Shown here one piece after another: positions 1-64,000 of a DNA stretch of 64,000 nt (positions are counted from its first letter, which is position 1; the number at the start of each line of letters is the position of its first letter). Position numbers and translations under genes: made by a program. The stretch lies in the NCBI RefSeq assembly GCF_000341105.1, contig NZ_ANBB01000037.1:124001-188000 (forward strand), given 5' to 3'. This DNA comes from Nocardiopsis potens DSM 45234. Its GTDB lineage: Bacteria > Actinomycetota > Actinomycetes > Streptosporangiales > Streptosporangiaceae. Below the pieces are notes generated by a model. That model was not told the DNA's origin. It searched no databases and saw nothing but the letters and a program-made list of their open reading frames with translations.

Positions 1-711
1 CGCGGAGGACCGGCCCGGCCCCAGGTTGACCACGGAGGCGGTGCGCCCCGGGCCGATGAACACGGTGCCCGCGCCCTCGGGGACGTCCGCCGGGACGCGG
101 GGGAGCGGGAACGCCGCCACCGCGTGCCGCAGGTCCACCCGGAAGTCCCGCTCCGGGCCGAAGACGGTCCGGCGGACGCCGGAGTGCAGGCCGTCCGCGC
201 CGACGAGGAGGTCGGCCTGCTCGGACGTGCCGTCGTCGAGCGCGACCCGGACCCGGTCGGCGTCCTGCTCGACGGCCCGCACGGTGGTGCCGAAGCGGAT
301 CGCGGCGTGCTCCCGCACCGCCCGGTAGAGAGCGGACTCCAGGTCGCCGCGGAAGACCGTGAGCGCCCGGTCGCCGAGCGCGGCCTGCGCGAGCGCGGCC
401 GGGACGGTGAACTTCGGCCGCCCGTCCGCCCTGACCATGACCGTGGTGAACAGGCCGAGGTCCCGGGGGGCCAGCGCGGGCAGCAGCCCCAGGCGCTCCG
501 CGGCGGCGTGGCCGGGGCCGACCAGGTTGATCATGTAGCCGCCGCTGCGGCGGGCCGGGGCGCGCTCGACCACGAGCACCTCCCACCCCGCGTGGTGCAG
601 CCGGAGCGCGGTGGCCAGGCCGGCGATGCCGGCCCCGGAGACGACCGCCCGTCCGGCCCGCGCTCCTCCGCCCGAACCCCGGGCGCGCCGCCCGCCGCCG
701 ATGTCCGCCAT
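1..711 (-). CDS. FAD-dependent monooxygenase, N-terminal part
   Basis: Partial gene: 237 codons read from an ATG at 711 and the rest lies beyond the window edge. It is a class A flavoprotein hydroxylase-like oxidoreductase expected to hydroxylate or epoxidise a small aromatic or polyketide-like substrate with NAD(P)H and O2. Seen: the Rossmann GxGxxG motif SGAGIAG at residues 25-31, the ribose-binding acidic residue at the end of strand 2 (VLVVERAP, Glu49), and the DG motif GADGLHSGVR at 171-180 that contacts FAD and NAD(P)H. A GGAGG ribosome site lies 7 nt upstream. The first 20 residues are Gly/Arg-rich and probably disordered. It is divergent from a TetR gene, with a strong operator between them, so TetR repression is likely. 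The substrate cannot be told. Confidence 0.9.
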   Translation of the reverse strand, partial: MADIGGGRRARGSGGGARAGRAVVSGAGIAGLATALRLHHAGWEVLVVERAPARRSGGYMINLVGPGHAAAERLGLLPALAPRDLGLFTTVMVRADGRPKFTVPAALAQAALGDRALTVFRGDLESALYRAVREHAAIRFGTTVRAVEQDADRVRVALDDGTSEQADLLVGADGLHSGVRRTVFGPERDFRVDLRHAVAAFPLPRVPADVPEGAGTVFIGPGRTASVVNLGPGRSSA

Positions 712-762
712 CGCTGCCTCCACCATCTCCGAGCCGGGTACGAACGGTTGCCCACGCCAAGT

Positions 763-778
763 ATGAACACATGTTCAT
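763..778. promoter_or_regulatory. TetR-type operator between monooxygenase and tetR
   Basis: Perfect inverted repeat ATGAACA-ca-TGTTCAT (7-bp arms, 2-bp spacer), clearly AT-richer than its surroundings. It lies 52 bp upstream of the monooxygenase ATG (711) and 56 bp upstream of the TetR ATG (834). Position and shape fit a TetR dimer site controlling both divergent genes. Binding by the adjacent regulator is inferred. Confidence 0.75.
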
Positions 779-820
779 TCTGGGGGCAAGTCGCCGGAAG
801 CGCCCCGCGCACCGGGCGCA

Positions 821-826
821 TAGACT
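821..826 (+). promoter_or_regulatory. -10 box of a probable leaderless tetR transcript
   Basis: TAGACT matches the actinobacterial TAnnnT -10 pattern and ends 7 nt before the ATG at 834, so transcription should start at or next to the start codon. No convincing -35 is seen. This is the main reason for choosing 834 rather than the in-frame ATG at 771, which overlaps the operator. Confidence 0.5.
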
Positions 827-833
827 GGTCGGC

Positions 834-1436
834 ATGCCAAGGGGCGTCGCCATTCCGGAGGTCCGGCAGCACCTGTTCGCCGCCGCCGAGCGGGTGATCG
901 TCCGAGACGGACCCGCCAGGCTCAGCGGCCGGTCCGTCACCGCCGAGGCCGGGGTCGCGATCGGGCTGCTGCACCGGCACTTCGCCGACTTCGACGCGTT
1001 CCTCGCCGACTACGCCGTCGACCGCGCGTTCCTGATCTCCGCCGAGGCGGCCGCACTGCCGGACCGGGCCGGCTCGGGCACCGTCGCCGGCAACCTCCGC
1101 GACGCGCTGCTCGCCACCCCGCCGACCGCCCTGCTGGCACCGGTGCGGCTGCTCGCCTCGCGCCCGGAGCTGGCCGAGCGGGTCCGCGCGATCCTCGGCG
1201 AGCGGACGGCCGGCCTCGACGCGATCGAGAGCGCCGCCGCCGCCTACCTCGCGGAAGAGCAGCGCCTCGGCCGCCTGACCCCCTCGGCGGACCCCGGCGC
1301 ACTGGCCCTCGCACTCGTCGGCGTCCTGCACCACCTCGTCCTCACCACCGGGGACGAGACCGCCGTCCGCACCCGCATCCGGCACACCGCCACCGCACTG
1401 GCCGACGGCTTCACCGCCCCCGCCCCGCACCACTAG
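834..1436 (+). CDS. TetR family transcriptional regulator
   Basis: 200-residue TetR-type repressor. The N-terminal 50 residues form the helix-turn-helix region (RLSGRSVTAEAGVAIGLLHR, then HF near residue 44, in place of the usual KxxLYxHF); the remainder is the helical ligand-binding and dimer domain. Length is typical. It is divergent from the FAD monooxygenase at 1-711, a standard arrangement in which the regulator represses the oxidoreductase and itself until a ligand binds. The operator at 763-778 supports this. The ligand is unknown. An in-frame ATG at 771 would add 21 basic residues and place the operator inside the coding sequence, so 834 is preferred. Confidence 0.9.
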   Translation: MPRGVAIPEVRQHLFAAAERVIVRDGPARLSGRSVTAEAGVAIGLLHRHFADFDAFLADYAVDRAFLISAEAAALPDRAGSGTVAGNLRDALLATPPTALLAPVRLLASRPELAERVRAILGERTAGLDAIESAAAAYLAEEQRLGRLTPSADPGALALALVGVLHHLVLTTGDETAVRTRIRHTATALADGFTAPAPHH

Positions 1437-1477
1437 CCGGAGGAGAGGCGCCGCACACCCGGACCCGGGCGAACGAT

Positions 1478-1507
1478 TTCCCGTCGACTCCGCGGGTGCG
1501 CTAAAGT
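1478..1507 (+). promoter_or_regulatory. Probable promoter of tRNA-Val
   Basis: A -10 box TAAAGT (1502-1507) lies 14 nt before the mature tRNA 5' end, with a weak -35 candidate TTCCCG (1478-1483) at 18-bp spacing. Good -10, poor -35. Confidence 0.45.
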
Positions 1508-1520
1508 CGGTGTGCAGCAA

Positions 1521-1592
1521 GGGCGATTGGCGCAGCGGTAGCGCGCTTCGTTCACACCGAAGAGGTCACTGGTTCGAACCCAGTATCGCCCA
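1521..1592 (+). tRNA. tRNA-Val (anticodon CAC)
   Basis: Full cloverleaf by eye: 7-bp acceptor GGGCGAT/ATCGCCC, a D arm with GCGC/GCGC, a 5-bp anticodon stem CTTCG/CGAAG enclosing TTCACAC (anticodon CAC, reading GTG), and a T arm ACTGG-TTCGAAC-CCAGT. The discriminator base is A1592. CCA is not encoded. A strong intrinsic terminator follows 11 nt later. tRNA 3' ends are common integration sites, but I see no second copy of the 3' end downstream that would mark an integrated element. Confidence 0.96.
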
Positions 1593-1602
1593 CATCGAAG
1601 AG

Positions 1603-1640
1603 AGCCCCACGGCCTGTATGGACAGGACGTGGGGCTTTTT
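1603..1640 (+). terminator. Intrinsic terminator of tRNA-Val
   Basis: 9-bp stem AGCCCCACG (1603-1611) / CGTGGGGCT (1628-1636), 16-nt loop, then a T tract ending at 1640. Confidence 0.85.
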
Positions 1641-1813
1641 CGTGTCTCGGGGCACCGCGGCCTCCTGCGGGAAGCGGCGCCGGACATCCCACCGAGGGCC
1701 CGGCGGGGCGGGCGATGCCGGTGGAGGTCGCCGGTTCCGGCCGGGACCGGAGCGCTTCACCGGGCGGAAACGCGGGGACGGGAAGCGGAGAGCCGCGGTG
1801 GGAGGGCGGGCGG

Positions 1814-3715
1814 ATGCACGACGGTGAGAGCGGCGCGGCGCGCAACACGATCGGCGGTGACGTCGGCAGCGCGTTGCAGGCCGGGAGCATCATCGCCGGA
1901 AGGATCAGCGTCGGCGCACCGGAACCGGGGCCGGTGCCCGGCTGGGTGCGGGGTTCGCCGCGAGTCGCCGAGGCCGATCCGCTGGTGCTGGGGGTGAAGC
2001 GGGCCCGCTCGGCGAAGGGCGCCTCCCCGGTGCCCGAGTACGTCCCGCGAGACATCGACGCGCGGGTGCGCGCGCTTCTGGCGGGCATCGCGGCGAAGGG
2101 CGGCGGGCTCCTCCTGCTCCGCGGGGCGTCCACGGCGGGCAAGAGCCGCTGCCTGTTCGAAGCGGTCGCCGGACTGCTTCCCGAGTACCGCATCATCGCT
2201 CCTCCGGTCGGCGAGGAACTGGACGATCTGCCGGAGCACCTCGACCACGCCTTCCCCGGGGAGGGGCGGCTGCTCTGGCTGGACGGCATGGACCGCTACC
2301 TCGGTCCGCGCAGGCTCACCGCCGAGCTGGTCGCGCGCCTCGGACGGGCGCGGGTGCCGGTGGTGGCCACCGTCCAGGAGCAGGCGGTGGACCTGCTCGG
2401 TATCGGCGCCGGGTACGAGGTGCTGAACCTGGCCGAGCAGGTCACCCTGGCCCGGGTCTGGTCGGAGGATGAGCTCGGGCGGGCCGAGGACGCCGGTGAT
2501 GATCGGCTGGTCGAAGCGGTTCGGGGACGAGGGCCGCACGGGATCGCGGAGTACCTGGCCGCAGCCCCCGTGCTGGACGCGGAGTGGCGGGGCGCCTGGC
2601 GGAGCACCGGCGAAGGCGGGCACCCGGGCGGGCACGCCTTGGTGGCCGCAGCGGCCGACCTGGCCGCGGCCGGCGTCGCCTCCGCGATCCCCGTCACCGA
2701 GTTGAGCGAGCTCTACCGCGAGTACCTGCGCGGCGGGGCGGCGCTCCGGCCGGAGCCGTTCGAAGAGGCGCTGGAGTGGGCGCTGCGCCACCGCTGCGGA
2801 GTGGCCGGTCTGCTCGTCCCGGAAGACCTGGAAGAGGAGTACGTCCGGCCGTTCGACTACCTGGTGGACGTCGGCCGGGCCCGCCGGGCACCGGAACCGC
2901 TCTTCCGCACCGCACTCCGCTTGGCCGTCACTGATCAGGAGCGGTCGATGGTCGGCCACATCGCCTTTCTGGCCGGCCACAGGGATGCTGCCGAGAGGGC
3001 GTGGGACTCGGTTCGCAGCGCATTCCATGTCTACATTGATGGATCAATTCTTTTTGAGTATGGGCACAAGGAGGCTGCGGAGAGGAGGTGGAGCTCGATA
3101 TCGGAAGGTCATGAGGAGCTTTTTAGGTTGTCTATGGTCGCTCCGCTCATGGAGGCCGAGGGTCGTTCTGCCCTCTCTCGAAAATGGGTTGAGATGGCCA
3201 AAGGAAACAAGGAGGCCGTATATGCTTATATTTTTGGCCTCTTGTTTTTGGAGAGAGAGGGTAGGGAGGTGGACGTCGATGGGGCGATAGAAAGAGTGGT
3301 TGGCGGACTTTCTGGTGGGGGTGTCTCGCTTTTGTGTGTTCTTCTGGTGAGCCATGGTGAATTGGGGAGGGCTGATCGCGTCATCTCTTCTGGTGTAGCC
3401 GACTCTAGCGCAATGGTCACGTCTGGAATATTTGTTGGACTCGGGAGAGGCTTTTATGGTGAAAAATGGATCAGAAGAGCGATCTATAGAGAACCTGAGA
3501 ATGTTGAATTTATGTACGTCTTGGCTTGGTTGTTGAGTGGGTGGGGGAGGGGGAATGAGGCGGATATTTGGCTGCGCAGAGGGAGCGATGCAGGAGATTC
3601 TCGAGCTGCTGAAATGCTGGGGAAATCTCATGAAGAGAGAAGAGGGATGTTCGACCTGGGGGTATGGGAGGATTTTTATGAGTCGGTTTGTTGGTCGCTC
3701 GGGAGAGGTGATTGA
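1814..3715 (+). CDS. STAND/NLR-like P-loop NTPase with helical-repeat C-terminus; last third compositionally foreign
   Basis: 633 residues from ATG 1814 (an in-frame start at 1715 reads through Gly/Arg-rich sequence). The N-terminus has a Gly-rich stretch (NTIGGDVGSALQAGSIIAGR, residues 12-31) of the kind that precedes NTPase modules in actinomycete signalling and defence-like proteins. Walker A GASTAGKS is at 104-111 and Walker B LLWLDGMD at 153-160. From about residue 390 the protein looks like a TPR/Sel1-type helical solenoid, with repeated Ala-rich helix pairs such as GHRDAAERAW and GHKEAAERRW. Odd: from about nt 3010 (residue 400) the DNA turns AT-rich, with rare codons (ATA, TTT, AGA), while the reading frame stays open to TGA 3713-3715. 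I infer a recombined or imported sensor domain on a host-like NTPase. A role in phage or other conflict defence is plausible but unproven. Confidence 0.8.
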   Translation: MHDGESGAARNTIGGDVGSALQAGSIIAGRISVGAPEPGPVPGWVRGSPRVAEADPLVLGVKRARSAKGASPVPEYVPRDIDARVRALLAGIAAKGGGLLLLRGASTAGKSRCLFEAVAGLLPEYRIIAPPVGEELDDLPEHLDHAFPGEGRLLWLDGMDRYLGPRRLTAELVARLGRARVPVVATVQEQAVDLLGIGAGYEVLNLAEQVTLARVWSEDELGRAEDAGDDRLVEAVRGRGPHGIAEYLAAAPVLDAEWRGAWRSTGEGGHPGGHALVAAAADLAAAGVASAIPVTELSELYREYLRGGAALRPEPFEEALEWALRHRCGVAGLLVPEDLEEEYVRPFDYLVDVGRARRAPEPLFRTALRLAVTDQERSMVGHIAFLAGHRDAAERAWDSVRSAFHVYIDGSILFEYGHKEAAERRWSSISEGHEELFRLSMVAPLMEAEGRSALSRKWVEMAKGNKEAVYAYIFGLLFLEREGREVDVDGAIERVVGGLSGGGVSLLCVLLVSHGELGRADRVISSGVADSSAMVTSGIFVGLGRGFYGEKWIRRAIYREPENVEFMYVLAWLLSGWGRGNEADIWLRRGSDAGDSRAAEMLGKSHEERRGMFDLGVWEDFYESVCWSLGRGD

Positions 3716-3738
3716 ACCTCTCTGAGGCTGCCTTTGTG

Positions 3739-4290
3739 TTATCTCCTGCGGCGATGGGCCGCGACGCGGGTGCGGGTGGCGCAGCGGGGGGAGCAGAACC
3801 GGCGCGGGGCGGCGCCGGAGGCGAGGAAGACGCGGGGGCAGCCGGGGGCGGCGCAGCGGCCGCCGGGGAGGCGCTGGCGGTCCGCGATGAGCTGGGCGAT
3901 GGCCAGGGCGCCCGAGGTGAGCAGCCAGTCGGCCCAGGGGGCGTCGTCCCGGGCGTCGATGTGCAGGTGCCAGTGGGCGGTGCCGTGGTGGTCGGTGAGC
4001 CGGGGCGGGTGGGCCGCCTCGGCGAGCAGGGCGTTGACCCGGCGGGAGGCCTCGGCGAGGTCGTCGGCGAGCAGGGCGGTGCGCAGCCGGCGGGCCGCAT
4101 CGGCCAGCGCGGGGAGGTCGGCGGGGGCGAGGTCGAGCGGGTCGGTCTCGCCGTGCGCGCGCAGCGTCTCGGCCACCGCCTCCAGTGGCGGTTCCTCCGC
4201 TCCGGCGAGCAGGTTGACCAGGTCGGCGGTGCGCTCGGCGACCGCACGCACGGAGCGGCCGGCGAGCAGGCCGGTGACGCCGTCGGGCAT
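3739..4290 (-). CDS. CGNR zinc-finger domain protein
   Basis: 183 residues. The N-terminal two thirds resemble the ABATE/stress-induced-regulator fold that usually precedes the CGNR finger. The C-terminus holds the finger: C-x4-C within RCAAPGCPRVFL, then FCSPRCATRTRVAAHRRR. The four cysteines and following Arg/His-rich tail are the family hallmark. CGNR proteins are presumed DNA-binding regulators. It starts at ATG 4290, with GGGGGA 4-5 nt upstream, and ends 23 bp after the STAND-like gene, converging on it. Only 79 bp separate it from the divergent MFS gene, so control of that transporter is a reasonable inference. Confidence 0.85.
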   Translation of the reverse strand: MPDGVTGLLAGRSVRAVAERTADLVNLLAGAEEPPLEAVAETLRAHGETDPLDLAPADLPALADAARRLRTALLADDLAEASRRVNALLAEAAHPPRLTDHHGTAHWHLHIDARDDAPWADWLLTSGALAIAQLIADRQRLPGGRCAAPGCPRVFLASGAAPRRFCSPRCATRTRVAAHRRRR

Positions 4291-4355
4291 GGATCCCCCG
4301 TTCGGTCAGGGGCGGGCGGATGTAACGCAGTCTAGGCGTACCACCGTTACCGCCG

Positions 4356-4361
4356 TAGCGT
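4356..4361 (+). promoter_or_regulatory. -10 box of the MFS gene
   Basis: TAGCGT ends 8 nt before ATG 4370 and suggests a leaderless transcript. On the other strand TAGACT (4334-4329) is a candidate -10 for the divergent CGNR gene. Both rest on the -10 pattern alone. Confidence 0.4.
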
Positions 4362-4369
4362 CGCCGGTC

Positions 4370-5860
4370 ATGGAAAGACCTGATGCGGGGAGACCGGGCG
4401 CGGAGGGGCGCGGCGGGCGGCGTACCGGTCTGGGCGGCTACCTGGCCGGGGCGGGGGCGGCGCGGATCGGCGAGGAGATGGCCAAGCCCGCGCTGGTGCT
4501 GGCCGGGCTGGCGGTCACCGGGTCGGCGGCCGCGGCCTCGGCGCTGCCGGCCGGGCTGGCCGTCGCCGCGGTGGTCGGCGGGCCGCTGGTGGGGGCGGTC
4601 CTGGACCGCGGCCGCCGGCCGGGCCGCGCGCTGGCCGGGATGCTCGCCGGGTACGCGGCCGGCATCGGGGCGGTCGCGCTGCTACTGGGGCGGGCCCCGC
4701 TCGCGGCGGCCGCCGCGGTGGCGGTCGGCGCGGGACTGCTCGGCCCGGCGGTGGCCGGCGGGTGGAGCTCCCGGCTGGGGCGGGCGGTCGGAGCGGCCCG
4801 CCTCGCCCGGGCGAGCGCCCTGGACGCGATGACCTTCGGGGTCGCGGGCCTGGTCGGTCCCGCCCTGGTCGGCCTGGCCGCCGAGGCGGCCGGGACGGGC
4901 GCGGCGGTGGCACTGGCGGTACTGCTGCTGGCCGCAGCGGTGCCGTTCGCCTGGTCCCTGCCGGACGGAAAGGGGCCGCCGCCCTGCGGTACGGGACAGG
5001 GGTGCCGCCCGGCCGGCCACGGGGGCCGGGACGGGGGCGACGCGCGCCCGGGCGGGCCTCCGGGAGGCTCCGGTGGCGGGAGCGGTGCGCGGCAGGGCGG
5101 GGCCGCAGGCCGTTCCGGTGGCGGAGGGGGTGCGCGGCAGGGGCGGTCTTCGGCCGGCACCGGAGGCGGGGTGCGGCGGGGGGCGGTCCCGGGTGGAGGC
5201 GGCGTGGAGCGCCCGGCGCCGGTCGGGCCGCTCGCGGGGGCGGTCGCGCTCTTCCGCGGCCGGGAGCCGGCCCGGGCGACCGCGGCGACCACGCTCTCCG
5301 CCGCTCAGGACGGAATGCTGGTGGTGTGCTGGCCGCTGCTGGGCGCGGCCCTGCTCGGCGGGGCCGAGCGGGGAGCGCTGATGATGGCGCTCTCCGCGGC
5401 GGCGTCGCTGGCGGCCAACATGGTCCTGGCCCGCCGGCCGCCCCCGGTGCGGCCCGGCACCGTGCTCTGGGCGAGCAGCGCGCTGCTGGCCTGCGCGGTG
5501 CTCCTGGCCGCGTCGGCGACCGGCGGGTGGCCGCTGGCGGGGGCGGCGCTGCTGATCGGCATCGCCCAGGGGCCGCAGCTGACCGCGCTGTTCCGGGTCC
5601 GGCACCGGGCCTCCGACGAGCGGGTTCGGGGGAGCGTCTTCACCACCGGCGCCAGCCTGAAGATCACCGCGTTCGCCGCCGGGGCGGCGCTGGCCGGGCC
5701 GCTGGCCGCCCGCTCCCTCACCGGGGCGCTGCTCGCCGCGGCCTTCCTGGAGCTGCTGGCGCTGGCGGTGTTCGCGCTGATCACTCTGGTGGTTCCGGAC
5801 CGGGCGGCAGGGGCGGGAAGGGGGCCGGGCCGGCCGCGGCCGCCTCTTTCCCGGGGTTGA
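4370..5860 (+). CDS. MFS-type transporter with Gly-rich central loop
   Basis: 496-residue multi-pass membrane protein, very Ala/Leu/Gly-rich, with about 12 predicted hydrophobic segments in two blocks (roughly residues 25-205 and 315-480). The blocks are separated by a long cytoplasmic loop, about 90 residues, containing degenerate GGSGGGSGARQGG-type repeats. Overall it is an MFS exporter-like protein. The loop is far longer and more Gly-rich than the usual MFS linker and is encoded by repetitive DNA (about 5050-5200), so its length may vary between strains. Substrate unknown. ATG 4370 is chosen because the ORF upstream is GC-rich shadow and a -10 lies just before it. Confidence 0.8.
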   Translation: MERPDAGRPGAEGRGGRRTGLGGYLAGAGAARIGEEMAKPALVLAGLAVTGSAAAASALPAGLAVAAVVGGPLVGAVLDRGRRPGRALAGMLAGYAAGIGAVALLLGRAPLAAAAAVAVGAGLLGPAVAGGWSSRLGRAVGAARLARASALDAMTFGVAGLVGPALVGLAAEAAGTGAAVALAVLLLAAAVPFAWSLPDGKGPPPCGTGQGCRPAGHGGRDGGDARPGGPPGGSGGGSGARQGGAAGRSGGGGGARQGRSSAGTGGGVRRGAVPGGGGVERPAPVGPLAGAVALFRGREPARATAATTLSAAQDGMLVVCWPLLGAALLGGAERGALMMALSAAASLAANMVLARRPPPVRPGTVLWASSALLACAVLLAASATGGWPLAGAALLIGIAQGPQLTALFRVRHRASDERVRGSVFTTGASLKITAFAAGAALAGPLAARSLTGALLAAAFLELLALAVFALITLVVPDRAAGAGRGPGRPRPPLSRG

Positions 5861-5892
5861 GGCACTCCGCGGCCCGGCGGGGGGAGTCGGGG

Positions 5893-6672
5893 TCAGCCGA
5901 GCCAGATCGGGCCGAGGAGGAAGGCCAGGCCCAGCGGTGCGGGGACGAGTCCGATGGCGAGGAAGACGAACAGGCCGGTGCCGAGGGTGAGGACCGAGAC
6001 GGGGGAGCGGTCGTCGACCCAGGCGGTCACCGGCCGGCCGGTGCCGAGGGAGGAGGCGTAGGAGGCCGGGCTCCACGCGCGGCGCACGGCACCGGCGTAC
6101 TCGTACTCCACCTGGGCCTGGGAGGCCGGGGTGTCGTTGAACCGGATGTGCGGGTGGCGCCGGAAGGCGGCGACCCGCCCCCGGACACGGGTGCCGCGGC
6201 GGATCAGGGCGAGCACTCCGGCGAGTTTCCCGGCGGCCAGGAACGGCAGGGCGGAGAAGACCGCGCCCACCAAGCGGAGCGGACTCGCGGCGGGGGAGCC
6301 GGACGGGGCGGTCAGAGCGTGCGCGCCCAGGGCGAGCAGCAGCACGCCGTAGGCGAGGAGACCGGCCCAGAGCTCCTCGGCCGGGCGCGGGGCGGCGGCG
6401 TAGCGGCCCGGGGCATGCCGGGACGGGCGCACCATCAGCTCGTCGCCGGGGCGGAGCCAGGGGCCGGCCTCCTCCAGCACGCCCTCGGCGGGCCGGTGCG
6501 GGCCGGTGCCGACGACTTCGGCGCTCTGGTCCTCGGTCACGCGCACCACGGCGACCGGGAGCAGTGAGCGCGCGGTGCGCAGCCGACGCGCGCCCCACAC
6601 CGCCCCGATCGCGGTGAGCACCGCTCCCGCGGCCGACAGCAGCCATCCGGCGTGCAGGTATTCGGGGAACAT
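5893..6672 (-). CDS. DUF3592-type membrane protein
   Basis: 259 residues from ATG 6672, with GAGGAGCG upstream. A hydrophobic N-terminal helix (about residues 8-30), two or three central segments (about 105-160) and a C-terminal pair (about 225-255) enclose soluble stretches such as VRGRVAAFRRHPHIRFNDTP and VEYEYAGAVRRAWSPASYAS, the pattern of DUF3592 proteins. Function unknown. It converges on the MFS gene with a 32-bp gap and is preceded upstream by the repeat-rich non-coding region 6673-7635. Confidence 0.7.
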   Translation of the reverse strand: MFPEYLHAGWLLSAAGAVLTAIGAVWGARRLRTARSLLPVAVVRVTEDQSAEVVGTGPHRPAEGVLEEAGPWLRPGDELMVRPSRHAPGRYAAAPRPAEELWAGLLAYGVLLLALGAHALTAPSGSPAASPLRLVGAVFSALPFLAAGKLAGVLALIRRGTRVRGRVAAFRRHPHIRFNDTPASQAQVEYEYAGAVRRAWSPASYASSLGTGRPVTAWVDDRSPVSVLTLGTGLFVFLAIGLVPAPLGLAFLLGPIWLG

Positions 6673-6911
6673 GGACGCTCCTCGGGGGCGGGGGAGAGGT
6701 GTCGAAGGCTGGGATGCGCCGGTGCCGCGGGCGGTTCCGTGCCTCGGCCCGGAGCGGAGCGCGCGGCGGCCCGGGGCCCGTTCCGCCGGCAGGGAAGGGG
6801 CGGAACCAGGGTACGCAGCGGGCGGCGGGCCGGAGAACGCGCCCCTGGGACGCCGCGGGGAGGAGGCGTGCCCGGGTGTTCGGCCGGACGCGCGTCCGGC
6901 CCCGTACCCAC

Positions 6912-7065
6912 CCTGTTGAGCCCAGGGCCGCTGCTCTTTCCCTCGGTCCCCGGCCCCGCGCCCGCCTTGTTGAGCCCAGGGCCGCTGCTCCCCTCCACCC
7001 CGGCCCCGCGCTCACCTTGTCGAGCCCAGGGCTGTTGCTCTTTCCCTCGGTCCCCGGCCCCACGC
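6912..7065 (+). repeat. Three direct copies of a 50-54 bp non-coding repeat
   Basis: Three tandem units begin with the core GTTGAGCCCAGGGC (third copy GTCGAGCCCAGGGC) at 6915, 6969 and 7019, each followed by a TGCTC pyrimidine tract and CCCCGGCCCC. Periods are 54 and 50 bp, so spacing is not codon-constrained. Degenerate relatives follow in both orientations (see 7081-7228). No convincing gene overlaps them. Confidence 0.75.
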
Positions 7066-7080
7066 GGGATCGCCGGGGCG

Positions 7081-7228
7081 GTGGGCCGGGCAAAAGCAAC
7101 AGGCCGGGGCTCAACACCGTCGTGGTACCGCCGCGATGACGTCGAGCTTCGCGTCGTCGTCTTTGCCCGGCCCACCGGAGGCGGTCCCCTCATCCCCGAG
7201 CGGGAAGGGGTCGGGAAAAGACGACGAC
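7081..7228. repeat. Nested inverted repeats built from the same unit
   Basis: A perfect 14-bp inverted repeat, GTGGGCCGGGCAAA (7081-7094) / TTTGCCCGGCCCAC (7162-7175), bounds a 95-bp near-palindrome centred on GGTACC (7124-7129). Its right arm GTCGTCGTCTTTGCCCGG (7153-7170) pairs again, imperfectly, with CGGGAAAAGACGACGAC (7212-7228). The arms contain reverse copies of the neighbouring direct repeat (for example GGGGCTCAACACC near 7110). The transcript could fold in two alternative ways. Function unknown. Confidence 0.65.
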
Positions 7229-7575
7229 GCTGAGCTCGACGAGGTGGGCGCGGGGGCGGGGAAAGCGGGGCGGTGCGGGCGGGGCCTGTGCGGGGGAGGG
7301 GCCGGCGGAGCGACCGCTTCCCTGATCTTCATCGGACCAGCGGCTCAGGACACGAGAGGCGGTGCGGAAGGAGCGTCCCCGGCTTCCGGTGCCGGGGCGC
7401 CGGTCTCCTCCCGGGGGAGGGGACCGGTCCGGGATCGGTTTCGCGGGCCGTCCGGGGGCGGCCGCGGGCTCGGCGAGGCTCGGGCCGCCTTGCGCGGCAG
7501 GGGATTCCGGTGCGCGGAACGGGCGCCGACTACTGCGTGTAATGCGCAGTTCATCAAGGTGAGACTTGCGCTTCA
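7229..7575. other. Non-coding stretch upstream of the DeoR gene
   Basis: GC-rich sequence between the repeat cluster and the DeoR operator. ORFs here are compositional shadows with no ribosome site or recognisable domain. I see no further site in it. Confidence 0.5.
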
Positions 7576-7622
7576 TGCTCATTTCGGTCATTCTTGCGCG
7601 AGAAACCTGCTTGAAATGAGCA
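7576..7622 (+). promoter_or_regulatory. Candidate DeoR operator
   Basis: Perfect 10-bp inverted repeat TGCTCATTTC (7576-7585) / GAAATGAGCA (7613-7622), 27-bp spacer, ending 13 bp before the DeoR start codon in an unusually AT-rich patch. Related half-sites (CTTCATG, GGTCATTC) lie within it. Position and symmetry suggest autoregulation of the sugar-acid operon. Confidence 0.6.
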
Positions 7623-7635
7623 CGAAGGGGGCGCG

Positions 7636-8421
7636 GTGCGGCACCGGAAGCTGCTGGACGCGGTGACCGACGGGGTGGAGCGGGTCGACGACCTGGCCCG
7701 TGAGCTCGGCGTCAGCCCGTCCACGGTGCGGCGCGGCCTGACCGACCTGGAGCAGGCCGGCCGGGTGGTGCGCACGCACGGCGGCGCGGTGCCCGCGCCG
7801 GTCGGCGGCGAGCTGTCCTGGGTGCAGAAGGGCCGGCAGAACGCCCCCGCCAAGCGGCGCATCGCCGAGCGGGCCGCGGAGATGATCGAGGACGACCACA
7901 TGGTCCTCCTCGACGCCGGCAGCACCACCGCCTTCATCGCGGAGCGGCTGGCCGGCCGGTCCGGCCCCACCGTGCTCACCACCGGCACCGGCCCGATGTC
8001 CGCGCTGCTCGACGCGGAGGGGATCGAGCTGATCCTGGTCGGCGGCCGGCTGCGGCGCCGCCGCGGCGCCATGGTCGGCGAGTACGTCCGCGGCGTCCTG
8101 GAGCGGGTCAGCGCCGACATCGCCTTCCTCGGCGCCGACGGCCTGGTCCCCGGGCGCGGCATCAACTGCCCCAGCCCGGAGCTGGCCGCGGTCAAGGAGC
8201 TCCAGGCGCGCGCCGCCCGGCGCACCGTGGTCGTCGCCGACTCCACCAAGATCGGCGCCGACGCCGAACCGCACTGGGCCCTGCTCCCCGGCCCCTACAC
8301 CCTGATCACCGACGACGGGCTGTCCCCCGCGGCCCGCCGCGCGATCGAGGACGACCCGAACTGCACCCCCCTCATCGTCCCGGCCCCGGAAGCACCCCGC
8401 ACCCCCGGCCGGACCGGCTGA
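7636..8421 (+). CDS. DeoR/GlpR family regulator of a sugar-acid operon
   Basis: 261 residues, GTG start with AAGGGGGCG upstream. The N-terminal winged helix contains RVDDLARELGVSPSTVRRGL, the classic DeoR HTH at about residues 18-37. The C-terminal sugar-phosphate sensing domain carries LLDAGSTT (about 89-96), LTTG and the FLGADGL motif (about 165-171). It leads a collinear set with GntP permease (29-bp gap), DUF1537 kinase and PdxA2, so it most likely represses these until a phosphorylated sugar acid binds. The inverted repeat just upstream is its probable operator. Confidence 0.9.
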   Translation: MRHRKLLDAVTDGVERVDDLARELGVSPSTVRRGLTDLEQAGRVVRTHGGAVPAPVGGELSWVQKGRQNAPAKRRIAERAAEMIEDDHMVLLDAGSTTAFIAERLAGRSGPTVLTTGTGPMSALLDAEGIELILVGGRLRRRRGAMVGEYVRGVLERVSADIAFLGADGLVPGRGINCPSPELAAVKELQARAARRTVVVADSTKIGADAEPHWALLPGPYTLITDDGLSPAARRAIEDDPNCTPLIVPAPEAPRTPGRTG

Positions 8422-8450
8422 CATCCCCACCGTGAGAAAGGGGAACGGAC

Positions 8451-9845
8451 ATGGATCCGCTCCTTCTGGCGGCCCTGCTGCTGGGCGTGGCCTCCGCCGT
8501 CGCGCTCATCCTCTGGAGCCGCCTGGACGCCTTCGTCGGGCTGCTGGCGGGCGCCCTGGTCACCGGCGCCGTCGCGGGCGTCCCGGCGGCCGAGCTGATC
8601 GGCCACATCACCACCGGCTTCGGCAACACCCTGGCCGGGATCGGCATCGTCATCGCCATGGGCGTGATGATCGGCAAGGTCCTGGAGGAGAGCGGCGGCG
8701 CCGACGCGCTCGCCAAGATGTTCGTCCGGATGGCCGGCAAGGGCCGCGAGGACGCCGCCATGACCGCCACCGGCGCCGTGGTCTCCGTCCCGGTCTTCTG
8801 CGACTCCGGCTTCGTCATCCTGCACCCGCTGGCCAAGTCCCTGGCCCGGCGGTACGGGAAGCCGCTGGTGGTGCTCTCGCTGGCGCTGGCCGGCGGGCTG
8901 TCCATCACCCACCACCTGGTGCCGCCCACCCCCGGGCCGCTGGCCGCGGTGGGCCTGCTCCACGCCGACATGGGCACCGTGGTCGTGGCCGGCTCGGTGT
9001 TCGCGCTGCTGCTCGTCCCGGTCGTGGTGGTCTACGCCCGGATCATGGGCCCGCGCCTGGAGCGCCACCTGGACCCGAACCTGGTCGGGGTCGGCGCCGC
9101 GGCCGGGGGCGGTGACGGCGGCGCCGACGCCGGGGTGCCGCGCACCGCCGACGGCCGGCCCATCACCGAGGAGCCTGCGGACCCGCAGGTCGGCGCCTTC
9201 CGCGCGCTCATCCCGCTGCTGCTGCCGCTCGGCCTGATCATCGGCCAGACCGTCAGCGCCGCCGTCGCCGAGGGCACCGCGGCCGCCGAGGTGTTCGCCT
9301 TCATCGGCGCCCCGCCCATCGCCCTGCTGGTCGGCCTGGTCATCGCCGTCTACCTGCTGCCCGCCAAGGGCACGCCGCGGGCCACCGTGGTCGGCTGGCT
9401 GACCGCCGCCGCCTCCTCGGCCGGCATGATCGTCTTCGTCACCGGCGCCGGCGGCGCCTTCGGCGAGGTGCTCCGCCAGTCCGGGGTGGGCGACGCGCTG
9501 GCCGACGCGGTGTCCGGGTGGCCGGTGCCGATGCTCCTGGTCCCGTTCCTGATCGCCACCTTCGTCCGGCTGGCGCAGGGGTCCGGCACGGTCGCCATCA
9601 TCACCGCCGCCACGCTCAGCGCCCCGCTGGTCGAGTCGGGCGGGATCGAACCCACCCTCGCGGTGCTCGCCGCCTGCTCCGGCTCCTTCGTCTTCTCCTA
9701 CGTCAGCGACTCCTACTTCTGGGTGGTCACCCGGTTCACCGGGCTGTCCGGGGTCCCGGCGATGAAGATGTGGAGCGGCATGACGACCGTGCTGTGGCTG
9801 GCCAGCCTGCCCCTGCTGGGCGTGACCGCCCTGATCCTGGGATAG
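8451..9845 (+). CDS. GntP-family sugar-acid:proton symporter
   Basis: 464 residues, ATG with AAAGGGGAA upstream. Polytopic membrane protein of the GntP/gluconate permease family, with about 12 hydrophobic segments. Recognisable conserved stretches are GFGNTLAGIGIVIAMG, VPVFCDSGFVILHPLAKSLA and LSITHHLVPPTPGPLA, with the C-terminal SFVFSYVSDSYFWVVTRFTG. One hydrophilic loop (about residues 210-240) separates the halves. Next to a four-carbon acid kinase and PdxA2, its substrate is more likely D-threonate or erythronate than gluconate. Nine bases separate it from the kinase gene, indicating one transcript. Confidence 0.92.
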   Translation: MDPLLLAALLLGVASAVALILWSRLDAFVGLLAGALVTGAVAGVPAAELIGHITTGFGNTLAGIGIVIAMGVMIGKVLEESGGADALAKMFVRMAGKGREDAAMTATGAVVSVPVFCDSGFVILHPLAKSLARRYGKPLVVLSLALAGGLSITHHLVPPTPGPLAAVGLLHADMGTVVVAGSVFALLLVPVVVVYARIMGPRLERHLDPNLVGVGAAAGGGDGGADAGVPRTADGRPITEEPADPQVGAFRALIPLLLPLGLIIGQTVSAAVAEGTAAAEVFAFIGAPPIALLVGLVIAVYLLPAKGTPRATVVGWLTAAASSAGMIVFVTGAGGAFGEVLRQSGVGDALADAVSGWPVPMLLVPFLIATFVRLAQGSGTVAIITAATLSAPLVESGGIEPTLAVLAACSGSFVFSYVSDSYFWVVTRFTGLSGVPAMKMWSGMTTVLWLASLPLLGVTALILG

Positions 9846-9854
9846 GAGTCCGAT

Positions 9855-11201
9855 ATGGCCCAGGTACTCGTCGTCGCCGACGACCTCACCGGCGCCAACG
9901 CCACCGGCGCCCGGTTCGCCCGCGCGGGCATGCGGGTGGCCACCGTCGCCCCGCGGCACGCGCCCCGGGCGGCCGCCGAGTTCGACGCGGTCGTGGTCGA
10001 CCTGGACAGCCGGCACCTGCCCGCCGACGAGGCGGCCGCGCTGGTCGGCGAGGTGATCGACGCGGTCGGCCCGGTGCCGCTGGTGGTCAAGCGCACCGAC
10101 ACCACGCTGCGCGGCAACGTCGGCGCGGAGCTGGAGGCCGCCTGGCGGGCGGTGCGCGGCCGCACCCCGGCCGCGGCCCGGGTCCGCGCGCTGTTCGCCC
10201 CCGCGTTCCCCGCCTCCGGCCGGGTCACCGTGGACGGCGTGCAGCTGCTCGACGGCGTGCCGCTGGAGCGCACCGAGCTGGCGGTGGACCCGCTCAGCCC
10301 GGTCACCGGGAGCGTCGTCGCCGACATCGTCGCCCGGCAGAGCCCGCTGGCGGTGCGCCGGGTGTCGCTGCGCGACGTCACCGGCCCCGACCTGGCCGAC
10401 CGGCTGGCCGAAGGGGACGAGCCGGTGGTGCTCTGCGACGCGCTCACCGAGGAGCACATCGCCGACACCGCCCGGGCCGCCGCCGAGGTGCACCGCAGGG
10501 ACGGCACCGTGTGGGTGGCCGTCGACCCCGGCCCGTCCGGGGCGCTGCTGGCCGAGGCGCTCGGCCTGACCGGCGGCGGCACCGCCGCCGGGCCGCTGCT
10601 CGCGGTGGTGGGCAGCGCCACCGAGCTCACCCGCCGCCAGCTGGACGCGCTGGCCCGCGCGGGCGGCGTGCGCTTCGTCGACGTGGACGCGCGCGCCCTC
10701 ACCGGCGGCGGCGCCGGGCACGCCGACGCGGTGCGCGCCCGGCTGGCCGCGCACCTGGACGACGCCGCGTTCCCGGAGGCGGTCGTGGTGCGCACCGCCT
10801 CCACCGCCCAGGACGTCGTCGAGCTCTCCTTCGAGGCCAAGCGGGCCCTGCCGGGCCTGCTGGCCGGGCTGGTCGCCGAGGCGGTGCGCGGCGTGCGCAC
10901 CGCCCCCGGCGGCCTCTACACCAGCGGCGGCGACGTCACCTCGGCGGTGCTGGAGGAGCTCGGCGCGCACGCCTTCGAGGTCGGCGGGGAGGTCGTGCCG
11001 CTGGCCGTGCACGGCCGGCTGGCCGGCGGCCCGCTGGACGGCACGCCGGTGGTCACCAAGGGCGGGCTGGTCGGCGACGACGGCACCGCGGCGGAGTGCC
11101 TCGGCCGGCTCCGCCGGGAGGTCCGGGCGCGGGCCCGCACCGTCCCCGCGGAGCTGGGCGCCCGCCCCCGCACCGCTGAATCCGGAGCCGGGCGCGAATA
11201 G
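9855..11201 (+). CDS. Four-carbon acid sugar kinase (DUF1537)
   Basis: 448 residues, ATG with TAGGAG upstream. N-terminal sugar-binding domain begins with VLVVADDLTGANATGARFA (residues 4-22) and has VVKRTDTTLRGNVGAEL at about 77-93. The C-terminal nucleotide-binding domain ends with GGDVTSAVLEELG and VTKGGLVGDDG. These are signature motifs of DUF1537 kinases, which phosphorylate threonate or erythronate at the 4-OH. With PdxA2 downstream and no dehydrogenase or isomerase/aldolase gene nearby, the two-step route is expected: kinase, then oxidation and decarboxylation to dihydroxyacetone phosphate. D-threonate or D-erythronate fit best; stereochemistry cannot be read from sequence. Confidence 0.9.
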   Translation: MAQVLVVADDLTGANATGARFARAGMRVATVAPRHAPRAAAEFDAVVVDLDSRHLPADEAAALVGEVIDAVGPVPLVVKRTDTTLRGNVGAELEAAWRAVRGRTPAAARVRALFAPAFPASGRVTVDGVQLLDGVPLERTELAVDPLSPVTGSVVADIVARQSPLAVRRVSLRDVTGPDLADRLAEGDEPVVLCDALTEEHIADTARAAAEVHRRDGTVWVAVDPGPSGALLAEALGLTGGGTAAGPLLAVVGSATELTRRQLDALARAGGVRFVDVDARALTGGGAGHADAVRARLAAHLDDAAFPEAVVVRTASTAQDVVELSFEAKRALPGLLAGLVAEAVRGVRTAPGGLYTSGGDVTSAVLEELGAHAFEVGGEVVPLAVHGRLAGGPLDGTPVVTKGGLVGDDGTAAECLGRLRREVRARARTVPAELGARPRTAESGAGRE

Positions 11202-11223
11202 CCCGGCCGGCGCGAACGGAACA

Positions 11224-11257
11224 CGGGCGGGGCGCGACAAGGGGAGCGCCCCGCCCG
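11224..11257 (+). other. Intercistronic hairpin between the kinase and pdxA2
   Basis: Perfect 12-bp stem CGGGCGGGGCGC (11224-11235) / GCGCCCCGCCCG (11246-11257), 10-nt loop, no T tract, followed by the pdxA2 ribosome site GGGAGG. More likely an mRNA processing or stability element than a terminator. Confidence 0.6.
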
Positions 11258-11280
11258 GCGACAGGGAGGAAGACCCGAAT

Positions 11281-12306
11281 ATGACTGAACGCCCGACCCT
11301 TGCCGTGACCGTCGGCGACCCGGTCGGCATCGGCCCGGAGATCACCGTGCGCACGCTCGCCTCGGTGGGCACCGGCGCCCCGGCGCGCGGCGTGGTGGTG
11401 GCCGACCCGGCCGTGCTCCGCCGCGCCGCGCGGGTCTGCGGACTCGACGTCCGGGTCCGCGGCTTCTCCTCCTGGAGCGAGCTGCCCGCCGAGGAGGAGG
11501 GGGTGATCGACTGCTACGACATCGACTCCCTCGGCGAGGCGGAGCCGCCCTGGGGCGAGGTGGACGCCCGCGCCGGCGCCGCCGCGGTGCGCGCCATCGA
11601 GGTGGCGACCAAGGCCGCGATGGAGCAGGACGTGGCGGGCATCGTCACCGGCCCGATCAACAAGGAGGCCATCTGGGCGGCGGGCAGCGAGCACCTCGGC
11701 CACACCGAGATGCTCGGCGCGCTGACCGGGGTCACCCGCCAGACCACCATGTTCGTGGTGCGCGGCAAGAAGATCTTCTTCGCCACCCGGCACCTCTCCC
11801 TGCGCAAGGCCCTCGACCAGGTCAGCGAGGAGCAGCAGGTCACCGCGATCGAGGAGGCGCTGACCGCGCTGCGGGTCTTCGGCCACGACGAGCCGCGCCT
11901 GGCGGTCGCCGCGATCAACCCGCACGGCGGGGAGAACGGCGCCTTCGGCGACGAGGAGATCGTGCACCTGGCCCCGGCGGTGGAGCGGATGCGCGCCCGC
12001 GGCGCCGGCGTCTCCGGCCCGGTGCCCGCCGACTCCGTCTTCCACCAGCTGCTCCAGGGCCGCTACGACGGGGTGCTGTCGCAGTACCACGACCAGGGCC
12101 ACATCGCCGCGAAGACCTACGACTTCGACGGCACCATCTCGGTCACCGTGGGCCTGCCGATCCTGCGCACCTCGGTGGACCACGGCACCGCCTTCGACAT
12201 CGCGGGCAAGGGCACCGCCGACCCGGGCACGATGACCTCGGCGTTCCTGCACGGCGCCGACTTCGCCCGGTTCGCCGGCCGGATCCGCGCCGAATACGGC
12301 GGCTGA
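11281..12306 (+). CDS. pdxA2: PdxA2, 4-phospho-D-threonate/erythronate 3-dehydrogenase
   Basis: 341 residues, ATG with GGGAGG upstream. PdxA fold: N-terminal VTVGDPVGIGPEI (residues 9-21), IVTGPINKEA (about 121-130), GHTEML, the metal/substrate loop AAINPHGGENGAFGDEE (about 210-226), and SQYHDQGHIAAK (about 267-278), followed by TVGLPILRTSVDHGTAFDIAGKG. His and Asp metal ligands of the family are present. PdxA2-type enzymes beside a DUF1537 kinase oxidise 4-phospho-threonate or -erythronate with NAD+ and release CO2 and dihydroxyacetone phosphate; they do not make vitamin B6. Last gene of the operon; three hairpins follow. Confidence 0.92.
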   Translation: MTERPTLAVTVGDPVGIGPEITVRTLASVGTGAPARGVVVADPAVLRRAARVCGLDVRVRGFSSWSELPAEEEGVIDCYDIDSLGEAEPPWGEVDARAGAAAVRAIEVATKAAMEQDVAGIVTGPINKEAIWAAGSEHLGHTEMLGALTGVTRQTTMFVVRGKKIFFATRHLSLRKALDQVSEEQQVTAIEEALTALRVFGHDEPRLAVAAINPHGGENGAFGDEEIVHLAPAVERMRARGAGVSGPVPADSVFHQLLQGRYDGVLSQYHDQGHIAAKTYDFDGTISVTVGLPILRTSVDHGTAFDIAGKGTADPGTMTSAFLHGADFARFAGRIRAEYGG

Positions 12307-12308
12307 CG

Positions 12309-12433
12309 GGGGAGGGCCGCGCTCCGTCCGCCCGGCCCTCCCCGATGACCGGGGCCCCGCCGGGGCACTCCGCCGGGACCCCGGTCATCGCCCCGCCCCG
12401 GGGGGATGAGCATCCGTACTCATCCCCCCGGGG
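12309..12433. terminator. Three consecutive strong hairpins after pdxA2
   Basis: H1: GGGGAGGGCCG (12309-12319) / CGGCCCTCCCC (12333-12343). H2: GATGACCGGGG (12344-12354) / CCCCGGTCATC (12379-12389). H3: CCCCGGGGGGATGAG (12396-12410) / CTCATCCCCCCGGGG (12419-12433), an 8-nt loop and 15 perfect pairs. H3 is followed by CTTTCCTG, not a real U tract. Probably a compound transcription barrier; H3 could also lie in the leader of the DUF2157 gene. Confidence 0.65.
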
Positions 12434-12520
12434 CTTTCCTGTGCTGGGATGGCGTGCGGACACGGGCAGCGGGAAGGCCCCGGGGCAAGGGGCGGAGCGG
12501 ACGAGGAAGGGCGGTGCGCG

Positions 12521-13735
12521 GTGGCGGAGGAGCCGCAGGGCGCCAGAGGCGAGGCGCTGGACCGGCTGGTCGCCGAGGGGGTGATCACCCGGGGGCAGGC
12601 GGCGGCGGTCGCCGCCGCCCTGGAGGCCGCCGAGGCCCGGCCCGCGGTGCGCTGGGCCGAGGCCGTCGGCTACGTCGGCGGTGCCCTGGTGCTGGCCGCG
12701 GTGGCGGTCTTCATGGCGACCGCCTGGGACGCGATCACCCCCACCGCCCGGGCGCTGCTGCTCGCGGCGCTGGTGCCGGTGCTCGCGGCCGCCGGGGCGG
12801 TGATGGCCGGAGGGGTGCGCGCGCTCCGGCCGAGGACCGAGCCCCCCGCGGTGCGCCGCCGGATCGGCGGCACCCTGTTCGCCCTGGCCGCGGTCGCCGC
12901 GGCGCTCGCGACCGGGGTGTGGCTGGAGGACCTGGTGGACTCGTACGCCTCCCTCACCCCGCAGATCGCCGCCTCGGCGGTCGGCCTGGCCGCGGCCGCC
13001 GCGGGCTACGCGGCGCTGCGCTCGGCCCCGGGGGCGGTCGCGGCCTGGGGGATGAGCGCCTCCCTGGCCGGCTCCTCGGCCTGGGAGGCCGCCTACCGGA
13101 TCACCGGCTCCATCGAGGACTACGACGACCCGGGCTACGCCTTCGCCCAGGACGCCATGGTGAACACCACCGGGCTGGCGCTGGCCGCGCTGGGCGCGGT
13201 CTGGATCGGCCTGGCCTTCGCCGGGGCGGTGCGCGAGCGCGGCACCGCCGTCGGACTGGGCGCGGCGACCGCCTTCACCGGCGCCGAGTTCCTCACCGAG
13301 CCGTTCGACCGCATCGGGGTCCTCGTCCTGGCGGCCGCCCTGTTCGCCTGCCACGTGCTCTGGCGGGGCAGGGCCGGCGCGGGGCGCGGCCCGGGCGCCG
13401 CGCTCGTCTTCGGGATCATCGCGGTGACCGTCGGCGTCCCGCAGCTCGTCTGGTACCTCACCGACGGCGAGATGTCGGCGGCCGGCGTCCTCCTGGTCGC
13501 CGGCGCGGTCCTGCTGCTGTCCAGCTGGCTCGGCCTCCGGCTGCACAGGAGCGGCGGCGGCCCGGCCGGACCGGGCGCGGGCGCCCCGGCCCCGCAGGGC
13601 CCGCCCGGCCCGCCCCCGGAAGCGGGCGCCCGGCCCGGGCCCTCGGAGCAGGCTTCCCCACCGCCGTCCCCCGCTCCCCGGGAGGAGGAGCCCCCGCCCC
13701 TGGTCGACCCCCGGGACCCGGACGAGCGGCTCTGA
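12521..13735 (+). CDS. DUF2157 membrane protein
   Basis: 404 residues from GTG 12521 (AGGAAGGG about 10 nt upstream); an in-frame start at 12449 adds a disordered leader and is less likely. The N-terminal soluble helix (LDRLVAEGVITRGQAAAVAA, residues 12-31) is the DUF2157 signature, followed by about ten hydrophobic segments. The C-terminal 70 residues are a Pro/Gly-rich tail (GPPGPPPEAGARPGPSEQ). Function unknown; predicted integral membrane. It converges on helR. Confidence 0.75.
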   Translation: MAEEPQGARGEALDRLVAEGVITRGQAAAVAAALEAAEARPAVRWAEAVGYVGGALVLAAVAVFMATAWDAITPTARALLLAALVPVLAAAGAVMAGGVRALRPRTEPPAVRRRIGGTLFALAAVAAALATGVWLEDLVDSYASLTPQIAASAVGLAAAAAGYAALRSAPGAVAAWGMSASLAGSSAWEAAYRITGSIEDYDDPGYAFAQDAMVNTTGLALAALGAVWIGLAFAGAVRERGTAVGLGAATAFTGAEFLTEPFDRIGVLVLAAALFACHVLWRGRAGAGRGPGAALVFGIIAVTVGVPQLVWYLTDGEMSAAGVLLVAGAVLLLSSWLGLRLHRSGGGPAGPGAGAPAPQGPPGPPPEAGARPGPSEQASPPPSPAPREEEPPPLVDPRDPDERL

Positions 13736-13787
13736 GCGGCCGGTGGGGCGTTGAGACGGAGACGGCGCCGAGCACGGCGCGAAGGGG

Positions 13788-15905
13788 TCAGGCGCCCGGG
13801 TCGGCCAGGGCGTCCGGCAGCGGGTCGGCGTGCACCACGTGCAGCCGGGTCACCGCGCGGGTGAGGGCCACGTAGAGCAGGCGCAGGCCGCGGGCGGGGC
13901 CGCCGGGGGCGCTCGCCGCGATGGCGGCCGGTTCGGCCGCGACCACGGTGTCGAACTCCAGGCCCTTGGCGAGCGAGGCCGGGACGCAGACCAGGCGCTC
14001 GGCCTCCAGCGCGTTCTCGTCGGTGCCGAGCAGGGCGGCCGCCAGCCCGGCGCCGAGCAGGGCGCGGTGCAGGTCCGGCAGGTCGGCGTCGGCGGCGATC
14101 AGCCCGACCGAGCCCTCCGTCCGCAGCGCGTCGGCGCATGCGGCGGCCGCGGCGGCGGCCAGGCCGCCGGGGGCGGCGCGGGTCAGCCGCAGCGCACCGG
14201 GGGCGCGGCGGGCCGAGACGGGAGCGCCCAGGCCGGGGGCGATGTGCGGGAGGAGCCGGGCGGCGAAGCCGATGACCTGGGCGGGGACCCGGTAGCCGCG
14301 GTCCAGCACCGCGCGCTCGGCGCCGGGGCGGCCCAGGTGGTCCAGCAGCTCGTCCCAGTCGCGCACCGCGCCGGGTCGGGTGGCCTGGGCGAGGTCGCCC
14401 AGCACGGTGGCCGACCCGGTCCCCGCCCGCCGGGCCAGTGCCCGGCACTGCATCGGGCTGAGGTCCTGCGCCTCGTCGACGGCCAGGTGGCCGACCGAGC
14501 CCGGCCGCTCGATCAGGCAGGCGGCCTCGTCGATGAGGGCGAGGTCGGCCTCGGACCAGCGGGCGCTCTCGGGGCCGCGGGGGCGGCCGGGCAGCAGGAC
14601 GGCCTCCTGCTCTTCGGGGGTGAGCAGGCCCTCGGCGGCGCGGGCCAGCCGGTCGGGGTCGGTGAGCAGGCCGAGGACCAGCTTGACCGGGTCGGCCTCG
14701 GGCCAGATCGCGGCCACCGCGGAGGCGACCTCCCGGGAGCGGGCCAGGCGGGCGCGGGTGCGCGCGTCGCAGGGCCGCCCGGCGCGCTCCATCGCGGACT
14801 GGACCGCGCCGGCGATGCGCTGCGCGAGCAGGTCGCGCCCGGCCGCGTAGGGCAGGTCCTGCGCGGCGAGGCCGCCGAAGAGCGCGGCGACGTCCTCGGC
14901 GGGGACCCGGTAGCGGCGGGCGCCCACCGCCACGGCGACCTCCTGCTCCGGTTCGCGGAGCAGGGACCGCAGGTCGCGGCGGATCACCTCGGCCATCCGG
15001 GCGTCGCCCTTGACCCGGGCCGCCTCGGCGGTGTCGGTGCGCCGGGCCTCGCCCAGTCCGAGCAGCCCGGCCAGCGTCGTCTGCTCGACCCGCACTTCGC
15101 CCAGGGCGGGCAGCACGTTGCGGATGTAGGAGAGGAAGGAGCGGTTGGGGCCGACGATGGCCACCCCGGAGCGGTTCAGCCGGTCGCGCTCGGTGTAGAG
15201 CAGGTAGGCGATGCGGTGCAGCGCGACGGCGGTCTTGCCGGTGCCGGGGGCGCCCTGGACGCACAGCGTGGTCTCCAGCGGGGCGCGGACCAGGTCGTCC
15301 TGCTCGGGCTGGATGGTCGCGACGATGTCGCGCATCGGGCCGGTGCGCGGCCGCTCGATCTCGGCGGCCAGCAGCCCGCCGCCGCGCCCGTCCTCGGCTC
15401 CGCCGCCTGGTCCGCCGGCGGTGAGGTCCTCGTCCTCGAAGGCGGTGAGCTCCCCTCCGGCGCCGAACCCGTACCGGCGGCGGGCCAGCACGCCCATCGG
15501 GTCGCGCGGGCTCGCCCGGTAGAAGGCCGCCGCGACGGGCGCCCGCCAGTCCAGCACCACCGGGGTGCCGGTGCCGTCGTGCACGTTGCGGCGGCCGATG
15601 TAGCCGAGGTCGGGGGAGTCCGGCCGGTCGCCGTCCCGCGGCCCGCCGTCCTCCCCGTCGAACAGCCGGCCGCGCGGGAAGGCCAGCCGGCCGAAGAAGA
15701 GCGGCACGTCGGGAAGGTCGGCGAGGAGTTCGGCGCGCCGCTCCCGGGAGCGGCGCAGCACGGCGTTGGTGTACTTGTCCACCACCGCGTCGCCGAGCGA
15801 GGTCTCGGTGGTCAGGACGTCCTCGCGCATCCGGCGCAGTGCGTCGCGGGCGGCGTCCAGCCGGGCCCGCTCGGTGCGGATCTCCGATGAGAGTGCGGTC
15901 TCCAT
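13788..15905 (-). CDS. helR: HelD/HelR-type RNA polymerase recycling ATPase
   Basis: 705 residues. UvrD-like superfamily 1 ATPase with an N-terminal coiled coil (about 1-65) that enters the secondary channel of RNA polymerase, and the family stretch FFGRLAFPRGRLF and GYIGRRNVHDG before the first ATPase domain. Walker A GAPGTGKT is at 218-225; Walker B/motif II is VDEAQDLSPMQC; motif VI is LLYVALTRAVTRLHVVH. Actinobacterial HelR dislodges stalled or rifamycin-bound polymerase and can give rifamycin tolerance. No rifamycin-associated element is visible upstream; the short divergent region instead holds a TetR-like operator. The -10 TAAGAT (15917-15912) is 6 nt from ATG 15905, implying a leaderless message. 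Confidence 0.88.
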   Translation of the reverse strand: METALSSEIRTERARLDAARDALRRMREDVLTTETSLGDAVVDKYTNAVLRRSRERRAELLADLPDVPLFFGRLAFPRGRLFDGEDGGPRDGDRPDSPDLGYIGRRNVHDGTGTPVVLDWRAPVAAAFYRASPRDPMGVLARRRYGFGAGGELTAFEDEDLTAGGPGGGAEDGRGGGLLAAEIERPRTGPMRDIVATIQPEQDDLVRAPLETTLCVQGAPGTGKTAVALHRIAYLLYTERDRLNRSGVAIVGPNRSFLSYIRNVLPALGEVRVEQTTLAGLLGLGEARRTDTAEAARVKGDARMAEVIRRDLRSLLREPEQEVAVAVGARRYRVPAEDVAALFGGLAAQDLPYAAGRDLLAQRIAGAVQSAMERAGRPCDARTRARLARSREVASAVAAIWPEADPVKLVLGLLTDPDRLARAAEGLLTPEEQEAVLLPGRPRGPESARWSEADLALIDEAACLIERPGSVGHLAVDEAQDLSPMQCRALARRAGTGSATVLGDLAQATRPGAVRDWDELLDHLGRPGAERAVLDRGYRVPAQVIGFAARLLPHIAPGLGAPVSARRAPGALRLTRAAPGGLAAAAAAACADALRTEGSVGLIAADADLPDLHRALLGAGLAAALLGTDENALEAERLVCVPASLAKGLEFDTVVAAEPAAIAASAPGGPARGLRLLYVALTRAVTRLHVVHADPLPDALADPGA

Positions 15906-15911
15906 ACCGAT

Positions 15912-15958
15912 ATCTTAACTCGGTCAAATTATTAACCGGGTCGGTGCCGAAGTAGGAT
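15912..15958. promoter_or_regulatory. Divergent helR/tetR promoters with shared operator
   Basis: Inverted repeat ACTCGGTCAA (15918-15927) / TTAACCGGGT (15932-15941), 8 of 10 positions symmetric, 4-bp spacer. It directly abuts the helR -10 TAAGAT (15917-15912) and covers the -35 zone of the tetR -10 TAGGAT (15953-15958). Both -10 boxes lie 6 nt from their start codons. The site is very AT-rich for this genome. Dimer binding here would silence both genes. Confidence 0.65.
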
Positions 15959-15964
15959 GGCGGC

Positions 15965-16603
15965 ATGGCGGAGCGCATCGGACTGCGGGAGGCGAAGCGG
16001 CGGCGGACCCGGGAGGCGATCTCGGAGGCGGCGATCGCGCTGTTCACCGCGGAGGGGTACGACCGGGTCCCGGTGGCCCGGATCGCCGCCGCGGCCCAGG
16101 TCTCCAAACCCACCCTGTTCGCCTACTTCCCCAGCAAGGAGGACCTGGTCCTGCACCGGATCGCCGACCACGAGGACGAATCGGCCCGGGTGGTGCGCGC
16201 CCGCCCGGCCGGCACCGCCCCCCTGGCCGCGCTGCGCGCCCACTACCTGGGCGCCCTCGACCGGCGCGACCCGGTGACCGGCCTCAACGACTCGCCGGAG
16301 GTGCTGGAGTACCAGCGCCTGCTGTACGGGACCCCGGCCCTGGCCGCCCGGCTCCCCGCCTACCTGGCGCGGGGCGAGAAGGCGCTGGCCGAGGCCCTCG
16401 CCGAGGCCGGCGCGCCCCCGGGGCCGGCCCGCACCGCCGCCGCCCAGATCGTCGCGGTCCAGCGCGTCCTGGGCGAGGACACCAGCGCCCGGATGCTCGC
16501 CGGCGAACCCGCCGACACCGCCGCCCCCGCCGCCCGCCGCCGCGCCGAGGACGCCTTCGACCTGCTGGACGGCGGGCTGGCCGGGCTGTTCGCCGGCGAC
16601 TGA
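15965..16603 (+). CDS. TetR family regulator divergent from helR
   Basis: 212 residues from ATG 15965. The N-terminal HTH is textbook TetR: RRRTREAISEAAIALFTAEG, then VARIAAAAQVSKPTLFAYF (about 38-56) and SKEDLVLH. The C-terminal ligand domain is Ala-rich and not assignable. It is 59 bp from helR on the opposite strand with a palindrome between. This suggests a ligand-responsive control of RNA polymerase recycling; whether it senses a rifamycin-like compound cannot be told. Confidence 0.9.
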   Translation: MAERIGLREAKRRRTREAISEAAIALFTAEGYDRVPVARIAAAAQVSKPTLFAYFPSKEDLVLHRIADHEDESARVVRARPAGTAPLAALRAHYLGALDRRDPVTGLNDSPEVLEYQRLLYGTPALAARLPAYLARGEKALAEALAEAGAPPGPARTAAAQIVAVQRVLGEDTSARMLAGEPADTAAPAARRRAEDAFDLLDGGLAGLFAGD

Positions 16604-16729
16604 CCCCGCCCCGCAGGGCCCGGGCGCGCGGGCGGACGGCGGCCCCCGTCCGTCCGCCGGGCCCCGCGCGGCGCGATCCCTTGCCGGCCCTCCCGTACCG
16701 GGGAGGGGCCTCCGGGCCGGGAGGCGCGA

Positions 16730-16761
16730 AAGGGCCCTCCGCCGCGCGGCGGAGGGCCCTT
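16730..16761. terminator. Bidirectional terminator between tetR and tex
   Basis: 13-bp perfect stem AAGGGCCCTCCGC (16730-16742) / GCGGAGGGCCCTT (16749-16761) with a 6-nt loop, between convergent genes. Confidence 0.75.
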
Positions 16762-16776
16762 CCGGATCCGGGCGGA

Positions 16777-19152
<2,376 letters not shown>

Positions 19153-19239
19153 GATGCCTTGTCCAACGTCGTCGAATGGTCCACGCCGCATTCTCCTGTG
19201 GCGCCGGGCGGTTGTCACGCCGGGGCGCCCGGGGCGAGG

Positions 19240-19287
19240 CCCGGTGGCGGACCCGGTGGCGGCCCCGATGGCGGGCCCGGTGGCGGA
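19240..19287 (+). repeat. Four 12-bp tandem repeats between tex and the baeRF gene
   Basis: Consensus CCCGGTGGCGGA starting at 19240, 19252, 19264 and 19276, with one or two changes in the middle copies. Lies in the 261-bp divergent region 19153-19413, which otherwise shows no clear box. Confidence 0.7.
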
Positions 19288-19413
19288 CCGATTTCTTGGT
19301 TCTGGTATGGGGCGGTCCCGACCGATCGTTGATCCGTCCCCTGGTCTCCTGTTAAGCAGGGAAGAGATCTCGCCCCGGGGCACGGGGGGAGCACAACGCT
19401 GAAGATTGGCGGG

Positions 19414-20607
19414 ATGATCATCGTGCACCTTGATCAGACATCGCTCCGGGATCTGGCGGCCTTGCGGGACGAGGTGGGGGTGCTCTCCGTCTACGCCACC
19501 GCAGACCCCCGGGACAGGTCCTCCTCTCCCGCGTGGCGGCTGCAGATCGCCAACGAGATCAACGCGCTGCGGAACGAGGTCTCCTCCAACGGGGACAAGC
19601 AGCGCAAGGCCGCGGTCCTGGCCCGGCTGGAGGAGCTGCGCCCGCAGCTCGACGATGTCCTGGACAGCGGTGCCGAATCCGGTGTGGGGCGGGCCCTGTT
19701 CGCCCCGATCGGCTCCGACGAAGTGCGGTTGCTGACGGTGCAGATGCCGCTGGACGACTGCGCGGTCCTGGACTCCACCGCCTACCTCAAGCCGCTGGCG
19801 ACCGCCATGGCCGCCGGGGCCCCCGCGGGGGTGCTGGCCGTCTCGCAGGACGCGCTGCGCGTGGTCGACCTGCGGTTCGGCACCGCCGAGGACGTCACCA
19901 GCATGCCCATCACCCTGGACGACGAGGGGTGGCGGCCGGACCGGGCGCCGGCGTCCTCCGGCAAGCCCGGCCTGTACAACCGCGCCTCCGGCAAGGGCGA
20001 CCGGTACGAGCGCAAGGTCTCCGAGCAGGTGCTGCGGTCGCTGAACGCGATGCGCCCCCGGCTCAAGGAGATCGCCGACGAGCGCGGCTGGACCGCGGTG
20101 GCCATCACCGGGGACCGGCGGCTGACCGGCTCCCTGGAGGGCCGGTTCGCCCAGGACAGCAAGCGCGACATCATCGTGCTGGAACACGTGCTGGAGGGGA
20201 GCGGCCTCCCGGAGATCGCCGCCCGGATCGGCCCGGAGATCGAGGCGCTCCGGGTGCGCCGGGCGACCGAGGCGGTCCAGGAGGCCAAGGACGCGGCGCT
20301 GTCCGGCGGCACCGGAGCCGTCGGGCTCAGCGACGTCCTGGGCGCGTTCCGCGAGGGCCGGGTCTCCCGGCTCTTCCTGGACGGGGCCCGCGGGCTCACC
20401 GGGCACCGCGCCCCGGACGGCGCCTACTACCCGGAGGACGAGCTGCCCCCGGGCGTGGACCGGGACGACATGGCCGCGGAGAAGGACATGGGCGAGCGGA
20501 TGATCGAGCTGGCCCTGGCCAACGGCACCGAGGTGACCGTGCTGCCGGAGCAGGCGGCCGCGGCGCTCGCCGAGGACGACGGGGTCGCCGTCCGGCTGCG
20601 CTGGTAG
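19414..20607 (+). CDS. baeRF-type (eRF1-like) release-factor family protein
   Basis: 397 residues. The arrangement, an N-terminal domain ([12 protein letters not shown] near residue 23), a middle domain around [17 protein letters not shown], and a C-terminal eRF1 domain 3-like part ending [20 protein letters not shown], matches the bacterial archaeo-eukaryotic release factor (baeRF) superfamily. The proposed role is peptidyl-tRNA release at stalled or hibernating ribosomes; substrate unproven. No GGQ motif is apparent, so catalysis as in classical eRF1 cannot be claimed. ATG 19414 has only a weak ribosome site. It is divergent from tex, another RNA-handling protein. Confidence 0.75.
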
Positions 20608-20638
20608 CCGGGCGCGGGCCGGCCGGTCCGGAGCAGGG

Positions 20639-20667
20639 GGAGGGGGCGTCGCCGCGGCGCCCCCTCC
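20639..20667. terminator. Terminator between the baeRF gene and small membrane gene
   Basis: 10-bp stem GGAGGGGGCG (20639-20648) / CGCCCCCTCC (20658-20667), 9-nt loop, convergent genes on both sides. Confidence 0.65.
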
Positions 20668-20712
20668 GCCGTGCCGCGGGACGCCGCGCGGGCGCGCCGC
20701 GGAGCGGCGGGG

Positions 20713-20829
20713 TCAGCGGTGCGAGCGGTTCCTCTCGTGCCTCATCAGCAGGGTGCCGACGATCATGATCAGAGCGATGCCGACGAACAGGATGATCGGC
20801 ATGAACAGGTTCAGCGTCGTCGTGTCCAT
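20713..20829 (-). CDS. 38-residue single-span membrane protein
   Basis: ATG 20829 to TGA 20713-20715. Residues 1-8 are MDTTTLNL, followed by one hydrophobic helix (FMPIILFVGIALIMIVGTLL) and a positively charged tail (MRHERNRSHR). By the positive-inside rule the C-terminus is cytoplasmic. Codon use is clean and lower in Ala than random shadow ORFs. Function unknown. It is 165 bp from the divergent secreted-protein gene. Confidence 0.55.
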   Translation of the reverse strand: MDTTTLNLFMPIILFVGIALIMIVGTLLMRHERNRSHR

Positions 20830-20994
20830 GCCCTAGGGGTACCCGGGGGAGGGCGGGCCGACGCGTCGCCACCGGTCACCGGGTTTCGGCCGGCTCCGGG
20901 CGGAGGATAGGGCCCGCCGGATGGGGCGTCGCGGGGGCGGCCTAGGATCGTCGCGGCGGGCCGTCCGCCGTTCCGACCTTCCGAGGAGGAGCCG

Positions 20995-22788
20995 ATGCCG
21001 GGTCCCGCCGCCCCCGCCGCCCGCGCCGGAGGCGCGCACCGGGCCGCCCTCCCCGCCGTCGGCGCGCTGCTCCTCGCCCTGGCCGCGGCGGCCCCGGCGC
21101 CCGCCGCCGCGGACTCCCCGGTGGCCGAGGCGGTCGAGGCGCTCTCCTCCGGAGAGGAGGTCTACGCCGCCCCGGACGGGCCGGAGGTCTCCGCGGAGTC
21201 GCTGGCGCTGGCCAGGGCCCGGCTCGCCGGGGCCGAGACGCCGGTGCGCGGCGCCCTGCTCGGCGGGGGCGACCCGGAGCAGGCCGTGCGGGCCATCGCC
21301 GAAGGGGTCGGCGAACCGGGCCTCTACATCGCCGCCACCGAGGAGCGCGGCGCCACCGGGGACACCACCACGACCCTCTCCTGGACCGCGGTCGGCATCG
21401 ACACCGGCGGCGCCGACCTGGAGCACCACTTCTCCTTCTTCGGCAGCGGCCCGGTGGAGCAGATGATCGGCGCGGTGGACCTGCTCGACGGTGACCTGCT
21501 CCCCGCGGTGCGCGAAGCAGCGGCGGAGGAGGAGGCCGTCTACGTCCACCCGGCCGTCGCCGAGGCCCTGCCGGACCTGGACACCGGGGCGCTGGCGGAG
21601 CGGTTCGACGGCCTGGAGGACACCCGGGTCGCGGTGATCCCCGAGCCCGCGGCCGGGGGCGCCTCGGGCGGCTACGAGGAGGAGTACGCCGAGGCGCTGC
21701 TCGAACCGGTCGGGGACGAGGGCACCGCGCTGCTCGCGGTCTGGTCCGGCGACGGCTTCCGGCTCACCCCCGCCTCCGGCCCGGACGGGCCCGCCCCCAG
21801 GGACCTGGAATTCATGCTGCCGCTCGGCCCCGGGCCCGACGAGCTGCAGCCGGCGCTCAACGTGTTCGCCGGCGCCGCCGACGGGAGCGTGCTGGCCGAC
21901 GCCCGCGCCGCGCTCGCCGAGGACCACCTCTACGTGCACCCCAGGGCCGGCGCCGACATCGGGGCCGAGGAGCGCGCCGAGCTCGACGCCGCGCTGGCCG
22001 GCCGGGGCGAGCCGATCCGGGTCGCGGTGCTGCCGGCCGGCGCCCGGCTGGAGGCCGGCGGGGACGGCGGCGACCAGGCGCTGGCCGACGCGGTGGCGCA
22101 GGGCCTGGACGGCGGCCCGGTCGTGGTCTACGCGCTGGACGGGGAGGGCGGGATCGACGCCTACCCGGTGCACGGCTCGGTCTCCGACCACGGCGACTAC
22201 GATCTGGAGACCTCGGTCTTCTTCGGGCTGGACCACGGCAGCGCCCGGGCGTCGGTGGACGGCATGCTGGCGCAGCTGGGCGACGGCGCGGTGCTGGACG
22301 AGGACGCCCCGGCGGCCGGCGGCGACGGCGGAGACGGGGGCGGCGCGGCCGCGGTGCTGCCCTGGATCGGCGGGGGCGTCGCGGTACTGGTCCCCGCCTT
22401 CTTCCTCGTGCTGGGCCTGATCGGCTCCCGGGGGCGCCGCCGGGCCCTGGCCGAGCGGGAGGAGGAGCGCCGGCGCGCCGAGCGCGAAGAGGCCGAGACC
22501 ATGGCCGAGCTGAAGGCCGAGGAGGCCGCCCGCGCCGCCGAGATCCAGGCGGAGAACGACCGCGGCATCACCGGGCTGGGCGAGGCCCTGGCGCAGGCCG
22601 AGCCGCCGTCGGTCGACCCGGTCGAGGTGTTCGAGACCCACCTCAAGGAGTACGAGCGGCTCAAGGAGGACAACGGCCGCGCCGGCGGCATCGACCGGGT
22701 CATCGCGATCCGCACCCGGATCGAGCAGGCCCGCGACCGCCTGGACCGGTGGAACCGCCGCCAGCGCGGCGCCCGGACCGACGACTGA
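20995..22788 (+). CDS. Secreted/type I membrane protein with internal repeats and cytoplasmic coiled coil
   Basis: 597 residues; ATG follows GAGGAGGAG by 3-5 nt. N-terminal signal peptide with hydrophobic core LPAVGALLLALAAAAPAPAA (about 20-39) and cleavage expected near ADS. The extracytoplasmic part contains at least three related modules, each with a VY-x2-P strand and a later VAVxP strand: VYAAPDGP; VYVHPAVAEAL...TRVAVIPEP; LYVHPRAGADI...IRVAVLPAG. A transmembrane helix at about 455-480 (LPWIGGGVAVLVPAFFLVLG) is followed by a charged coiled coil (REEERRRAEREEAETMAELK). I do not recognise the family. The topology suggests a wall-facing sensor or assembly factor. Confidence 0.7.
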   Translation: MPGPAAPAARAGGAHRAALPAVGALLLALAAAAPAPAAADSPVAEAVEALSSGEEVYAAPDGPEVSAESLALARARLAGAETPVRGALLGGGDPEQAVRAIAEGVGEPGLYIAATEERGATGDTTTTLSWTAVGIDTGGADLEHHFSFFGSGPVEQMIGAVDLLDGDLLPAVREAAAEEEAVYVHPAVAEALPDLDTGALAERFDGLEDTRVAVIPEPAAGGASGGYEEEYAEALLEPVGDEGTALLAVWSGDGFRLTPASGPDGPAPRDLEFMLPLGPGPDELQPALNVFAGAADGSVLADARAALAEDHLYVHPRAGADIGAEERAELDAALAGRGEPIRVAVLPAGARLEAGGDGGDQALADAVAQGLDGGPVVVYALDGEGGIDAYPVHGSVSDHGDYDLETSVFFGLDHGSARASVDGMLAQLGDGAVLDEDAPAAGGDGGDGGGAAAVLPWIGGGVAVLVPAFFLVLGLIGSRGRRRALAEREEERRRAEREEAETMAELKAEEAARAAEIQAENDRGITGLGEALAQAEPPSVDPVEVFETHLKEYERLKEDNGRAGGIDRVIAIRTRIEQARDRLDRWNRRQRGARTDD

Positions 22789-23226
22789 CCCGGCCCGGGG
22801 CGGCCGCTCCGCCGTCCGGCCTGCATCGCCGGGGCGCGTGTGCCGGATCGGGCGTGTGCCGGATCGGGTGGGAACCGCCCGGTCCCGGGGTCCGTTCGAG
22901 CGCCGGGGCGGCGGCACCGGGCGGCCGCCGGGCGCGCGGCCGGGCGTCCGGCCCTTGCGAAGCCGGCGTGGAAGGGGCGGCCTGGAAGGGGGCGGCGACC
23001 ACGGATCCGGCGCGGTCGACCACCTGGAGGACCAGGGGGCCCGGCCGCCCCGTTTCGCCGGCGGACCGCAGAGAGGGGCCGGTCCGCGGCGGCCGTTCGG
23101 GCGGTCGGAGGCCGGAAACGGCTCTCCCGCTCCCGGCCATACTTCCGTGACCTGCGAAAACGAAAAGTCTGGCCGGATGCTGCCAACGAATCTTTGCAAA
23201 GGGATCGCGGCAATAGCGTCTCCGGC
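22789..23226. other. 438-bp intergenic region before the ArsR-like gene
   Basis: No gene seen. Contains a tandem 16-bp duplication GTGTGCCGGATCGGG(C/T) near 22849-22880 and, at its 3' end, the AT-rich promoter of the next gene. ORFs crossing it are frame shadows. Confidence 0.55.
23192..23219 (+). promoter_or_regulatory. Palindrome and -10 box upstream of the ArsR-like gene
   Basis: Perfect palindrome CTTTGCAAAG (23192-23201) sits where the -35 would be; the -10 TAGCGT (23214-23219) ends 7 nt before ATG 23227, suggesting leaderless transcription and autoregulation. Confidence 0.5.
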
Positions 23227-23898
23227 ATGATGAAGCGACGACGCAGAACCGAGCCCGCCCGAACGCCGCCGCCGATCGACGTGGACGTGCCCACCCTGCG
23301 CGCGATGGCGCACCCCACCCGGATCAGGATCCTGGGCGAGCTCTCCTACCGGGGGCCCGCCACGGCCACCGGCCTGGCCCGCCTGCTCGGCGAGAGCAGC
23401 GGCTCCACCAGCTACCACCTGCGCCAGCTCTCCAGGTTCGGGCTGGTCGAGGACGACCCCGACCGGTCCCCGGGCGGCCGGGAGCGGTGGTGGCGCGGCC
23501 ACCAGGGCGGCATCCGGATGAGCGGGTTCGCCTACCTGCGGGACCCGCACACCCGGGAGGCGGCGAACCTGGTCATCACCGAGCTGGAGCGCGGCCGCGC
23601 CGAGCGCCGCCGCGCCTGGGCCGAGTACTCCGGCACCCGGTTCGCGGAGGCCGCCCCGTGGACGGACTCCGCGATCGAGAGCAGCTACGTCCACCTGCTC
23701 ACCCAGGAGGAGGCGGCGGAGATGGTCCGGGAGCTGGACGCCGTGCTGGAGCGGTGGAAGGAGGCCGTCCAGGGGAGGAAGCCCACCGGGGACCGCACGT
23801 TGGTCCCGGTGGAGACGCAGGTCTACTCGTTTCCGAACCTGGGCGCCGGGGACGGCGGGGACGGGCGGGTAAGGGAGGCCGCGCCCCCTCTCACCTGA
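23227..23898 (+). CDS. ArsR-like winged-helix regulator
   Basis: 223 residues from ATG 23227; the longer open frame upstream is shadow. Winged-helix domain: LRAMAHPTRIRILGEL (about 24-39), GLARLLGESSGSTSYHLRQL (about 50-69), then SRFGLVEDD and the wing GGRERWWRG. This is the HTH_20/ArsR pattern without metal-binding cysteines, so a metal sensor role is unlikely. The C-terminal 110 residues are helical (ITELERGRAERRRAWAEYSG) and probably dimerise. Related regulators often sit beside an MFS gene; here none is adjacent and the non-coding repeat array follows, so targets are unknown. Confidence 0.85.
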   Translation: MMKRRRRTEPARTPPPIDVDVPTLRAMAHPTRIRILGELSYRGPATATGLARLLGESSGSTSYHLRQLSRFGLVEDDPDRSPGGRERWWRGHQGGIRMSGFAYLRDPHTREAANLVITELERGRAERRRAWAEYSGTRFAEAAPWTDSAIESSYVHLLTQEEAAEMVRELDAVLERWKEAVQGRKPTGDRTLVPVETQVYSFPNLGAGDGGDGRVREAAPPLT

Positions 23899-23920
23899 GC
23901 CGGGCATACCATCCGGGCGC

Positions 23921-24290
23921 GGCGCCCCACGGGGTGGCGGTTCAGGCTGGCAGCGAGGGCAGGAAGGGGGACCGGCTGGTCGGTTCGGCGCGGCGCCTCA
24001 CGGGGGCGAGGTCAAGACAGGCGGCGACGGCAGCGGTGGGGGCGGGGCCGGGCGTCCCGGCCGGGTGCGGCGCCCCACGGGGCGAGGGTTCAGGCTGGCG
24101 GCGAGGGCAGGAAGGGGGACCGGCTGGTCGGTCGGGTGCGGCGCCTCGCGGAGCGAAGGTCAAGACGGGCGGCGACGGCGCCGGTGGGGGTGGGGCGGAG
24201 GTGGTCGCCCGGGTGTCGGGCCCCACGGGGTGAGGGTTCAGGCTGGCGGCGAGGGCGGGGAGGGGACCGGCTGGTCGGTCGGGTGCAGCA
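23921..24290 (+). repeat. Forward array of an alternating A/B repeat (about 148-bp period)
   Basis: Five units start with a GGCGCC-like core (GGCGCCCCACGGGG in A, GGCGCCTC(A/G)CGG in B; fifth copy GGGCCCCACGGGG) at 23921, 23992, 24069, 24140 and 24218. Spacings are 71, 77, 71 and 78. A units continue with GTTCAGGCTGGC and GGGGACCGGCTGGTCGG; B units with GGTCAAGAC and GGCGGCGACGG. The 148-bp composite period is not a multiple of three, so this is not a protein repeat. The same units return inverted at 24871-25435. Confidence 0.85.
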
Positions 24291-24870
24291 GAGCAGGGCG
24301 GGCCGGTCAGGGCTGGCCGGAGCGGCGGGATCGCCGTTCCCGCGTCACCCGGGCGCCGGGGCCGGCCTCCCTTGAAACCGCCCTCTCTCTGACCTGGGCG
24401 AATACGCAGGGTGATGGTGGGTTAGGGAGTCCTGCGCACCGCGAGAGCACCCCGGTGATTCCCGGGCGCGCATCCCGGCCCGGAACAGGCCTCTAGAGGC
24501 CCGGATCGCCCTGATCGGGTCGGTGATCGGGGGTTCGAGCCGCCCGGAAGACCGCAAAGCAGGGGGCCGGAACCCGAGGAGAGGCGGCGCGGGGGCGGGA
24601 TGTCGCTTTTGTTCTCCCGACAGGCCCCGTTTGGCCACTCTGGGTAACAGGCGAGGGGGCGGTAGGGGCTTCGGGGCTTACTACTCGCTGGTAGATGTAA
24701 TCGGGGTGCTGCGGAGGTGCGCAGGGCGCCCCCGCCCCGCCCGTTCCTCGCTGCAAACCAGGCATATAGGGATAAGGGCCCCTGGTGGGCCCGCGCCGCC
24801 GGGGCGCCGCCCTGCCCTCCTCCGGGAGCACGCGCCGCCCCTGGCCGGTGAACGCGGCGCCCCGCCCCCT
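24291..24870. other. Unique core between the two opposed repeat arrays
   Basis: About 580 bp without a convincing gene. Includes a perfect 14-bp palindrome GGCCTCTAGAGGCC (24488-24501) and a noticeably AT-richer part (about 24600-24780) with GTTTGGCCACTCTGGGTAAC and GCATATAGGGATAAGGG. ORFs crossing it have no ribosome site or domain. It could be a non-coding RNA, an element core or a remnant; I cannot decide. Confidence 0.45.
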
Positions 24871-25435
24871 CCCGCCCTCGCCGCCTGCTTGAACCCCGGC
24901 TCCGCGAGGCGCCGCGCCCGGGTGAGGCGCTCGCCCCGCCCCTACTGCTGCCGTCGCCTGTCTTGACCTTCGCTCCGTGGGGCGCCGCGCCGGACCGACC
25001 GGCCGGTCCCCACTGCTGCCCTCGCTGCCCGTTTGGACCTTCGCTCTGCGAGGCGCCGCGCTCGGGTGACCACCCTCGCCCCGCCCCTACCGCTGCCGTC
25101 GCCGCCCGTCTTGACCCTCGCTCCGCGAGGCGCCGCACCCGACCGACCAGCCGGTCCCCCTCCCGCCGTCGCCGCCTGCTTGAACCCTCGCCCCGTGGGG
25201 CGCCGCGCTCGGGCGACCACCTCCGCCCCGCCCCTACCGCTGCCGTCGCCGCCTGCCTGAACCTGTACTCCGTGGGGTGCCGCACCCGACCGACCGGCCG
25301 GTCCTCTCCCGCCTTCGCTGCCCGTTTGAACCTTGGCCCCGTGAGGTGCTGTGTCCGGGGGAGGCGCCGACTCCGGCCCTTCCTTCCGTCGTCGCCGTCG
25401 GCTTGGGCCTTGACCCTGTGGGGCGCCCCCCCCGG
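24871..25435 (-). repeat. Inverted array of the A/B repeat
   Basis: Same units as 23921-24290 in reverse. GGCGCC-type cores lie at 24908, 24981, 25052, 25129, 25199, 25276 (GGTGCC), 25346 (GGTGCT) and 25422, spaced 73, 71, 77, 70, 77, 70 and 76. Copies decay toward the distal end. Flanking motifs are GCTTGAACC (A) and GTCTTGACC (B), the reverse complements of the forward array's motifs. Transcripts across the region could form very long duplexes. Confidence 0.85.
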
Positions 25436-25485
25436 GGCAGAGCCGTGCCGAGGTCGCGGCTTCGCCGTTCAGGGGTGGAAGGGCG

Positions 25486-25848
25486 TCAACCGCCGCTCGC
25501 CCCGTCCTCCTCGGGGTGCACGCTCCCGGCGTAGGAGCGCTCGGCGGTGTAGCGGGCGTGCGAGTCGGCGGGGATGGCGACGTAGCCGAGCACCACTTCG
25601 GACCCGGCCGGGCCGAACTCCCGCTCGGCGACGTAGTGGTCGCCCCGCCTCTTGGGGGCCACTCCGATCAGGGCGGCGACGCGGTCGATGTCGGCGAAGC
25701 ACTCGGTGTCATCGCCCTCGGGGAAGACCGCCAGGGGCTCGGAAGAGGGGCAGAGCGGCACCTCGGGGTGGTCGTCCAGGAAATCGGCGAGGGCGCGCAG
25801 GCCCTCGATGACGGCGCGGCGCTCTTCCCCGGTGCGGGCTCTGATCAC
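25486..25848 (-). CDS. Small unknown protein (120 aa)
   Basis: GTG 25848 with AGGAGGAG close upstream, to TGA 25486-25488. Begins VIRARTGEERRAVIEGLRAL, with a helical first 30 residues (EGLRALADFLDDHPEVP), then a short acidic part (GDDTECFADIDRVAALIGVA) and a beta-rich C-terminus (HYVAEREFGPAGSEVVLGYV). The pattern resembles small unknown proteins I recall from actinobacterial mobile elements; I would not assign a function. It follows the zinc-motif membrane protein by 26 bp on the same strand, probably one operon, and its 3' end abuts the inverted repeat array. Confidence 0.65.
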   Translation of the reverse strand: MIRARTGEERRAVIEGLRALADFLDDHPEVPLCPSSEPLAVFPEGDDTECFADIDRVAALIGVAPKRRGDHYVAEREFGPAGSEVVLGYVAIPADSHARYTAERSYAGSVHPEEDGASGG

Positions 25849-25874
25849 TGCTCCTCCTGGAGGTGCGGCGCCGC

Positions 25875-26222
25875 TCAGGACTCGCCGTTGAGCAGGTCCG
25901 GGGCGTAGTACTCGTCCAGTGGGATCGGGCCGCGGTACCCCTGGCACTTGCACTGCCGGTAGACGCCGTCGGAGGAGCCCTGGCCGGTCCAGCGGCCGGG
26001 GATGACCACCTGGGCCTGGCAGAGCTTGGATCGCTGGTCGTGGAAGACGATGTGGTGGCCGCAGCCGCAGATCGGCTGCGGGTTGGCGCCCGCCGGGGGA
26101 GCGGTGACCTCCGGCGCCTGATGCTGCTGGGGCTGCCGGCGTTCGCGGCGGGGCAGCATCCTTCCGATGAGGACCCCGCCCAGCGCGATGGCCCCGCCGA
26201 CGACCAGGGTCACCGGATCCAT
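25875..26222 (-). CDS. Membrane-anchored protein with Cys/His cluster (115 aa)
   Basis: ATG 26222 is chosen because it begins directly with a membrane anchor (DPVTLVVGGAIALGGVLIGR, residues 2-21); an upstream in-frame ATG at 26261 adds a basic leader. After a Gln/Pro-rich linker the C-terminal domain has CGCGHHIVFHDQRSKLCQ, then CKCQGY. This C-x-C-x-H-H...C...C-x-C spacing looks like a zinc site on the cytoplasmic side. It is the first gene of a two-gene unit with the 120-residue protein and divergent from hyuA. Function unknown. Confidence 0.6.
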   Translation of the reverse strand: MDPVTLVVGGAIALGGVLIGRMLPRRERRQPQQHQAPEVTAPPAGANPQPICGCGHHIVFHDQRSKLCQAQVVIPGRWTGQGSSDGVYRQCKCQGYRGPIPLDEYYAPDLLNGES

Positions 26223-26377
26223 CCCCCGCACCGCCCTTCCGTGTCGATCGCGACCGCTCACCGAACATTGTCGCCCAATCCCGCGGCGGCACGCTCCGCG
26301 GGAGCGGGTTTTCCGGAAAGAAAGACGGCCGGAACCGGTACCGGGTTCCTCCTCCGGGGAAAGGGCCGGAAATCAAG

Positions 26378-26418
26378 CCAAGCAACTGCTTGGTTTTTCG
26401 CCGGGTCTTCTCTAGGCT
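26378..26418 (+). promoter_or_regulatory. hyuA promoter with overlapping inverted repeat
   Basis: -35 TTGGTT (26390-26395), 17-bp spacer, -10 TAGGCT (26413-26418), ATG 8 nt later: a well-formed leaderless promoter. The inverted repeat CCAAGC-aact-GCTTGG (26378-26393) overlaps the -35 and could be an operator. No regulator gene is adjacent. Confidence 0.6.
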
Positions 26419-26425
26419 GCCGGGC

Positions 26426-28594
26426 ATGGGCGGCGCAGCGGGAGCGGGCGGGACCGGGGCGGGCCACGCGCTCGGCATCGATGTCGGCGGCACCTTCACC
26501 GACGTCGCGGTGGTCCGCGGCGACGGCCGGACGGCCGTGGCCAAGGTGCTCAGCACGCACCGGGACCCGGTCGAGGCGGCGGTGCGCGGCGCCCGGGCCG
26601 CGCTGCGCGCCGCACGGGCCGACCCCGGCCGGGTGGAGCGGGTCGTGCACGCCACCACCCTGGCCACCAACGCCGTGCTGGAGCGCACCGGCGAGCGGGT
26701 CGCCCACCTGAGCACCGCCGGGTTCGACGGCGTGCTCGCCCTCGGCCGCTACGCCCGGGTCGAGGAGGACCGCTACGACCTGCGGTTCGACCCGCCCGGC
26801 CCGCCGGTCCCGGCGGAGGACAGGTTCGAGGTCCCCGAGCGGACCGGCCCGGACGGCACCGTGCTCACCCCGCTCGACGAGGACGCGGTCCGCGCCATCG
26901 CCCGGACGCTGGCCCGGCGCGGCGTCCGCGCCGTCTCGGTCTGCCTGCTGCACTCCTACGCCGCCCCCGGGCACGAGCGGCGCACCGCGCGCATCCTCCG
27001 GGCCGAGCTCGGACCGGACGCGTTCATCGCGCTCTCCAGCGACGTCTGGCCGGAGCCGCGCGAGTACGAGCGGGCCGCCACCACCCTGATGTCGGCCTAC
27101 GTCGGACCGCTGCTGGGCCGCTACCTGTCCCGGCTGGAGGAGGCCCTGCACACCATCGGGGTGCGGGCGCCGCTCCAGGTCACCGACTCGCGCGGGGACG
27201 TGATGTCGGCCCGCGGCGCGGTCCGCCGCGCGGTGGCCACCATCGAGTCGGGGCCGGCCGCGGGCGTGCTGGCCGCCCGGGACGCCGCGGTGCGCGCCGG
27301 AACCGGCGACGCGATCAGCTTCGACATGGGCGGTACCACCGCCAAGGCCTGCGTCATCCGCGGCGGCGAACCCGACGTCACCCGGGAGTTCCACGTCGGC
27401 GGCCGGGGCAGCTTCGGCGGCCGGCGGGCCGGGACCGGGGTGCCGATCGCCGCGCCCGCCATCGACCTGGCCGAGGTCGGCGCGGGCGGCGGGAGCATCG
27501 CCTGGATCGACGGGGCGGGCACGCTGCGGGTCGGGCCGCGCTCGGCCGGCTCCGACCCCGGCCCCGCCTGCTACGGGCGGGGCGGCGAGGAGCCCACGGT
27601 CACCGACGCCGACCTGGTCCTCGGCCACCTCGACCCGGACGCGTTCGCCGGCGGCGGCCTGCCGCTCTCCACCGCCCTGGCGGAGAAGGCGGTGGACCGG
27701 CTGGCCCGGCCGCTGGGCGTGCCGCGCGAGCGTGCGGCCCAGGCCGTCCGCGAGATCGCGGACGCCGCCATGGGGGCCGCGGTGCACGTGGTCACCGTCC
27801 AGCGCGGCATCGACCCCCGGGGCCTCACCCTGGTCGCCTTCGGCGGCGCCGGGCCGGTGCACGCGGCCGGGGTCGCCGACCGGTTCGGCATCGGCTCGGT
27901 GGCGGTCCCGCCGCGCTGCGGGGCGGCCTCGGCGGCAGGGCTGCTCTTCGCCGAGCTCGGCACCGAGCGGGTCCGCTCGCTGGCCGTGCCCGGGGCGGAG
28001 CTTGCCGCCCGGGCCGGCGAGGTGGAGGAGGCCTTCACCGCGCTGGCCGGGGAGGCCTGCGCCGAGCTGGGGGCGGACCCGGACGCGCCCGGGCTCCGGC
28101 TGCTCCGCTCGGCCGACGTGCGCTTCACCGGGCAGACGCACCGCCTGGCGGTGCCCTTCGCCGGCCGGCCGCTGACCCCGGAGAGCGCCGGGGCGGCCCT
28201 GGCCGAAGCGGCCGGGCGCTTCGCCGAGCGGCACCGGGCGGCCTACGGCGTCGACCACCGTGGCCCGGTGGAGTTCACCGCGTTCCGGGTGCGCGCGGTG
28301 GCGCCGGCCGCCGGGCCCGCCCCGCACCCGCCGGACCCCGCGGCCGCCCCCGGCGGGCCGGTCGCGGTCCGGCGGGCGCTCTTCCCCGAACCGGGCGCCG
28401 GCGCCGCCGGGACGGCGCCGTGGACCGGGCGGGACACCCCGTTCCGGCCCCGCTCCGCACTGGCCCCCGGCACCCGGCTGCCGGGCCCGGCGGTGCTCAC
28501 CGACGACGCGTCGACGATCGTGGTCCCGCCCGGCTGGACCGCGAGCCCCGCCCCGGACGGCGGCACCCTGCTGGTCCGCGGCGCGGCGCGGTAG
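26426..28594 (+). CDS. hyuA: Hydantoinase/oxoprolinase subunit A (HyuA-like)
   Basis: 722 residues from ATG 26426, fixed by the promoter just upstream. N-terminal hydantoinase A domain with the ATP-binding strand-loop LGIDVGGTFTDVAVV (residues 14-28) and VHATTLATNAVLER. Central oxoprolinase domain includes ISFDMGGTTAKACVI, GAGGGSIAWID, SAGSDPGPACYGRGG and LVAFGGAGPVHA. Members hydrolyse hydantoins, 5-oxoproline, acetone derivatives or related ketones with ATP and need subunit B. The B gene starts 50 bp downstream. Substrate undetermined; the pair could equally be an N-methylhydantoinase or an acetophenone-carboxylase-like system. Confidence 0.92.
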   Translation: MGGAAGAGGTGAGHALGIDVGGTFTDVAVVRGDGRTAVAKVLSTHRDPVEAAVRGARAALRAARADPGRVERVVHATTLATNAVLERTGERVAHLSTAGFDGVLALGRYARVEEDRYDLRFDPPGPPVPAEDRFEVPERTGPDGTVLTPLDEDAVRAIARTLARRGVRAVSVCLLHSYAAPGHERRTARILRAELGPDAFIALSSDVWPEPREYERAATTLMSAYVGPLLGRYLSRLEEALHTIGVRAPLQVTDSRGDVMSARGAVRRAVATIESGPAAGVLAARDAAVRAGTGDAISFDMGGTTAKACVIRGGEPDVTREFHVGGRGSFGGRRAGTGVPIAAPAIDLAEVGAGGGSIAWIDGAGTLRVGPRSAGSDPGPACYGRGGEEPTVTDADLVLGHLDPDAFAGGGLPLSTALAEKAVDRLARPLGVPRERAAQAVREIADAAMGAAVHVVTVQRGIDPRGLTLVAFGGAGPVHAAGVADRFGIGSVAVPPRCGAASAAGLLFAELGTERVRSLAVPGAELAARAGEVEEAFTALAGEACAELGADPDAPGLRLLRSADVRFTGQTHRLAVPFAGRPLTPESAGAALAEAAGRFAERHRAAYGVDHRGPVEFTAFRVRAVAPAAGPAPHPPDPAAAPGGPVAVRRALFPEPGAGAAGTAPWTGRDTPFRPRSALAPGTRLPGPAVLTDDASTIVVPPGWTASPAPDGGTLLVRGAAR

Positions 28595-28644
28595 GGCGGC
28601 CGGAGATCGCGGCGGAGAGGGCGGTAGAGAGGACGGTGCGGGCG

Positions 28645-30390
28645 ATGGCGGAAGAGGCGGGCCCCGGCGGGGCGGCGGCGGAGATCCTGCACCACGCGCT
28701 GCTGGTCGCGGCGGAGGAGGCGAGCATCGCGGTGGTGCGCTCCGCGCACTCGGCGTTCATCGTGGAGGGCTCGGACGCCTCGGCGGCGGTGCTCGACGCG
28801 GAGGGCCGGCTGGTCGCGCACTCGGTGGCGACCACGCTGATGAACAGCATGGCGCTGGCGGAGGCGCTGCCGCCGCTGCTGGAGCAGATCCCGGCCCGGA
28901 CCATGCGCCGGGGGGACGTGTTCATCACCAACGACCCCTACCGGGGCGGGGTGCACGCCAACGACCTGATGGTGTTCGCCCCGGTCTTCGCCGGCGGTCG
29001 GCCCGCCTACTTCGGCGCCGCCCTGATCCACGTCGCCGACCTGGGCGGGCTCTCCGCGGGCGGGATGGCGCCGCTGGCCACCGAGGTCCACCTGGAGGGG
29101 CTGCAGCTGCCCGCCATGCGGATCGCCGACGCGGCGGGGGTGGACGACCGGGTCGCCGCGCTGCTCCGGCTGAACAGCAGGACGCCGGACGCGGTGATGG
29201 GGGACGTCCGGGCGCTCATCGCCGGGGCCGGGACGGCGGCGGCGCGCACCGCCGGGCTGCTCGCCGAGTACGGGGAGGAGCGCCTGGCCGCCGGGATCGA
29301 GGCCGCCCTGGACGCCGCCGAGGCGCGCACCCGCGCCGCCCTGTCCCGGCTGCCGGCCGGCGTGTACCGGGCGGAGTACCCGATCGACGACGACGGCATC
29401 GAGCCGGGCCGCGCGCACACGGTCCGGGTCGAGGCCTCGGTGGGCGGCGGGGAGGTGCTGCTCGACTTCTCCGGTACCGACCCGCAGGTCCCGGCGGCGA
29501 TCAACGCGAGCCTGTCGCAGACGCTGGCGGCGGCGGTGTTCGCGGTGCGCTGCTTCACCGACCCGGCCGTCCCGATGAACGCGGGGAGCCTGCGCCCGAT
29601 CCGCACCCGGGTCCCGGCCGGGAGCCTGCTCAACGCCACCCCGCCGCACCCGTGCGGCGGGCGGTTCGTCCCGGTCTACGCGGCGATGGAGGCGGTGCTC
29701 GCCGCGCTCTCCGAGGCGGTCCCGGAGCGGGCCGTCGCCGCCTCGGGCATCCTCCAGCCGTTCTCCATCGCCTCGGTCGGCGCCCCGTACTGGATCCACC
29801 TGGCCTACGACTTCGGCGGGGGCGGCGCGCGGGCGGGCGGCGCGGGGAAGGACGGGCCGGACGCCACCGGGGTCCACTTCGGCCTGGGGCGCAACTCGGT
29901 GCCCCAGGTGGAGGCGGTGGAGGAGCGGTTCCCGATCCGGGTGGAGGAGGTGCGGACGGTGCCCGACTCCGGAGGCCCCGGACGGTACCGGGGCGGCCTG
30001 GGGTCGCGCACCGTGTTCCGGCTGCTGGCCGACGCGCACGTGAGCGCGCGCGGCGACCGGCTGCGGCTGGCGCCGCCGGGCCGGGACGGCGGGGGAGCGG
30101 GCCGGACCGGCGGGTTCTACCGGGTCTCCGCTTCCGGGGAGGCGGAGCGGCTGCCGGCGAAGGCGAACAACGTCCGGTTCGCGGCGGGGGAGGCGCTCGC
30201 GGTGGAGACGACCGGCGGGGGCGGCGTCGGCGACCCGCTGCTGCGGCCGGCCGCCGAGGTCGCCGCGGACCTCGCCGCGGGCCGCGTCACCCGGGACGGG
30301 GCCGAACGCGACTACGGGGTGCTTTTCGACGCGGAAGGCCGACCGCACCGCCCAAGCCGCAAAAAGGGCAAATCGGAATCTACATTGTAA
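28645..30390 (+). CDS. hyuB: Hydantoinase/oxoprolinase subunit B (HyuB-like)
   Basis: 581 residues from ATG 28645 (GAGAGG upstream); GTG 28636 is an alternative adding three residues. Family motifs: VVRSAHSAFIVEGSDASAAV near residue 32, FITNDPYRGGVHANDLMVFA near 93, HVADLGGLSAGG, NATPPHPCGGRF near 332, GGPGRYRGGLGSR near 444 and the C-terminal TTGGGGVGDPL. It forms a complex with HyuA. The last 15 codons are Lys/Ser-rich (RPSRKKGKSESTL) and AT-richer than the rest. Confidence 0.92.
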   Translation: MAEEAGPGGAAAEILHHALLVAAEEASIAVVRSAHSAFIVEGSDASAAVLDAEGRLVAHSVATTLMNSMALAEALPPLLEQIPARTMRRGDVFITNDPYRGGVHANDLMVFAPVFAGGRPAYFGAALIHVADLGGLSAGGMAPLATEVHLEGLQLPAMRIADAAGVDDRVAALLRLNSRTPDAVMGDVRALIAGAGTAAARTAGLLAEYGEERLAAGIEAALDAAEARTRAALSRLPAGVYRAEYPIDDDGIEPGRAHTVRVEASVGGGEVLLDFSGTDPQVPAAINASLSQTLAAAVFAVRCFTDPAVPMNAGSLRPIRTRVPAGSLLNATPPHPCGGRFVPVYAAMEAVLAALSEAVPERAVAASGILQPFSIASVGAPYWIHLAYDFGGGGARAGGAGKDGPDATGVHFGLGRNSVPQVEAVEERFPIRVEEVRTVPDSGGPGRYRGGLGSRTVFRLLADAHVSARGDRLRLAPPGRDGGGAGRTGGFYRVSASGEAERLPAKANNVRFAAGEALAVETTGGGGVGDPLLRPAAEVAADLAAGRVTRDGAERDYGVLFDAEGRPHRPSRKKGKSESTL

Positions 30391-30514
30391 GAGCGGCAAT
30401 GAGGTGAAGCCGTCCGGCATGGCGCGGCGATGGCGCGGCCCGCACGCATGTTATGAAATTCGCAGACGATGCGTGACCGTGGCTTCGCAGAACGTGATAT
30501 GGGGGCGTTTACCC

Positions 30515-32050
30515 ATGGACCATCCCCGTGCCGCAGCAGGGGCCGTACTGCTCGCAGCCCTGGCGGCGGTGCCCCTCGCCGGGATCCCCGGGGCGGCGGC
30601 CGCGGGGGCGCCCTCCGCCGCCGCGGACGGCGTCCAGGTCCGCGTCGGCGCGGCCGGGGACGAGGCGCGGGTGCACGGCACGGTCGACTACGCCGTCACC
30701 GTCGCCAACACCGGCCCGGAGGACCTTCCCGACGCACGGATCGTGCAGCTGCTGCCGGAGGGCCTGGACGGCATCGAGGCCGGGCAGGACGGCGAGGCCG
30801 GCGACGGCGAGGTGGTCTGGGAGCGCGGGCTGCCCGCCGGCGAGGCGGTCGAGCTGGAGTCCTCCGGCACCGTCCGCGCGGACGCGGGCGGGCGGCTGGC
30901 CACGACGGTCTGCGTCCGCCCGGCACCGGGGGAGGGGCTGGTCGGCTGCGCCTCGGACTCGCTCCCGGTCGGCCCGGTCTCCAAGGCCTGGATCGCCGCC
31001 TGGACCGCCGCGGCGGCGGGCGCGCTGCTGCTCCTGGCCGTCGGCGGGCGGTGGCTGCTCCAGATGTACCGGCGGTTCCGCGAGGACGGCGTCCGGATCG
31101 AGTACGTGACCGGCCGGGTGGCGATCCCGGAGCCGCCGCTGGCGCTCGCCCGGATGCCGTGGCGCTACCGCCTCCAGCTCCTCCAGGCCGTCCCGGCCAC
31201 CGGAACCCGGACCGGGGGCGGGGAATCGACGCAGGCCCTGGCCCCGGAGGCCGCCGCCGGGCCCGCCGAAGCCGCCCTGGCCGACCCGGAGCAGGACCGC
31301 GCCGAGGCGCCCGAGGCCGCAAAGGCGGTCTCCGAGACGCCGGCCGAGGACGTGCGGACCGGCGCCGCGCACGACGACGAGGCGCGGAAGGACGCAGAGC
31401 CGGAACCGTCCGGCGCCGCGTCCGAGGACACCGCGGAAGAGCCCGCCGCAGAAGAGCCCTCCGCGGAGCCGGACGCCGGGGACGGCGGGGACCGGGACGC
31501 GGTCGGCGCGGAGGCCGACGGGCAGAGCGCCGGCGAGGCGGCCGGCGCGGAGCCGGAGGAGGCCGCGGAGGACCGGGAGACCGCGGAAGCGCGGCGAGAG
31601 GAGCCCGCCGCCGGCGGCGAGGACGGCGCCCCCGCCGCCGGTACGACCGGTGCGGAGCCGGACGCCGGGAAGCCGGACGCCGAGGAGGAGCGGCCCGCCG
31701 GCGAAGGCGCCGCCGCCGAGCGGGAGGCCGGGGAAGAGGCCTCCGAAGACGGCGCCTCCGACACCGGGGCCGCCGCAGAGGAGCAGGACCCGGCCGGGGA
31801 CCGGCAGGCCGGAGAGGCCGGAGGGGACCGGTCGGCGGAGGCCGTCACCGAAGGGACCGGCGCCACGGAGGAGGACGCCGCCGTTCCGGCGCAGCGCGGC
31901 CGCCGCAAGGGGCGGAAGCCCTGGTCCCGCAAGCGCAAGCCGCGCCGGGCCGAGCGCGGCGTCCCCGAGCAGGCCGCCGGGGACGGCTCGGCGGGCACCG
32001 CGGAGGACACCGCCGCCGAGCGCGACCTGGCCCCCGCCGAACGGGACTGA
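30515..32050 (+). CDS. Signal-peptide membrane protein with long acidic tail
   Basis: 511 residues from ATG 30515 (GGGGGCG upstream). Signal peptide MDHPRAAAGAVLLAALAAVP... ending near AAA; then one DUF11-like beta domain (GTVDYAVTVANTGPEDLPDA, LPEGLDGIEAG, residues about 50-150) outside the cell; one transmembrane helix (AWIAAWTAAAAGALLLLAVG, about 160-180); and about 280 cytoplasmic residues of Glu/Ala/Pro/Gly-rich disordered sequence, closed by a strongly basic patch RRKGRKPWSRKRKPRRAER near 465-483. The acidic-then-basic polarity resembles scaffolding or nucleic-acid-contacting tails. Family not recognised. Confidence 0.65.
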   Translation: MDHPRAAAGAVLLAALAAVPLAGIPGAAAAGAPSAAADGVQVRVGAAGDEARVHGTVDYAVTVANTGPEDLPDARIVQLLPEGLDGIEAGQDGEAGDGEVVWERGLPAGEAVELESSGTVRADAGGRLATTVCVRPAPGEGLVGCASDSLPVGPVSKAWIAAWTAAAAGALLLLAVGGRWLLQMYRRFREDGVRIEYVTGRVAIPEPPLALARMPWRYRLQLLQAVPATGTRTGGGESTQALAPEAAAGPAEAALADPEQDRAEAPEAAKAVSETPAEDVRTGAAHDDEARKDAEPEPSGAASEDTAEEPAAEEPSAEPDAGDGGDRDAVGAEADGQSAGEAAGAEPEEAAEDRETAEARREEPAAGGEDGAPAAGTTGAEPDAGKPDAEEERPAGEGAAAEREAGEEASEDGASDTGAAAEEQDPAGDRQAGEAGGDRSAEAVTEGTGATEEDAAVPAQRGRRKGRKPWSRKRKPRRAERGVPEQAAGDGSAGTAEDTAAERDLAPAERD

Positions 32051-32118
32051 CACCCGGCCCCGCCCGCCCCGCCGGTCGGCGCGGCCGTCCGCCGGGAGGC
32101 GGGCCGGGACTCGTGCGG

Positions 32119-32154
32119 CGGCCGTCCCGCGACGGCCGTCCGCCGGGACGGCCG
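32119..32154. terminator. Terminator between convergent genes
   Basis: 11-bp stem CGGCCGTCCCG (32119-32129) / CGGGACGGCCG (32144-32154), 14-nt loop, between the acidic membrane protein gene and nfo. No T tract. Confidence 0.6.
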
Positions 32155-32161
32155 CGGCGGG

Positions 32162-33025
32162 TCAGGAGTCGAGGGCCTCGGAGCGGAGCTTCTTCAGCAG
32201 GGCCGTGTCCGCCGCGTGCGGGCCGACAGGGCCGGGGGTCTCCAGGGTCAGGGGGACGCCCGCGGAGACCGGGTGGACGAAGAGCTCGGCGAAGGGCTCG
32301 GCGCCGATCCGGCCGGCGCCGATGTTCTCGTGCCGGTCCTTGTTGCTGCCGCAGTCGGCCTTGGAGTCGTTGGCGTGCACCAGGCCGAGGCGGTCGGCGC
32401 CGACCGCCTCGCCGAACCGGTCCAGCATGGCGGCCATGCCCGCGCGGCTGGAGATGTCGTGGCCGGCCGCGAAGGCGTGCGCGGTGTCCAGGCAGACCCG
32501 GGCGCGCGGGTGCCAGTCCAGGGCGTCGAGGTAGCCGGCGAGGTCGTCGACGGTGGCGCAGAGCACCTGGCCCTGGCCGGCCATCGGCTCCAGCAGCACC
32601 GGGGGGACGTTCTCGCCGAGCCGCTCCAGCAGCGGCAGCAGGCGGGAGCGCATCCGGTCCAGGCCGGCGGCGCGGCCGCCGCGCACCGCGGATCCGGTGT
32701 GCACCACCACGCCCAGGGCGCCGATCGCCGCGCCGCGGCGCAGCGAGTGCTCCAGCGAGGCCACCGACTTGGCGGCCACCTGCTCGTCCGGGGCGCCCAG
32801 GTTGATCAGGTAGGGGGCGTGCACGAAGACCGGGAGGCCGGAGCGGTCGCGCAGGGCGGCGTCCTCCTCGGGGACGCCGGGCGTGGTGGCCCAGCCGCGC
32901 GGGTTGCTGACGAAGACCTGGATCGCTTCGGCGCCGATCTCGTCGGCGTAGGGCAGGCCCTTGGTGGCCAGGCCTCCGGACACGGGTACGTGCGCCCCGA
33001 CGGGCGAAATGCGTGCGTCATTCAT
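32162..33025 (-). CDS. nfo: Endonuclease IV (deoxyribonuclease IV)
   Basis: 287 residues from ATG 33025. AP-endonuclease of base-excision repair, TIM barrel with a trinuclear zinc site. Motifs seen: VGAHVPVSGG (near residue 8), VFVHAPYLINLGAPDE, LEPMAGQGQVLCAT (metal Glu), RVCLDTAHAFAAGHD (Asp/His), LVHANDSKADCGSNKDRHEN and IGAGRIG. The TGA of the upstream DUF817 gene lies inside the nfo start region (8-nt overlap, ATGAATGA), so translation is coupled. Confidence 0.95.
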   Translation of the reverse strand: MNDARISPVGAHVPVSGGLATKGLPYADEIGAEAIQVFVSNPRGWATTPGVPEEDAALRDRSGLPVFVHAPYLINLGAPDEQVAAKSVASLEHSLRRGAAIGALGVVVHTGSAVRGGRAAGLDRMRSRLLPLLERLGENVPPVLLEPMAGQGQVLCATVDDLAGYLDALDWHPRARVCLDTAHAFAAGHDISSRAGMAAMLDRFGEAVGADRLGLVHANDSKADCGSNKDRHENIGAGRIGAEPFAELFVHPVSAGVPLTLETPGPVGPHAADTALLKKLRSEALDS

Positions 33026-33830
33026 GGCTGGGCACCAGCCTATTGCGCCCGGGGCCCTGCGCCTCACTCGGCTTCCACGAGGCGACCAGCACGAACGACA
33101 CGGTCACCAGCAGCGCCCAGGCGCCGAACTTGGCCGGGTGCACCAGGGCCCAGGCGTCGGCCTGGTGCGGGTAGCGCCAGGCACCGAGCAGGGTGGAGGC
33201 GTTCTCCGCGACCCACAGGAAGAACCCGATCAGCACGAAGGAGAGCGACAGCGGCATCCGGTAGCGGGCCGCCCCCACGGTGTAGTGCACCCAGGCGCCC
33301 CAGGTGACCGCGATCATGGCGGCGGCCAGGAGCACCCGGGCGTCGGGCAGCCAGTGGTGGGTGAGGAAGTTCGCGTAGATGAGCGCCGCGACGACCGCGG
33401 TGGCCGCGGCGCGGTAGCCGGTCACCTCCAGCTCCAGCAGCCGCCAGGCGCGCACCACGTAGCTGCCGACCGCGGCGTACATGAAGCCGCTGTACAGCGG
33501 GACGCCGCCGATCTTGGTCCAGGCCTCCTCCGGGTAGGCCCACGACCCCATGTGCACCTTGAACAGCTCGAAGACGAGGCCGACGACGTGGAAGCCGAGC
33601 ACCGCGAGGACCTCGCGCCCGCTCTCCAGGCGGAGCGCCCAGAACAGCGCGGTCAGCGCGATGCCGTAGGCGAGCAGGGCGTCGTAGCGGGGGATCTCCG
33701 GGGGGAGCAGCGAGGACAGGGCGAGCCCGATGAGGATCCCCGCGGCGAACGCGCAGGATCTGACCTGGAGCAGGGCGAAGCGGAGGAGCTGGGCGGCGCC
33801 GTGCCGGAGCGCGCGGGCGGCCCGGCTCAG
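33018..33830 (-). CDS. DUF817 membrane protein, probable CTG start
   Basis: 270 residues if begun at CTG 33830. Eight or so hydrophobic segments; DUF817 signature parts are LRFALLQVRSCAFAAG, VHMGSWAYPEEAW, GGVPLYSGFMYAAVGSYVVR and NASTLLGAWRYPHQ. Function unknown. Start choice: no ATG, GTG or TTG is in frame between the neighbouring coding region and the first conserved segment, whereas CTG 33830 is preceded by a near-perfect GGAGGAG ribosome site 5 nt away and forms a CTGA overlap with the LURP-one stop codon. It overlaps nfo by 8 nt, so the three genes form one tightly coupled operon. Confidence 0.75.
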   Translation of the reverse strand: MSRAARALRHGAAQLLRFALLQVRSCAFAAGILIGLALSSLLPPEIPRYDALLAYGIALTALFWALRLESGREVLAVLGFHVVGLVFELFKVHMGSWAYPEEAWTKIGGVPLYSGFMYAAVGSYVVRAWRLLELEVTGYRAAATAVVAALIYANFLTHHWLPDARVLLAAAMIAVTWGAWVHYTVGAARYRMPLSLSFVLIGFFLWVAENASTLLGAWRYPHQADAWALVHPAKFGAWALLVTVSFVLVASWKPSEAQGPGRNRLVPSHE

Positions 33831-34351
33831 TCCTGCTCCTCCTCTTCCTCCTCTTCCCGGCCGTCCTCGGTGAGCGAGTCCACCGCGACCGCGACGGCGA
33901 TCACCAGGGCGGGGTCGGCGGCGATGTCGGGACGGTGGGTGTTGGCGTCGACGGCGTAGGTGTCGCGGACGCGGAACCACTTCTTGGAGATGTGCGCGAC
34001 GGTGCCCTGCTCGTCGCTGATCACGTACTCCTTGCCGAGCAGGTCGCCGTGGACCTCCCACTCGCCGCCGGCGGCGAGCTCGACGATGAGCTTCTCCTTG
34101 ATCGGGTTGAACATGCGCTCCCGGACGGTGGCGACGAGCTCGTCGTCGCGGGTGATCCGCATCTGGTCGCGGATGTGCAGCAGCTTCTCCTTGATCTCCA
34201 GGAGAGGCTCGCCGTCGGGGGTCTTGAGCTGGAAGGTGGTGCGCAGCCGCATGGCCTTGCCGTCCACCCAGTAGATCCGGTTGTCCTCCTCGTCGGTGAC
34301 CCAGAAGTCGTCGCCGATGTCGAAGATCCGTTCGCGCACGAGGTATTTCAT
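33827..34351 (-). CDS. LURP-one-related (tubby-like fold) protein
   Basis: 174 residues from ATG 34351 (an in-frame start at 34486 adds a low-complexity leader). The 12-stranded LURP-one/scramblase-like barrel is apparent in YLVRERIFDIGDDFWVTDEE, YWVDGKAMRLRTTFQLKTPD, LLHIRDQMRITRDD, VHGDLLGKEYVISDEQG and KKWFRVRDTYAVD. Bacterial members are of unknown function. The C-terminus is an acidic run (EEEEEEEQD) whose codons supply the ribosome site for the downstream DUF817 gene. Confidence 0.85.
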   Translation of the reverse strand: MKYLVRERIFDIGDDFWVTDEEDNRIYWVDGKAMRLRTTFQLKTPDGEPLLEIKEKLLHIRDQMRITRDDELVATVRERMFNPIKEKLIVELAAGGEWEVHGDLLGKEYVISDEQGTVAHISKKWFRVRDTYAVDANTHRPDIAADPALVIAVAVAVDSLTEDGREEEEEEEQD

Positions 34352-34452
34352 GGGGGCGAGGCTAGCCCGTGCGGGAGGAGCGGCACCACCCTGCGCCCGG
34401 CCGCCTGTGGACGGGGTCTGTGCACGACGGCGCGCGGGCGGAGCGCGGAACC

Positions 34453-34458
34453 TATAAC
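34453..34458 (+). promoter_or_regulatory. -10 box of the Nif3-like gene
   Basis: TATAAC ends 9 nt before GTG 34468. Together with the lack of a ribosome site it implies a leaderless transcript for the Nif3/zinc-ribbon/RNase H operon. Confidence 0.55.
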
Positions 34459-34467
34459 CTGCGGTCC

Positions 34468-35316
34468 GTGAGCACAACGAGCGCACCGCCGACCCTGCAG
34501 GACGTGACCGACGCCTTCGAGGAGCTGTACCCGTCGGCCTGGGCGGCCTCCTGGGACGCGGTCGGCCTGGTCGCCGGGGACCCGGACCAGGCCGTGCGGC
34601 GGATCCTGTTCGCCGTCGACCCGGTGGCCGAGGTCGTGGACGAGGCGGTCGAGTGGGGGGCGCAGCTCATCGTCACCCACCACCCGCTGCTGCTGCGCGG
34701 GGTGACCAGCGTGGCGGCCACCACCCCGAAGGGGCGGCTGGTGCACCGGCTCATCCGGGAGGGGGTGGCCCTCTACACCGCGCACACCAACGCCGACACC
34801 GCCGACCCGGGGGTCTCCGACGCGCTCGCCGCCGCGGTCGGGCTGGCCGGGCCGCTGGTGCCGCTCGACCCCGACCCCTCGGATCCGGCGGGGCGGCGCG
34901 GGATCGGCCGCATCGGGCGGCTTCCGGAGCCGATGCCCCTGGCGGAGTTCGCCGCGCAGGCGGCGGCCGGGCTGCCCGGCACGGCGGGCGGGGTGCGCGT
35001 CGCGGGCGACCCGGAGCGCGAGGTGCGCACGGTCGCGGTGTCCGGCGGGGCGGGCGATTCGCTGCTGGACGCGGCGCGCGCCGCGGGCGTCGACGCCTAC
35101 CTCACCTCGGACCTGCGCCACCACCCGGCCTCGGAGTTCACCCAGGACGGCGGGCCCGCGCTGCTGGACGTCGCGCACTGGGCCGGGGAGTGGCCCTGGC
35201 TGGCCGACGGGGCGGAGCGGCTCGCGGGCGCCCTGGGCTCCCGGGGGGCTACCGTTGAGACCCGCGTATCCACCACCGTCACCGACGCCTGGTCGCAGGC
35301 GTTCCGAGGAGACTAG
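34468..35316 (+). CDS. Nif3-like dinuclear metal centre protein
   Basis: 282 residues from GTG 34468. Conserved metal-binding motifs: WDAVGLVAGDPDQ (near 24-36), IVTHHPLLLRGV (about 68-79; His-His ligands), YTAHTNADTADPGVSDALA and a C-terminal VAHWAGEW-type His/Glu. Family members are hexameric with two metal ions and have been proposed as GTP-cyclohydrolase-like or folate-related enzymes; the reaction is not settled. It is first in an operon with a zinc-ribbon coiled-coil protein 7 bp downstream, an arrangement I recall from Streptomyces and mycobacteria. Confidence 0.9.
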   Translation: MSTTSAPPTLQDVTDAFEELYPSAWAASWDAVGLVAGDPDQAVRRILFAVDPVAEVVDEAVEWGAQLIVTHHPLLLRGVTSVAATTPKGRLVHRLIREGVALYTAHTNADTADPGVSDALAAAVGLAGPLVPLDPDPSDPAGRRGIGRIGRLPEPMPLAEFAAQAAAGLPGTAGGVRVAGDPEREVRTVAVSGGAGDSLLDAARAAGVDAYLTSDLRHHPASEFTQDGGPALLDVAHWAGEWPWLADGAERLAGALGSRGATVETRVSTTVTDAWSQAFRGD

Positions 35317-35323
35317 AGAACAC

Positions 35324-36064
35324 GTGAAAGCCGCACCCGAACACCAGCTGCGCCTGCTCGACGTGCAGCAGGCCGACACCGCGATCGCCCGTGCCGAGCA
35401 CAGGGCCCGCAACCTCTCGGAGGCCGAGGAGGTGCGGGAGCTGGACGCCCGCATCACCGGGCTGAAGGACCGGGCGGTGTCCGCCCGGACCGCCCTGTCC
35501 GACCTCGACCGGGAGCAGCGCAAGGCCGAGTCCGACGTCGACCAGGTGCGCTCCCGGGCCGACCGGGACCGGGCCCGGCTGGACGCGGGCCACGTCTCCT
35601 CCCCCAAGGAGCTGGAGGGGCTGCAGTCGGAGATCGCCTCGCTCCAGCGCCGCCAGGCGGAGCTGGAGGAGGTCGTTCTGGAGGTGATGGAGCGCCGCGA
35701 GGCCGCGGAGTCGGAGGCGGCGTCGGTCACCGCCGAGCTGGAGCGGGCCGAGGCCGACCGGGAGTCGGCCGAGGAGCGCCGCTCCGCCGCGGCGCTGGAG
35801 ATCGAGGACGAGCGCGCGACCGAGCGGGACCGCCGGGAGCGCCTGGCCAAGGAGGTCCCCGAGGACCTGCTGGCGCTCTACACCAAGCTCCGGGACCAGT
35901 ACGGGATCGGGGCGGCCGCGCTGCACTACGGCCGGTGCGAGGGGTGCAAGCTGGCGCTGAGCACGGCCGAGCTGGGCCGGATCCGCCAGGCCCCCGCCGA
36001 CGAGGTGCTGCGCTGCGAGGACTGCCGGCGGATCCTGGTGCGGACCACCGAATCGGGGCTGTGA
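35324..36064 (+). CDS. Coiled-coil C4 zinc-ribbon protein (CdsZ/CT398-like)
   Basis: 246 residues from GTG 35324, with GAGGAG about 12 nt upstream. Residues 15-175 are a long antiparallel coiled coil (LSEAEEVRELDARITGLKDR onwards; rich in Glu/Arg/Ala with the conserved VSSPKELEGLQSEIASLQ). The C-terminus has a C4 zinc ribbon: CEGCK ... CEDCR. Matches the actinobacterial zinc-ribbon family related to chlamydial CT398. Function unclear, probably nucleic-acid or protein scaffolding. Its stop codon overlaps a GTG of the next ORF. Confidence 0.88.
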   Translation: MKAAPEHQLRLLDVQQADTAIARAEHRARNLSEAEEVRELDARITGLKDRAVSARTALSDLDREQRKAESDVDQVRSRADRDRARLDAGHVSSPKELEGLQSEIASLQRRQAELEEVVLEVMERREAAESEAASVTAELERAEADRESAEERRSAAALEIEDERATERDRRERLAKEVPEDLLALYTKLRDQYGIGAAALHYGRCEGCKLALSTAELGRIRQAPADEVLRCEDCRRILVRTTESGL

Positions 36065-36081
36065 GGACGGGGGAGCCCGGG

Positions 36082-37263
36082 ATGGGGCGCAGGCTGGCGG
36101 TGGAGGCCGACGGCGGGTCGCGGGGGAACCCGGGGCCTGCCGGGTTCGGCGCGGTGGTGCGGGACGCGGTCGGCGGAGAGGTGCTGGCCGAGGTCGCGGA
36201 GCCGATCGGGACGGCCACCAACAACGTGGCCGAGTACCGGGGGCTGATCGCCGGGCTGGAGGCGGCCGCGCGGATCGACCCGGACGCGGCGGTCGAGGTC
36301 CGGATGGACTCCAAGCTGGTCGTGGAGCAGATGTCGGGGCGCTGGAAGGTGAAGCACCCGGCGATGAAGCCGCTGGCGCAGCGGGCCGGGGAGGTCGCCT
36401 CCGCGCTCGGCGCGGTGTCCTACACCTGGATCCCGCGGGCGGAGAACGCGCACGCCGACGCGCTCGCCAACGAGGCGATGGACGCCGCGGCGCAGGGGCG
36501 CCCGGTGCGGCTCGCCGCCCCCGGGGAGGCGCCGGCGGAGCCCGCCGCCGAGGCCCCGGCCGCAGCCGAGTCCCCGGCCGGCGCCGCGGAGGCGGCGCGC
36601 CCGGCGCCCGGCACCGGCTGGTCGGCCCCGGCGGACACCGAGCCCACCCGGCTGCTGCTGCTGCGGCACGGGCAGACGCCGCTGTCGGTGGAGCGCCGCT
36701 TCGCCGGGGTGGGCGACATCGAGCTGACCGACGCGGGCCGCGCCCAGGCGCGGGCCGCGGCCGCCCGGCTGGCGGGCGCCGGGATCGAGGCGGTGGTCGC
36801 CTCGCCGCTGCGCCGCACCATGGACACCGCGGGGATCGTCGCGGCGGGCCTGGGCCTGGAGGTGGAGCCGGAGCCGGGGCTGCGGGAGACCGACTTCGGC
36901 GCCTGGGAGGGCATGACCTTCGCCGAGGTGAACCGGGACCGCCCGGCCGAGCTGGCCGCCTGGCTGGCCGACCCGGAGGCGGCGCCGCCGGGCGGGGAGA
37001 GCCTGGCCGAGGCGGCCCGCCGGGCGGCCGAGGCGCGCGGCTCCCTGGTGGAGCGGTACCGCGGCCGCACGGTGCTGGTGGTGAGCCATGTGACCCCGAT
37101 CAAGGCGATCGTGGCGCAGGCGCTGGGCGCGCCGGTGGAGGCGCTGTACCGGATGCACCTGGACGTGGCGGCGCTGAGCGAGATCGACTGCTACGCCGAC
37201 GGCCCGATGCTGCTGCGCTCCTTCAACGACATCTCCCACCTGGCCGGGGAGGCCCCGGCCTGA
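36082..37263 (+). CDS. Bifunctional RNase H / acid phosphatase fusion
   Basis: 393 residues from ATG 36082 (GGGGGAG 7 nt upstream); GTG 36061, overlapping the preceding stop, is an alternative start. Domain 1 (1-135): RNase HI-like, with EADGGSRGNPGPAGFGAVV, TNNVAEYRGLIAGLEAA, VRMDSKLVVEQMSG and AHADALAN, which supply the Asp/Glu/Asp/Asp catalytic set. A Pro/Ala linker (about 145-190) leads to domain 2, a histidine phosphatase: LLLRHGQTPLSVERRFAG with the phosphohistidine, ETDFGAWEGMTFAEV and VVSHVTPIKAIV. This matches the actinobacterial fusion typified by Rv2228c. RNA:DNA hybrid removal is clear; the phosphatase substrate (possibly alpha-ribazole phosphate) is not. Confidence 0.93.
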   Translation: MGRRLAVEADGGSRGNPGPAGFGAVVRDAVGGEVLAEVAEPIGTATNNVAEYRGLIAGLEAAARIDPDAAVEVRMDSKLVVEQMSGRWKVKHPAMKPLAQRAGEVASALGAVSYTWIPRAENAHADALANEAMDAAAQGRPVRLAAPGEAPAEPAAEAPAAAESPAGAAEAARPAPGTGWSAPADTEPTRLLLLRHGQTPLSVERRFAGVGDIELTDAGRAQARAAAARLAGAGIEAVVASPLRRTMDTAGIVAAGLGLEVEPEPGLRETDFGAWEGMTFAEVNRDRPAELAAWLADPEAAPPGGESLAEAARRAAEARGSLVERYRGRTVLVVSHVTPIKAIVAQALGAPVEALYRMHLDVAALSEIDCYADGPMLLRSFNDISHLAGEAPA

Positions 37264-37507
37264 GCCCGCCCGCCGCCGGAGGCCCGGCGGCGGGCCCCGC
37301 CGGGCGGCCCCGCCCCCTGCGCCGGGTCCCGTGCCGGGTGCGGCGGACCGAAGCGCATGCCTCGCCCCGCCTCCGGGAGTACCGCGGACCCCGCCGCGCC
37401 ATGCTCCGCGCACCGCCGCCGTCCCGGGGCGGTCGGCGGTCCGAGCGGCGCAGGCCGCGCAGGTGCCGCCGGACCCGCGGTCGGCGCGCGGCGGACCGGT
37501 TCCGCGA

Positions 37508-37513
37508 TACGAT
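37508..37513 (+). promoter_or_regulatory. -10 box of rnpB
   Basis: TACGAT, 7 nt before the predicted RNA 5' end at about 37520. No clear -35 is seen. The rest of 37264-37507 is GC-rich with no further site recognised. Confidence 0.5.
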
Positions 37514-37518
37514 GCATA

Positions 37519-37906
37519 CCGGGGAGTCGGCCAGGCGGTCGCGGCGCCGTCAGGGCGTCGAGGAAAGTCCGGACTCCACAGGGCAGGGTGGTCGGTAACA
37601 CCGACCCGGGGCGACCCGCGGGACAGTGCCACAGAGAGCAGACCGCCACCGTTCGCGGTGGTAAGGGTGAAACGGTGGTGTAAGAGACCACCAGCGGCCG
37701 GAGTGATCCGGCCGGCTCGGTAAACCCCACCCGGAGCAAGGTCGAGAAGGAGGGCTCCGGCCCTCCGCGCGGACGATCGAGGGCGGCCCGCCCGAGGTCC
37801 GCGGGTTGACCGCACCGAGGTCGCCGGCAACGGCGGCCCCAGATGGATGGCCGCCCGGCCCCTTCCGAGGGGCCGACAGAATCCGGCTTATCGGCCGACT
37901 CCCCCT
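37519..37906 (+). ncRNA. rnpB: RNase P RNA, class A
   Basis: Catalytic RNA of RNase P. Terminal P1 helix: GGGGAGTCGGCC (37521-37532) pairs with GGCCGACTCCCC (37893-37904). The 5' conserved region contains GAGGAAAGTCCGGACTCC and the 3' one ACAGAATCCGGCTTATCGG. GGTAAGGGTGAAACGGTG and GTAAACCCCACCCGGAGCAA are further class A landmarks. A T-rich tract (TTTTCTTCTTCT) follows P1. Ends are judged from the P1 helix and may be off by a few bases. Confidence 0.97.
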
Positions 37907-38045
37907 TTTCTTCTTCTCCGCCCGGCCCGCTGGAGCGCTGCAAGGCGCTCGCGGGCCGGTCCTCCGGGCCCCGGCTCTGTCGCCCTCGGGGGCTAGTCTG
38001 CCCGCCGATTCCTGGACCAGCCCTATCGGATGGAAGGAGCCGGCG

Positions 38046-38618
38046 ATGGGCTACACCACGGTGTTCAGCGGACAGGTCGCCGTCACGCCGCCGCTCAACG
38101 AGCACGAGATCGCCTACCTCACCAAGTTCTCCCGGACCCGCAGGGTCGACCGGGAGAACGGCCCGTACTACGTCGAGGACGCCTCCGGAGGCGGGACGAG
38201 GGACGCCTCCGGGTACGCGACGAGGGGCGCCTCCTCCCGGGTGACGGAGCGTGCCGCGGACGTCCGCGACGCCGACCGGCCGCCGGAGGGGCAGCCCGAG
38301 CTGTGGTGCCAGTGGGTGCCCACCGAGGACGGGGCCGCCATCGTCTGGGACGAGGTCGAGAAGTTCTACGGCGCCGAGGAGTGGATGCGCTACCTCATCG
38401 ACCACTTCCTCAAGCCCGGTGCGCGGGCCCAGGCCGATCCCGGCCCCGTCCCGCCCGCCGAGTTCGCCCGCTTCACCTTCGACCACTCGGTGTCCGGCGT
38501 GATCGAAGCGGAGGGGGAGGACTTCGAGGACCGGTGGCGCCTGGTCGTCGAGGACAACCGGGTGACCCGGGTGGAGGAGGAGCCCGGGGACCCGTGGGGC
38601 CCGCCGGCGGCGGAGTGA
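38046..38618 (+). CDS. Conserved actinobacterial protein of unknown function
   Basis: 190 residues from ATG 38046 with GGAAGGAG 6 nt upstream. N-terminal YTTVFSGQVAVTPPLNEHEI and YLTKFSRTRRVDRENGPYYV, then a low-complexity insert, then LWCQWVPTEDGAAIVWDEVE, WMRYLIDHFLKPGA and a C-terminal beta part VSGVIEAEGEDFEDRWRLVV. I recall this family as widespread in actinobacteria without assigned function. The insert (about residues 42-75) is encoded by imperfectly repeated DNA (GACGCCTCCGG copies near 38178-38235) and may vary in length. Confidence 0.75.
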   Translation: MGYTTVFSGQVAVTPPLNEHEIAYLTKFSRTRRVDRENGPYYVEDASGGGTRDASGYATRGASSRVTERAADVRDADRPPEGQPELWCQWVPTEDGAAIVWDEVEKFYGAEEWMRYLIDHFLKPGARAQADPGPVPPAEFARFTFDHSVSGVIEAEGEDFEDRWRLVVEDNRVTRVEEEPGDPWGPPAAE

Positions 38619-38841
38619 CCCGCGGGGAGGGCGCCGGGCGGTCCGGAGGGCCGCGCACCGCGGGGCCGCCCCTCCCGGAGGAGGGCGGGGCGGCCCCGTC
38701 CCGGAGGTCCGCCGGCGGGGCCGCCCCGGATCGCCTGCGGCTGCGGGGTTGCGGGGGCGGAGAGGGCCGCCGGGCGCTACATTGGGAGACCGGTACGGCG
38801 TCCCCGTATGCCGGCGAGCGGGAAGTCGGGTGTCTTTGGGT

Positions 38842-38976
38842 ATGGACATGAACCTGGTCTGGGTGCTGATGTTCGGGCTGCCCATCGCGGCGATCGCGGT
38901 GATCATCGGCTTCGCCCGATACCAGGCGTCCGAGGTGCAGAAGGACGGCCGGGACGACCGGCCCGACGAGGAGTAG
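38842..38976 (+). CDS. 44-residue single-span membrane protein
   Basis: ATG 38842; MDMNLVWV then a hydrophobic helix (LMFGLPIAAIAVIIGFA) and a charged tail (KDGRDDRPDEE). A possible -10 TACATT is at 38778-38783. Sequence composition is that of a genuine small membrane protein. Function unknown; it converges on the SulP-carbonic anhydrase gene. Confidence 0.6.
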   Translation: MDMNLVWVLMFGLPIAAIAVIIGFARYQASEVQKDGRDDRPDEE

Positions 38977-38997
38977 CGCCGGGCCGGCCGCGCCGGG

Positions 38998-41322
38998 TCA
39001 GGAGGGGGCCGGCTCGTCCGCGGGGCGGTCGTCCTCCGCGTCCCGGGGGCCGGGCGCCGCGCCGGAGGGGACCGGTTCGAAGGCGCCGGTCCGCCGGTCC
39101 AGCACCAGCACCTGGGCGGTGTCCAGGTCGTAGAACATACCGGTGAGCTCGAGCCGCCCGGCCTCGGTGCGCTCCTGCACCACCGGATGGGTGATCAGGT
39201 TCTCCAGCTGGCGGATGACGTTCTCCTGGGCGAGGATCCGCAGCGCCTCCGGGTCGCCGGCGGCCGCGGCCCGCTCGGCGCGGGGCCGCTGCAGGGAGCC
39301 TCGGGCGAAGCAGAGCCAGCGCTGCAGCCGGCCGGCGCGGGCCCCGCCCGGGTCGGTGTGCGCCCCGTCGAGCAGCGCCTTCATCGCGCCGCAGTGGGAG
39401 TGCCCGCACACCACGATGGAGGGGACGTCCAGCACCTCCACGGCGTACTCGATCGCGGCCCCCACCGAGGAGTCCAGTCCGGAGTCGTCGTGCGCGGGCA
39501 CCAGGTTGCCGATGTTGCGCACGGTGAACAGGTCGCCGGGCCCGCTGGAGGTGATCAGGTTCGGCACCACCCGGGAGTCGGCGCAGGTGATGAAGAGCGC
39601 CGAGGGGTGCTGCCGGTGGGCCAGGCCGCTCATCAGGGAGCGCATCCGGCCGGCGGTGTTGGAGTGGTACTCCCGGGCGCCGGCCAGCAGCAGGCCGGTC
39701 GCGGGGACGGACCGGTCGAACCCGTGGCGCATCCCCCAGGGGGCCCACCAGCGGGCCGGCCTGCGCGGCGCGGTCTTGCCGATCGGCGGCGACCGCCGGG
39801 AGTTCCGCTCGTACCAGTTCTCGTGCACCTCGTCGATGTCGACCCGGCCGCCGGTGCGCTCGTGGTCCACCCGCCAGGCGTGGATCGCCTCGAACGAGGC
39901 GTGGTCCATGAAGTCGACGTTGAGGTCGAGGTCGACGCGGGCGCCGGCGGGCACGGTGCGCAGTACCTGGTTGACCCGGGGGACCCCGAGGAAGGTGAGC
40001 GAGCCCTGCACCACCACGTGCCAGCGGCCCCCGGACTCCTCGGTGGACACGGTGAGCCGGGTGAGCCGGCGCAGCGCGACGACCAGGGCCAGGGCGAAGC
40101 CGATGATGACGCCTTCGAGCAGGCCGAGCAGGAGCACCGCGCCCATGGTCGCCAGGTAGACGCTGGCCTCGTGGTGGCGGCGGAGGTCGTTCAGGTGGGC
40201 CAGGTTGACCATCTGCAGGCTGACGAAGACGAGCAGCCCCGCCAGCGCCGCCATCGGGATCATCTCCACCACGCCGGCGAAGAGCGCGGAGAAGAGCAGC
40301 ACCCACACGCCGTGCAGGACGGTGGAGAGCGGGGTGCGCGCGCCGGCCCGGGCGTTGGTGGTGCTGCGCACGATGACGCCGGCCACCGGGAGGCCGCCGA
40401 GGGCGCCGCTGACGGTGTTGGCCGCGCCCTGGCCGATGAGCTCCCGGTCGAGGCGGATGCGGGGGCCGTTGTGCAGCCGGTCCGCGGCCAGGCCGGACAG
40501 CAGCGACTCCACACTGGCGACCAGGGCGACGGTGACCGCGCCGATCACCACCGCGTGCACGTCGGCGCGGTCGGGCGGCATCGGGCCGCTCCACACCTGC
40601 GACAGGGAGTCGGGCAGGTCCACCCGTTCGACGGGCAGGTCGGCCAGGGCCGCGGCGGCGGTGGCGGCGCCGACGGCCACCAGCGCCGCCGGGACCGCGC
40701 GCAGCCGGCGCCCGGGCAGGCGCGGCCACAGCCCCATGACCGCGATGGTGAGCAGGCCGACGGCGACGGCGGGGGTGTGGTTGTCGAGCACCTGGCCGGG
40801 GAGTTCCAGCGCGTTGGCGACGGCGGAGCTCTGCGGGGCGCCGCCGAGCACCACGTGCAGCTGGGCCAGGGCGATGGTGATGCCGAGCCCGGCGAGCATG
40901 CCGTGGACGACGGCGGGGGAGACGGCCAGCGCGGCCCGCGCGATCCGGGAGGCGCCGAACAGTATCTGCAGCAGCCCGGCGAGCATGGTGATCAGGCAGG
41001 TGACCTGCCAGCCGTGGGCGAGGATCAGGCCGGCGACGATCACCGTCAGGCTGGCGGTCGGGCCGCTCACCTGGACCTGGGAGCCGCCCGCGAGGCCGGC
41101 CACGACGCCCGCGACGACCGCGGCGATGAGGCCGGCCACCAGCGGGGCCCCGGAGGCGACGGCGATGCCGAGCGAGAGCGGGACCGCGACCAGGAAGACG
41201 ACCAGCGAGGCGCCGAGGTCGCCGATCGGGTTGCGGAGTAACGGCAGCGGGGTGCGCGGGGCGGAGGCGCTCTTCCGCTCCGGCGGAGGGCCGGCGGGTG
41301 TTCCCTGGGCGTCGTGGTGCAT
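38998..41322 (-). CDS. SulP anion transporter - STAS - beta-carbonic anhydrase fusion
   Basis: 774 residues from ATG 41322. Residues about 28-430 form the SulP membrane domain (IGDLGASLVVFLVAVPLSLG, QVSGPTASLTVIVAG, GLPVAGVIVRSTTNARAGAR), about 440-520 the STAS domain (VVVQGSLTFLGVPRVNQVLR, VDFMDHASFEAIHAW), and about 540-750 a beta-carbonic anhydrase. The anhydrase zinc site is complete: Cys580-x-Asp582-x-Arg584 (CADSRVVP) and His641-x-x-Cys644 (CGHSHCGAM). The fusion couples bicarbonate transport with CO2/bicarbonate interconversion, as in the mycobacterial Rv3273 type. Confidence 0.94.
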   Translation of the reverse strand: MHHDAQGTPAGPPPERKSASAPRTPLPLLRNPIGDLGASLVVFLVAVPLSLGIAVASGAPLVAGLIAAVVAGVVAGLAGGSQVQVSGPTASLTVIVAGLILAHGWQVTCLITMLAGLLQILFGASRIARAALAVSPAVVHGMLAGLGITIALAQLHVVLGGAPQSSAVANALELPGQVLDNHTPAVAVGLLTIAVMGLWPRLPGRRLRAVPAALVAVGAATAAAALADLPVERVDLPDSLSQVWSGPMPPDRADVHAVVIGAVTVALVASVESLLSGLAADRLHNGPRIRLDRELIGQGAANTVSGALGGLPVAGVIVRSTTNARAGARTPLSTVLHGVWVLLFSALFAGVVEMIPMAALAGLLVFVSLQMVNLAHLNDLRRHHEASVYLATMGAVLLLGLLEGVIIGFALALVVALRRLTRLTVSTEESGGRWHVVVQGSLTFLGVPRVNQVLRTVPAGARVDLDLNVDFMDHASFEAIHAWRVDHERTGGRVDIDEVHENWYERNSRRSPPIGKTAPRRPARWWAPWGMRHGFDRSVPATGLLLAGAREYHSNTAGRMRSLMSGLAHRQHPSALFITCADSRVVPNLITSSGPGDLFTVRNIGNLVPAHDDSGLDSSVGAAIEYAVEVLDVPSIVVCGHSHCGAMKALLDGAHTDPGGARAGRLQRWLCFARGSLQRPRAERAAAAGDPEALRILAQENVIRQLENLITHPVVQERTEAGRLELTGMFYDLDTAQVLVLDRRTGAFEPVPSGAAPGPRDAEDDRPADEPAPS

Positions 41323-41685
41323 GTGTCCCCCTCATGGGTCGGACGGGCTGGCGCTCTGGGGACAGCGGCCTTCCGGTGGATGAGGGCAGGGGGTCGCCGG
41401 GCCGGCAGCGAGGCGGCGCGGGCGGCCGGACACGCACCGGACGCTGTCAGTGACTCACTGTAGTCAGTCGAGGCGGTGCGGTGCGGGCGCGTTCTGAAGT
41501 GACGTTGATAACCGTTCCCCCCGTGCCGGGCCGGAACTTTTCCGCTGCCGGGGCGGAAGCGCGGATGAACCGGTGCGAATCAGAAGGGGGTCCCGGCATG
41601 CGGAAGCGGCCGGGAGGCGGAACCGTTCTCCGGTCCGCCTCCCGGCCGCTCGGGATGCTCTTCGGCCCGCCGCCCGCGGCGCGGC
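41323..41685. other. Intergenic region upstream of the SulP-anhydrase gene
   Basis: 363 bp without a gene. Holds an inverted repeat CAGTGA-c-TCACTG (41448-41460) followed by a related TGTAGTCAGT, in an AT-rich patch about 130 bp from the SulP start: a possible operator. The distal part carries the terminator of the next minus-strand gene. Confidence 0.5.
41606..41649 (-). terminator. Terminator of the YDTGS-repeat gene
   Basis: Perfect 16-bp stem GCGGCCGGGAGGCGGA (41606-41621) / TCCGCCTCCCGGCCGC (41634-41649), 12-nt loop, just past the stop codon on the minus strand. Confidence 0.75.
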
Positions 41686-43380
41686 TCAGCGCCGGCCGTA
41701 GCCGTCCGGCGGGTAGGGGGCGTCGGGGTCGGCGCCGTACGGGCTCCAGCCGCCGGGGGAGGGGGCGCCGGGGGCCGCCTGGCCGCCGAACACGTCGCCG
41801 TGGCCGGGGGAGGGCGCGGGGCCGAGCGGGTCCGCCGCGGGCCGGGAACCGTACAGGCCCTGGTCGTACCCGCCGGCACCGAGCGCCCCGCCGTCGTAGG
41901 CGCCGGCGCCCGGGGCCCCGCCGCCGTAGGCGCCGGAGGCGAACGAGCCGGTGTCGAAGGAGGCTGGGTCGTAGCCGCCGGGCCCGGCCGGTCCGCCGTA
42001 GGACGGCGCGGAGGGCGGCGGGGCCTGCTCGAACCCGGTGCGGGGGGCCATGGACGGCAGCCCGCCGCTGCCCCCGCCCCAGGAGGGGTCGGTATAGGGC
42101 GCCGGGTCGCCGAACGAGGACCGGTCGAACCCGCCGGTCTCACCGGACCAGGCCGGCGGCTCGGAGGCCGGCGCGGCGGAGTGCCGCGGCCGCCGGTCGA
42201 ACGCCGGGTCGCCGAGCGGGTCGGCCGCGGGCTCCGGCCGGTAGGCGTCCGCGGCGGGCCGGCCGTAGGAGCCGGTGTCGTAGCCGTCGGGGCGGCTGTA
42301 GGACCCGGTGTCGTAAGGGGAGCCGGCGTCGTAGGGGGAGGGGGACGCCGGACGGGAGTGCGACCCGGTGTCGTAGGAGGCCGCCCGGCCGTAGGAGCCG
42401 GTGTCGTAGCCGCCGGGGCGGCTGTAGGACCCCGTGTCGTAGGGGGACGGGGCGGCCGGCCGGGAGTGCGACCCGGTGTCGTAGGCCGCGGGCCGGCTGT
42501 AGGAGCCGGTGTCGTAGGGAGAGGGGGACGGCGGGCGGCTGTGCGACCCGGTGTCGTAGCTGCTGGGGCGGCTGTAGGACCCGGTGTCGTAAGGGGAGCC
42601 CGGGAGGCCGCCCGTGCTCTGCGGGGCGGCGGGCGCGCCGAAGGAGGGGGAGGGCGCGGAGGAGGAGAGGGGGGAGGGGCCGCCGAGCGGGTCGTCGTCG
42701 CGCGCGGCGGGCGGCAGCGGAGCGGGGGAGGACTCCGCGGGCCAGGGGGCGGGCGCGGCGGCCGCGGACCGGCCGGCGAGGGGCGCGGCGAGCGGGTCGG
42801 CCGCGGGCTGCGGGGCCGGCTCGGGCTCCGCGGCGGGGGGGAGGGCCGCGGCGTCGCCGCTGCCGAGGCTGGCCAGCTTGGCCAGGCCCTCCGCCGCGGG
42901 CTCGGCGGGGCTCTGCGCGGCGGGCTCGGCCGGCTCCTCGGCCCGCCGGGCGCGGCGGCCGCGGGAGCGGCGGGGCTCCGGGGCCGGCTCGGGCTCCTCG
43001 TCGGGGAGCGCCTGCATCGCGCGGGTGGACTCCTCGGCCGGGGCGCGGCGCCCCGCCGACCGGCGGGCGGGGGCCTCCTCCTCCGGTCCGCCGTCCTCGT
43101 CGCCGAGGCTGGACCAGAAGGAGTTGCCGGACAGGTCGTCCTCCTCCCAGCGGTCGGAGGCCCGGGAGCGCCGGGACCGGGAGCGGCCGGTCGGACGCGG
43201 TTTCGCGGGTTCGACCGGGTCGTCGTCTTCGTCGTCGTATCGGTCGTCCCGGGCGTCGTAACCGTCGTCATAGGCCTCGTCGCGGCCGCCGGCGTTGAGC
43301 GCGCGCATGCCGAGCAGGATGAGGACGAGGACGAGGAGGACGACGATGATCGCGACGATCGTGACGATCAGAACGGTCAT
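41686..43380 (-). CDS. Single-span membrane protein with YDTGS low-complexity repeats
   Basis: 564 residues from ATG 43380. An N-terminal membrane helix (MTVLIVTIVAIIVVLLVLVL) with almost no extracellular part is followed by an acidic segment (DDGYDARDDRYDDEDDD), a Pro/Ala/Glu-rich region and a repeat block at about residues 261-380 with nine YDTGS copies (plus one YDAGS), alternating YSRP, HSRP and YGR endings. The C-terminus is Gly/Tyr/Pro-rich (YGGGAPGAGAYDGGALGAGG). The whole tail is intrinsically disordered and prion-like, with regularly spaced Tyr, Ser and Arg that could phase-separate or be phosphorylated. Function unknown. Confidence 0.7.
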   Translation of the reverse strand: MTVLIVTIVAIIVVLLVLVLILLGMRALNAGGRDEAYDDGYDARDDRYDDEDDDPVEPAKPRPTGRSRSRRSRASDRWEEDDLSGNSFWSSLGDEDGGPEEEAPARRSAGRRAPAEESTRAMQALPDEEPEPAPEPRRSRGRRARRAEEPAEPAAQSPAEPAAEGLAKLASLGSGDAAALPPAAEPEPAPQPAADPLAAPLAGRSAAAAPAPWPAESSPAPLPPAARDDDPLGGPSPLSSSAPSPSFGAPAAPQSTGGLPGSPYDTGSYSRPSSYDTGSHSRPPSPSPYDTGSYSRPAAYDTGSHSRPAAPSPYDTGSYSRPGGYDTGSYGRAASYDTGSHSRPASPSPYDAGSPYDTGSYSRPDGYDTGSYGRPAADAYRPEPAADPLGDPAFDRRPRHSAAPASEPPAWSGETGGFDRSSFGDPAPYTDPSWGGGSGGLPSMAPRTGFEQAPPPSAPSYGGPAGPGGYDPASFDTGSFASGAYGGGAPGAGAYDGGALGAGGYDQGLYGSRPAADPLGPAPSPGHGDVFGGQAAPGAPSPGGWSPYGADPDAPYPPDGYGRR

Positions 43381-43580
43381 GCTGCTTGCACCACCCTTGG
43401 GGCCGCGGCCTTGTCGAGGACGGAGGTGCCACCGGCGGGGGTGACGTGCTCGGGAAGGTGGCCCCCCGTGTGCGGGACGGCGCGGACGCACCCGGAGGGG
43501 AGGGCGGAGGCGCCGGCGCCCGACGGTCGCCGAGGGCGGCGTCCGCGGTGTCGCACACGTTCGAAAACAGATTCGGTCAT
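43377..43580 (-). CDS. Possible small ORF coupled to the YDTGS gene
   Basis: 67 codons from ATG 43580 (MTESVFERVRHRGRRPRRPS...) ending in a TGA that overlaps the next ATG (ATGA at 43380-43377). The start lies in an AT-richer patch (GAATCTGTTTTCGAACG). No good ribosome site and no recognisable domain, so it may be leader sequence only. With it, the 331-bp stretch 43381-43711 holds nothing else I can identify. Confidence 0.3.
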   Translation of the reverse strand: MTESVFERVRHRGRRPRRPSGAGASALPSGCVRAVPHTGGHLPEHVTPAGGTSVLDKAAAPRVVQAA

Positions 43581-43711
43581 CAGAAAATCACTGGGGGGCA
43601 CGGCCCCACTTTATGCGCAGATGTGCCGCAGGTGCAGCGGGCGGACGGCGGTTTTTACCCGCAGGGCCGCCGCGCGGCGCCGGTGGGGAGGGGACGTGCC
43701 CTGGTCGCAGG

Positions 43712-44311
43712 CTACTCGTGGGTCGTGGTGAGCGATCCGCGCGCGATGGTGTGCTGCGAGATCACCTCCAGCGACTCCTCCAGCGGGGCGCCGGCGGCCA
43801 GCTCCGGCATCGCGTCCAGCGCGTAGACGGTGAACCGGTAGTCGTAGTGCTCGTCCTGCTCGGGGCAGGGCGCCGCGTAGTCGGCCTCGCCGGAGCTGTT
43901 CAGGCCGGCCCGGGCGGACTGCGGAAGGCCGCCCTGGCGGATCTCCACGGTGGCCGGGTCCAGGCCGTAGACCACCCAGAACACCTCGGCGGAGCCGGGG
44001 TCGTCGGCGACGATGGCGAAGGAGCCGACGTCGTCGGGCTGGCCGGACCACTGCAGCGGCGGCGACACGCCCTCCTCGGCCTCGCCGTGGCAGGTGAAGG
44101 TGTCCGGGAGCATCCTGCCCTCCTGGAGCAGGGTGCTCGTGACGTTGATGTCGTCGGTGAGCTCCCCGTTGCCGGAGGTCAGGCCGGAGCAGCCGGCGGC
44201 CGCGGCCACCGCGGCCGCCCCGCACACCAGGGCGGACCCGCGCCGGAAGCGGGCACGTGACGGGACCGCGCGGCCAGAGCCGGAGGAACGGTGACGTGCT
44301 GCCGAGAACAT
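43712..44311 (-). CDS. YbhB/YbcL-type PEBP lipoprotein
   Basis: 199 residues from ATG 44311 with CAGGAG 4-5 nt upstream. Lipoprotein signal: basic N-region, hydrophobic ALVCGAAAVAAAAG and lipobox AAGC at about residue 40. The mature part is a phosphatidylethanolamine-binding-protein (Raf kinase inhibitor-like) fold: LPDTFTCHGEAEEGVSPPLQ, FAIVADDPGSAEVFWVVYGL, GLNSSGEADYAAPCPEQDEH and YRFTVYALDA. Ligand unknown; expected on the outer face of the membrane. Confidence 0.9.
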   Translation of the reverse strand: MFSAARHRSSGSGRAVPSRARFRRGSALVCGAAAVAAAAGCSGLTSGNGELTDDINVTSTLLQEGRMLPDTFTCHGEAEEGVSPPLQWSGQPDDVGSFAIVADDPGSAEVFWVVYGLDPATVEIRQGGLPQSARAGLNSSGEADYAAPCPEQDEHYDYRFTVYALDAMPELAAGAPLEESLEVISQHTIARGSLTTTHE

Positions 44312-44507
44312 GGGGCTCCTGCGAAGAAGGGTCGGTGCGGCCGGGCGGCCGAGGGACGGGGCGGCCCGGTTTCCCGCCCGGCTGCGGCGCCGGGCCCGGA
44401 CGGCCTCCACCGCACCTTACTGCGGTCGGCGGGACGCCGGGCCCGCCCGGGGGCGGCGCGTCCCGCCGGCCGGCGGAGGAAACCGTTCAGAGGAGGTGCG
44501 GGGGATC

Positions 44508-47500
44508 ATGGATCATGGGACGGTGCGGTTCTCCATACTCGGTCCTCTGACGGTGCTGGACGGCGCGGGCGCCCCGGTGCCGGTGGGCGGTGCCCGGCTG
44601 CGGCGCCTCCTGGTACTGCTGCTGCTGGAACCCGGGCGCACGGTGGGCACGGACCGCCTCATCGACGGCATCTGGGGCGCCGACGCCCCGGCCAACGCCG
44701 CCAACGCCCTGCAGGCCCTGGTCTCCCGGCTGCGCCGGCAGCTGGGCTCGCCCTCGGTGATCCTCGGCGACGCCGCCGGCTACCGGCTGGACACCGACCC
44801 CTCCCAGGTGGACCTGTGGGAGTTCGACGGGCTGGTGCGGCGCGGCCGCCGGGCGCGGGCCGCCGGCGATCGCCGGGAGGCGGTGCGGCTGCTGGAGGCG
44901 GCGCTGGGGCTGTGGCGCGGCGACCCGGTCCCGGAGCTGGGCGAGGCCGGCGGCGAGGGCGAGGCCGCCCGGCTGGCCGAGCAGCACCGCGGCGCCCGGG
45001 GCGAGCTGCTGGAGGCGAGGCTGGAGGACGGCGAGCACTCCGCGGTCCTGCCCGAGCTGGAGGCGCTGGCCGCCCAGGAGCCGCTCCGCGAGCACACCAC
45101 GGAGCTGCTCGTCCGGGCCCTGGCGGCGTCCGGCCGGACCGCCGACGCGCTCGCCGCCTACCAGCGGCTCCGCTCCCGGCTCGCCGAGGAGCTGGGCATC
45201 GACCCGTCGGAGCGGCTGGCCGGCCTGCACCTGAGGCTGCTGCGCGGGGAGGCGCTGGAGCCGGCCGAACCGGCCCGGGAACCGCTCGACCTGGGGGCGC
45301 GGCCGGCCCCGGTGACCCGGCTCCCGTCCATGCTCACCAGCTTCGTGGCGCGCGAGGAGGTGGGCACCGCGCTGGGCCTGCTGGCCGAGGAGCGGCTGCT
45401 GACCCTGGTCGGCCCGGGCGGTGCGGGCAAGACCCGGCTCTCGGTCGAGGTCGGCGGCCGCCTCGCCGCCGACCGCCCCGACCTGGTGCCGGACGGGGTG
45501 TGGTTCGTGGACCTGTCGTCGCTGCGCGCCGAGGGCGGCGTCCCGGTCACCCTGCTGGACGTGGTGGGGATGCGCGAGCGGGTGGTCTCCCCGCTGCAGA
45601 TCGCCGAGCACACCGACCCGATCGAGCGGGCCCTGGAGGTCTTCGGCGACAAGCGGCTGCTGCTCATCGTGGACAACTGCGAGCACCTCATCGACGAGGT
45701 GACCGACGTGGTGGCGCGGATGCTGCCGGCCTGCCCCGGGGTGCGGATCATGGCGACCAGCCGGGAGCCGGTCGGCATCACCGGGGAGCGGCTGCTGGCC
45801 GTGCCGCCGCTGGAGCTGCCCCCGGAGGGCGCCTCCGCCGCGGAGGCCCGCGGCTACCCGGCGGTGCAGCTCTTCGCCGACCGGGTGCGCGCCTTCTCTC
45901 CCGGGTTCGAGGTGGACGGGGGCAACGCCGCGGCGGTGGTGCGGATCTGCCGGGAGCTGGACGGGATGCCGCTGGCCCTGGAGCTGGCCGCGGTCCGGGT
46001 GCGCGCGATGCCGCTGCCCCAGCTGGCCGAGCGGCTCTCCGACCGGTTCCGGCTGCTGGCCGGCGGCCCCCGCTCGGTGCGGCCCCGGCACCAGACGCTG
46101 GAGGCGGTGGTGGACTGGAGCTGGGAGCTGCTGGACGAGGCGGAGCGGACGCTGCTGCGCCGGCTGGCGGTGTTCGGCGGCGGCGCGGCGCTGGACGCGG
46201 TGGAGGCGGTCTGCTCCGACGGCGGCGGCTCCGGCGACGTCGCCGGGCGCGACGTGTGGTCGGTGCTGTTCTCGCTGGTGGACAAGTCGCTGGTGATCGC
46301 GGACGGGGCGGCCGAGGCCGACCGGGGGCAGCCGCGCTACCGGATGCTGGAGACGGTGCGCGCCTACGGCATGCGGCGGCTGGTGGAGAGCGGGGAGCTG
46401 GAGCGGGTGCGCCGGGCGCACGCCCGGTTCCTGATCGGGCTCTGGGACGGCGCCGCGGAGCGGCTGCTCGGCCCGGACCAGCTGGTGCTGCTGCGCCGGC
46501 TCCGCGCCGAGCAGGACGACCACCAGGCCACGCTCCGCTGGGCGGTGGAGCACGGCGACCTGGACACCGCCTTCGCGCTGGTGCACGCCACGCTCCCGCA
46601 CGGCCAGCTGGGCGAGGGGTGGAGCGTGCTGGCCCGGGAGGCCGCCGCGCTGATCGACCAGGTGGGCGACGAGCCGCCGCCCGGCCACGAGGCGGCCTAC
46701 GCCGAGTGCCTGCTGCTCCGCACCGCCGAGTACGACCTGGGCAGGGCCGGGAAGGGCGACGGGGACTCGGTCACCCGGGCCGAGCGGGCGCTGTTCCGGG
46801 TCGAGGAGATCGCGCGCGAGCACCCGGAGGCGGTGCGGGGGAACGTGTCGCTGCTGATGGCCCCGATGATGCTGGCGATGCTCGGCCACGACCGGGAGGG
46901 GATGGTGCGCCGCCTGGACGCGGCCGCGGCCGAGCTGCCCCGGTGGCAGTCCCTGATGGTGGAGTCGTTCTCCGCGATGCTGGTGCGGGAGGTCTTCCTG
47001 GGCCGGGGCGCGGAGGCGCGGAGCAGGTTCGTCCGGGTGCTGGGGCAGCTGCGCGACGCCGGGGAGCGGTGGATCCGCTCGCACGTCTGCTTCATGCTGG
47101 CCGAGCTGGAGGGGCTGAGCGACCCGGGGCGCGAGCTGGCGCTGACCGAGGAGGCGATCGAGGCCTCCGAGGGGCTGGAGCTGGTGCACCAGACGGTGGC
47201 GCTGCGCGCCCGCCGCGCGGTGCTGCTGGCCCGGGCCGGGCGGAGCGAGGAGGCCCGGCGCGAGCTGGAGGAGGTCGAGGGCGCCCGGCTGGAGGGCGAT
47301 TCGCGGCTGATGCTGAACGTGTGCCGGGCCGAGACGGCCCGGTGGACGGAGGGCCCGGAGGCCGCCCGGGCGCCGGCCGAGGCCGCCCTGGAGAGCGCGG
47401 TCGACGGCAACCCGTTCATCCGGGTGCAGCTGGAGCCGTTCCTGCGGGTGCAGCTGGCCCGGATGGCGGTCGACACCGGGCGCCGCGCGGAGGCGCGGGA

Positions 47501-47840
47501 GCAGACCGCCGCGGCGTGGCGCGCGATGGGCGGGTCCTGGCACGGGTCGGTCGCCGCGCTCGTCACCGAGCAGGCCGCGGACGCCGAGGAGCGGCTGGGC
47601 CGCCCGGAGGCCGCGGCGGAGCTGCTCGGGCTGGCCGAGGCGCTGCGCGGGCTGCCGGACACCGCCGGGGCCGAGGTCCGGGACCTGGCGGAGCGGCTGC
47701 GCGGGGCGCTGGGCGCCGCCGGGTTCGCGGCGATCCGCGACGGCGCCGCGAAGACCCCGCCGGAAGAGGCGATCCGGCGGGTCTCCGCGACGGTGGACGC
47801 CTGGGACGGCACACCCCCCGAGGGTCCGGCGGACCGCTGA
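44508..47840 (+). CDS. AfsR/SARP-type regulator with NB-ARC and TPR
   Basis: 1110 residues from ATG 44508 with AGGAGG 11 nt upstream (GTG 44496 is in frame but overlaps the ribosome site). Order: OmpR-like winged helix (VRFSILGPLTVLDGAGAPVP, RLRRLLVLLLLEPGRTV), bacterial transcriptional activation domain (about 95-245; VSRLRRQLG, LAAYQRLRSRLAEELGIDPS), NB-ARC ATPase with Walker A GPGGAGKT at 302-309, RLLLIVDNCEHL and LDGMPLALELAAVRVRAMPL, then a long helical TPR-like C-terminus. SARPs of this form activate antibiotic or secondary-metabolite genes from heptameric direct repeats. No biosynthetic cluster is visible, but a DrrAB exporter is convergent and its upstream region carries CTGACAG/CTGACGG heptamers at helical spacing. 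Confidence 0.9.
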   Translation: MDHGTVRFSILGPLTVLDGAGAPVPVGGARLRRLLVLLLLEPGRTVGTDRLIDGIWGADAPANAANALQALVSRLRRQLGSPSVILGDAAGYRLDTDPSQVDLWEFDGLVRRGRRARAAGDRREAVRLLEAALGLWRGDPVPELGEAGGEGEAARLAEQHRGARGELLEARLEDGEHSAVLPELEALAAQEPLREHTTELLVRALAASGRTADALAAYQRLRSRLAEELGIDPSERLAGLHLRLLRGEALEPAEPAREPLDLGARPAPVTRLPSMLTSFVAREEVGTALGLLAEERLLTLVGPGGAGKTRLSVEVGGRLAADRPDLVPDGVWFVDLSSLRAEGGVPVTLLDVVGMRERVVSPLQIAEHTDPIERALEVFGDKRLLLIVDNCEHLIDEVTDVVARMLPACPGVRIMATSREPVGITGERLLAVPPLELPPEGASAAEARGYPAVQLFADRVRAFSPGFEVDGGNAAAVVRICRELDGMPLALELAAVRVRAMPLPQLAERLSDRFRLLAGGPRSVRPRHQTLEAVVDWSWELLDEAERTLLRRLAVFGGGAALDAVEAVCSDGGGSGDVAGRDVWSVLFSLVDKSLVIADGAAEADRGQPRYRMLETVRAYGMRRLVESGELERVRRAHARFLIGLWDGAAERLLGPDQLVLLRRLRAEQDDHQATLRWAVEHGDLDTAFALVHATLPHGQLGEGWSVLAREAAALIDQVGDEPPPGHEAAYAECLLLRTAEYDLGRAGKGDGDSVTRAERALFRVEEIAREHPEAVRGNVSLLMAPMMLAMLGHDREGMVRRLDAAAAELPRWQSLMVESFSAMLVREVFLGRGAEARSRFVRVLGQLRDAGERWIRSHVCFMLAELEGLSDPGRELALTEEAIEASEGLELVHQTVALRARRAVLLARAGRSEEARRELEEVEGARLEGDSRLMLNVCRAETARWTEGPEAARAPAEAALESAVDGNPFIRVQLEPFLRVQLARMAVDTGRRAEAREQTAAAWRAMGGSWHGSVAALVTEQAADAEERLGRPEAAAELLGLAEALRGLPDTAGAEVRDLAERLRGALGAAGFAAIRDGAAKTPPEEAIRRVSATVDAWDGTPPEGPADR

Positions 47841-47925
47841 CGGGGGAGGGCCGGCGGGCGCGGCTCCTTCCGCCCCTCCTCTCCCGGTACGGCGACGGGG
47901 TGCACGGCCCCGCCGCCGCGACCGG

Positions 47926-47973
47926 CCGGAGGGGCCGCCCCGCGCCCCGGGCGGGGACGGGCGGCCCCTCCGG
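47926..47973. terminator. Terminator between the AfsR-type gene and the ABC operon
   Basis: 13-bp stem CCGGAGGGGCCGC (47926-47938) / GCGGCCCCTCCGG (47961-47973), 22-nt loop, between convergent genes. Confidence 0.65.
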
Positions 47974-47976
47974 GGG

Positions 47977-48804
47977 TCAGGCGCGGTTGCGGTAGGCGCG
48001 GGTGGCCAGCGGGAAGAAGATCCCGATCAGCACCGCGACCCAGACCAGGGTCCAGGCCAGCGGCTGGAGCACCGGGCCGCCCTCCATCAGCCCGCGCATC
48101 GTGTCGGTCACGTGCGTGACCGGGTTGACCTCGGCGAACGCCGCCATCCAGGAGGGCATCCGGTCCGGGTCGACGAAGGTGGAGGCGCCGAAGGTCAGCG
48201 GGAACATCCAGATCGAGCCGAAGATGTTCACCGCCATCGGGGTGCGCAGCAGCAGCCCCATGAAGGCCGACAGCCAGCACAGCGCGAACGCGAACAGCAG
48301 CACCACGCCGCCGGCGGCGACCACGCCGAGCAGGCCGCCCGAGGGCCGGTAGCCGATCAGCAGGGCCACCGCGAGCACCGCGACCACGGTCAGCGCGTAG
48401 CGGACCAGGTCGCCCAGGATGGCGCCGACCAGCGGCGCGGAGCGGGCGATGGGCAGGGACCGGAACCGGTCGAAGATGCCCTTCTCGATGTCGGTGTTGA
48501 GGGCCACGCCGGTGCCGATGGTGGCGAAGATGACCGACTGCGCGGCGATGCCGGGGATGATGAAGTCCCGGTAGGCCTGCCAGTCGCCCATCATGGCCTG
48601 GCCGAAGACGAAGACGAACAGCGCCACGAACATCAGCGGCATGAACGTCAGCCCGAGGATCTCCTCCGGGTTCCGCTTGATCTTCACCAGGCTGCGCCAG
48701 GTGAGCAGGGCGCCGTGCCGGGCCGCGATCACCGGGGTCACCCGGGGCGCGAGCACCGGTGCGGCCTCCGCGGCGGTGTTCTCCGCGGTCGTCGCGGCGG
48801 TCAT
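47977..48804 (-). CDS. DrrB-type ABC-2 permease
   Basis: 275 residues from ATG 48804, six membrane segments. Family landmarks: KIKRNPEEILGLTFMPLMFV (about 40-60), FGQAMMGDWQAYRDFIIPGI, DIEKGIFDRFRSLPIARSAP and the C-terminal ABC-2 part NPVTHVTDTMRGLMEGG. It is the membrane half of a daunorubicin-resistance-like exporter; its ATG overlaps the TGA of the ATPase gene by 4 nt, so the two are co-translated. Substrate unknown. Confidence 0.92.
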   Translation of the reverse strand: MTAATTAENTAAEAAPVLAPRVTPVIAARHGALLTWRSLVKIKRNPEEILGLTFMPLMFVALFVFVFGQAMMGDWQAYRDFIIPGIAAQSVIFATIGTGVALNTDIEKGIFDRFRSLPIARSAPLVGAILGDLVRYALTVVAVLAVALLIGYRPSGGLLGVVAAGGVVLLFAFALCWLSAFMGLLLRTPMAVNIFGSIWMFPLTFGASTFVDPDRMPSWMAAFAEVNPVTHVTDTMRGLMEGGPVLQPLAWTLVWVAVLIGIFFPLATRAYRNRA

Positions 48805-49781
48805 GCCGAAGTCCTCTCCGTGGGGGCGCCGGCCCCGGCGCCGTCTGCGGTCTCCGCGGTGTGCCCGGTCAGGGCCAGGAACACCTCGTCCAGGCTGGGC
48901 TTGCGCAGGGTCAGCTCGGCGATGGCCACCCCGGCCTCGTCGAGGCGCCGGACGACCTCCGGGAGCACCGCGGGGTCGGTGACCGAGGCGCCCGCGCTGC
49001 TCTCCGAGGTGCGCACCTCGGAGCCGGTGACCTGCTCGACGATCCGGCCGACCCGGTCCAGCAGCCCGGGGTCACCGGGGCGGACCTGGAGCACCTGCGA
49101 GCCGGCCTGCGCCTTGAGCTCGTCGGGGGTGCCGCGGCTGATCACCTTGCCGTGGTCCAGCACCACGATGTCGTCGGCGAGCTGGTCGGCCTCCTCCAGG
49201 TACTGGGTGGTGAGCAGCACGGTGACCCCGTCGTCGACCAGGCCGCGGACCACGTCCCACAGCTCGTTGCGGCTGTGCGGGTCCAGGCCGGTGGTGGGCT
49301 CGTCCAGGTAGAGCAGGGACGGGCGGCCGACCAGGCTGGCGGCGAGGTCGAGCCGGCGGCGCATGCCGCCGGAGTAGGTCTTGGCGGCCCGGTCGGCGGC
49401 GTCGGTGAGCGAGAACCGGGCGAGCAGCTCGGCGGCGCGGGCCCGGGCCCCGCGGCGGGAGAACCCGAGCAGCCGGGCGATCAGCACCAGGTTCTGGGTC
49501 CCGCTGAGGTCCTGGTCGACCGCGGCGTACTGGCCGGTGAGCCCGATCTTGCGGCGCACCTCGTGCGGGTTGCGCACCACGTCCAGGCCGTCCACCTCGG
49601 CGTACCCGCCGTCCGGGCGGAGCAGCGTCGCCAGGATGCGCACCGTGGTGGTCTTCCCGGAGCCGTTGGGCCCGAGGACGCCGAGCACGGCGCCCTTGCG
49701 GGCGGTGAGGTCGACCCCGGCCAGAGCGGTCTGCTCCTTGAACCTCTTGACGAGACCTTCCGCGCGGATCGCGTCGGTCAT
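48801..49781 (-). CDS. DrrA-type ABC ATPase
   Basis: 326 residues from ATG 49781 (GGGGAGG upstream). Walker A GPNGSGKT (about 37-44), Q loop IGLTGQYAAVDQDLSG, signature YSGGMRRRLDLA, Walker B SLLYLDEPTTGLDP and H-loop region LLTTQYLEEADQLAD, then the DrrA-specific C-terminal domain ending with LTLRKPSLDEVFLALTG. Full-length and intact. Works with the overlapping permease as an exporter of a hydrophobic compound. Confidence 0.95.
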   Translation of the reverse strand: MTDAIRAEGLVKRFKEQTALAGVDLTARKGAVLGVLGPNGSGKTTTVRILATLLRPDGGYAEVDGLDVVRNPHEVRRKIGLTGQYAAVDQDLSGTQNLVLIARLLGFSRRGARARAAELLARFSLTDAADRAAKTYSGGMRRRLDLAASLVGRPSLLYLDEPTTGLDPHSRNELWDVVRGLVDDGVTVLLTTQYLEEADQLADDIVVLDHGKVISRGTPDELKAQAGSQVLQVRPGDPGLLDRVGRIVEQVTGSEVRTSESSAGASVTDPAVLPEVVRRLDEAGVAIAELTLRKPSLDEVFLALTGHTAETADGAGAGAPTERTSA

Positions 49782-49827
49782 GAATCCTCCCCGTTCGTGA
49801 TGGCCTCTCCCAGTTTCGGCGGGGGGT

Positions 49828-49880
49828 CTGACAGGGGGCTGACAGCGCCGCTGACGGCGGGGGTGAGATCCGGCTGACGG
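49828..49880. repeat. Four heptamer direct repeats at 11-12 bp phasing (possible SARP site)
   Basis: CTGACAG at 49828 and 49839, CTGACGG at 49851 and 49874; start-to-start spacings are 11, 12 and 23 bp, i.e. on one helical face. They lie 47-100 bp upstream of the DrrA start, read CTGTCAG on the gene's strand, and resemble the heptamer arrays bound by SARP activators. No clear -10 is seen at the expected distance. Confidence 0.45.
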
Positions 49881-49935
49881 GACCGGGTCGGGGCGCGGCC
49901 CGGGTCGTGCGGCCCGCGGCCGGGCCCCGCCGCCC

Positions 49936-49941
49936 TAGACT
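49936..49941 (+). promoter_or_regulatory. -10 box of the first PH-domain gene
   Basis: TAGACT, 6 nt before GTG 49948: leaderless promoter. Confidence 0.5.
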
Positions 49942-49947
49942 CGTGGC

Positions 49948-50466
49948 GTGACGAGCACCCGACTGCGCCCCCCAGAGCACCGCGTCTCGCCTCGCGCGGT
50001 TTCCGTGTGGACGGTGGAGTCGGTGATCGCCCACGCGGTGGTCACCGCCCTGCTGGCCGGGCTGGCCTGGGGGGCGGCCGCGGCCGGCTGGTCCTGGATC
50101 CCGGACTGGGCGGTCTCCTACGGGTGGGCGGCGCCGGTCTGCTACGCGCTGTTCGGCCTGGTGGAGACTGCCGTGGTGCCGCGGGTGCGGTACCGGGTGC
50201 ACCGCTGGGAGGTCACCGCGGACGTGATCTACACCCGCACCGGCTGGCTCGGCCGGGAGTGGCAGCTCGTCCCGGTGAGCCGGATCCAGACCGTGGACCA
50301 CACCCAGGGGTGGGTGGAGCGGATGTTCAAGGTCGCCACGCTGCAGGTGCAGACCGCCTCGCACGCGGGCTCCTCGACCATCGAGGGCCTCGACGCGGAG
50401 CGGGCGCGCGCCATCTCCGAGGAGCTCGCGGTGCGCGCGGGCGAGCTGCGGGACGACGCGACGTGA
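49948..50466 (+). CDS. Bacterial PH-domain membrane protein (YdbS-like)
   Basis: 172 residues from GTG 49948, set by the -10 just upstream. Two hydrophobic helices (about 24-75) precede a bacterial PH (bPH2) domain: YRVHRWEVTADVIYTRTGWL, WQLVPVSRIQTVDHTQGWVE and TLQVQTASHAGSSTIEGLDA. It pairs with the larger PH protein whose GTG overlaps its TGA (GTGA), the usual YdbS-YdbT arrangement. Function unproven; membrane stress or envelope roles have been suggested for homologues. Confidence 0.88.
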   Translation: MTSTRLRPPEHRVSPRAVSVWTVESVIAHAVVTALLAGLAWGAAAAGWSWIPDWAVSYGWAAPVCYALFGLVETAVVPRVRYRVHRWEVTADVIYTRTGWLGREWQLVPVSRIQTVDHTQGWVERMFKVATLQVQTASHAGSSTIEGLDAERARAISEELAVRAGELRDDAT

Positions 50467-52391
50467 CCGGGCGGGAGGAGCGCGAGGGCGCGCCCGCCGA
50501 GGAGCGGGGCGCGGCCCCCCTTCCGGCGGAGGAGCCGCCGCCCGGTACCGCGCCCGGTGCGGAGGGCGGCGCGGAGGGCGGCGCGGAGGGCGGCGCGGAG
50601 GGCGGCGCGGAGGGCGGCGCCGCGGACGGCGGGCCGTCGGAGGCCGGGGCCGGACCGGGGGAGGGGCCCGGCGGCGAGGAGGGCGCGGACGGCGCGGGCT
50701 GGCGGAAGCTCAGCCCGATGATGCTGGTGGTCGCGCCGGCCACCTACCTGAAGAACTTCATCGTCCCGCTGATCCTGATGGCCTTCGGCGCGACCCAGAA
50801 CCCGTGGGCCCTGGCCAGCCTGTTCGCCGCGCTGGCGGGCCTGGCGGTCACCGGCGTCTTCACCTGGGCGACCTTCCGGTACCAGGTCGGGGACCGGCGG
50901 CTGGAGATCCGCAAGGGGCTGGTCTCGCGGTCCCGGCGGACCATCCCGCTGGAGCGGATCCGCGGCGTGCACGTCACCTCCAACCTGGTGCACCGGCTGT
51001 TCGGCCTGGCCGTGGTGCACATCGAGGCGGCCGCCGGCGGCGAGGGCAGCGAAGAGGGCAAGCTCGACGCGGTCGCCGCCGCGGAGGCCGAGCGGCTGCG
51101 CCGGCTGCTGCTGCACCGCCGGGCGGTGCTGCGCGGCGACGCCCCCTCCGCCGCCGCGGCCGGCACCGCCCCGGCCGGGGCCGGAGCCCCCTCCTCCGCC
51201 GGGGGGACCGGCGCGGAGGAGGGCGGGGAGGCCGCCCCGGCCGGCGGCGGGGACGCCGCCCCGGCGCCCGCCGAGGAACCGCGCGAGACCGAGTACTTCC
51301 GGATGCCGGCCCGCTGGTACGGGTTCGGCGCGCTGAGCGTGGGCTACCTGCTCACCCCGTTCGTGGCGCTGGCCGCGGTGGTCGGGCTGGCCTCCCAGGT
51401 CGTCGGCGACCTGATGGAGCGGCCGGGCGCGGTGGCGGCCGGGGAGCGGGTGTTCCTGCACTACCGGTCGCTGGCCGAGGGGAGCGGCCTGCCGGTGCTG
51501 GTCGCGGTCGTCGCGGGGGTGCTGCTCCTGCTGCTGGCGCTGATGCCGGTCTTCGCGGTGGTGGCCTACACGGTGAACCACTGGGACTTCCGGCTGGCCG
51601 GCCAGGACGACTCCCTGGTGACCCGGCGCGGCCTGTTCACCCGGCAGAGCGTCGCGCTGGAGCGGCGCCGGATCCGCGGCCACGAGCTGGTCGACAGCCC
51701 GCTGGAGCGGGTGCGCTCGGCGGTGCGGCTGCGCGCCATCATGACCGGCCTGGGCGGCGACTCCACCCGCGCGGTGCTGCTGCCGGCCGGTCCGCGGGCC
51801 CGGGTCGAGGGGGTCGCCGACGAGGTCCTGGGCGGCTACACCGGCGGGCTGGTCCGCCACCCCCGGGCGGCGCTCCGCCGCCGGCTGGTCCGCTCGGTGC
51901 TGCCGTTCGCGCTGGCCGCCGCGGTCGCGGCGGCGGCCGGGCTGTACTGGGCGGCGGTCCCGGCGGCGCTGCTGGCGCTGGCCGGGATCCCGCTCGGAGT
52001 GGACCGGTACCGGGCCCTGGGGCACGGCCGCGACGCGGAGCGGATCAGCGTCCGCCGGGGGTCGCTCCGCCGCACCCAGGCGGTCCTCCGCAGGGAGGCG
52101 GTCATCGGCTGGACCTGGCGGCAGACGCTCTTCCAGCGCCCTTCCGGCCTGGCCCACCTGACCGCCACGGTCGGGGCGGGCTCCGGCGGCTACACCGCGG
52201 TCGACGCGGACCTGGAGGAGTCGGTGGCGTTCGCCGCCGGGGTCACCCCGGAGATGATCCGCCCGTTCCTGGCCGCTCCGGAGGGGGCGGCGGCCCCCGC
52301 CGCGGAGAAGCGCTCCGTCCCGGACCGGCGGGACCGCCCCGAACAGCAGGAACCCCCGGAGAAGGGGCTCCGGGGGCCGCTGGGGGATTGA
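50463..52391 (+). CDS. Triple bPH2-domain membrane protein (YdbT-like)
   Basis: 642 residues from GTG 50463. An acidic Gly-rich leader (about 1-75, with five GAEG units) precedes alternating membrane helices and PH modules: FRYQVGDRRLEIRKGLVSRS and IPLERIRGVHVTSNLVHRLF; DFRLAGQDDSLVTRRGLFTR and LERRRIRGHELVDSPLERVR; and ISVRRGSLRRTQAVLRREAV near the C-terminus. A second low-complexity Ala/Gly insert lies at about 220-275. Full length for YdbT plus disordered inserts. Translationally coupled to the first PH gene. Confidence 0.88.
   Translation: MTGREEREGAPAEERGAAPLPAEEPPPGTAPGAEGGAEGGAEGGAEGGAEGGAADGGPSEAGAGPGEGPGGEEGADGAGWRKLSPMMLVVAPATYLKNFIVPLILMAFGATQNPWALASLFAALAGLAVTGVFTWATFRYQVGDRRLEIRKGLVSRSRRTIPLERIRGVHVTSNLVHRLFGLAVVHIEAAAGGEGSEEGKLDAVAAAEAERLRRLLLHRRAVLRGDAPSAAAAGTAPAGAGAPSSAGGTGAEEGGEAAPAGGGDAAPAPAEEPRETEYFRMPARWYGFGALSVGYLLTPFVALAAVVGLASQVVGDLMERPGAVAAGERVFLHYRSLAEGSGLPVLVAVVAGVLLLLLALMPVFAVVAYTVNHWDFRLAGQDDSLVTRRGLFTRQSVALERRRIRGHELVDSPLERVRSAVRLRAIMTGLGGDSTRAVLLPAGPRARVEGVADEVLGGYTGGLVRHPRAALRRRLVRSVLPFALAAAVAAAAGLYWAAVPAALLALAGIPLGVDRYRALGHGRDAERISVRRGSLRRTQAVLRREAVIGWTWRQTLFQRPSGLAHLTATVGAGSGGYTAVDADLEESVAFAAGVTPEMIRPFLAAPEGAAAPAAEKRSVPDRRDRPEQQEPPEKGLRGPLGD
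50556..50615 (+). repeat. Five 12-bp tandem repeats encoding GAEG
   Basis: Consensus GGCGCGGAGGGC in five contiguous copies (first copy GGTGCGGAGGGC), in frame, giving repeated Gly-Ala-Glu-Gly. Near-identical units mean the copy number could slip. Confidence 0.85.
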
Positions 52392-52406
52392 GGTCCGCGG
52401 CGGCGG

Positions 52407-53735
52407 TCAGTCGGACTTCTTGGCGCCGAACATGATCTCGTCCCAGGAGGGGACGGAGGCCCGGCGGCCCCGCCCCTTCCGCCGGGGCGGCTGGGCGCTG
52501 CCGCCGGCCGCGGCGGCGGGCAGCGGGGTGTCGGCGGCGTGCTCCCCGGCCTCGGCCTGCTCCTCGCGGTGGCGCGGGGCGGAGGCGCCGCCGACCGCGG
52601 GGCGCTCGGGGCGCAGCGGTTCGCGGCGCTCGCGGACCGGCGGGGCCTCGGCCGCCGGAGGCTCGGCGGCGGGTGCGCCGAGGTCCGCGGCGGGGCGCTC
52701 CACCACGGGACGCTCGACGGTCCGCTCCACCGCGGGCCGCTCGGCTGGGCGCTCCTCGGCGGGGGCCCGCTCGGGCTCGGCCCGCCGCTGCTCCGGCTCG
52801 GGGCGGCGGACCGGCCGGCGGGCGGTCTCCGGGGGGAACACGTCGTCGGAGCCGGGCAGGCCGGCGCGCATCCGCTCGGCGGCCGCGCCGGTGCGGCCGC
52901 GCGCCGCGGGGCGCTCGGTCCGCTCCTGCCGCTCGGCGGGCTCGGCCCGCTCGTAGCGCTCCGCCGGCTCGGCGGGTTCGGCGCGGGCGGTCTGCCGGGG
53001 GGCCGGCTCCTGCTGCGGGGGGCGGGGCGCGGCCGGCTCGGCGGGGGCGGTCCGGGGGAGCGGGCCGTCGGCGCGGAGCGGCTCCGGCGGGCCGGTGCGG
53101 CGCGGGACGAACGGGGTGACGGTGGCGCCCATGGGGGCGGCGGGCTCCGCCGCGCCGTCCGCGTCGGGGGAGGAGAAGCGGAGGGCCTCCTCGTCGGAGG
53201 GGGTGACCGTGCGGCGGCGGGGCTCGTAGACCCAGTGGGCCAGGCGCTCCTCGCCGCCGAGCAGGAAGGCGAGCTTGAGCTGCCAGGTGTTGTCCTCGCG
53301 CTTCCAGGAGTCCCAGACCGCGTCGCCGGTCTCCAGCTGGTGCGCGCCGATCCGGTCGGTGACCAGGTCGCCCAGGACCGGGCCGGGGGTGGAGTCGCCG
53401 GGGGAGCGCACCGAGGCGCGCTGCGCCTGCTGCGCCATGTACTCGCGCTCCTGCAGCACAGGGCCCTCGAACCAGCGGACGCGCTCGATGGGGATTCCGG
53501 CGAGCTCGGCGATCGCCTCCGCCGTCTCGCCGGAGCGGATCCGGGCCTGGATTTCCTTTGGGCGCAACGGATTCTCCACTTCGATCTCGTACTGGCCGAG
53601 CCGGGAGAACTGGCCGCGGACGGCGGCGCGGAGTCGGTCGTCGACGGGCAGCGTGAAGCGGGTGCCGCGACCGGCGCTGGCCAGCACCAGGTAGGTGCCG
53701 TCCTCGCTGACGGCCACGAGGCGAAGCTCCTGCAT
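52407..53735 (-). CDS. sepH: Septation protein SepH
   Basis: 442 residues from ATG 53735 (AAAGGGAGGG upstream). The conserved N-terminal DUF3071 domain starts MQELRLVAVSEDGTYLVL and continues GTRFTLPVDDRLRAAVRGQF, NPLRPKEIQARIRSGETAEA and the HTH-like AELAGIPIERVRWFEGPVLQ; the C-terminus after residue 190 is a Pro/Glu/Arg-rich disordered region closed by PSWDEIMFGAKKSD, also typical. SepH binds FtsZ and promotes its assembly in actinobacteria. The neighbourhood (ferrochelatase, inositol phosphatase, CutRS) agrees with the Streptomyces locus as I remember it. Confidence 0.93.
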   Translation of the reverse strand: MQELRLVAVSEDGTYLVLASAGRGTRFTLPVDDRLRAAVRGQFSRLGQYEIEVENPLRPKEIQARIRSGETAEAIAELAGIPIERVRWFEGPVLQEREYMAQQAQRASVRSPGDSTPGPVLGDLVTDRIGAHQLETGDAVWDSWKREDNTWQLKLAFLLGGEERLAHWVYEPRRRTVTPSDEEALRFSSPDADGAAEPAAPMGATVTPFVPRRTGPPEPLRADGPLPRTAPAEPAAPRPPQQEPAPRQTARAEPAEPAERYERAEPAERQERTERPAARGRTGAAAERMRAGLPGSDDVFPPETARRPVRRPEPEQRRAEPERAPAEERPAERPAVERTVERPVVERPAADLGAPAAEPPAAEAPPVRERREPLRPERPAVGGASAPRHREEQAEAGEHAADTPLPAAAAGGSAQPPRRKGRGRRASVPSWDEIMFGAKKSD

Positions 53736-54106
53736 CGCCCTCCCTTTCGCGTCCCCGCCGAGGGTGGGGCCTCGGCCTTCCCCCGCGTTCTCAGTCTCGT
53801 GCGCTCGGCAGTGTTCGGCCAGTACCCCGCGCGGCATGTCCGAACCGCGGCGTGTCGCCGCCGCGGGTGCGCGCCGCCCCGCCGGCCGACCGTACCCGAG
53901 TGCCCATCTTGGCACGGAGGGGGAGGAGGGCGCCGGAGGCGGAGAACGGGTTCCCGGTCCCCTTGCTTCGATGTCCGCCGGTGATGCTATCCGGCGCGGG
54001 CCCGCCCGCCGCAGAGGCCGGGCCGGTGCGTCACCGGTTTCGCCGCGGGCAAGCCGACGCGCCGGGCGACATCGGACGGTGATTCATTTAATGTCCGCCC
54101 TCGACC

Positions 54107-54133
54107 GGAACTGAAACGGAGTTCGCGTAGGTT
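54107..54133 (+). promoter_or_regulatory. Possible SigR/ECF-like promoter in a 494-bp intergenic region
   Basis: GGAAC (54107-54111), 19 bp, GTT (54131-54133), close to the GGAAT-N18/19-GTT pattern of redox-stress sigma factors; an overlapping TAGGTT (54128-54133) could instead be a -10 for the main sigma factor. The rest of 53736-54229 shows an AT-richer patch near 54080-54092 and no gene. Confidence 0.35.
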
Positions 54134-54229
54134 GTCCCGTTATGGGGTTGTTATGGCCGGAGGTCATGGCGGCCCCGCGACGTCATGTACGGGGGATCCA
54201 CTGCGCCGCGAGGCGTACGAGGGGGGAGG

Positions 54230-55261
54230 ATGTCCGGTCTCGAAGAGGACATGGAGCACAAGGCCGCGCACCGGCGCGGCACGGGGGACGCCGGGGAGGG
54301 CGGGCAGGAGGAGGAGAAGAAGAGGATCAACCTGAGCGCGCCCCAGGTGATCGCGGGCGGCGTCGCGACGCTGACCGCGGCGACGGCCGCGTCCTACCTC
54401 GGGGTCTACGGGACGATCATCGGCGCCGCGGCGATGAGCGTGATGAGCACCGCGGGAACCGCCGTGACCCAGCACTTCCTGGAGCGCAGCCGGGACAAGG
54501 CCAAGGAGGTCGTGGGGGCCGGGTTCACCGCGGTGCACCGCGCCGACCCGGTCGGCCCGGCCGCAAAGGCCGGTTCCGGCCGCGACCCGGAGGCGACGGC
54601 GGTGTTCGGCTCCGCCGGGGCGGCCGACGCCACCCGGGCCATGCCCGCCTTCGGCGACCCGCCGGGGGGCGACGGCGGGCAGGAGCAGGAGGAGGAGCCG
54701 CGCACCTGGTGGCAGCGGTACCGGATGCTGATCCTTCCCGCGGCGGTGGTCTTCGCCGTCGTGATGCTGGTGATCCTGGCCTTCGAGCTGTTCACCGGCC
54801 GCAGCCTCTCCGCCACCGTGCACGGCGAGGACGGCTCCTCCCGGCCCTCCCTGCTGGGCGGCGCCTCGCAGAGCCAGGAGGTGCAGGAGGAGGACCCGGA
54901 CGCCGAGACCGCCCCGGGCACCGGTGAGGACGGCGGGACCGCGCCGCAGGACGGTGCGACCACCGGCCCGGAGACCGGCGGCCAGGGGCGGCAGACCGAC
55001 CCCGGGACCGGGACCGACCCCGGCACCGGCGGCGGGCAGCAGACCCCCGACCCGGGCACCGGCGGCACCGGGGGCTCCGGGGAGACCGGCGGCACCGGCG
55101 GCGAGCAGGACCAGGAGGGCGCCGGCGGCACCGAAGGCACCGGCGAAGAGGGCACCGGCGGCACCGGCGGCGGTGGCACCGGCGGTCAGGACCCGGGGCA
55201 GCAGGCGCCGCAGGACGGCACCGGCGGCGCACCGTACTCCCAGGACCTGGGGACCGGCTGA
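54230..55261 (+). CDS. Membrane protein with Gly/Thr-rich tail, unknown
   Basis: 343 residues if started at ATG 54230, directly behind GGGGGGAGG; ATG 54251 is an alternative. Charged N-terminus (KAAHRRGTGDAGEGGQEEEK), a hydrophobic double segment (VIAGGVATLTAATAASYLGV, TIIGAAAMSVMSTAGTAVTQ, about 37-80), a second span at about 162-185 (MLILPAAVVFAVVMLVILAF), then a low-complexity tail of GTGG, PGTG and GQQ repeats. The tail is probably extracytoplasmic and could interact with the cell wall. Family recalled only as an actinobacterial hypothetical. Confidence 0.65.
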   Translation: MSGLEEDMEHKAAHRRGTGDAGEGGQEEEKKRINLSAPQVIAGGVATLTAATAASYLGVYGTIIGAAAMSVMSTAGTAVTQHFLERSRDKAKEVVGAGFTAVHRADPVGPAAKAGSGRDPEATAVFGSAGAADATRAMPAFGDPPGGDGGQEQEEEPRTWWQRYRMLILPAAVVFAVVMLVILAFELFTGRSLSATVHGEDGSSRPSLLGGASQSQEVQEEDPDAETAPGTGEDGGTAPQDGATTGPETGGQGRQTDPGTGTDPGTGGGQQTPDPGTGGTGGSGETGGTGGEQDQEGAGGTEGTGEEGTGGTGGGGTGGQDPGQQAPQDGTGGAPYSQDLGTG

Positions 55262-55295
55262 CCCCGGCCGGGGCCCGCAGCGGGCAGAGGCGACG

Positions 55296-55381
55296 GGGAG
55301 GGCCCGGCCGCGCGGCCGGGCCCTCCCGCGTCCCGCCCCCGACGGCCGGGCCCCGCCGGAGCGCTCCGGCAGGGCCCGGCC
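55296..55381. terminator. Two back-to-back hairpins between convergent genes
   Basis: First: GGGAGGGCCCGGCCG (55296-55310) / CGGCCGGGCCCTCCC (55313-55327). Second: GGCCGGGCCC (55344-55353) / GGGCCCGGCC (55372-55381) enclosing CCGGAGCGCTCCGG. They should block transcription from both sides. Confidence 0.7.
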
Positions 55382-55400
55382 GAACGGGAGAAGGCGGACC

Positions 55401-56702
55401 TCAGGGGCCGAAGACGCGCCCGGTGTAGGCGTTGGCGAACCTGCGCTCCGGGTCCACCCGGTCCCGGACCGCCATCGCGTCGGCGAAGCGCGGGTAGACC
55501 CGCTCCAGGTAGGACCGGTCCCGGGTGTGCATCTTCCCCCAGTGCGGGCGGCCCTCCACCGAGGTGAACACCGCCTCGGCGTCGGCGAAGAACCGCTCGT
55601 AGGGGGCGCCCTGGTAGACGTGCACCGCCACGTAGGCGGTCGGCCGGCCGTAGGCGGTGGACAGCCACACGTCGTCCGCCGGGGCGAAGCGGACCTCCAC
55701 CGGGAAGCTGATCCGGTGGTCGCCGCGGTCGGTGACGGCGCGCAGCTCGCGCAGGACCGCCGGCAGCTCCTCGGCCGGAACGGCGTACTCCATCTCCACG
55801 AACCGCACCCGCCGGGGCGACGCGAACACCCGGTGCGAGGCGTCGGTGTAGTCGCGCGCGGACAGCGCCCGGGCACTGACCTGATTGATCGCCGGGATCG
55901 CCGCGGGGGCCCGGCGGGCCAGCCGGTTCACCCGGTCGAACACCGAGTTGGACAGGAACTCGTCGTCCAGCCAGGCCTTGAACGGGGTCAGCGGCCGGGC
56001 CGGGCCCGGCACCCGGTTGTTCCGCTTGGTGCTGGTCAGCCCGGTGTGCGGGAACCAGAAGAACTCGAAGTGCTCGTTGCCGGCGCGCAGCTCCGGAAGG
56101 CGCTCCAGCACCTCGTCCAGGCGCATCGGCTCCTCGCGGGCGTGCAGCAGGAACGCCGGCTCGACCGCCATGGTGAAGGCGGTGACCACGCCGAACGCGC
56201 CGAGGCCGACCCGGGCGGCGTGGAACAGGTCGGGATCGCTCTGCGCGGAGCAGGAGACGACCTCCCCCTCGGCGGTGACCAGCTCCATCCCCACCACCTG
56301 GGAGGCGAGCCCGCCGGCGTCGCGGCCGGTGCCGTGCGTCCCGGTCTGGATCGCCCCGGCCATCGTCTGCACCGCGATGTCGCCCATGTTGGCCAGCGCG
56401 GCGCCGGAGCGGTGCAGCGCGTCGTTGAGGTCGCAGAGCGGCATGCCCGCCTCGACCTCGGCGGTGCCCGCGGCCAGGTCGACCGAGCGGAGCCGGGTCA
56501 GCGAGGTGGGCAGCAGCATCATGCCGTCGGTGACGGCGGCGTCGGTGAAGGAGTGCCCCGACCCGACCATCCGCACCGGCAGGTCCTGCTGCGCGGCGGC
56601 GCGAACCGCGTCGGCGGCCTCGGCCGCTCCGTTGGGGGTCGCGGTCGTCCGGGGCCGGGCCCGGTACGTGTCGGCCCATGTGCGCCACAACACATTCGTC
56701 AT
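55401..56702 (-). CDS. Sugar-1,4-lactone oxidase (ALO/GULO family)
   Basis: 433 residues from ATG 56702; -10 TAACCT (56716-56711) lies 8 nt upstream, suggesting a leaderless message (GTG 56729 in frame is less likely). VAO-type FAD domain with VRMVGSGHSFTD (about 43-54), whose His is the expected covalent FAD attachment site, VEAGMPLCDLNDALHRSG, IQTGTHGTGRDAGGLASQVV and GLGAFGVVTAFTM; C-terminal ALO domain with FEFFWFPHT, FPVEVRFAPADD, RPHWGKMHTRD and the final DPERRFANAYTGRVFG. Oxidises aldonolactones such as D-arabinono- or L-gulono-1,4-lactone to enediol lactones with O2. Confidence 0.9.
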   Translation of the reverse strand: MTNVLWRTWADTYRARPRTTATPNGAAEAADAVRAAAQQDLPVRMVGSGHSFTDAAVTDGMMLLPTSLTRLRSVDLAAGTAEVEAGMPLCDLNDALHRSGAALANMGDIAVQTMAGAIQTGTHGTGRDAGGLASQVVGMELVTAEGEVVSCSAQSDPDLFHAARVGLGAFGVVTAFTMAVEPAFLLHAREEPMRLDEVLERLPELRAGNEHFEFFWFPHTGLTSTKRNNRVPGPARPLTPFKAWLDDEFLSNSVFDRVNRLARRAPAAIPAINQVSARALSARDYTDASHRVFASPRRVRFVEMEYAVPAEELPAVLRELRAVTDRGDHRISFPVEVRFAPADDVWLSTAYGRPTAYVAVHVYQGAPYERFFADAEAVFTSVEGRPHWGKMHTRDRSYLERVYPRFADAMAVRDRVDPERRFANAYTGRVFGP

Positions 56703-56820
56703 GCCCCGGGAGGTTACTCCAGAGTTCACCGCGGGCCGGGGCGGGGTGCCCGGGAGCCGGAGAGCAGGGTGGCGACGCTAACCCGGGGGATGTCGGGAAC
56801 CGCGCCGATCAGCTGGTTAC

Positions 56821-57861
56821 ATGGATTCCATGAGGCCCTATGACGCTTTCCTTCTGATCTCCTTCGGCGGTCCGGAGGCCGAGGACGACGTGATCCCGTT
56901 CCTGGAGAACGTCACCCGCGGCCGGGGGATCCCGCGGGAGCGGCTCGCCGAGGTCGGCGAGCACTACTTCCTGTTCGGCGGGGTCAGCCCGATCAACGGG
57001 CAGTGCCGCGACCTGCTCGCCTCGATCCGCGCCGACTTCACCGAGCACGACGTGGACCTGCCCGTCTACTGGGGCAACCGGTTCTGGGCGCCGATGCTGA
57101 CCGACACGGTGCGCAAGATGGCCGAGGACGGGGTGCGCCGAGCCGTCGCCCTGTCCACCTCCGCCTACAGCAACTACTCCAGCCACCGCGCCTACCTGGA
57201 CGACATCGCGCGGGCGCGCGCCGAGGTCGGCCCCGACGCCCCCGAGATCGAGCTGATCCGCCCCTTCTTCGACCACCCCGGCTTCATCGGCCCGCTGGTC
57301 GACCACACCGCCCAGGCGCTGGAGCGGCTGCCCGAGGACAAGCGGGCCGGCGCCCGGCTGCTGTTCTCCGCGCACTCGGTGCCCACCGCGATGGCCGACG
57401 CCAGCGGCGCCCCGGAGCAGGGCTACGGCCCCGGCGGCGCCTACGTCGCCCAGCTGGAGGAGGTGGCCCGGCTGGTCGCCGAGCGGGTCGGCGGCGACCG
57501 CCCGTACGACCTCGTCTACCAGAGCCGCAGCGGGCCGCCCAGCCAGCCGTGGCTGGAGCCGGACATCAACGACCGGCTGGAGGAGCTGGCCGAAGAGGGC
57601 ACCGAGGCCGTGGTCGTGGTCCCCTACGGCTTCGTCTCCGACCACATGGAGGTCAAGTACGACCTGGACAACGAGGCGCGCCAGACCGCGGAGAAGCTCG
57701 GCCTGGCGTTCGAGCGCGCGCTCTCCCCGGGCACCCACCCGGCCTTCGTCCGGATGGTGCGCGAGCTCGTCGCCGAGCGGGCCCAGGGCGCCGAGCGGGT
57801 CGGCCTGGGCACCCTCCCGGGCTGCCCGGAGGGCTCGGCCGACTGCTGCGCGCAGCGCTGA
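56821..57861 (+). CDS. hemH: Ferrochelatase (coproporphyrin type in actinobacteria)
   Basis: 346 residues from ATG 56821 (ATG 56830 is a close alternative). Inserts iron into coproporphyrin III or protoporphyrin in haem synthesis. Motifs: LLISFGGPEAEDDVIPFLEN, FGGVSPINGQCRDLL, VYWGNRFWAPMLTDTV, LFSAHSVPTAM (the catalytic His), YQSRSGPPSQPWLEPDI and VVPYGFVSDHMEVKYDLDNE. The C-terminus LPGCPEGSADCCAQR carries three Cys, consistent with the iron-sulphur cluster found in actinobacterial enzymes. Which porphyrin is used is inferred from phylum only. Confidence 0.94.
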   Translation: MDSMRPYDAFLLISFGGPEAEDDVIPFLENVTRGRGIPRERLAEVGEHYFLFGGVSPINGQCRDLLASIRADFTEHDVDLPVYWGNRFWAPMLTDTVRKMAEDGVRRAVALSTSAYSNYSSHRAYLDDIARARAEVGPDAPEIELIRPFFDHPGFIGPLVDHTAQALERLPEDKRAGARLLFSAHSVPTAMADASGAPEQGYGPGGAYVAQLEEVARLVAERVGGDRPYDLVYQSRSGPPSQPWLEPDINDRLEELAEEGTEAVVVVPYGFVSDHMEVKYDLDNEARQTAEKLGLAFERALSPGTHPAFVRMVRELVAERAQGAERVGLGTLPGCPEGSADCCAQR

Positions 57862-58175
57862 TCCCGCCCTCGTCCGCCACCACCCTCAAAGGAGGCCCTC
57901 AGGGCCGCCGGCCGGCCCGGCCCGTCGCCCGCCGCCGTCCTCGGAGGGGGCGCTTCGGGCCGCAGCCGGTCTCGGCCCGGGGCGCCTCGCCCCCGGCCGC
58001 ACCCCGGCCCGGGGCGGGGCGCGCCGCTCTTCCTTCCCTGTATCCTCCCCGCTCCTCACTCCCCCTGCGGACCGGCCGCCGAGCGCTGTGCACAGGGGCC
58101 TCCCGGCCCCTTCCGCGGTTCCGCATTCCGGATAGGGTCGGACCGGACCGTCCGCAGGGATACGGGAGGAAACAC
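57862..58175. other. Intergenic region before the S9 peptidase gene
   Basis: 314 bp, no gene. A short palindrome GGCCCTCAGGGCC near 57895-57907 could act as a weak barrier after hemH. A candidate -10 TAGGGT (58134-58139) lies before the S9 gene, whose ribosome site GGGAGGA follows at 58164. Nothing else seen. Confidence 0.5.
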
Positions 58176-60206
58176 ATGGTTCGTTCCTGGTTCGAGCTCT
58201 CCGACTACGTCACGCTGCGGCGGGTGGGCGGCTTGCGGCTCTCCCCGGACGGCGCCCGGCTGGTCGCCCCGGTCAGCGAGCTCAAGCCGGACGGCAAGTC
58301 CTACGGGACCTCGCTGTGGGAGATCGACCCCTCCGGGGCCGCCGAGCCGCGCCGGCTGACCCGCTCCGCCGAGGGCGAGGGCGCCCCGGAGTTCCTGCCC
58401 GACGGCTCCCTGCTGTTCGTCTCCAAGCGCCCCGACCCCACCGCGGAGCCGGGCGACGCCGCCGCGGACAAGCCCGCGCTGTGGCTGCTGCCGGCCGGCG
58501 GCGGCGAGGCCCGCCGGGTCGCCTCCCGGCCGGGCGGCATCTCCTCGGTCGCGGCCGCCCGCGACGCCGGCACGGTGCTGTTCACCGCCGAGGCGATGCC
58601 CGGCACCTCCGGGGCCGAGGCCGACGCCGAGGCGCGCAAGGCCCGCGAGGACGCCGGGGTGACCGCGATCCTGCACGAGACCGCCCCGATCCGCTACTGG
58701 GACCACGACCTGGGCCCGGCCGAGCCCCGGCTGTTCGCCGCGGCCCCGCCCGAGGACGCCTCCGCCCCGCTCGGCGAACCCCGCGACCTGACCCCGGAGC
58801 CCGGCGCCGGGCTCCGCTTCTCCTCTCCTGCCGTCACCCCCGACGGCCGCACCGCCGTCGCCGAGTGGAGCGTGATGGGCGCCCGCGGCCGCCGGCACTC
58901 CGCCCTGGTCGCGCTGGACACCGCCACCGGTGAGCGGCGCACCCTGGCCGAGGACCCGGAGTACGACTTCTCCTCCCCGCGGATCTCGCCGGACGGCCGC
59001 ACCGTCGCGGTGATCCGCTCCTACGACGGCGAGCCCGGCACCGAGCCGCGCAGCGCCGCGCTGGTCCTGATCGACCTGGAGACCGGTGAGCGGCGCGACC
59101 CGATCCCCGGCTCGGAGGCCTGGCCGCGAGAGTTCGCCTGGGCGCCCGACTCCGCGGCGCTGTACTTCACCGCCGACGACGCGGGCCGCGCCCCGGTCTT
59201 CCGCCTCGACCCGGCCACCGCGGAGGTCACCCGGCTCACCGGCGACGACGGCGCCTACAGCGCGCTGCAGCCGGCGCCGGACGGCACCGCGCTGTACGCG
59301 CTGCGCGACTCCTGGGACGAGCCGCCCACGCCGGTGCGGCTCGACCCCGCCGCCGAGGGTGCCGAACCGGTCCGGCTGCCCGCCCCCGACCTGCCCCTCG
59401 ACCCGCCCGGGCGGCTCACCGAGGTGCACGCCACCGCCGACGACGGCACCCCGATCCGCTCCTGGCTGGTGCTGCCGGCCGAGGCCTCGGCGGAGTCCCC
59501 GGCCCCGCTGCTGCTCTGGGTGCACGGCGGCCCCTACGCGAGCTTCAACGGCTGGTCCTGGCGGTGGAACCCGTGGCTGATGGCGGCGCGCGGCTACGCG
59601 GTGCTGCTGCCCGACCCGGCGCTGTCCACCGGCTACGGCCAGGACATGCTCCGCCGGGCCTGGAGCACCTGGGGGCCGCGGGTCTTCGCCGACGTGATGG
59701 CGGCCACCGACGCCGCGATCGCCCGGGACGACATCGACGGCACCCGCACCGCCATGATGGGCGGCTCCTTCGGCGGCTACATGGCCAACTGGATCGCCGG
59801 GCACACCGACCGGTTCAAGGCGATCGTCACGCACGCCTCGCTGTGGAACCTGGAGGCCTTCGTCGGCGCCACCGACGTGCCGCCCGCCTGGGCGGCGGAG
59901 TTCGGCCACCCGGACACCTCGCCGGAGCGCTACCGGGCGGCGTCCCCGCACCGCGGCGCCGACGACATCCGCACCCCGATGCTGGTGGTGCACGGGGACA
60001 AGGACTACCGGGTGCCGATCGGCGAGGGCCTGAGCCTCTGGTGGGACCTGGTGCGCCGGGAGGTGGACGCCAAGTTCCTCTACTACCCGGACGAGAACCA
60101 CTGGGTGCTGCGGCCGGGCAACATCAAGGTCTGGTACGAGACGATCTGGGCCTTCCTCGACCACCACGTGCTCGGCAAGGAGTGGCGCCGCCCGGAACTG
60201 CTGTGA
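58176..60206 (+). CDS. S9 family prolyl-oligopeptidase-like serine peptidase
   Basis: 676 residues from ATG 58176, GGGAGGA 6 nt upstream. No signal peptide. The N-terminal 400 residues form a beta-propeller with repeated SPDG-type blades (LRLSPDGARLVAPVSELKPD, SSPAVTPDGRTAVAEWSVMG, FSSPRISPDGRTVAVI). The C-terminal alpha/beta-hydrolase has LLLWVHGGPYASFNGWSWRW, nucleophile Ser531 in GGSFGGYMAN, Asp610 in HGDKDYRVP and His642 in DENHWVL, a complete triad. Cytosolic acylaminoacyl- or oligopeptidase; substrate not resolvable. Its stop is 39 bp before the inositol-phosphatase-family gene. Confidence 0.93.
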   Translation: MVRSWFELSDYVTLRRVGGLRLSPDGARLVAPVSELKPDGKSYGTSLWEIDPSGAAEPRRLTRSAEGEGAPEFLPDGSLLFVSKRPDPTAEPGDAAADKPALWLLPAGGGEARRVASRPGGISSVAAARDAGTVLFTAEAMPGTSGAEADAEARKAREDAGVTAILHETAPIRYWDHDLGPAEPRLFAAAPPEDASAPLGEPRDLTPEPGAGLRFSSPAVTPDGRTAVAEWSVMGARGRRHSALVALDTATGERRTLAEDPEYDFSSPRISPDGRTVAVIRSYDGEPGTEPRSAALVLIDLETGERRDPIPGSEAWPREFAWAPDSAALYFTADDAGRAPVFRLDPATAEVTRLTGDDGAYSALQPAPDGTALYALRDSWDEPPTPVRLDPAAEGAEPVRLPAPDLPLDPPGRLTEVHATADDGTPIRSWLVLPAEASAESPAPLLLWVHGGPYASFNGWSWRWNPWLMAARGYAVLLPDPALSTGYGQDMLRRAWSTWGPRVFADVMAATDAAIARDDIDGTRTAMMGGSFGGYMANWIAGHTDRFKAIVTHASLWNLEAFVGATDVPPAWAAEFGHPDTSPERYRAASPHRGADDIRTPMLVVHGDKDYRVPIGEGLSLWWDLVRREVDAKFLYYPDENHWVLRPGNIKVWYETIWAFLDHHVLGKEWRRPELL

Positions 60207-60245
60207 CGGGCGGAAGCGGACCGATCAGGGGGGAGAACGGAGACG

Positions 60246-61100
60246 ATGGCGACGACGGGCGGCGGTGCCGCGGAGGGCGTCGAGGAGCGGCGGGCCCTGG
60301 CCGAACTGGCCGCGGGGATCGCCCGGGAGGCGGGCGCACTGGCCGCCGAGGGGCAGGAGGGCATCGGGGTGCTCGCCACCAAGAGCACCCCGACCGACGT
60401 GGTCACCGCCATGGACCGGAGCTCCGAGGAGCTCATCCGGGAGCGGCTGCTCTCCGCCCGCCCGGGCGACGCGGTCCTCGGTGAAGAGGGCGGCGAGGAC
60501 GCGGGCGCCGGCGGGGCCGGCCGGGTGCGGTGGATCGTCGACCCGATCGACGGCACCGTGAACTACCTGTACGGGCGCGAGGAGTGGGCGGTCAGCATCG
60601 CCGCGGAGGTCGACGGGCGGGTGGTGGCCGGTGCGGTCGCGGTGCCGCGCCGCGACCAGGTCTACACGGCGGTGCTGGGCGGCGGCTCGTTCCTGGACGG
60701 GCGGCCGCTGCACGCGCCCAAGCCGCCGCCGCTGGAGTTCGCGCTGGTCGCGACGGGGTTCGGCTACGACCCCCGGCGCCGGGCCCAGCAGGCCGAGGTG
60801 CTGCGCACCGTGCTGCCCCGGGTGCGGGACATCCGCCGCAACGGGTCGGCCGCGGTGGACCTGTGCTCGCTGGCGCAGGGCCGGGCCGACTGCTACTACG
60901 AGCGCGGGCTCAACCACTGGGACTGGGCGGCCGGGGCGCTGGTGGCCCAGGAGGCGGGGGTTCTGGTGGGCGGCCTGCGCGGGGCGCCGGCCAACCCCGA
61001 CCTCACCATCGCCGCAGGGCCGGGCCTCTTCGAGGAGCTGCACGACCTGCTGGAGCCGCTGGCCGCGGACACCGACGGGCCCGGTCCCGGGGAGGGCTGA
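60246..61100 (+). CDS. Inositol monophosphatase family protein
   Basis: 284 residues from ATG 60246 with GGGGAG upstream. Metal-dependent phosphatase: VLGEEGGED (Glu ligand), IVDPIDGTVNYLYGREEWAV (Asp-x-Ile-Asp-Gly-Thr/Ser motif, about 97-116), then RNGSAAVDLCSLAQGRADCY and HWDWAAGALVAQEAG (third Asp). The key catalytic residues are present. The actual substrate (inositol phosphate, a sugar bisphosphate or another) is not determined by these motifs. A 16-bp terminator follows. Confidence 0.92.
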   Translation: MATTGGGAAEGVEERRALAELAAGIAREAGALAAEGQEGIGVLATKSTPTDVVTAMDRSSEELIRERLLSARPGDAVLGEEGGEDAGAGGAGRVRWIVDPIDGTVNYLYGREEWAVSIAAEVDGRVVAGAVAVPRRDQVYTAVLGGGSFLDGRPLHAPKPPPLEFALVATGFGYDPRRRAQQAEVLRTVLPRVRDIRRNGSAAVDLCSLAQGRADCYYERGLNHWDWAAGALVAQEAGVLVGGLRGAPANPDLTIAAGPGLFEELHDLLEPLAADTDGPGPGEG

Positions 61101-61123
61101 GCGGCGCCCGCCGGGAACGCGAA

Positions 61124-61162
61124 GGCGGCCGGCCCGGAGCACCGCGCTCCGGGCCGGCCGCC
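61124..61162. terminator. Terminator between the inositol-phosphatase gene and a small gene
   Basis: Perfect 16-bp stem GGCGGCCGGCCCGGAG (61124-61139) / CTCCGGGCCGGCCGCC (61147-61162), 7-nt loop, between convergent genes. Confidence 0.75.
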
Positions 61163-61172
61163 CCGGTGAAGG

Positions 61173-61340
61173 TCAAACGCAGCCGGCGTCCACCCCGTTG
61201 CGGGCGGCGATGCGCTTCAGATCCTCGAGTTCGGAGGCGTGCATGTCGGCCAGGAAGTCGTCTCCTGCGGCCCGGGCCGCCTGGAGCGACGTGTAGGTTT
61301 CCGTGATACGGACATTGATCTCCGCGAGGAACTCGCCCAT
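61173..61340 (-). CDS. 55-residue soluble helical protein
   Basis: ATG 61340 with GAGGTG 4 nt upstream. MGEFLAEINVRITETYTSLQ then an alpha-helical stretch (ARAAGDDFLADMHASELEDL) and a short tail with GVDAGCV. Composition (Ile, Thr, Tyr, Asn content) is that of a real gene. Function unknown. It is divergent from the structured region upstream of the response regulator. Confidence 0.65.
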   Translation of the reverse strand: MGEFLAEINVRITETYTSLQAARAAGDDFLADMHASELEDLKRIAARNGVDAGCV

Positions 61341-61801
61341 TTTCACCTCACTCGGAACATCCCCCGCGCGCATGCGCGGGCCTGATCGGTCGCCTGCTGT
61401 CACGACGCTGTGACGCTGTGGATCGCTCCCGGGCAGGTCGGACCCGGTCGCTTCGGCGCTGGGACGGGCGTCCCGCGTCGTTCGGGGATCGCGGGCGCCC
61501 ACGGGTCCAAGCCATACCCACCCCTCCTGCGGCCCGAAACGCGCCCGAAGGGACGTGATCGATCCGTGATGGAGGGTGTCGGTGGCCGACCGGTGCGGTC
61601 CGCTCTCTCCCCGGTCATGATCCCAGTGCCGCGCCGGTTCGGACCGCCGGGGCCCGTTTTTTCGATGCTCCCGGTATCGTTGCTGGTCGTAGCGGGTATG
61701 ACGGAGAGCGGAGCGGACCGGCTCCCCGGTGGGCTACACCACATCCACCAGAACGCGCCAGTGCTTACCGGTTTCTTATCCTGGATGTGTCAGATTCGAG
61801 A

Positions 61802-62113
61802 TGTGCGGGGTGAACGGTCCCCGCCGGCGGTTGGGGGATGCGCCGGCGGGGGCTCCCGCACAAGGGGGAATCCCGGTGGCCCGGCCCTGTTGGGGGATGG
61901 GGCCGGGCACCGGATCTCAGTCTCCCCGGTGACCTGTCGAGTTGCCGCAGGGCCCGCTCCGGCCTACGTTTGCCGGAGCGGACGGAGCCCCGGCCCCGCC
62001 TGAGGCGGGCGCTTACTCCGTCCTTATTCGGGCCGTGCGACAAAGGACAGTGCGTCCGGGGTCGAAGACGCCGCTGCCGGTGTGTTGGGGGATGCGCCGG
62101 CAGCGGCTTTTTT
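61802..62113 (+). ncRNA. Structured leader/sRNA with three identical-loop hairpins
   Basis: Part of an 804-bp gene-free stretch (61341-62144). Hairpin 1: outer TGTGCGGG (61802-61809) / CCCGCACA (61855-61862), inner CCGCCGGCG (61821-61829) / CGCCGGCGG (61841-61849), loop GTTGGGGGATG. Hairpin 2: CCGGTG-GCCCGGCCC (61873-61887) / GGGCCGGGC-ACCGG (61900-61913), loop TGTTGGGGGATG. Then CCGCTCCGGC (61954-61963) / GCCGGAGCGG (61972-61981), and GGACGGAG (61980-61987) / CTCCGTCC (62016-62023) around CCCGCC-tga-GGCGGG. Hairpin 3: GCCGCTGCCGG (62070-62080) / CCGGCAGCGGC (62097-62107), loop with GTTGGGGGATG, then six T. All three main loops share GTTGGGGGATG; none of the ORFs here is convincing. The T run fixes the sense strand as plus. 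I do not recognise it as a known riboswitch. Confidence 0.7.
62070..62113 (+). terminator. Intrinsic terminator 31 nt upstream of cutR
   Basis: 11-bp stem, 16-nt loop carrying GTTGGGGGATG, and T6 (62108-62113): a textbook Rho-independent terminator. Only 31 nt separate it from the cutR GTG, and these include the ribosome site, which leaves little room for a separate promoter; an attenuator is the simplest reading. Confidence 0.85.
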
Positions 62114-62144
62114 CTCATCCGGGTCGCTGGGAGCGAAGGGCGAA

Positions 62145-62798
62145 GTGCGCGTACTGGTGGTGGAGGACGAGCAGGTCCTCGCTGACACGATCGCGGTCGG
62201 TCTGCGCCGCGAGTCCATGGCGGTCGACGTGGTGTACGACGGGGACAGCGCCCTGGAGCGGACCGACGTCAACGACTACGACGTGGTCGTCCTCGACCGG
62301 GACCTGCCCGGAGTGCACGGCGACGAGGTCGCCCGGGCCCTGGTCGACCGCTCCTACGCGGGGCGGATCCTGATGCTCACCGCCTCCGGCGGCCTGGAGG
62401 ACCGGGTCGAGGGCCTCACCCTCGGCGCCGACGACTACATGGCCAAGCCGTTCGCCTTCGCCGAGCTGGTCGCCCGGGTCCGGGCGCTGTCCCGGCGCGC
62501 GGTCCCGCCGCTGCCGCCGGTGCTCAGCCGCAGCGGGATCACCCTCGACCCGGCCAACCACGTCGTCGAGCGGGACGGCCGGGAGGTGCCGCTCACCCCC
62601 AAGGAGTTCGCGGTCCTGGAGGTCCTGATGCGCGCCAACGGCACCGTGGTCAGCGCCGAGGGGCTGCTGGAGAAGGCCTGGGACGAGAACGCCGACCCGT
62701 TCACCAACGTCGTCCGGGTCACCGTGATGACGCTGCGCAAGAAGCTCGGCGACCCGCCGGTCATCCAGACCGTCCCCGGGGCGGGGTACCGGCTGTGA
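62145..62798 (+). CDS. cutR: OmpR-family response regulator, CutR-like
   Basis: 217 residues from GTG 62145, GGGAGCGAAGGG 4-10 nt upstream. Receiver domain: acidic pair Glu7-Asp8 (VLVVEDEQV), phospho-acceptor Asp51 (VVVLDRDLPG), Thr79 (MLTASG) and Lys101 (MAKPFAF). Winged-helix effector domain: LTPKEFAVLEVLMRANGTVV, then FTNVVRVTVMTLRKKLGDPP and the final VPGAGYRL. The kinase gene overlaps by GTGA. CutR identity rests on the linked sepH, hemH and phosphatase genes and on domain type; CutRS controls secretion-stress and antibiotic output in Streptomyces. Confidence 0.88.
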   Translation: MRVLVVEDEQVLADTIAVGLRRESMAVDVVYDGDSALERTDVNDYDVVVLDRDLPGVHGDEVARALVDRSYAGRILMLTASGGLEDRVEGLTLGADDYMAKPFAFAELVARVRALSRRAVPPLPPVLSRSGITLDPANHVVERDGREVPLTPKEFAVLEVLMRANGTVVSAEGLLEKAWDENADPFTNVVRVTVMTLRKKLGDPPVIQTVPGAGYRL

Positions 62799-64000
62799 GC
62801 GCCTCGGCGGGCAAGGGCGCCGACCGGCCCAGGGTCGAGCCGGTCGCCCCGGCCGGCCCGGGCGAGGTGCCGCCCACCCCGCCCGGCGAGACCGGGACCT
62901 GGCGCAGGCTCAGCGCCCCGCAGCAGGCCCCCGCCCCGGCGTCCGGGAGCAAGCTGGGCGGCTCGGTCGCCGACGGCCTGCACCGGTTCACCGACAACAT
63001 GAGCCTGCGCGCCCGGCTCACCCTCATCTACGGGATGCTGTTCTTCGCGGCGGGCTCGCTGCTGGTGCTGCTCAACTACGTCATCGTCGCGGGCGTACTG
63101 GACAACCTGCCCTTCCGCAGCAGCAACGGCCAGGAGATGGACCCCTCCGAGGTCGATTTCATCAAGAGCCTGTTCATCGAGGAGCTGCTCGCCCAGCTCA
63201 CCCGGTTCTCGGTGCTGGCCCTGGCGCTGGTGGGCCTGCTCGCGGTCGGCCTCGGCTACGCGGTGGCCGGCCGGGCGCTCTCCCCGCTGCAGAAGATCAC
63301 CCGCACCGCGCGCCGGCTCTCCGAGCGCTCGCTGCACGAGCGGATCGCGCTGGGCGGCCCCGACGACGAGATACGCGAGCTCGCCGACACCTTCGACGCG
63401 ATGCTGGAGCGGCTGGACCGGGCCTTCGACGGGCAGCGCCGGTTCGTCGCCAACGCCTCGCACGAACTGCGCACCCCGCTGGCGATCAACCGGACCCTGC
63501 TGGAGGTCGCGCTGAGCGACCCCGAGGCCTCCGCCGACCTGAAGAGCGTCGGCCGCACCCTGCTGGAGACCAACTCCCGGCACGAGCGGCTGATCGACGG
63601 GCTGCTCTTCCTCGCCAAGAGCGACCGCGAGCTGGAGGTGCGCACCGCCGTCGACATGGGCGAGGTCGCCGAGACGGTGCTCAGCCAGCACGCCGCCGAG
63701 ATCGACTCCTCCGGGCTGACCGCCCGCACCGACCTGCGCCCCGCGGCCGTCACCGGCGACCCGGTGCTACTGGAGCGGCTGGTGGGGAACCTGGTGGAGA
63801 ACGCCCTGCGGTACAACACCGAGGGCGGCGAGATCACCGTGCGCACCGGCATGTACGAGGGCGCCCCCGCGGTGCAGGTGGAGAACTCCGGCCCGGTGGT
63901 CCCGGGCTACGAGATCGAGGGGCTGTTCGAGCCGTTCCGCCGGGCCACCGGGAACCGGGTGGCCTCCGGCAAGAGCGCCGGGCTGGGGCTGTCCATCGTC
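62795..64000 (+). CDS. cutS: Sensor histidine kinase, CutS-like, C-terminus outside window
   Basis: 402 codons seen from GTG 62795, overlapping the cutR stop. Cytoplasmic Pro-rich leader (1-70), TM1 about 77-100, extracytoplasmic segment about 101-137, TM2 about 138-158, HAMP (about 159-212; ALSPLQKITRTARRLSERSL), H box with His223 (FVANASHELRTPLAINRTLL), N box Asn336 (LVGNLVENALRYN) and the start of the G box (GKSAGLGLSIV), where the window ends. The extracytoplasmic segment (about 37 residues, VLDNLPFRSSNGQEMDPSEV...) has no cysteine. Autophosphorylates and passes the phosphate to CutR. Confidence 0.9.
   Translation, partial: MSASAGKGADRPRVEPVAPAGPGEVPPTPPGETGTWRRLSAPQQAPAPASGSKLGGSVADGLHRFTDNMSLRARLTLIYGMLFFAAGSLLVLLNYVIVAGVLDNLPFRSSNGQEMDPSEVDFIKSLFIEELLAQLTRFSVLALALVGLLAVGLGYAVAGRALSPLQKITRTARRLSERSLHERIALGGPDDEIRELADTFDAMLERLDRAFDGQRRFVANASHELRTPLAINRTLLEVALSDPEASADLKSVGRTLLETNSRHERLIDGLLFLAKSDRELEVRTAVDMGEVAETVLSQHAAEIDSSGLTARTDLRPAAVTGDPVLLERLVGNLVENALRYNTEGGEITVRTGMYEGAPAVQVENSGPVVPGYEIEGLFEPFRRATGNRVASGKSAGLGLSIV

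Follow-up and report, generated by a model that had tools for sequence, protein, structure and literature searches.

A candidate leader RNA presenting the same loop on several hairpins precedes cutRS in the Nocardiopsidaceae

Results

The cutRS leader and its repeated loop

The two-component genes cutRS are preceded, in the Nocardiopsidaceae, by a conserved element that is particular to this family and was found only at cutRS: its hairpins present one and the same loop, UUGGGGGA, which is fixed while the stem of the first hairpin (HP1) drifts. Judging from sequence comparison, the element may well be a leader RNA acting in cis: a trans factor would bind its UUGGGGGA loops and so adjust passage into cutRS, with the last hairpin (HP3) often doubling as an attenuator; this is the reading we tentatively favour. 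The element probably helps the cell to set the amount of CutRS sensor that is made.

In the window (the whole stretch of DNA that was analysed, 64,000 nt) the leader is followed by an OmpR-type response regulator and a histidine kinase, as identified with Pfam (Table 1). We take the names cutR and cutS from the likeness to the Streptomyces pair; the Streptomyces genes were the best matches, at 74-76% identity. The sequence TTGGGGGAT occurs at 61831, 61890 and 62085, always on the plus strand and each time as a hairpin tip, so that three copies lie within 263 nt upstream of cutR. The expected number in the window is 0.19, and at least three copies were obtained in none of 100 shuffles. A preliminary description of this DNA had reported three hairpins sharing one loop, and all three loops are indeed at the positions it gave. 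Its coordinates also hold for HP2 and HP3, but HP1 is larger than the 61821-61849 given there: the arms of its stem are 61817-61829 and 61841-61853, and these are enclosed by an outer stem, TGTGCGGG/CCCGCACA. The stem of HP2 is unrelated to those of the other hairpins, the common part being the loop. As a whole the leader (319 nt) folds with -215.5 kcal/mol (z = -8.4 against 100 shuffles).

Table 1. Coordinates of the features of the cutRS leader and the adjoining genes in the window.
Feature	Position	Strand	Evidence
Box 1, direct repeat CTTAC-N6-CTTAT, 11-bp period, OmpR-family style; candidate response-regulator site (CutR or other)	61764..61779	+	Pattern scan
Putative extended -10 (TGT CAGATT), promoter P1	61788..61796	+	Conserved block after box 1, position by eye
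Conserved 5' module: GAGATGTGCGGGG, short spacer, HP1, C-rich 3' side	61798..61866	+	Alignment A1 (48 sequences); model R1 gives 77.8 bits here
HP1, 13-bp covarying stem, loop with UUGGGGGA	61817..61853	+	Pairing and covariation
HP2, third hairpin, same loop	61873..61913	+	Third TTGGGGGA in genus genomes and four named loci
Box 2, CTTAC-N6-CTTAT, before HP3	62012..62027	+	Pattern scan
Putative -10 (GACAAA; relatives GATAAC or GAGAAC), promoter P2	62039..62044	+	Similar block, by eye
HP3, 38-nt hairpin, same loop, sequence invariant	62070..62107	+	Orthologue identity; terminator scan match
T6 tail making HP3 an intrinsic terminator in the window	62108..62113	+	Sequence, terminator scan
cutR-like response regulator, GTG start	62145..62798	+	Pfam Response_reg and Trans_reg_C; orthologue search
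cutS-like histidine kinase, extends past window end	62795..64000	+	HATPase_c, HisKA, HAMP

Across both strands of the 6.9-Mb genome TTGGGGGAT has five matches, three of them in the cutR leader. The remaining two exact sites are not hairpin-like, one of them lying within a LysM-like coding frame, and a genome-wide loop family was rejected because these sites are unlike the hairpins. Using Rfam 15 at gathering scores, no match was found in the leader (the best sub-threshold match has E 0.36); within the window only RNase P and a tRNA were matched, both elsewhere. The former is an ordinary RNase P RNA class A at 37523-37906. The leader thus keeps its status as a candidate new structured RNA, and no paper on it was present among the literature matches listed.

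Distribution among relatives

An exact search with a 20-nt HP3 core over the genomes of 84,980 species yielded 51 loci, every one of them followed by cutR at a distance of 56-74 nt, in agreement with the linkage to cutRS that had been claimed. The carriers are mostly Nocardiopsis, but also Streptomonospora, Thermobifida, Murinocardiopsis, Marinactinospora, Allosalinactinospora, Actinorugispora and Marinitenerispora; additional records concern one Nocardiopsaceae bacterium, MAGs and one entry titled Glycomyces fuscus. The latter (L085) has the element and its kinase groups among Nocardiopsis rows, and the record is possibly mislabelled.

With the window's CutR as query, matches were obtained in 59 of 61 genomes of the order. 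The leaders of the best-matching cutR genes were read in all 59: the element is present in 32 and absent from 27, and the identity of CutR to the query is 83-100% for carriers against 69-77% for the 27 non-carriers. The loop is absent from the more distant cutR leaders, with 0 of 29 non-carrier rows having it (the 27 leaders plus those of two paralogues, L081 and L082), and likewise from the cutR leaders of ten probable Streptomyces genomes (0/10, see below). In a kinase tree of 40 carriers and 29 others, all 40 carriers fall in one group with a support of 100/100. This group also holds the non-carrier L222, which has a very long branch (4.19, with a warning from the tool), and the carriers by themselves form a group in only 6% of the bootstrap trees. 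A single origin of the element fits best.

The second hairpin has a narrower distribution. Each of the six genomes from the window's genus has a third TTGGGGGA, corresponding to HP2, as do four of the 51 named loci (L090, L095, L097 and L109), so HP2 is seen only in this genus and its close kin.

Model R1 was built from alignment A1 and searched with stricter filters against 296 genomes of the class. Scores of at least 76 bits were reached in 17 genomes, in all cases at the cutRS leaders of carriers, with HP3 as the second match in the same 17 genomes (40.9-48.3 bits). The next score after the carriers is 35.8 bits, in another genus and at an unrelated place; weak matches, up to E 0.1, in 69 non-carrier genomes look like chance. 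Within the window's genus both matches are present in 6/6 genomes, followed by noise from 24.9 bits down. In the non-carrier genome G033 a long hairpin with an exact TTGGGGGA loop is found away from cutRS (L190, middle of the locus); this hairpin, among the weaker R1 matches in the 296 genomes, is treated as chance.

Covariation and a fixed loop in HP1

Alignment A1 comprises the HP1 module of the window and 47 further loci; not included were L108, whose HP1 loop is a variant, L087 and L114, which lie at contig ends, and L128, whose module duplicates another row. Within the 13-bp stem 99.0% of the cells are paired. Both sides have changed in 8 of 13 pairs, compared to 3.8 in shuffles, and the number of cells with changes on both sides is 69 against 16.8. 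The covariation score of 0.343 (0.167 when shuffled) was reached by none of 500 shuffles, although kinship alone can lift sequences above such shuffles without any structure, an effect to which the pair count is less sensitive. The signal is lost when the partner is slid by one to three columns. Wobble pairs in the stem count 24 when read on the sense strand and 7 on the other strand, next to 17 other mismatches (ungapped count, 50 rows). Compensatory change has maintained HP1 as an RNA structure, in which the wobbles favour the sense strand.

Whereas the HP1 stems diverge, the loop UUGGGGGA is invariant in A1. Apart from L114, which a contig end truncates, 50 named loci include this loop, and 49 of them, all but L108, have it unaltered. 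The same is true of 31 of 32 orthologues, L041 having UCGGGGGA instead. Both the selection on the loop and the compensatory stem changes that the preliminary description had anticipated are thereby borne out. Homologous leaders lacking the compensatory changes as well as the loop were not encountered within the Nocardiopsidaceae; outside this family the loop is just absent.

Invariance and terminator tail of HP3

All 38 nt of HP3 are identical in 31 of 32 orthologues. Its column identity amounts to 1.00 over 52 rows, compared to 0.69 upstream and 0.46 downstream, where 20 of the 38 nt are the search word by which those loci were selected and the remaining 18 are independent. Since the sequence is identical even though the HP1 stems drift, HP3 must be constrained beyond structural need; as the whole stem is fixed, it gives no covariation of its own.

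In the window HP3 and its T6 tail (62108-62113) pass the terminator scan, and the GTG start of cutR at 62145 is 31 nt past this tail, which confirms the intrinsic terminator described before. A loose U-tail rule is satisfied by 39 of 52 copies, but a T4 run starting at most 2 nt from the stem is present in only 12, and another 12 have neither. The attenuator that had been proposed for cutRS is thus supported in part, by the window and under the loose rule, but not as a property of every copy. Given the 12 copies with neither tail, termination is not the whole conserved function: the window and some of its relatives are likely to use attenuation, the U-tract being a frequent rather than universal addition, but the shared function must use the loop.

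An exchange of arms between HP1 and HP3 was considered and rejected, as cross-pairing is on average weaker than self-pairing (means of -22.0 and -22.4 against -27.8 and -28.9 kcal/mol for the own arms). For Thermobifida the two cross pairings are -11.8 and -20.7 kcal/mol. Apparently, HP1 and HP3 prefer to fold locally.

Direct-repeat boxes and putative promoters

Both HP1 and HP3 are preceded by a promoter-like box (Table 1), two features that the preliminary description had missed. After each box follow a -10-like block, a G-rich start and then the hairpin; RNA from P1 would be expected to start near 61801-61804. A sigma-70 scan found no promoter. The pattern YTTAY-N6-YTTAY precedes the HP1 loop by 65-67 nt in 48 of 50 rows, the remaining two, L087 and L117, lying at contig ends; upstream of the HP3 loop it is found at a distance of 70-76 nt, in 44 of 52 rows. 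The box 2 pattern is missing from L084, L087, L094, L096, L107, L121, L130 and L131 and also, by eye, from L015.

Leaders without the hairpins have the box as well: it lies 40-137 nt before the start in 27 of the 29 hairpin-less rows (shuffle rate 0.0005 per leader), none of which has it on the other strand, and 89-147 nt before cutR in 10/10 f20/g87 genomes (looser pattern, counted without a shuffle control). These genomes are taken as probable Streptomyces because all nine CutS segments read have two cysteines. Since HP1 and HP3 each lie downstream of a box that also precedes hairpin-less cutR genes, the leader appears to consist of two tandem promoter-hairpin units.

In the window's genome YTTAC-N6-CTTAY has four matches, of which two are in the leader. 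As a reversed control pattern gives seven, the box alone is no regulon marker, and at the other genomic boxes (L235 and L238) no similar hairpin was seen by eye in 260 nt. According to PMC12802291 and PMC10433416, CutR of Streptomyces binds upstream of cutRS; the former gives TAWATAAA as the motif at all enriched promoters except that of cutRS, where CutR binds. The box CTTAC-N6-CTTAY is a candidate for this CutR site, for which the published motif does not account, and CutR may bind at box 1.

Sensor domain of CutS

CutRS has been studied in Streptomyces as a sensor of secretion stress that also affects antibiotic output (PMC12802291 and PMC10433416), and two redox cysteines are described for Streptomyces CutS in PMC12802291. 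Cysteines are absent from the CutS sensor segments of all 40 carriers read (of 51) and of 20/20 non-carrier relatives, so these homologues may sense something else. A link between the element and redox sensing was rejected, as the cysteines are missing in carriers and non-carriers alike and hence their absence is not tied to the element.

Discussion

How the favoured cis-acting leader might operate can be outlined as follows. The leader would have two promoters in tandem, both governed by direct-repeat boxes of OmpR-family type; their RNAs would start shortly before a strong hairpin, and each of these hairpins would display the loop UUGGGGGA. A trans-acting factor, either a protein or a C-rich RNA, would recognise the loop, and its binding at HP3 would alter how frequently RNA polymerase or the ribosome enters cutR; where the U-tract is present, termination at HP3 would represent the off state. 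CutR itself might drive both promoters, in which case the hairpins would brake an autoregulated operon. The invariance of HP3 over its whole stem is not required by loop binding alone and counts against this reading, as do the scarcity of T-runs directly at the HP3 stem, the copies that lack a U-tail, the rows in which box 2 departs from the pattern and the negative sigma-70 scan. Possible, though doubtful, is a stronger proposal, namely a new class of signalling leader RNA that arose when a promoter of a response-regulator operon was duplicated together with its hairpin, each transcript then beginning with a hairpin that shows the same G5 loop. A dedicated RNA-binding factor, or else 6C RNA, would read this loop and brake the sensor after transcription start, and HP3, frozen over 38 nt, would serve as the main receptor site.

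Among the other explanations, the G5 loops might be docking sites for 6C RNA, with GGGGGA:UCCCCC loop-loop pairing at HP1 and HP3 regulating cutRS. 6C RNA is found in the window's genome and in all eight known carriers examined (G000, G124, G008, G143, G073, G102, G006 and G010), and in 19 of 22 sequences its second loop is UCCCCC, which can form six base pairs with GGGGGA; no 6C loop could be read for L147. The discussion of a comparative-genome paper also presents 6C as a suggested regulator of multiple genes, tied to protein secretion in M. smegmatis (PMC9569102). However, 6C and its UCCCCC loop are equally common in relatives without the element, so that nothing covaries; moreover, UCCCCC is absent from L140 and L144 and six pairs with 6C would not fix the flanking UU. 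Overall, we consider such docking unlikely. The same holds, in our judgement, for HP3 as a constitutive attenuator or terminator that limits read-through into cutRS, the shared loop having arisen by copying between hairpins. This would agree with the terminator scan, with the 39 of 52 copies under the loose rule and with the HP1 stem of Marinactinospora (L100), which is nearly that of HP3, as well as with L015, in which both hairpins are the same 38 nt. Nonetheless, HP1 keeps its loop and covarying stem in the window without a terminator tail, 12 of 52 HP3 copies have no U-tail, and copying is at odds with HP1 stems that diverge while the loop does not and with the different stem of HP2.

A double-stranded operator, conserved as DNA in the form of an inverted repeat bound by a repressor, could account for an HP3 that is invariant across its arms. 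But an operator would keep its arms, whereas those of HP1 change in step and stay complementary, HP2 shares the loop only and the wobble pairs favour one strand; this reading fails on the HP1 covariation and is very unlikely. The put RNAs of phage HK022 act in cis on polymerase. By analogy, the hairpins might allow passage of the HP3 terminator, and HP1 does lie at the very start of the putative P1 RNA, with a terminator-like hairpin following in most species. Given that HP3 has the same loop and is itself the terminator, an action of this kind seems highly improbable. Hardly more can be said for the release of a short RNA, ending at HP3, that would titrate a protein in trans. Where the U-tract exists, terminated products of ~60 or ~310 nt are predicted from the putative starts. 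However, no target set is seen in the window's genome, as the two further TTGGGGGAT sites are not hairpin-like and R1 finds nothing else above noise, and CsrA was not found in any of 16 carriers. The sponge of the CsrB type that the preliminary description had suggested as a parallel is therefore rejected (PF02599 in 0/16 carrier genomes, while it was detected in 3 of 14 control genomes).

Summarizing, the putative cis-acting leader with its fixed, repeated loop provides a small, testable handle on how cutRS sets its own level, in a whole family of actinomycetes that includes Thermobifida fusca. A loop-binding factor, if one is found, would add a new RNA-binding partner to genomes that are without CsrA and are not known to encode Hfq.

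Several known systems resemble the leader in part. The CsrB/RsmZ sponge RNAs and the CsrA leader sites likewise have repeated hairpins with GGA in the loop. Two tandem hairpins with identical loops are found in the Guanidine-II (mini-ykkC) riboswitch, but its loop is ACGR instead of UUGGGGGA and the leader has no Rfam match. With attenuator leaders and intrinsic terminators the element shares the HP3 hairpin with U6 in the window, although a fixed loop is unneeded for termination and the U-tract of HP3 is not conserved. A leaderless uORF attenuator was rejected: the ATG reads ACG in 4 of 48 rows, and the distance between ATG and loop occurs in all three frames (29, 11 and 8 rows). 6C RNA (RF01066) consists of actinobacterial hairpins with homopolymeric loops, complementary in sense to the loop of the leader, but is a separate gene; the leader as a 6C RNA was rejected at 25.3 bits on the minus strand, against a gathering score of 47. 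The second 6C loop is AUCCCCCC in L148, L152 and L153 (window's genus) and in L139 (another genus), which extends the complementarity to GGGGGAU by one base relative to the 6C loop of the window's own genome.

The closest resemblance is to the ANTAR-target dual hairpins (EutV, NasR, AmiR), which according to PMC3369931 also combine two leader hairpins, the same conserved loop residues, a position adjacent to a terminator and a link to two-component systems. The loops defined there have six nucleotides, of which the first is A and the fourth G; UUGGGGGA, invariant in A1, fails this hexaloop definition, and the leader was rejected as an ANTAR-target RNA. The loops in the cutRS leader are 168-320 nt apart in 50 rows (104 in L015), and CutR, unlike the ANTAR regulators, has a DNA-binding Trans_reg_C domain. 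We rate the element as new in being a previously unlisted candidate cis-regulatory leader RNA, and as of a known kind in belonging with leaders that repeat identical loops, for which the ANTAR-target dual hairpin is the nearest working parallel.
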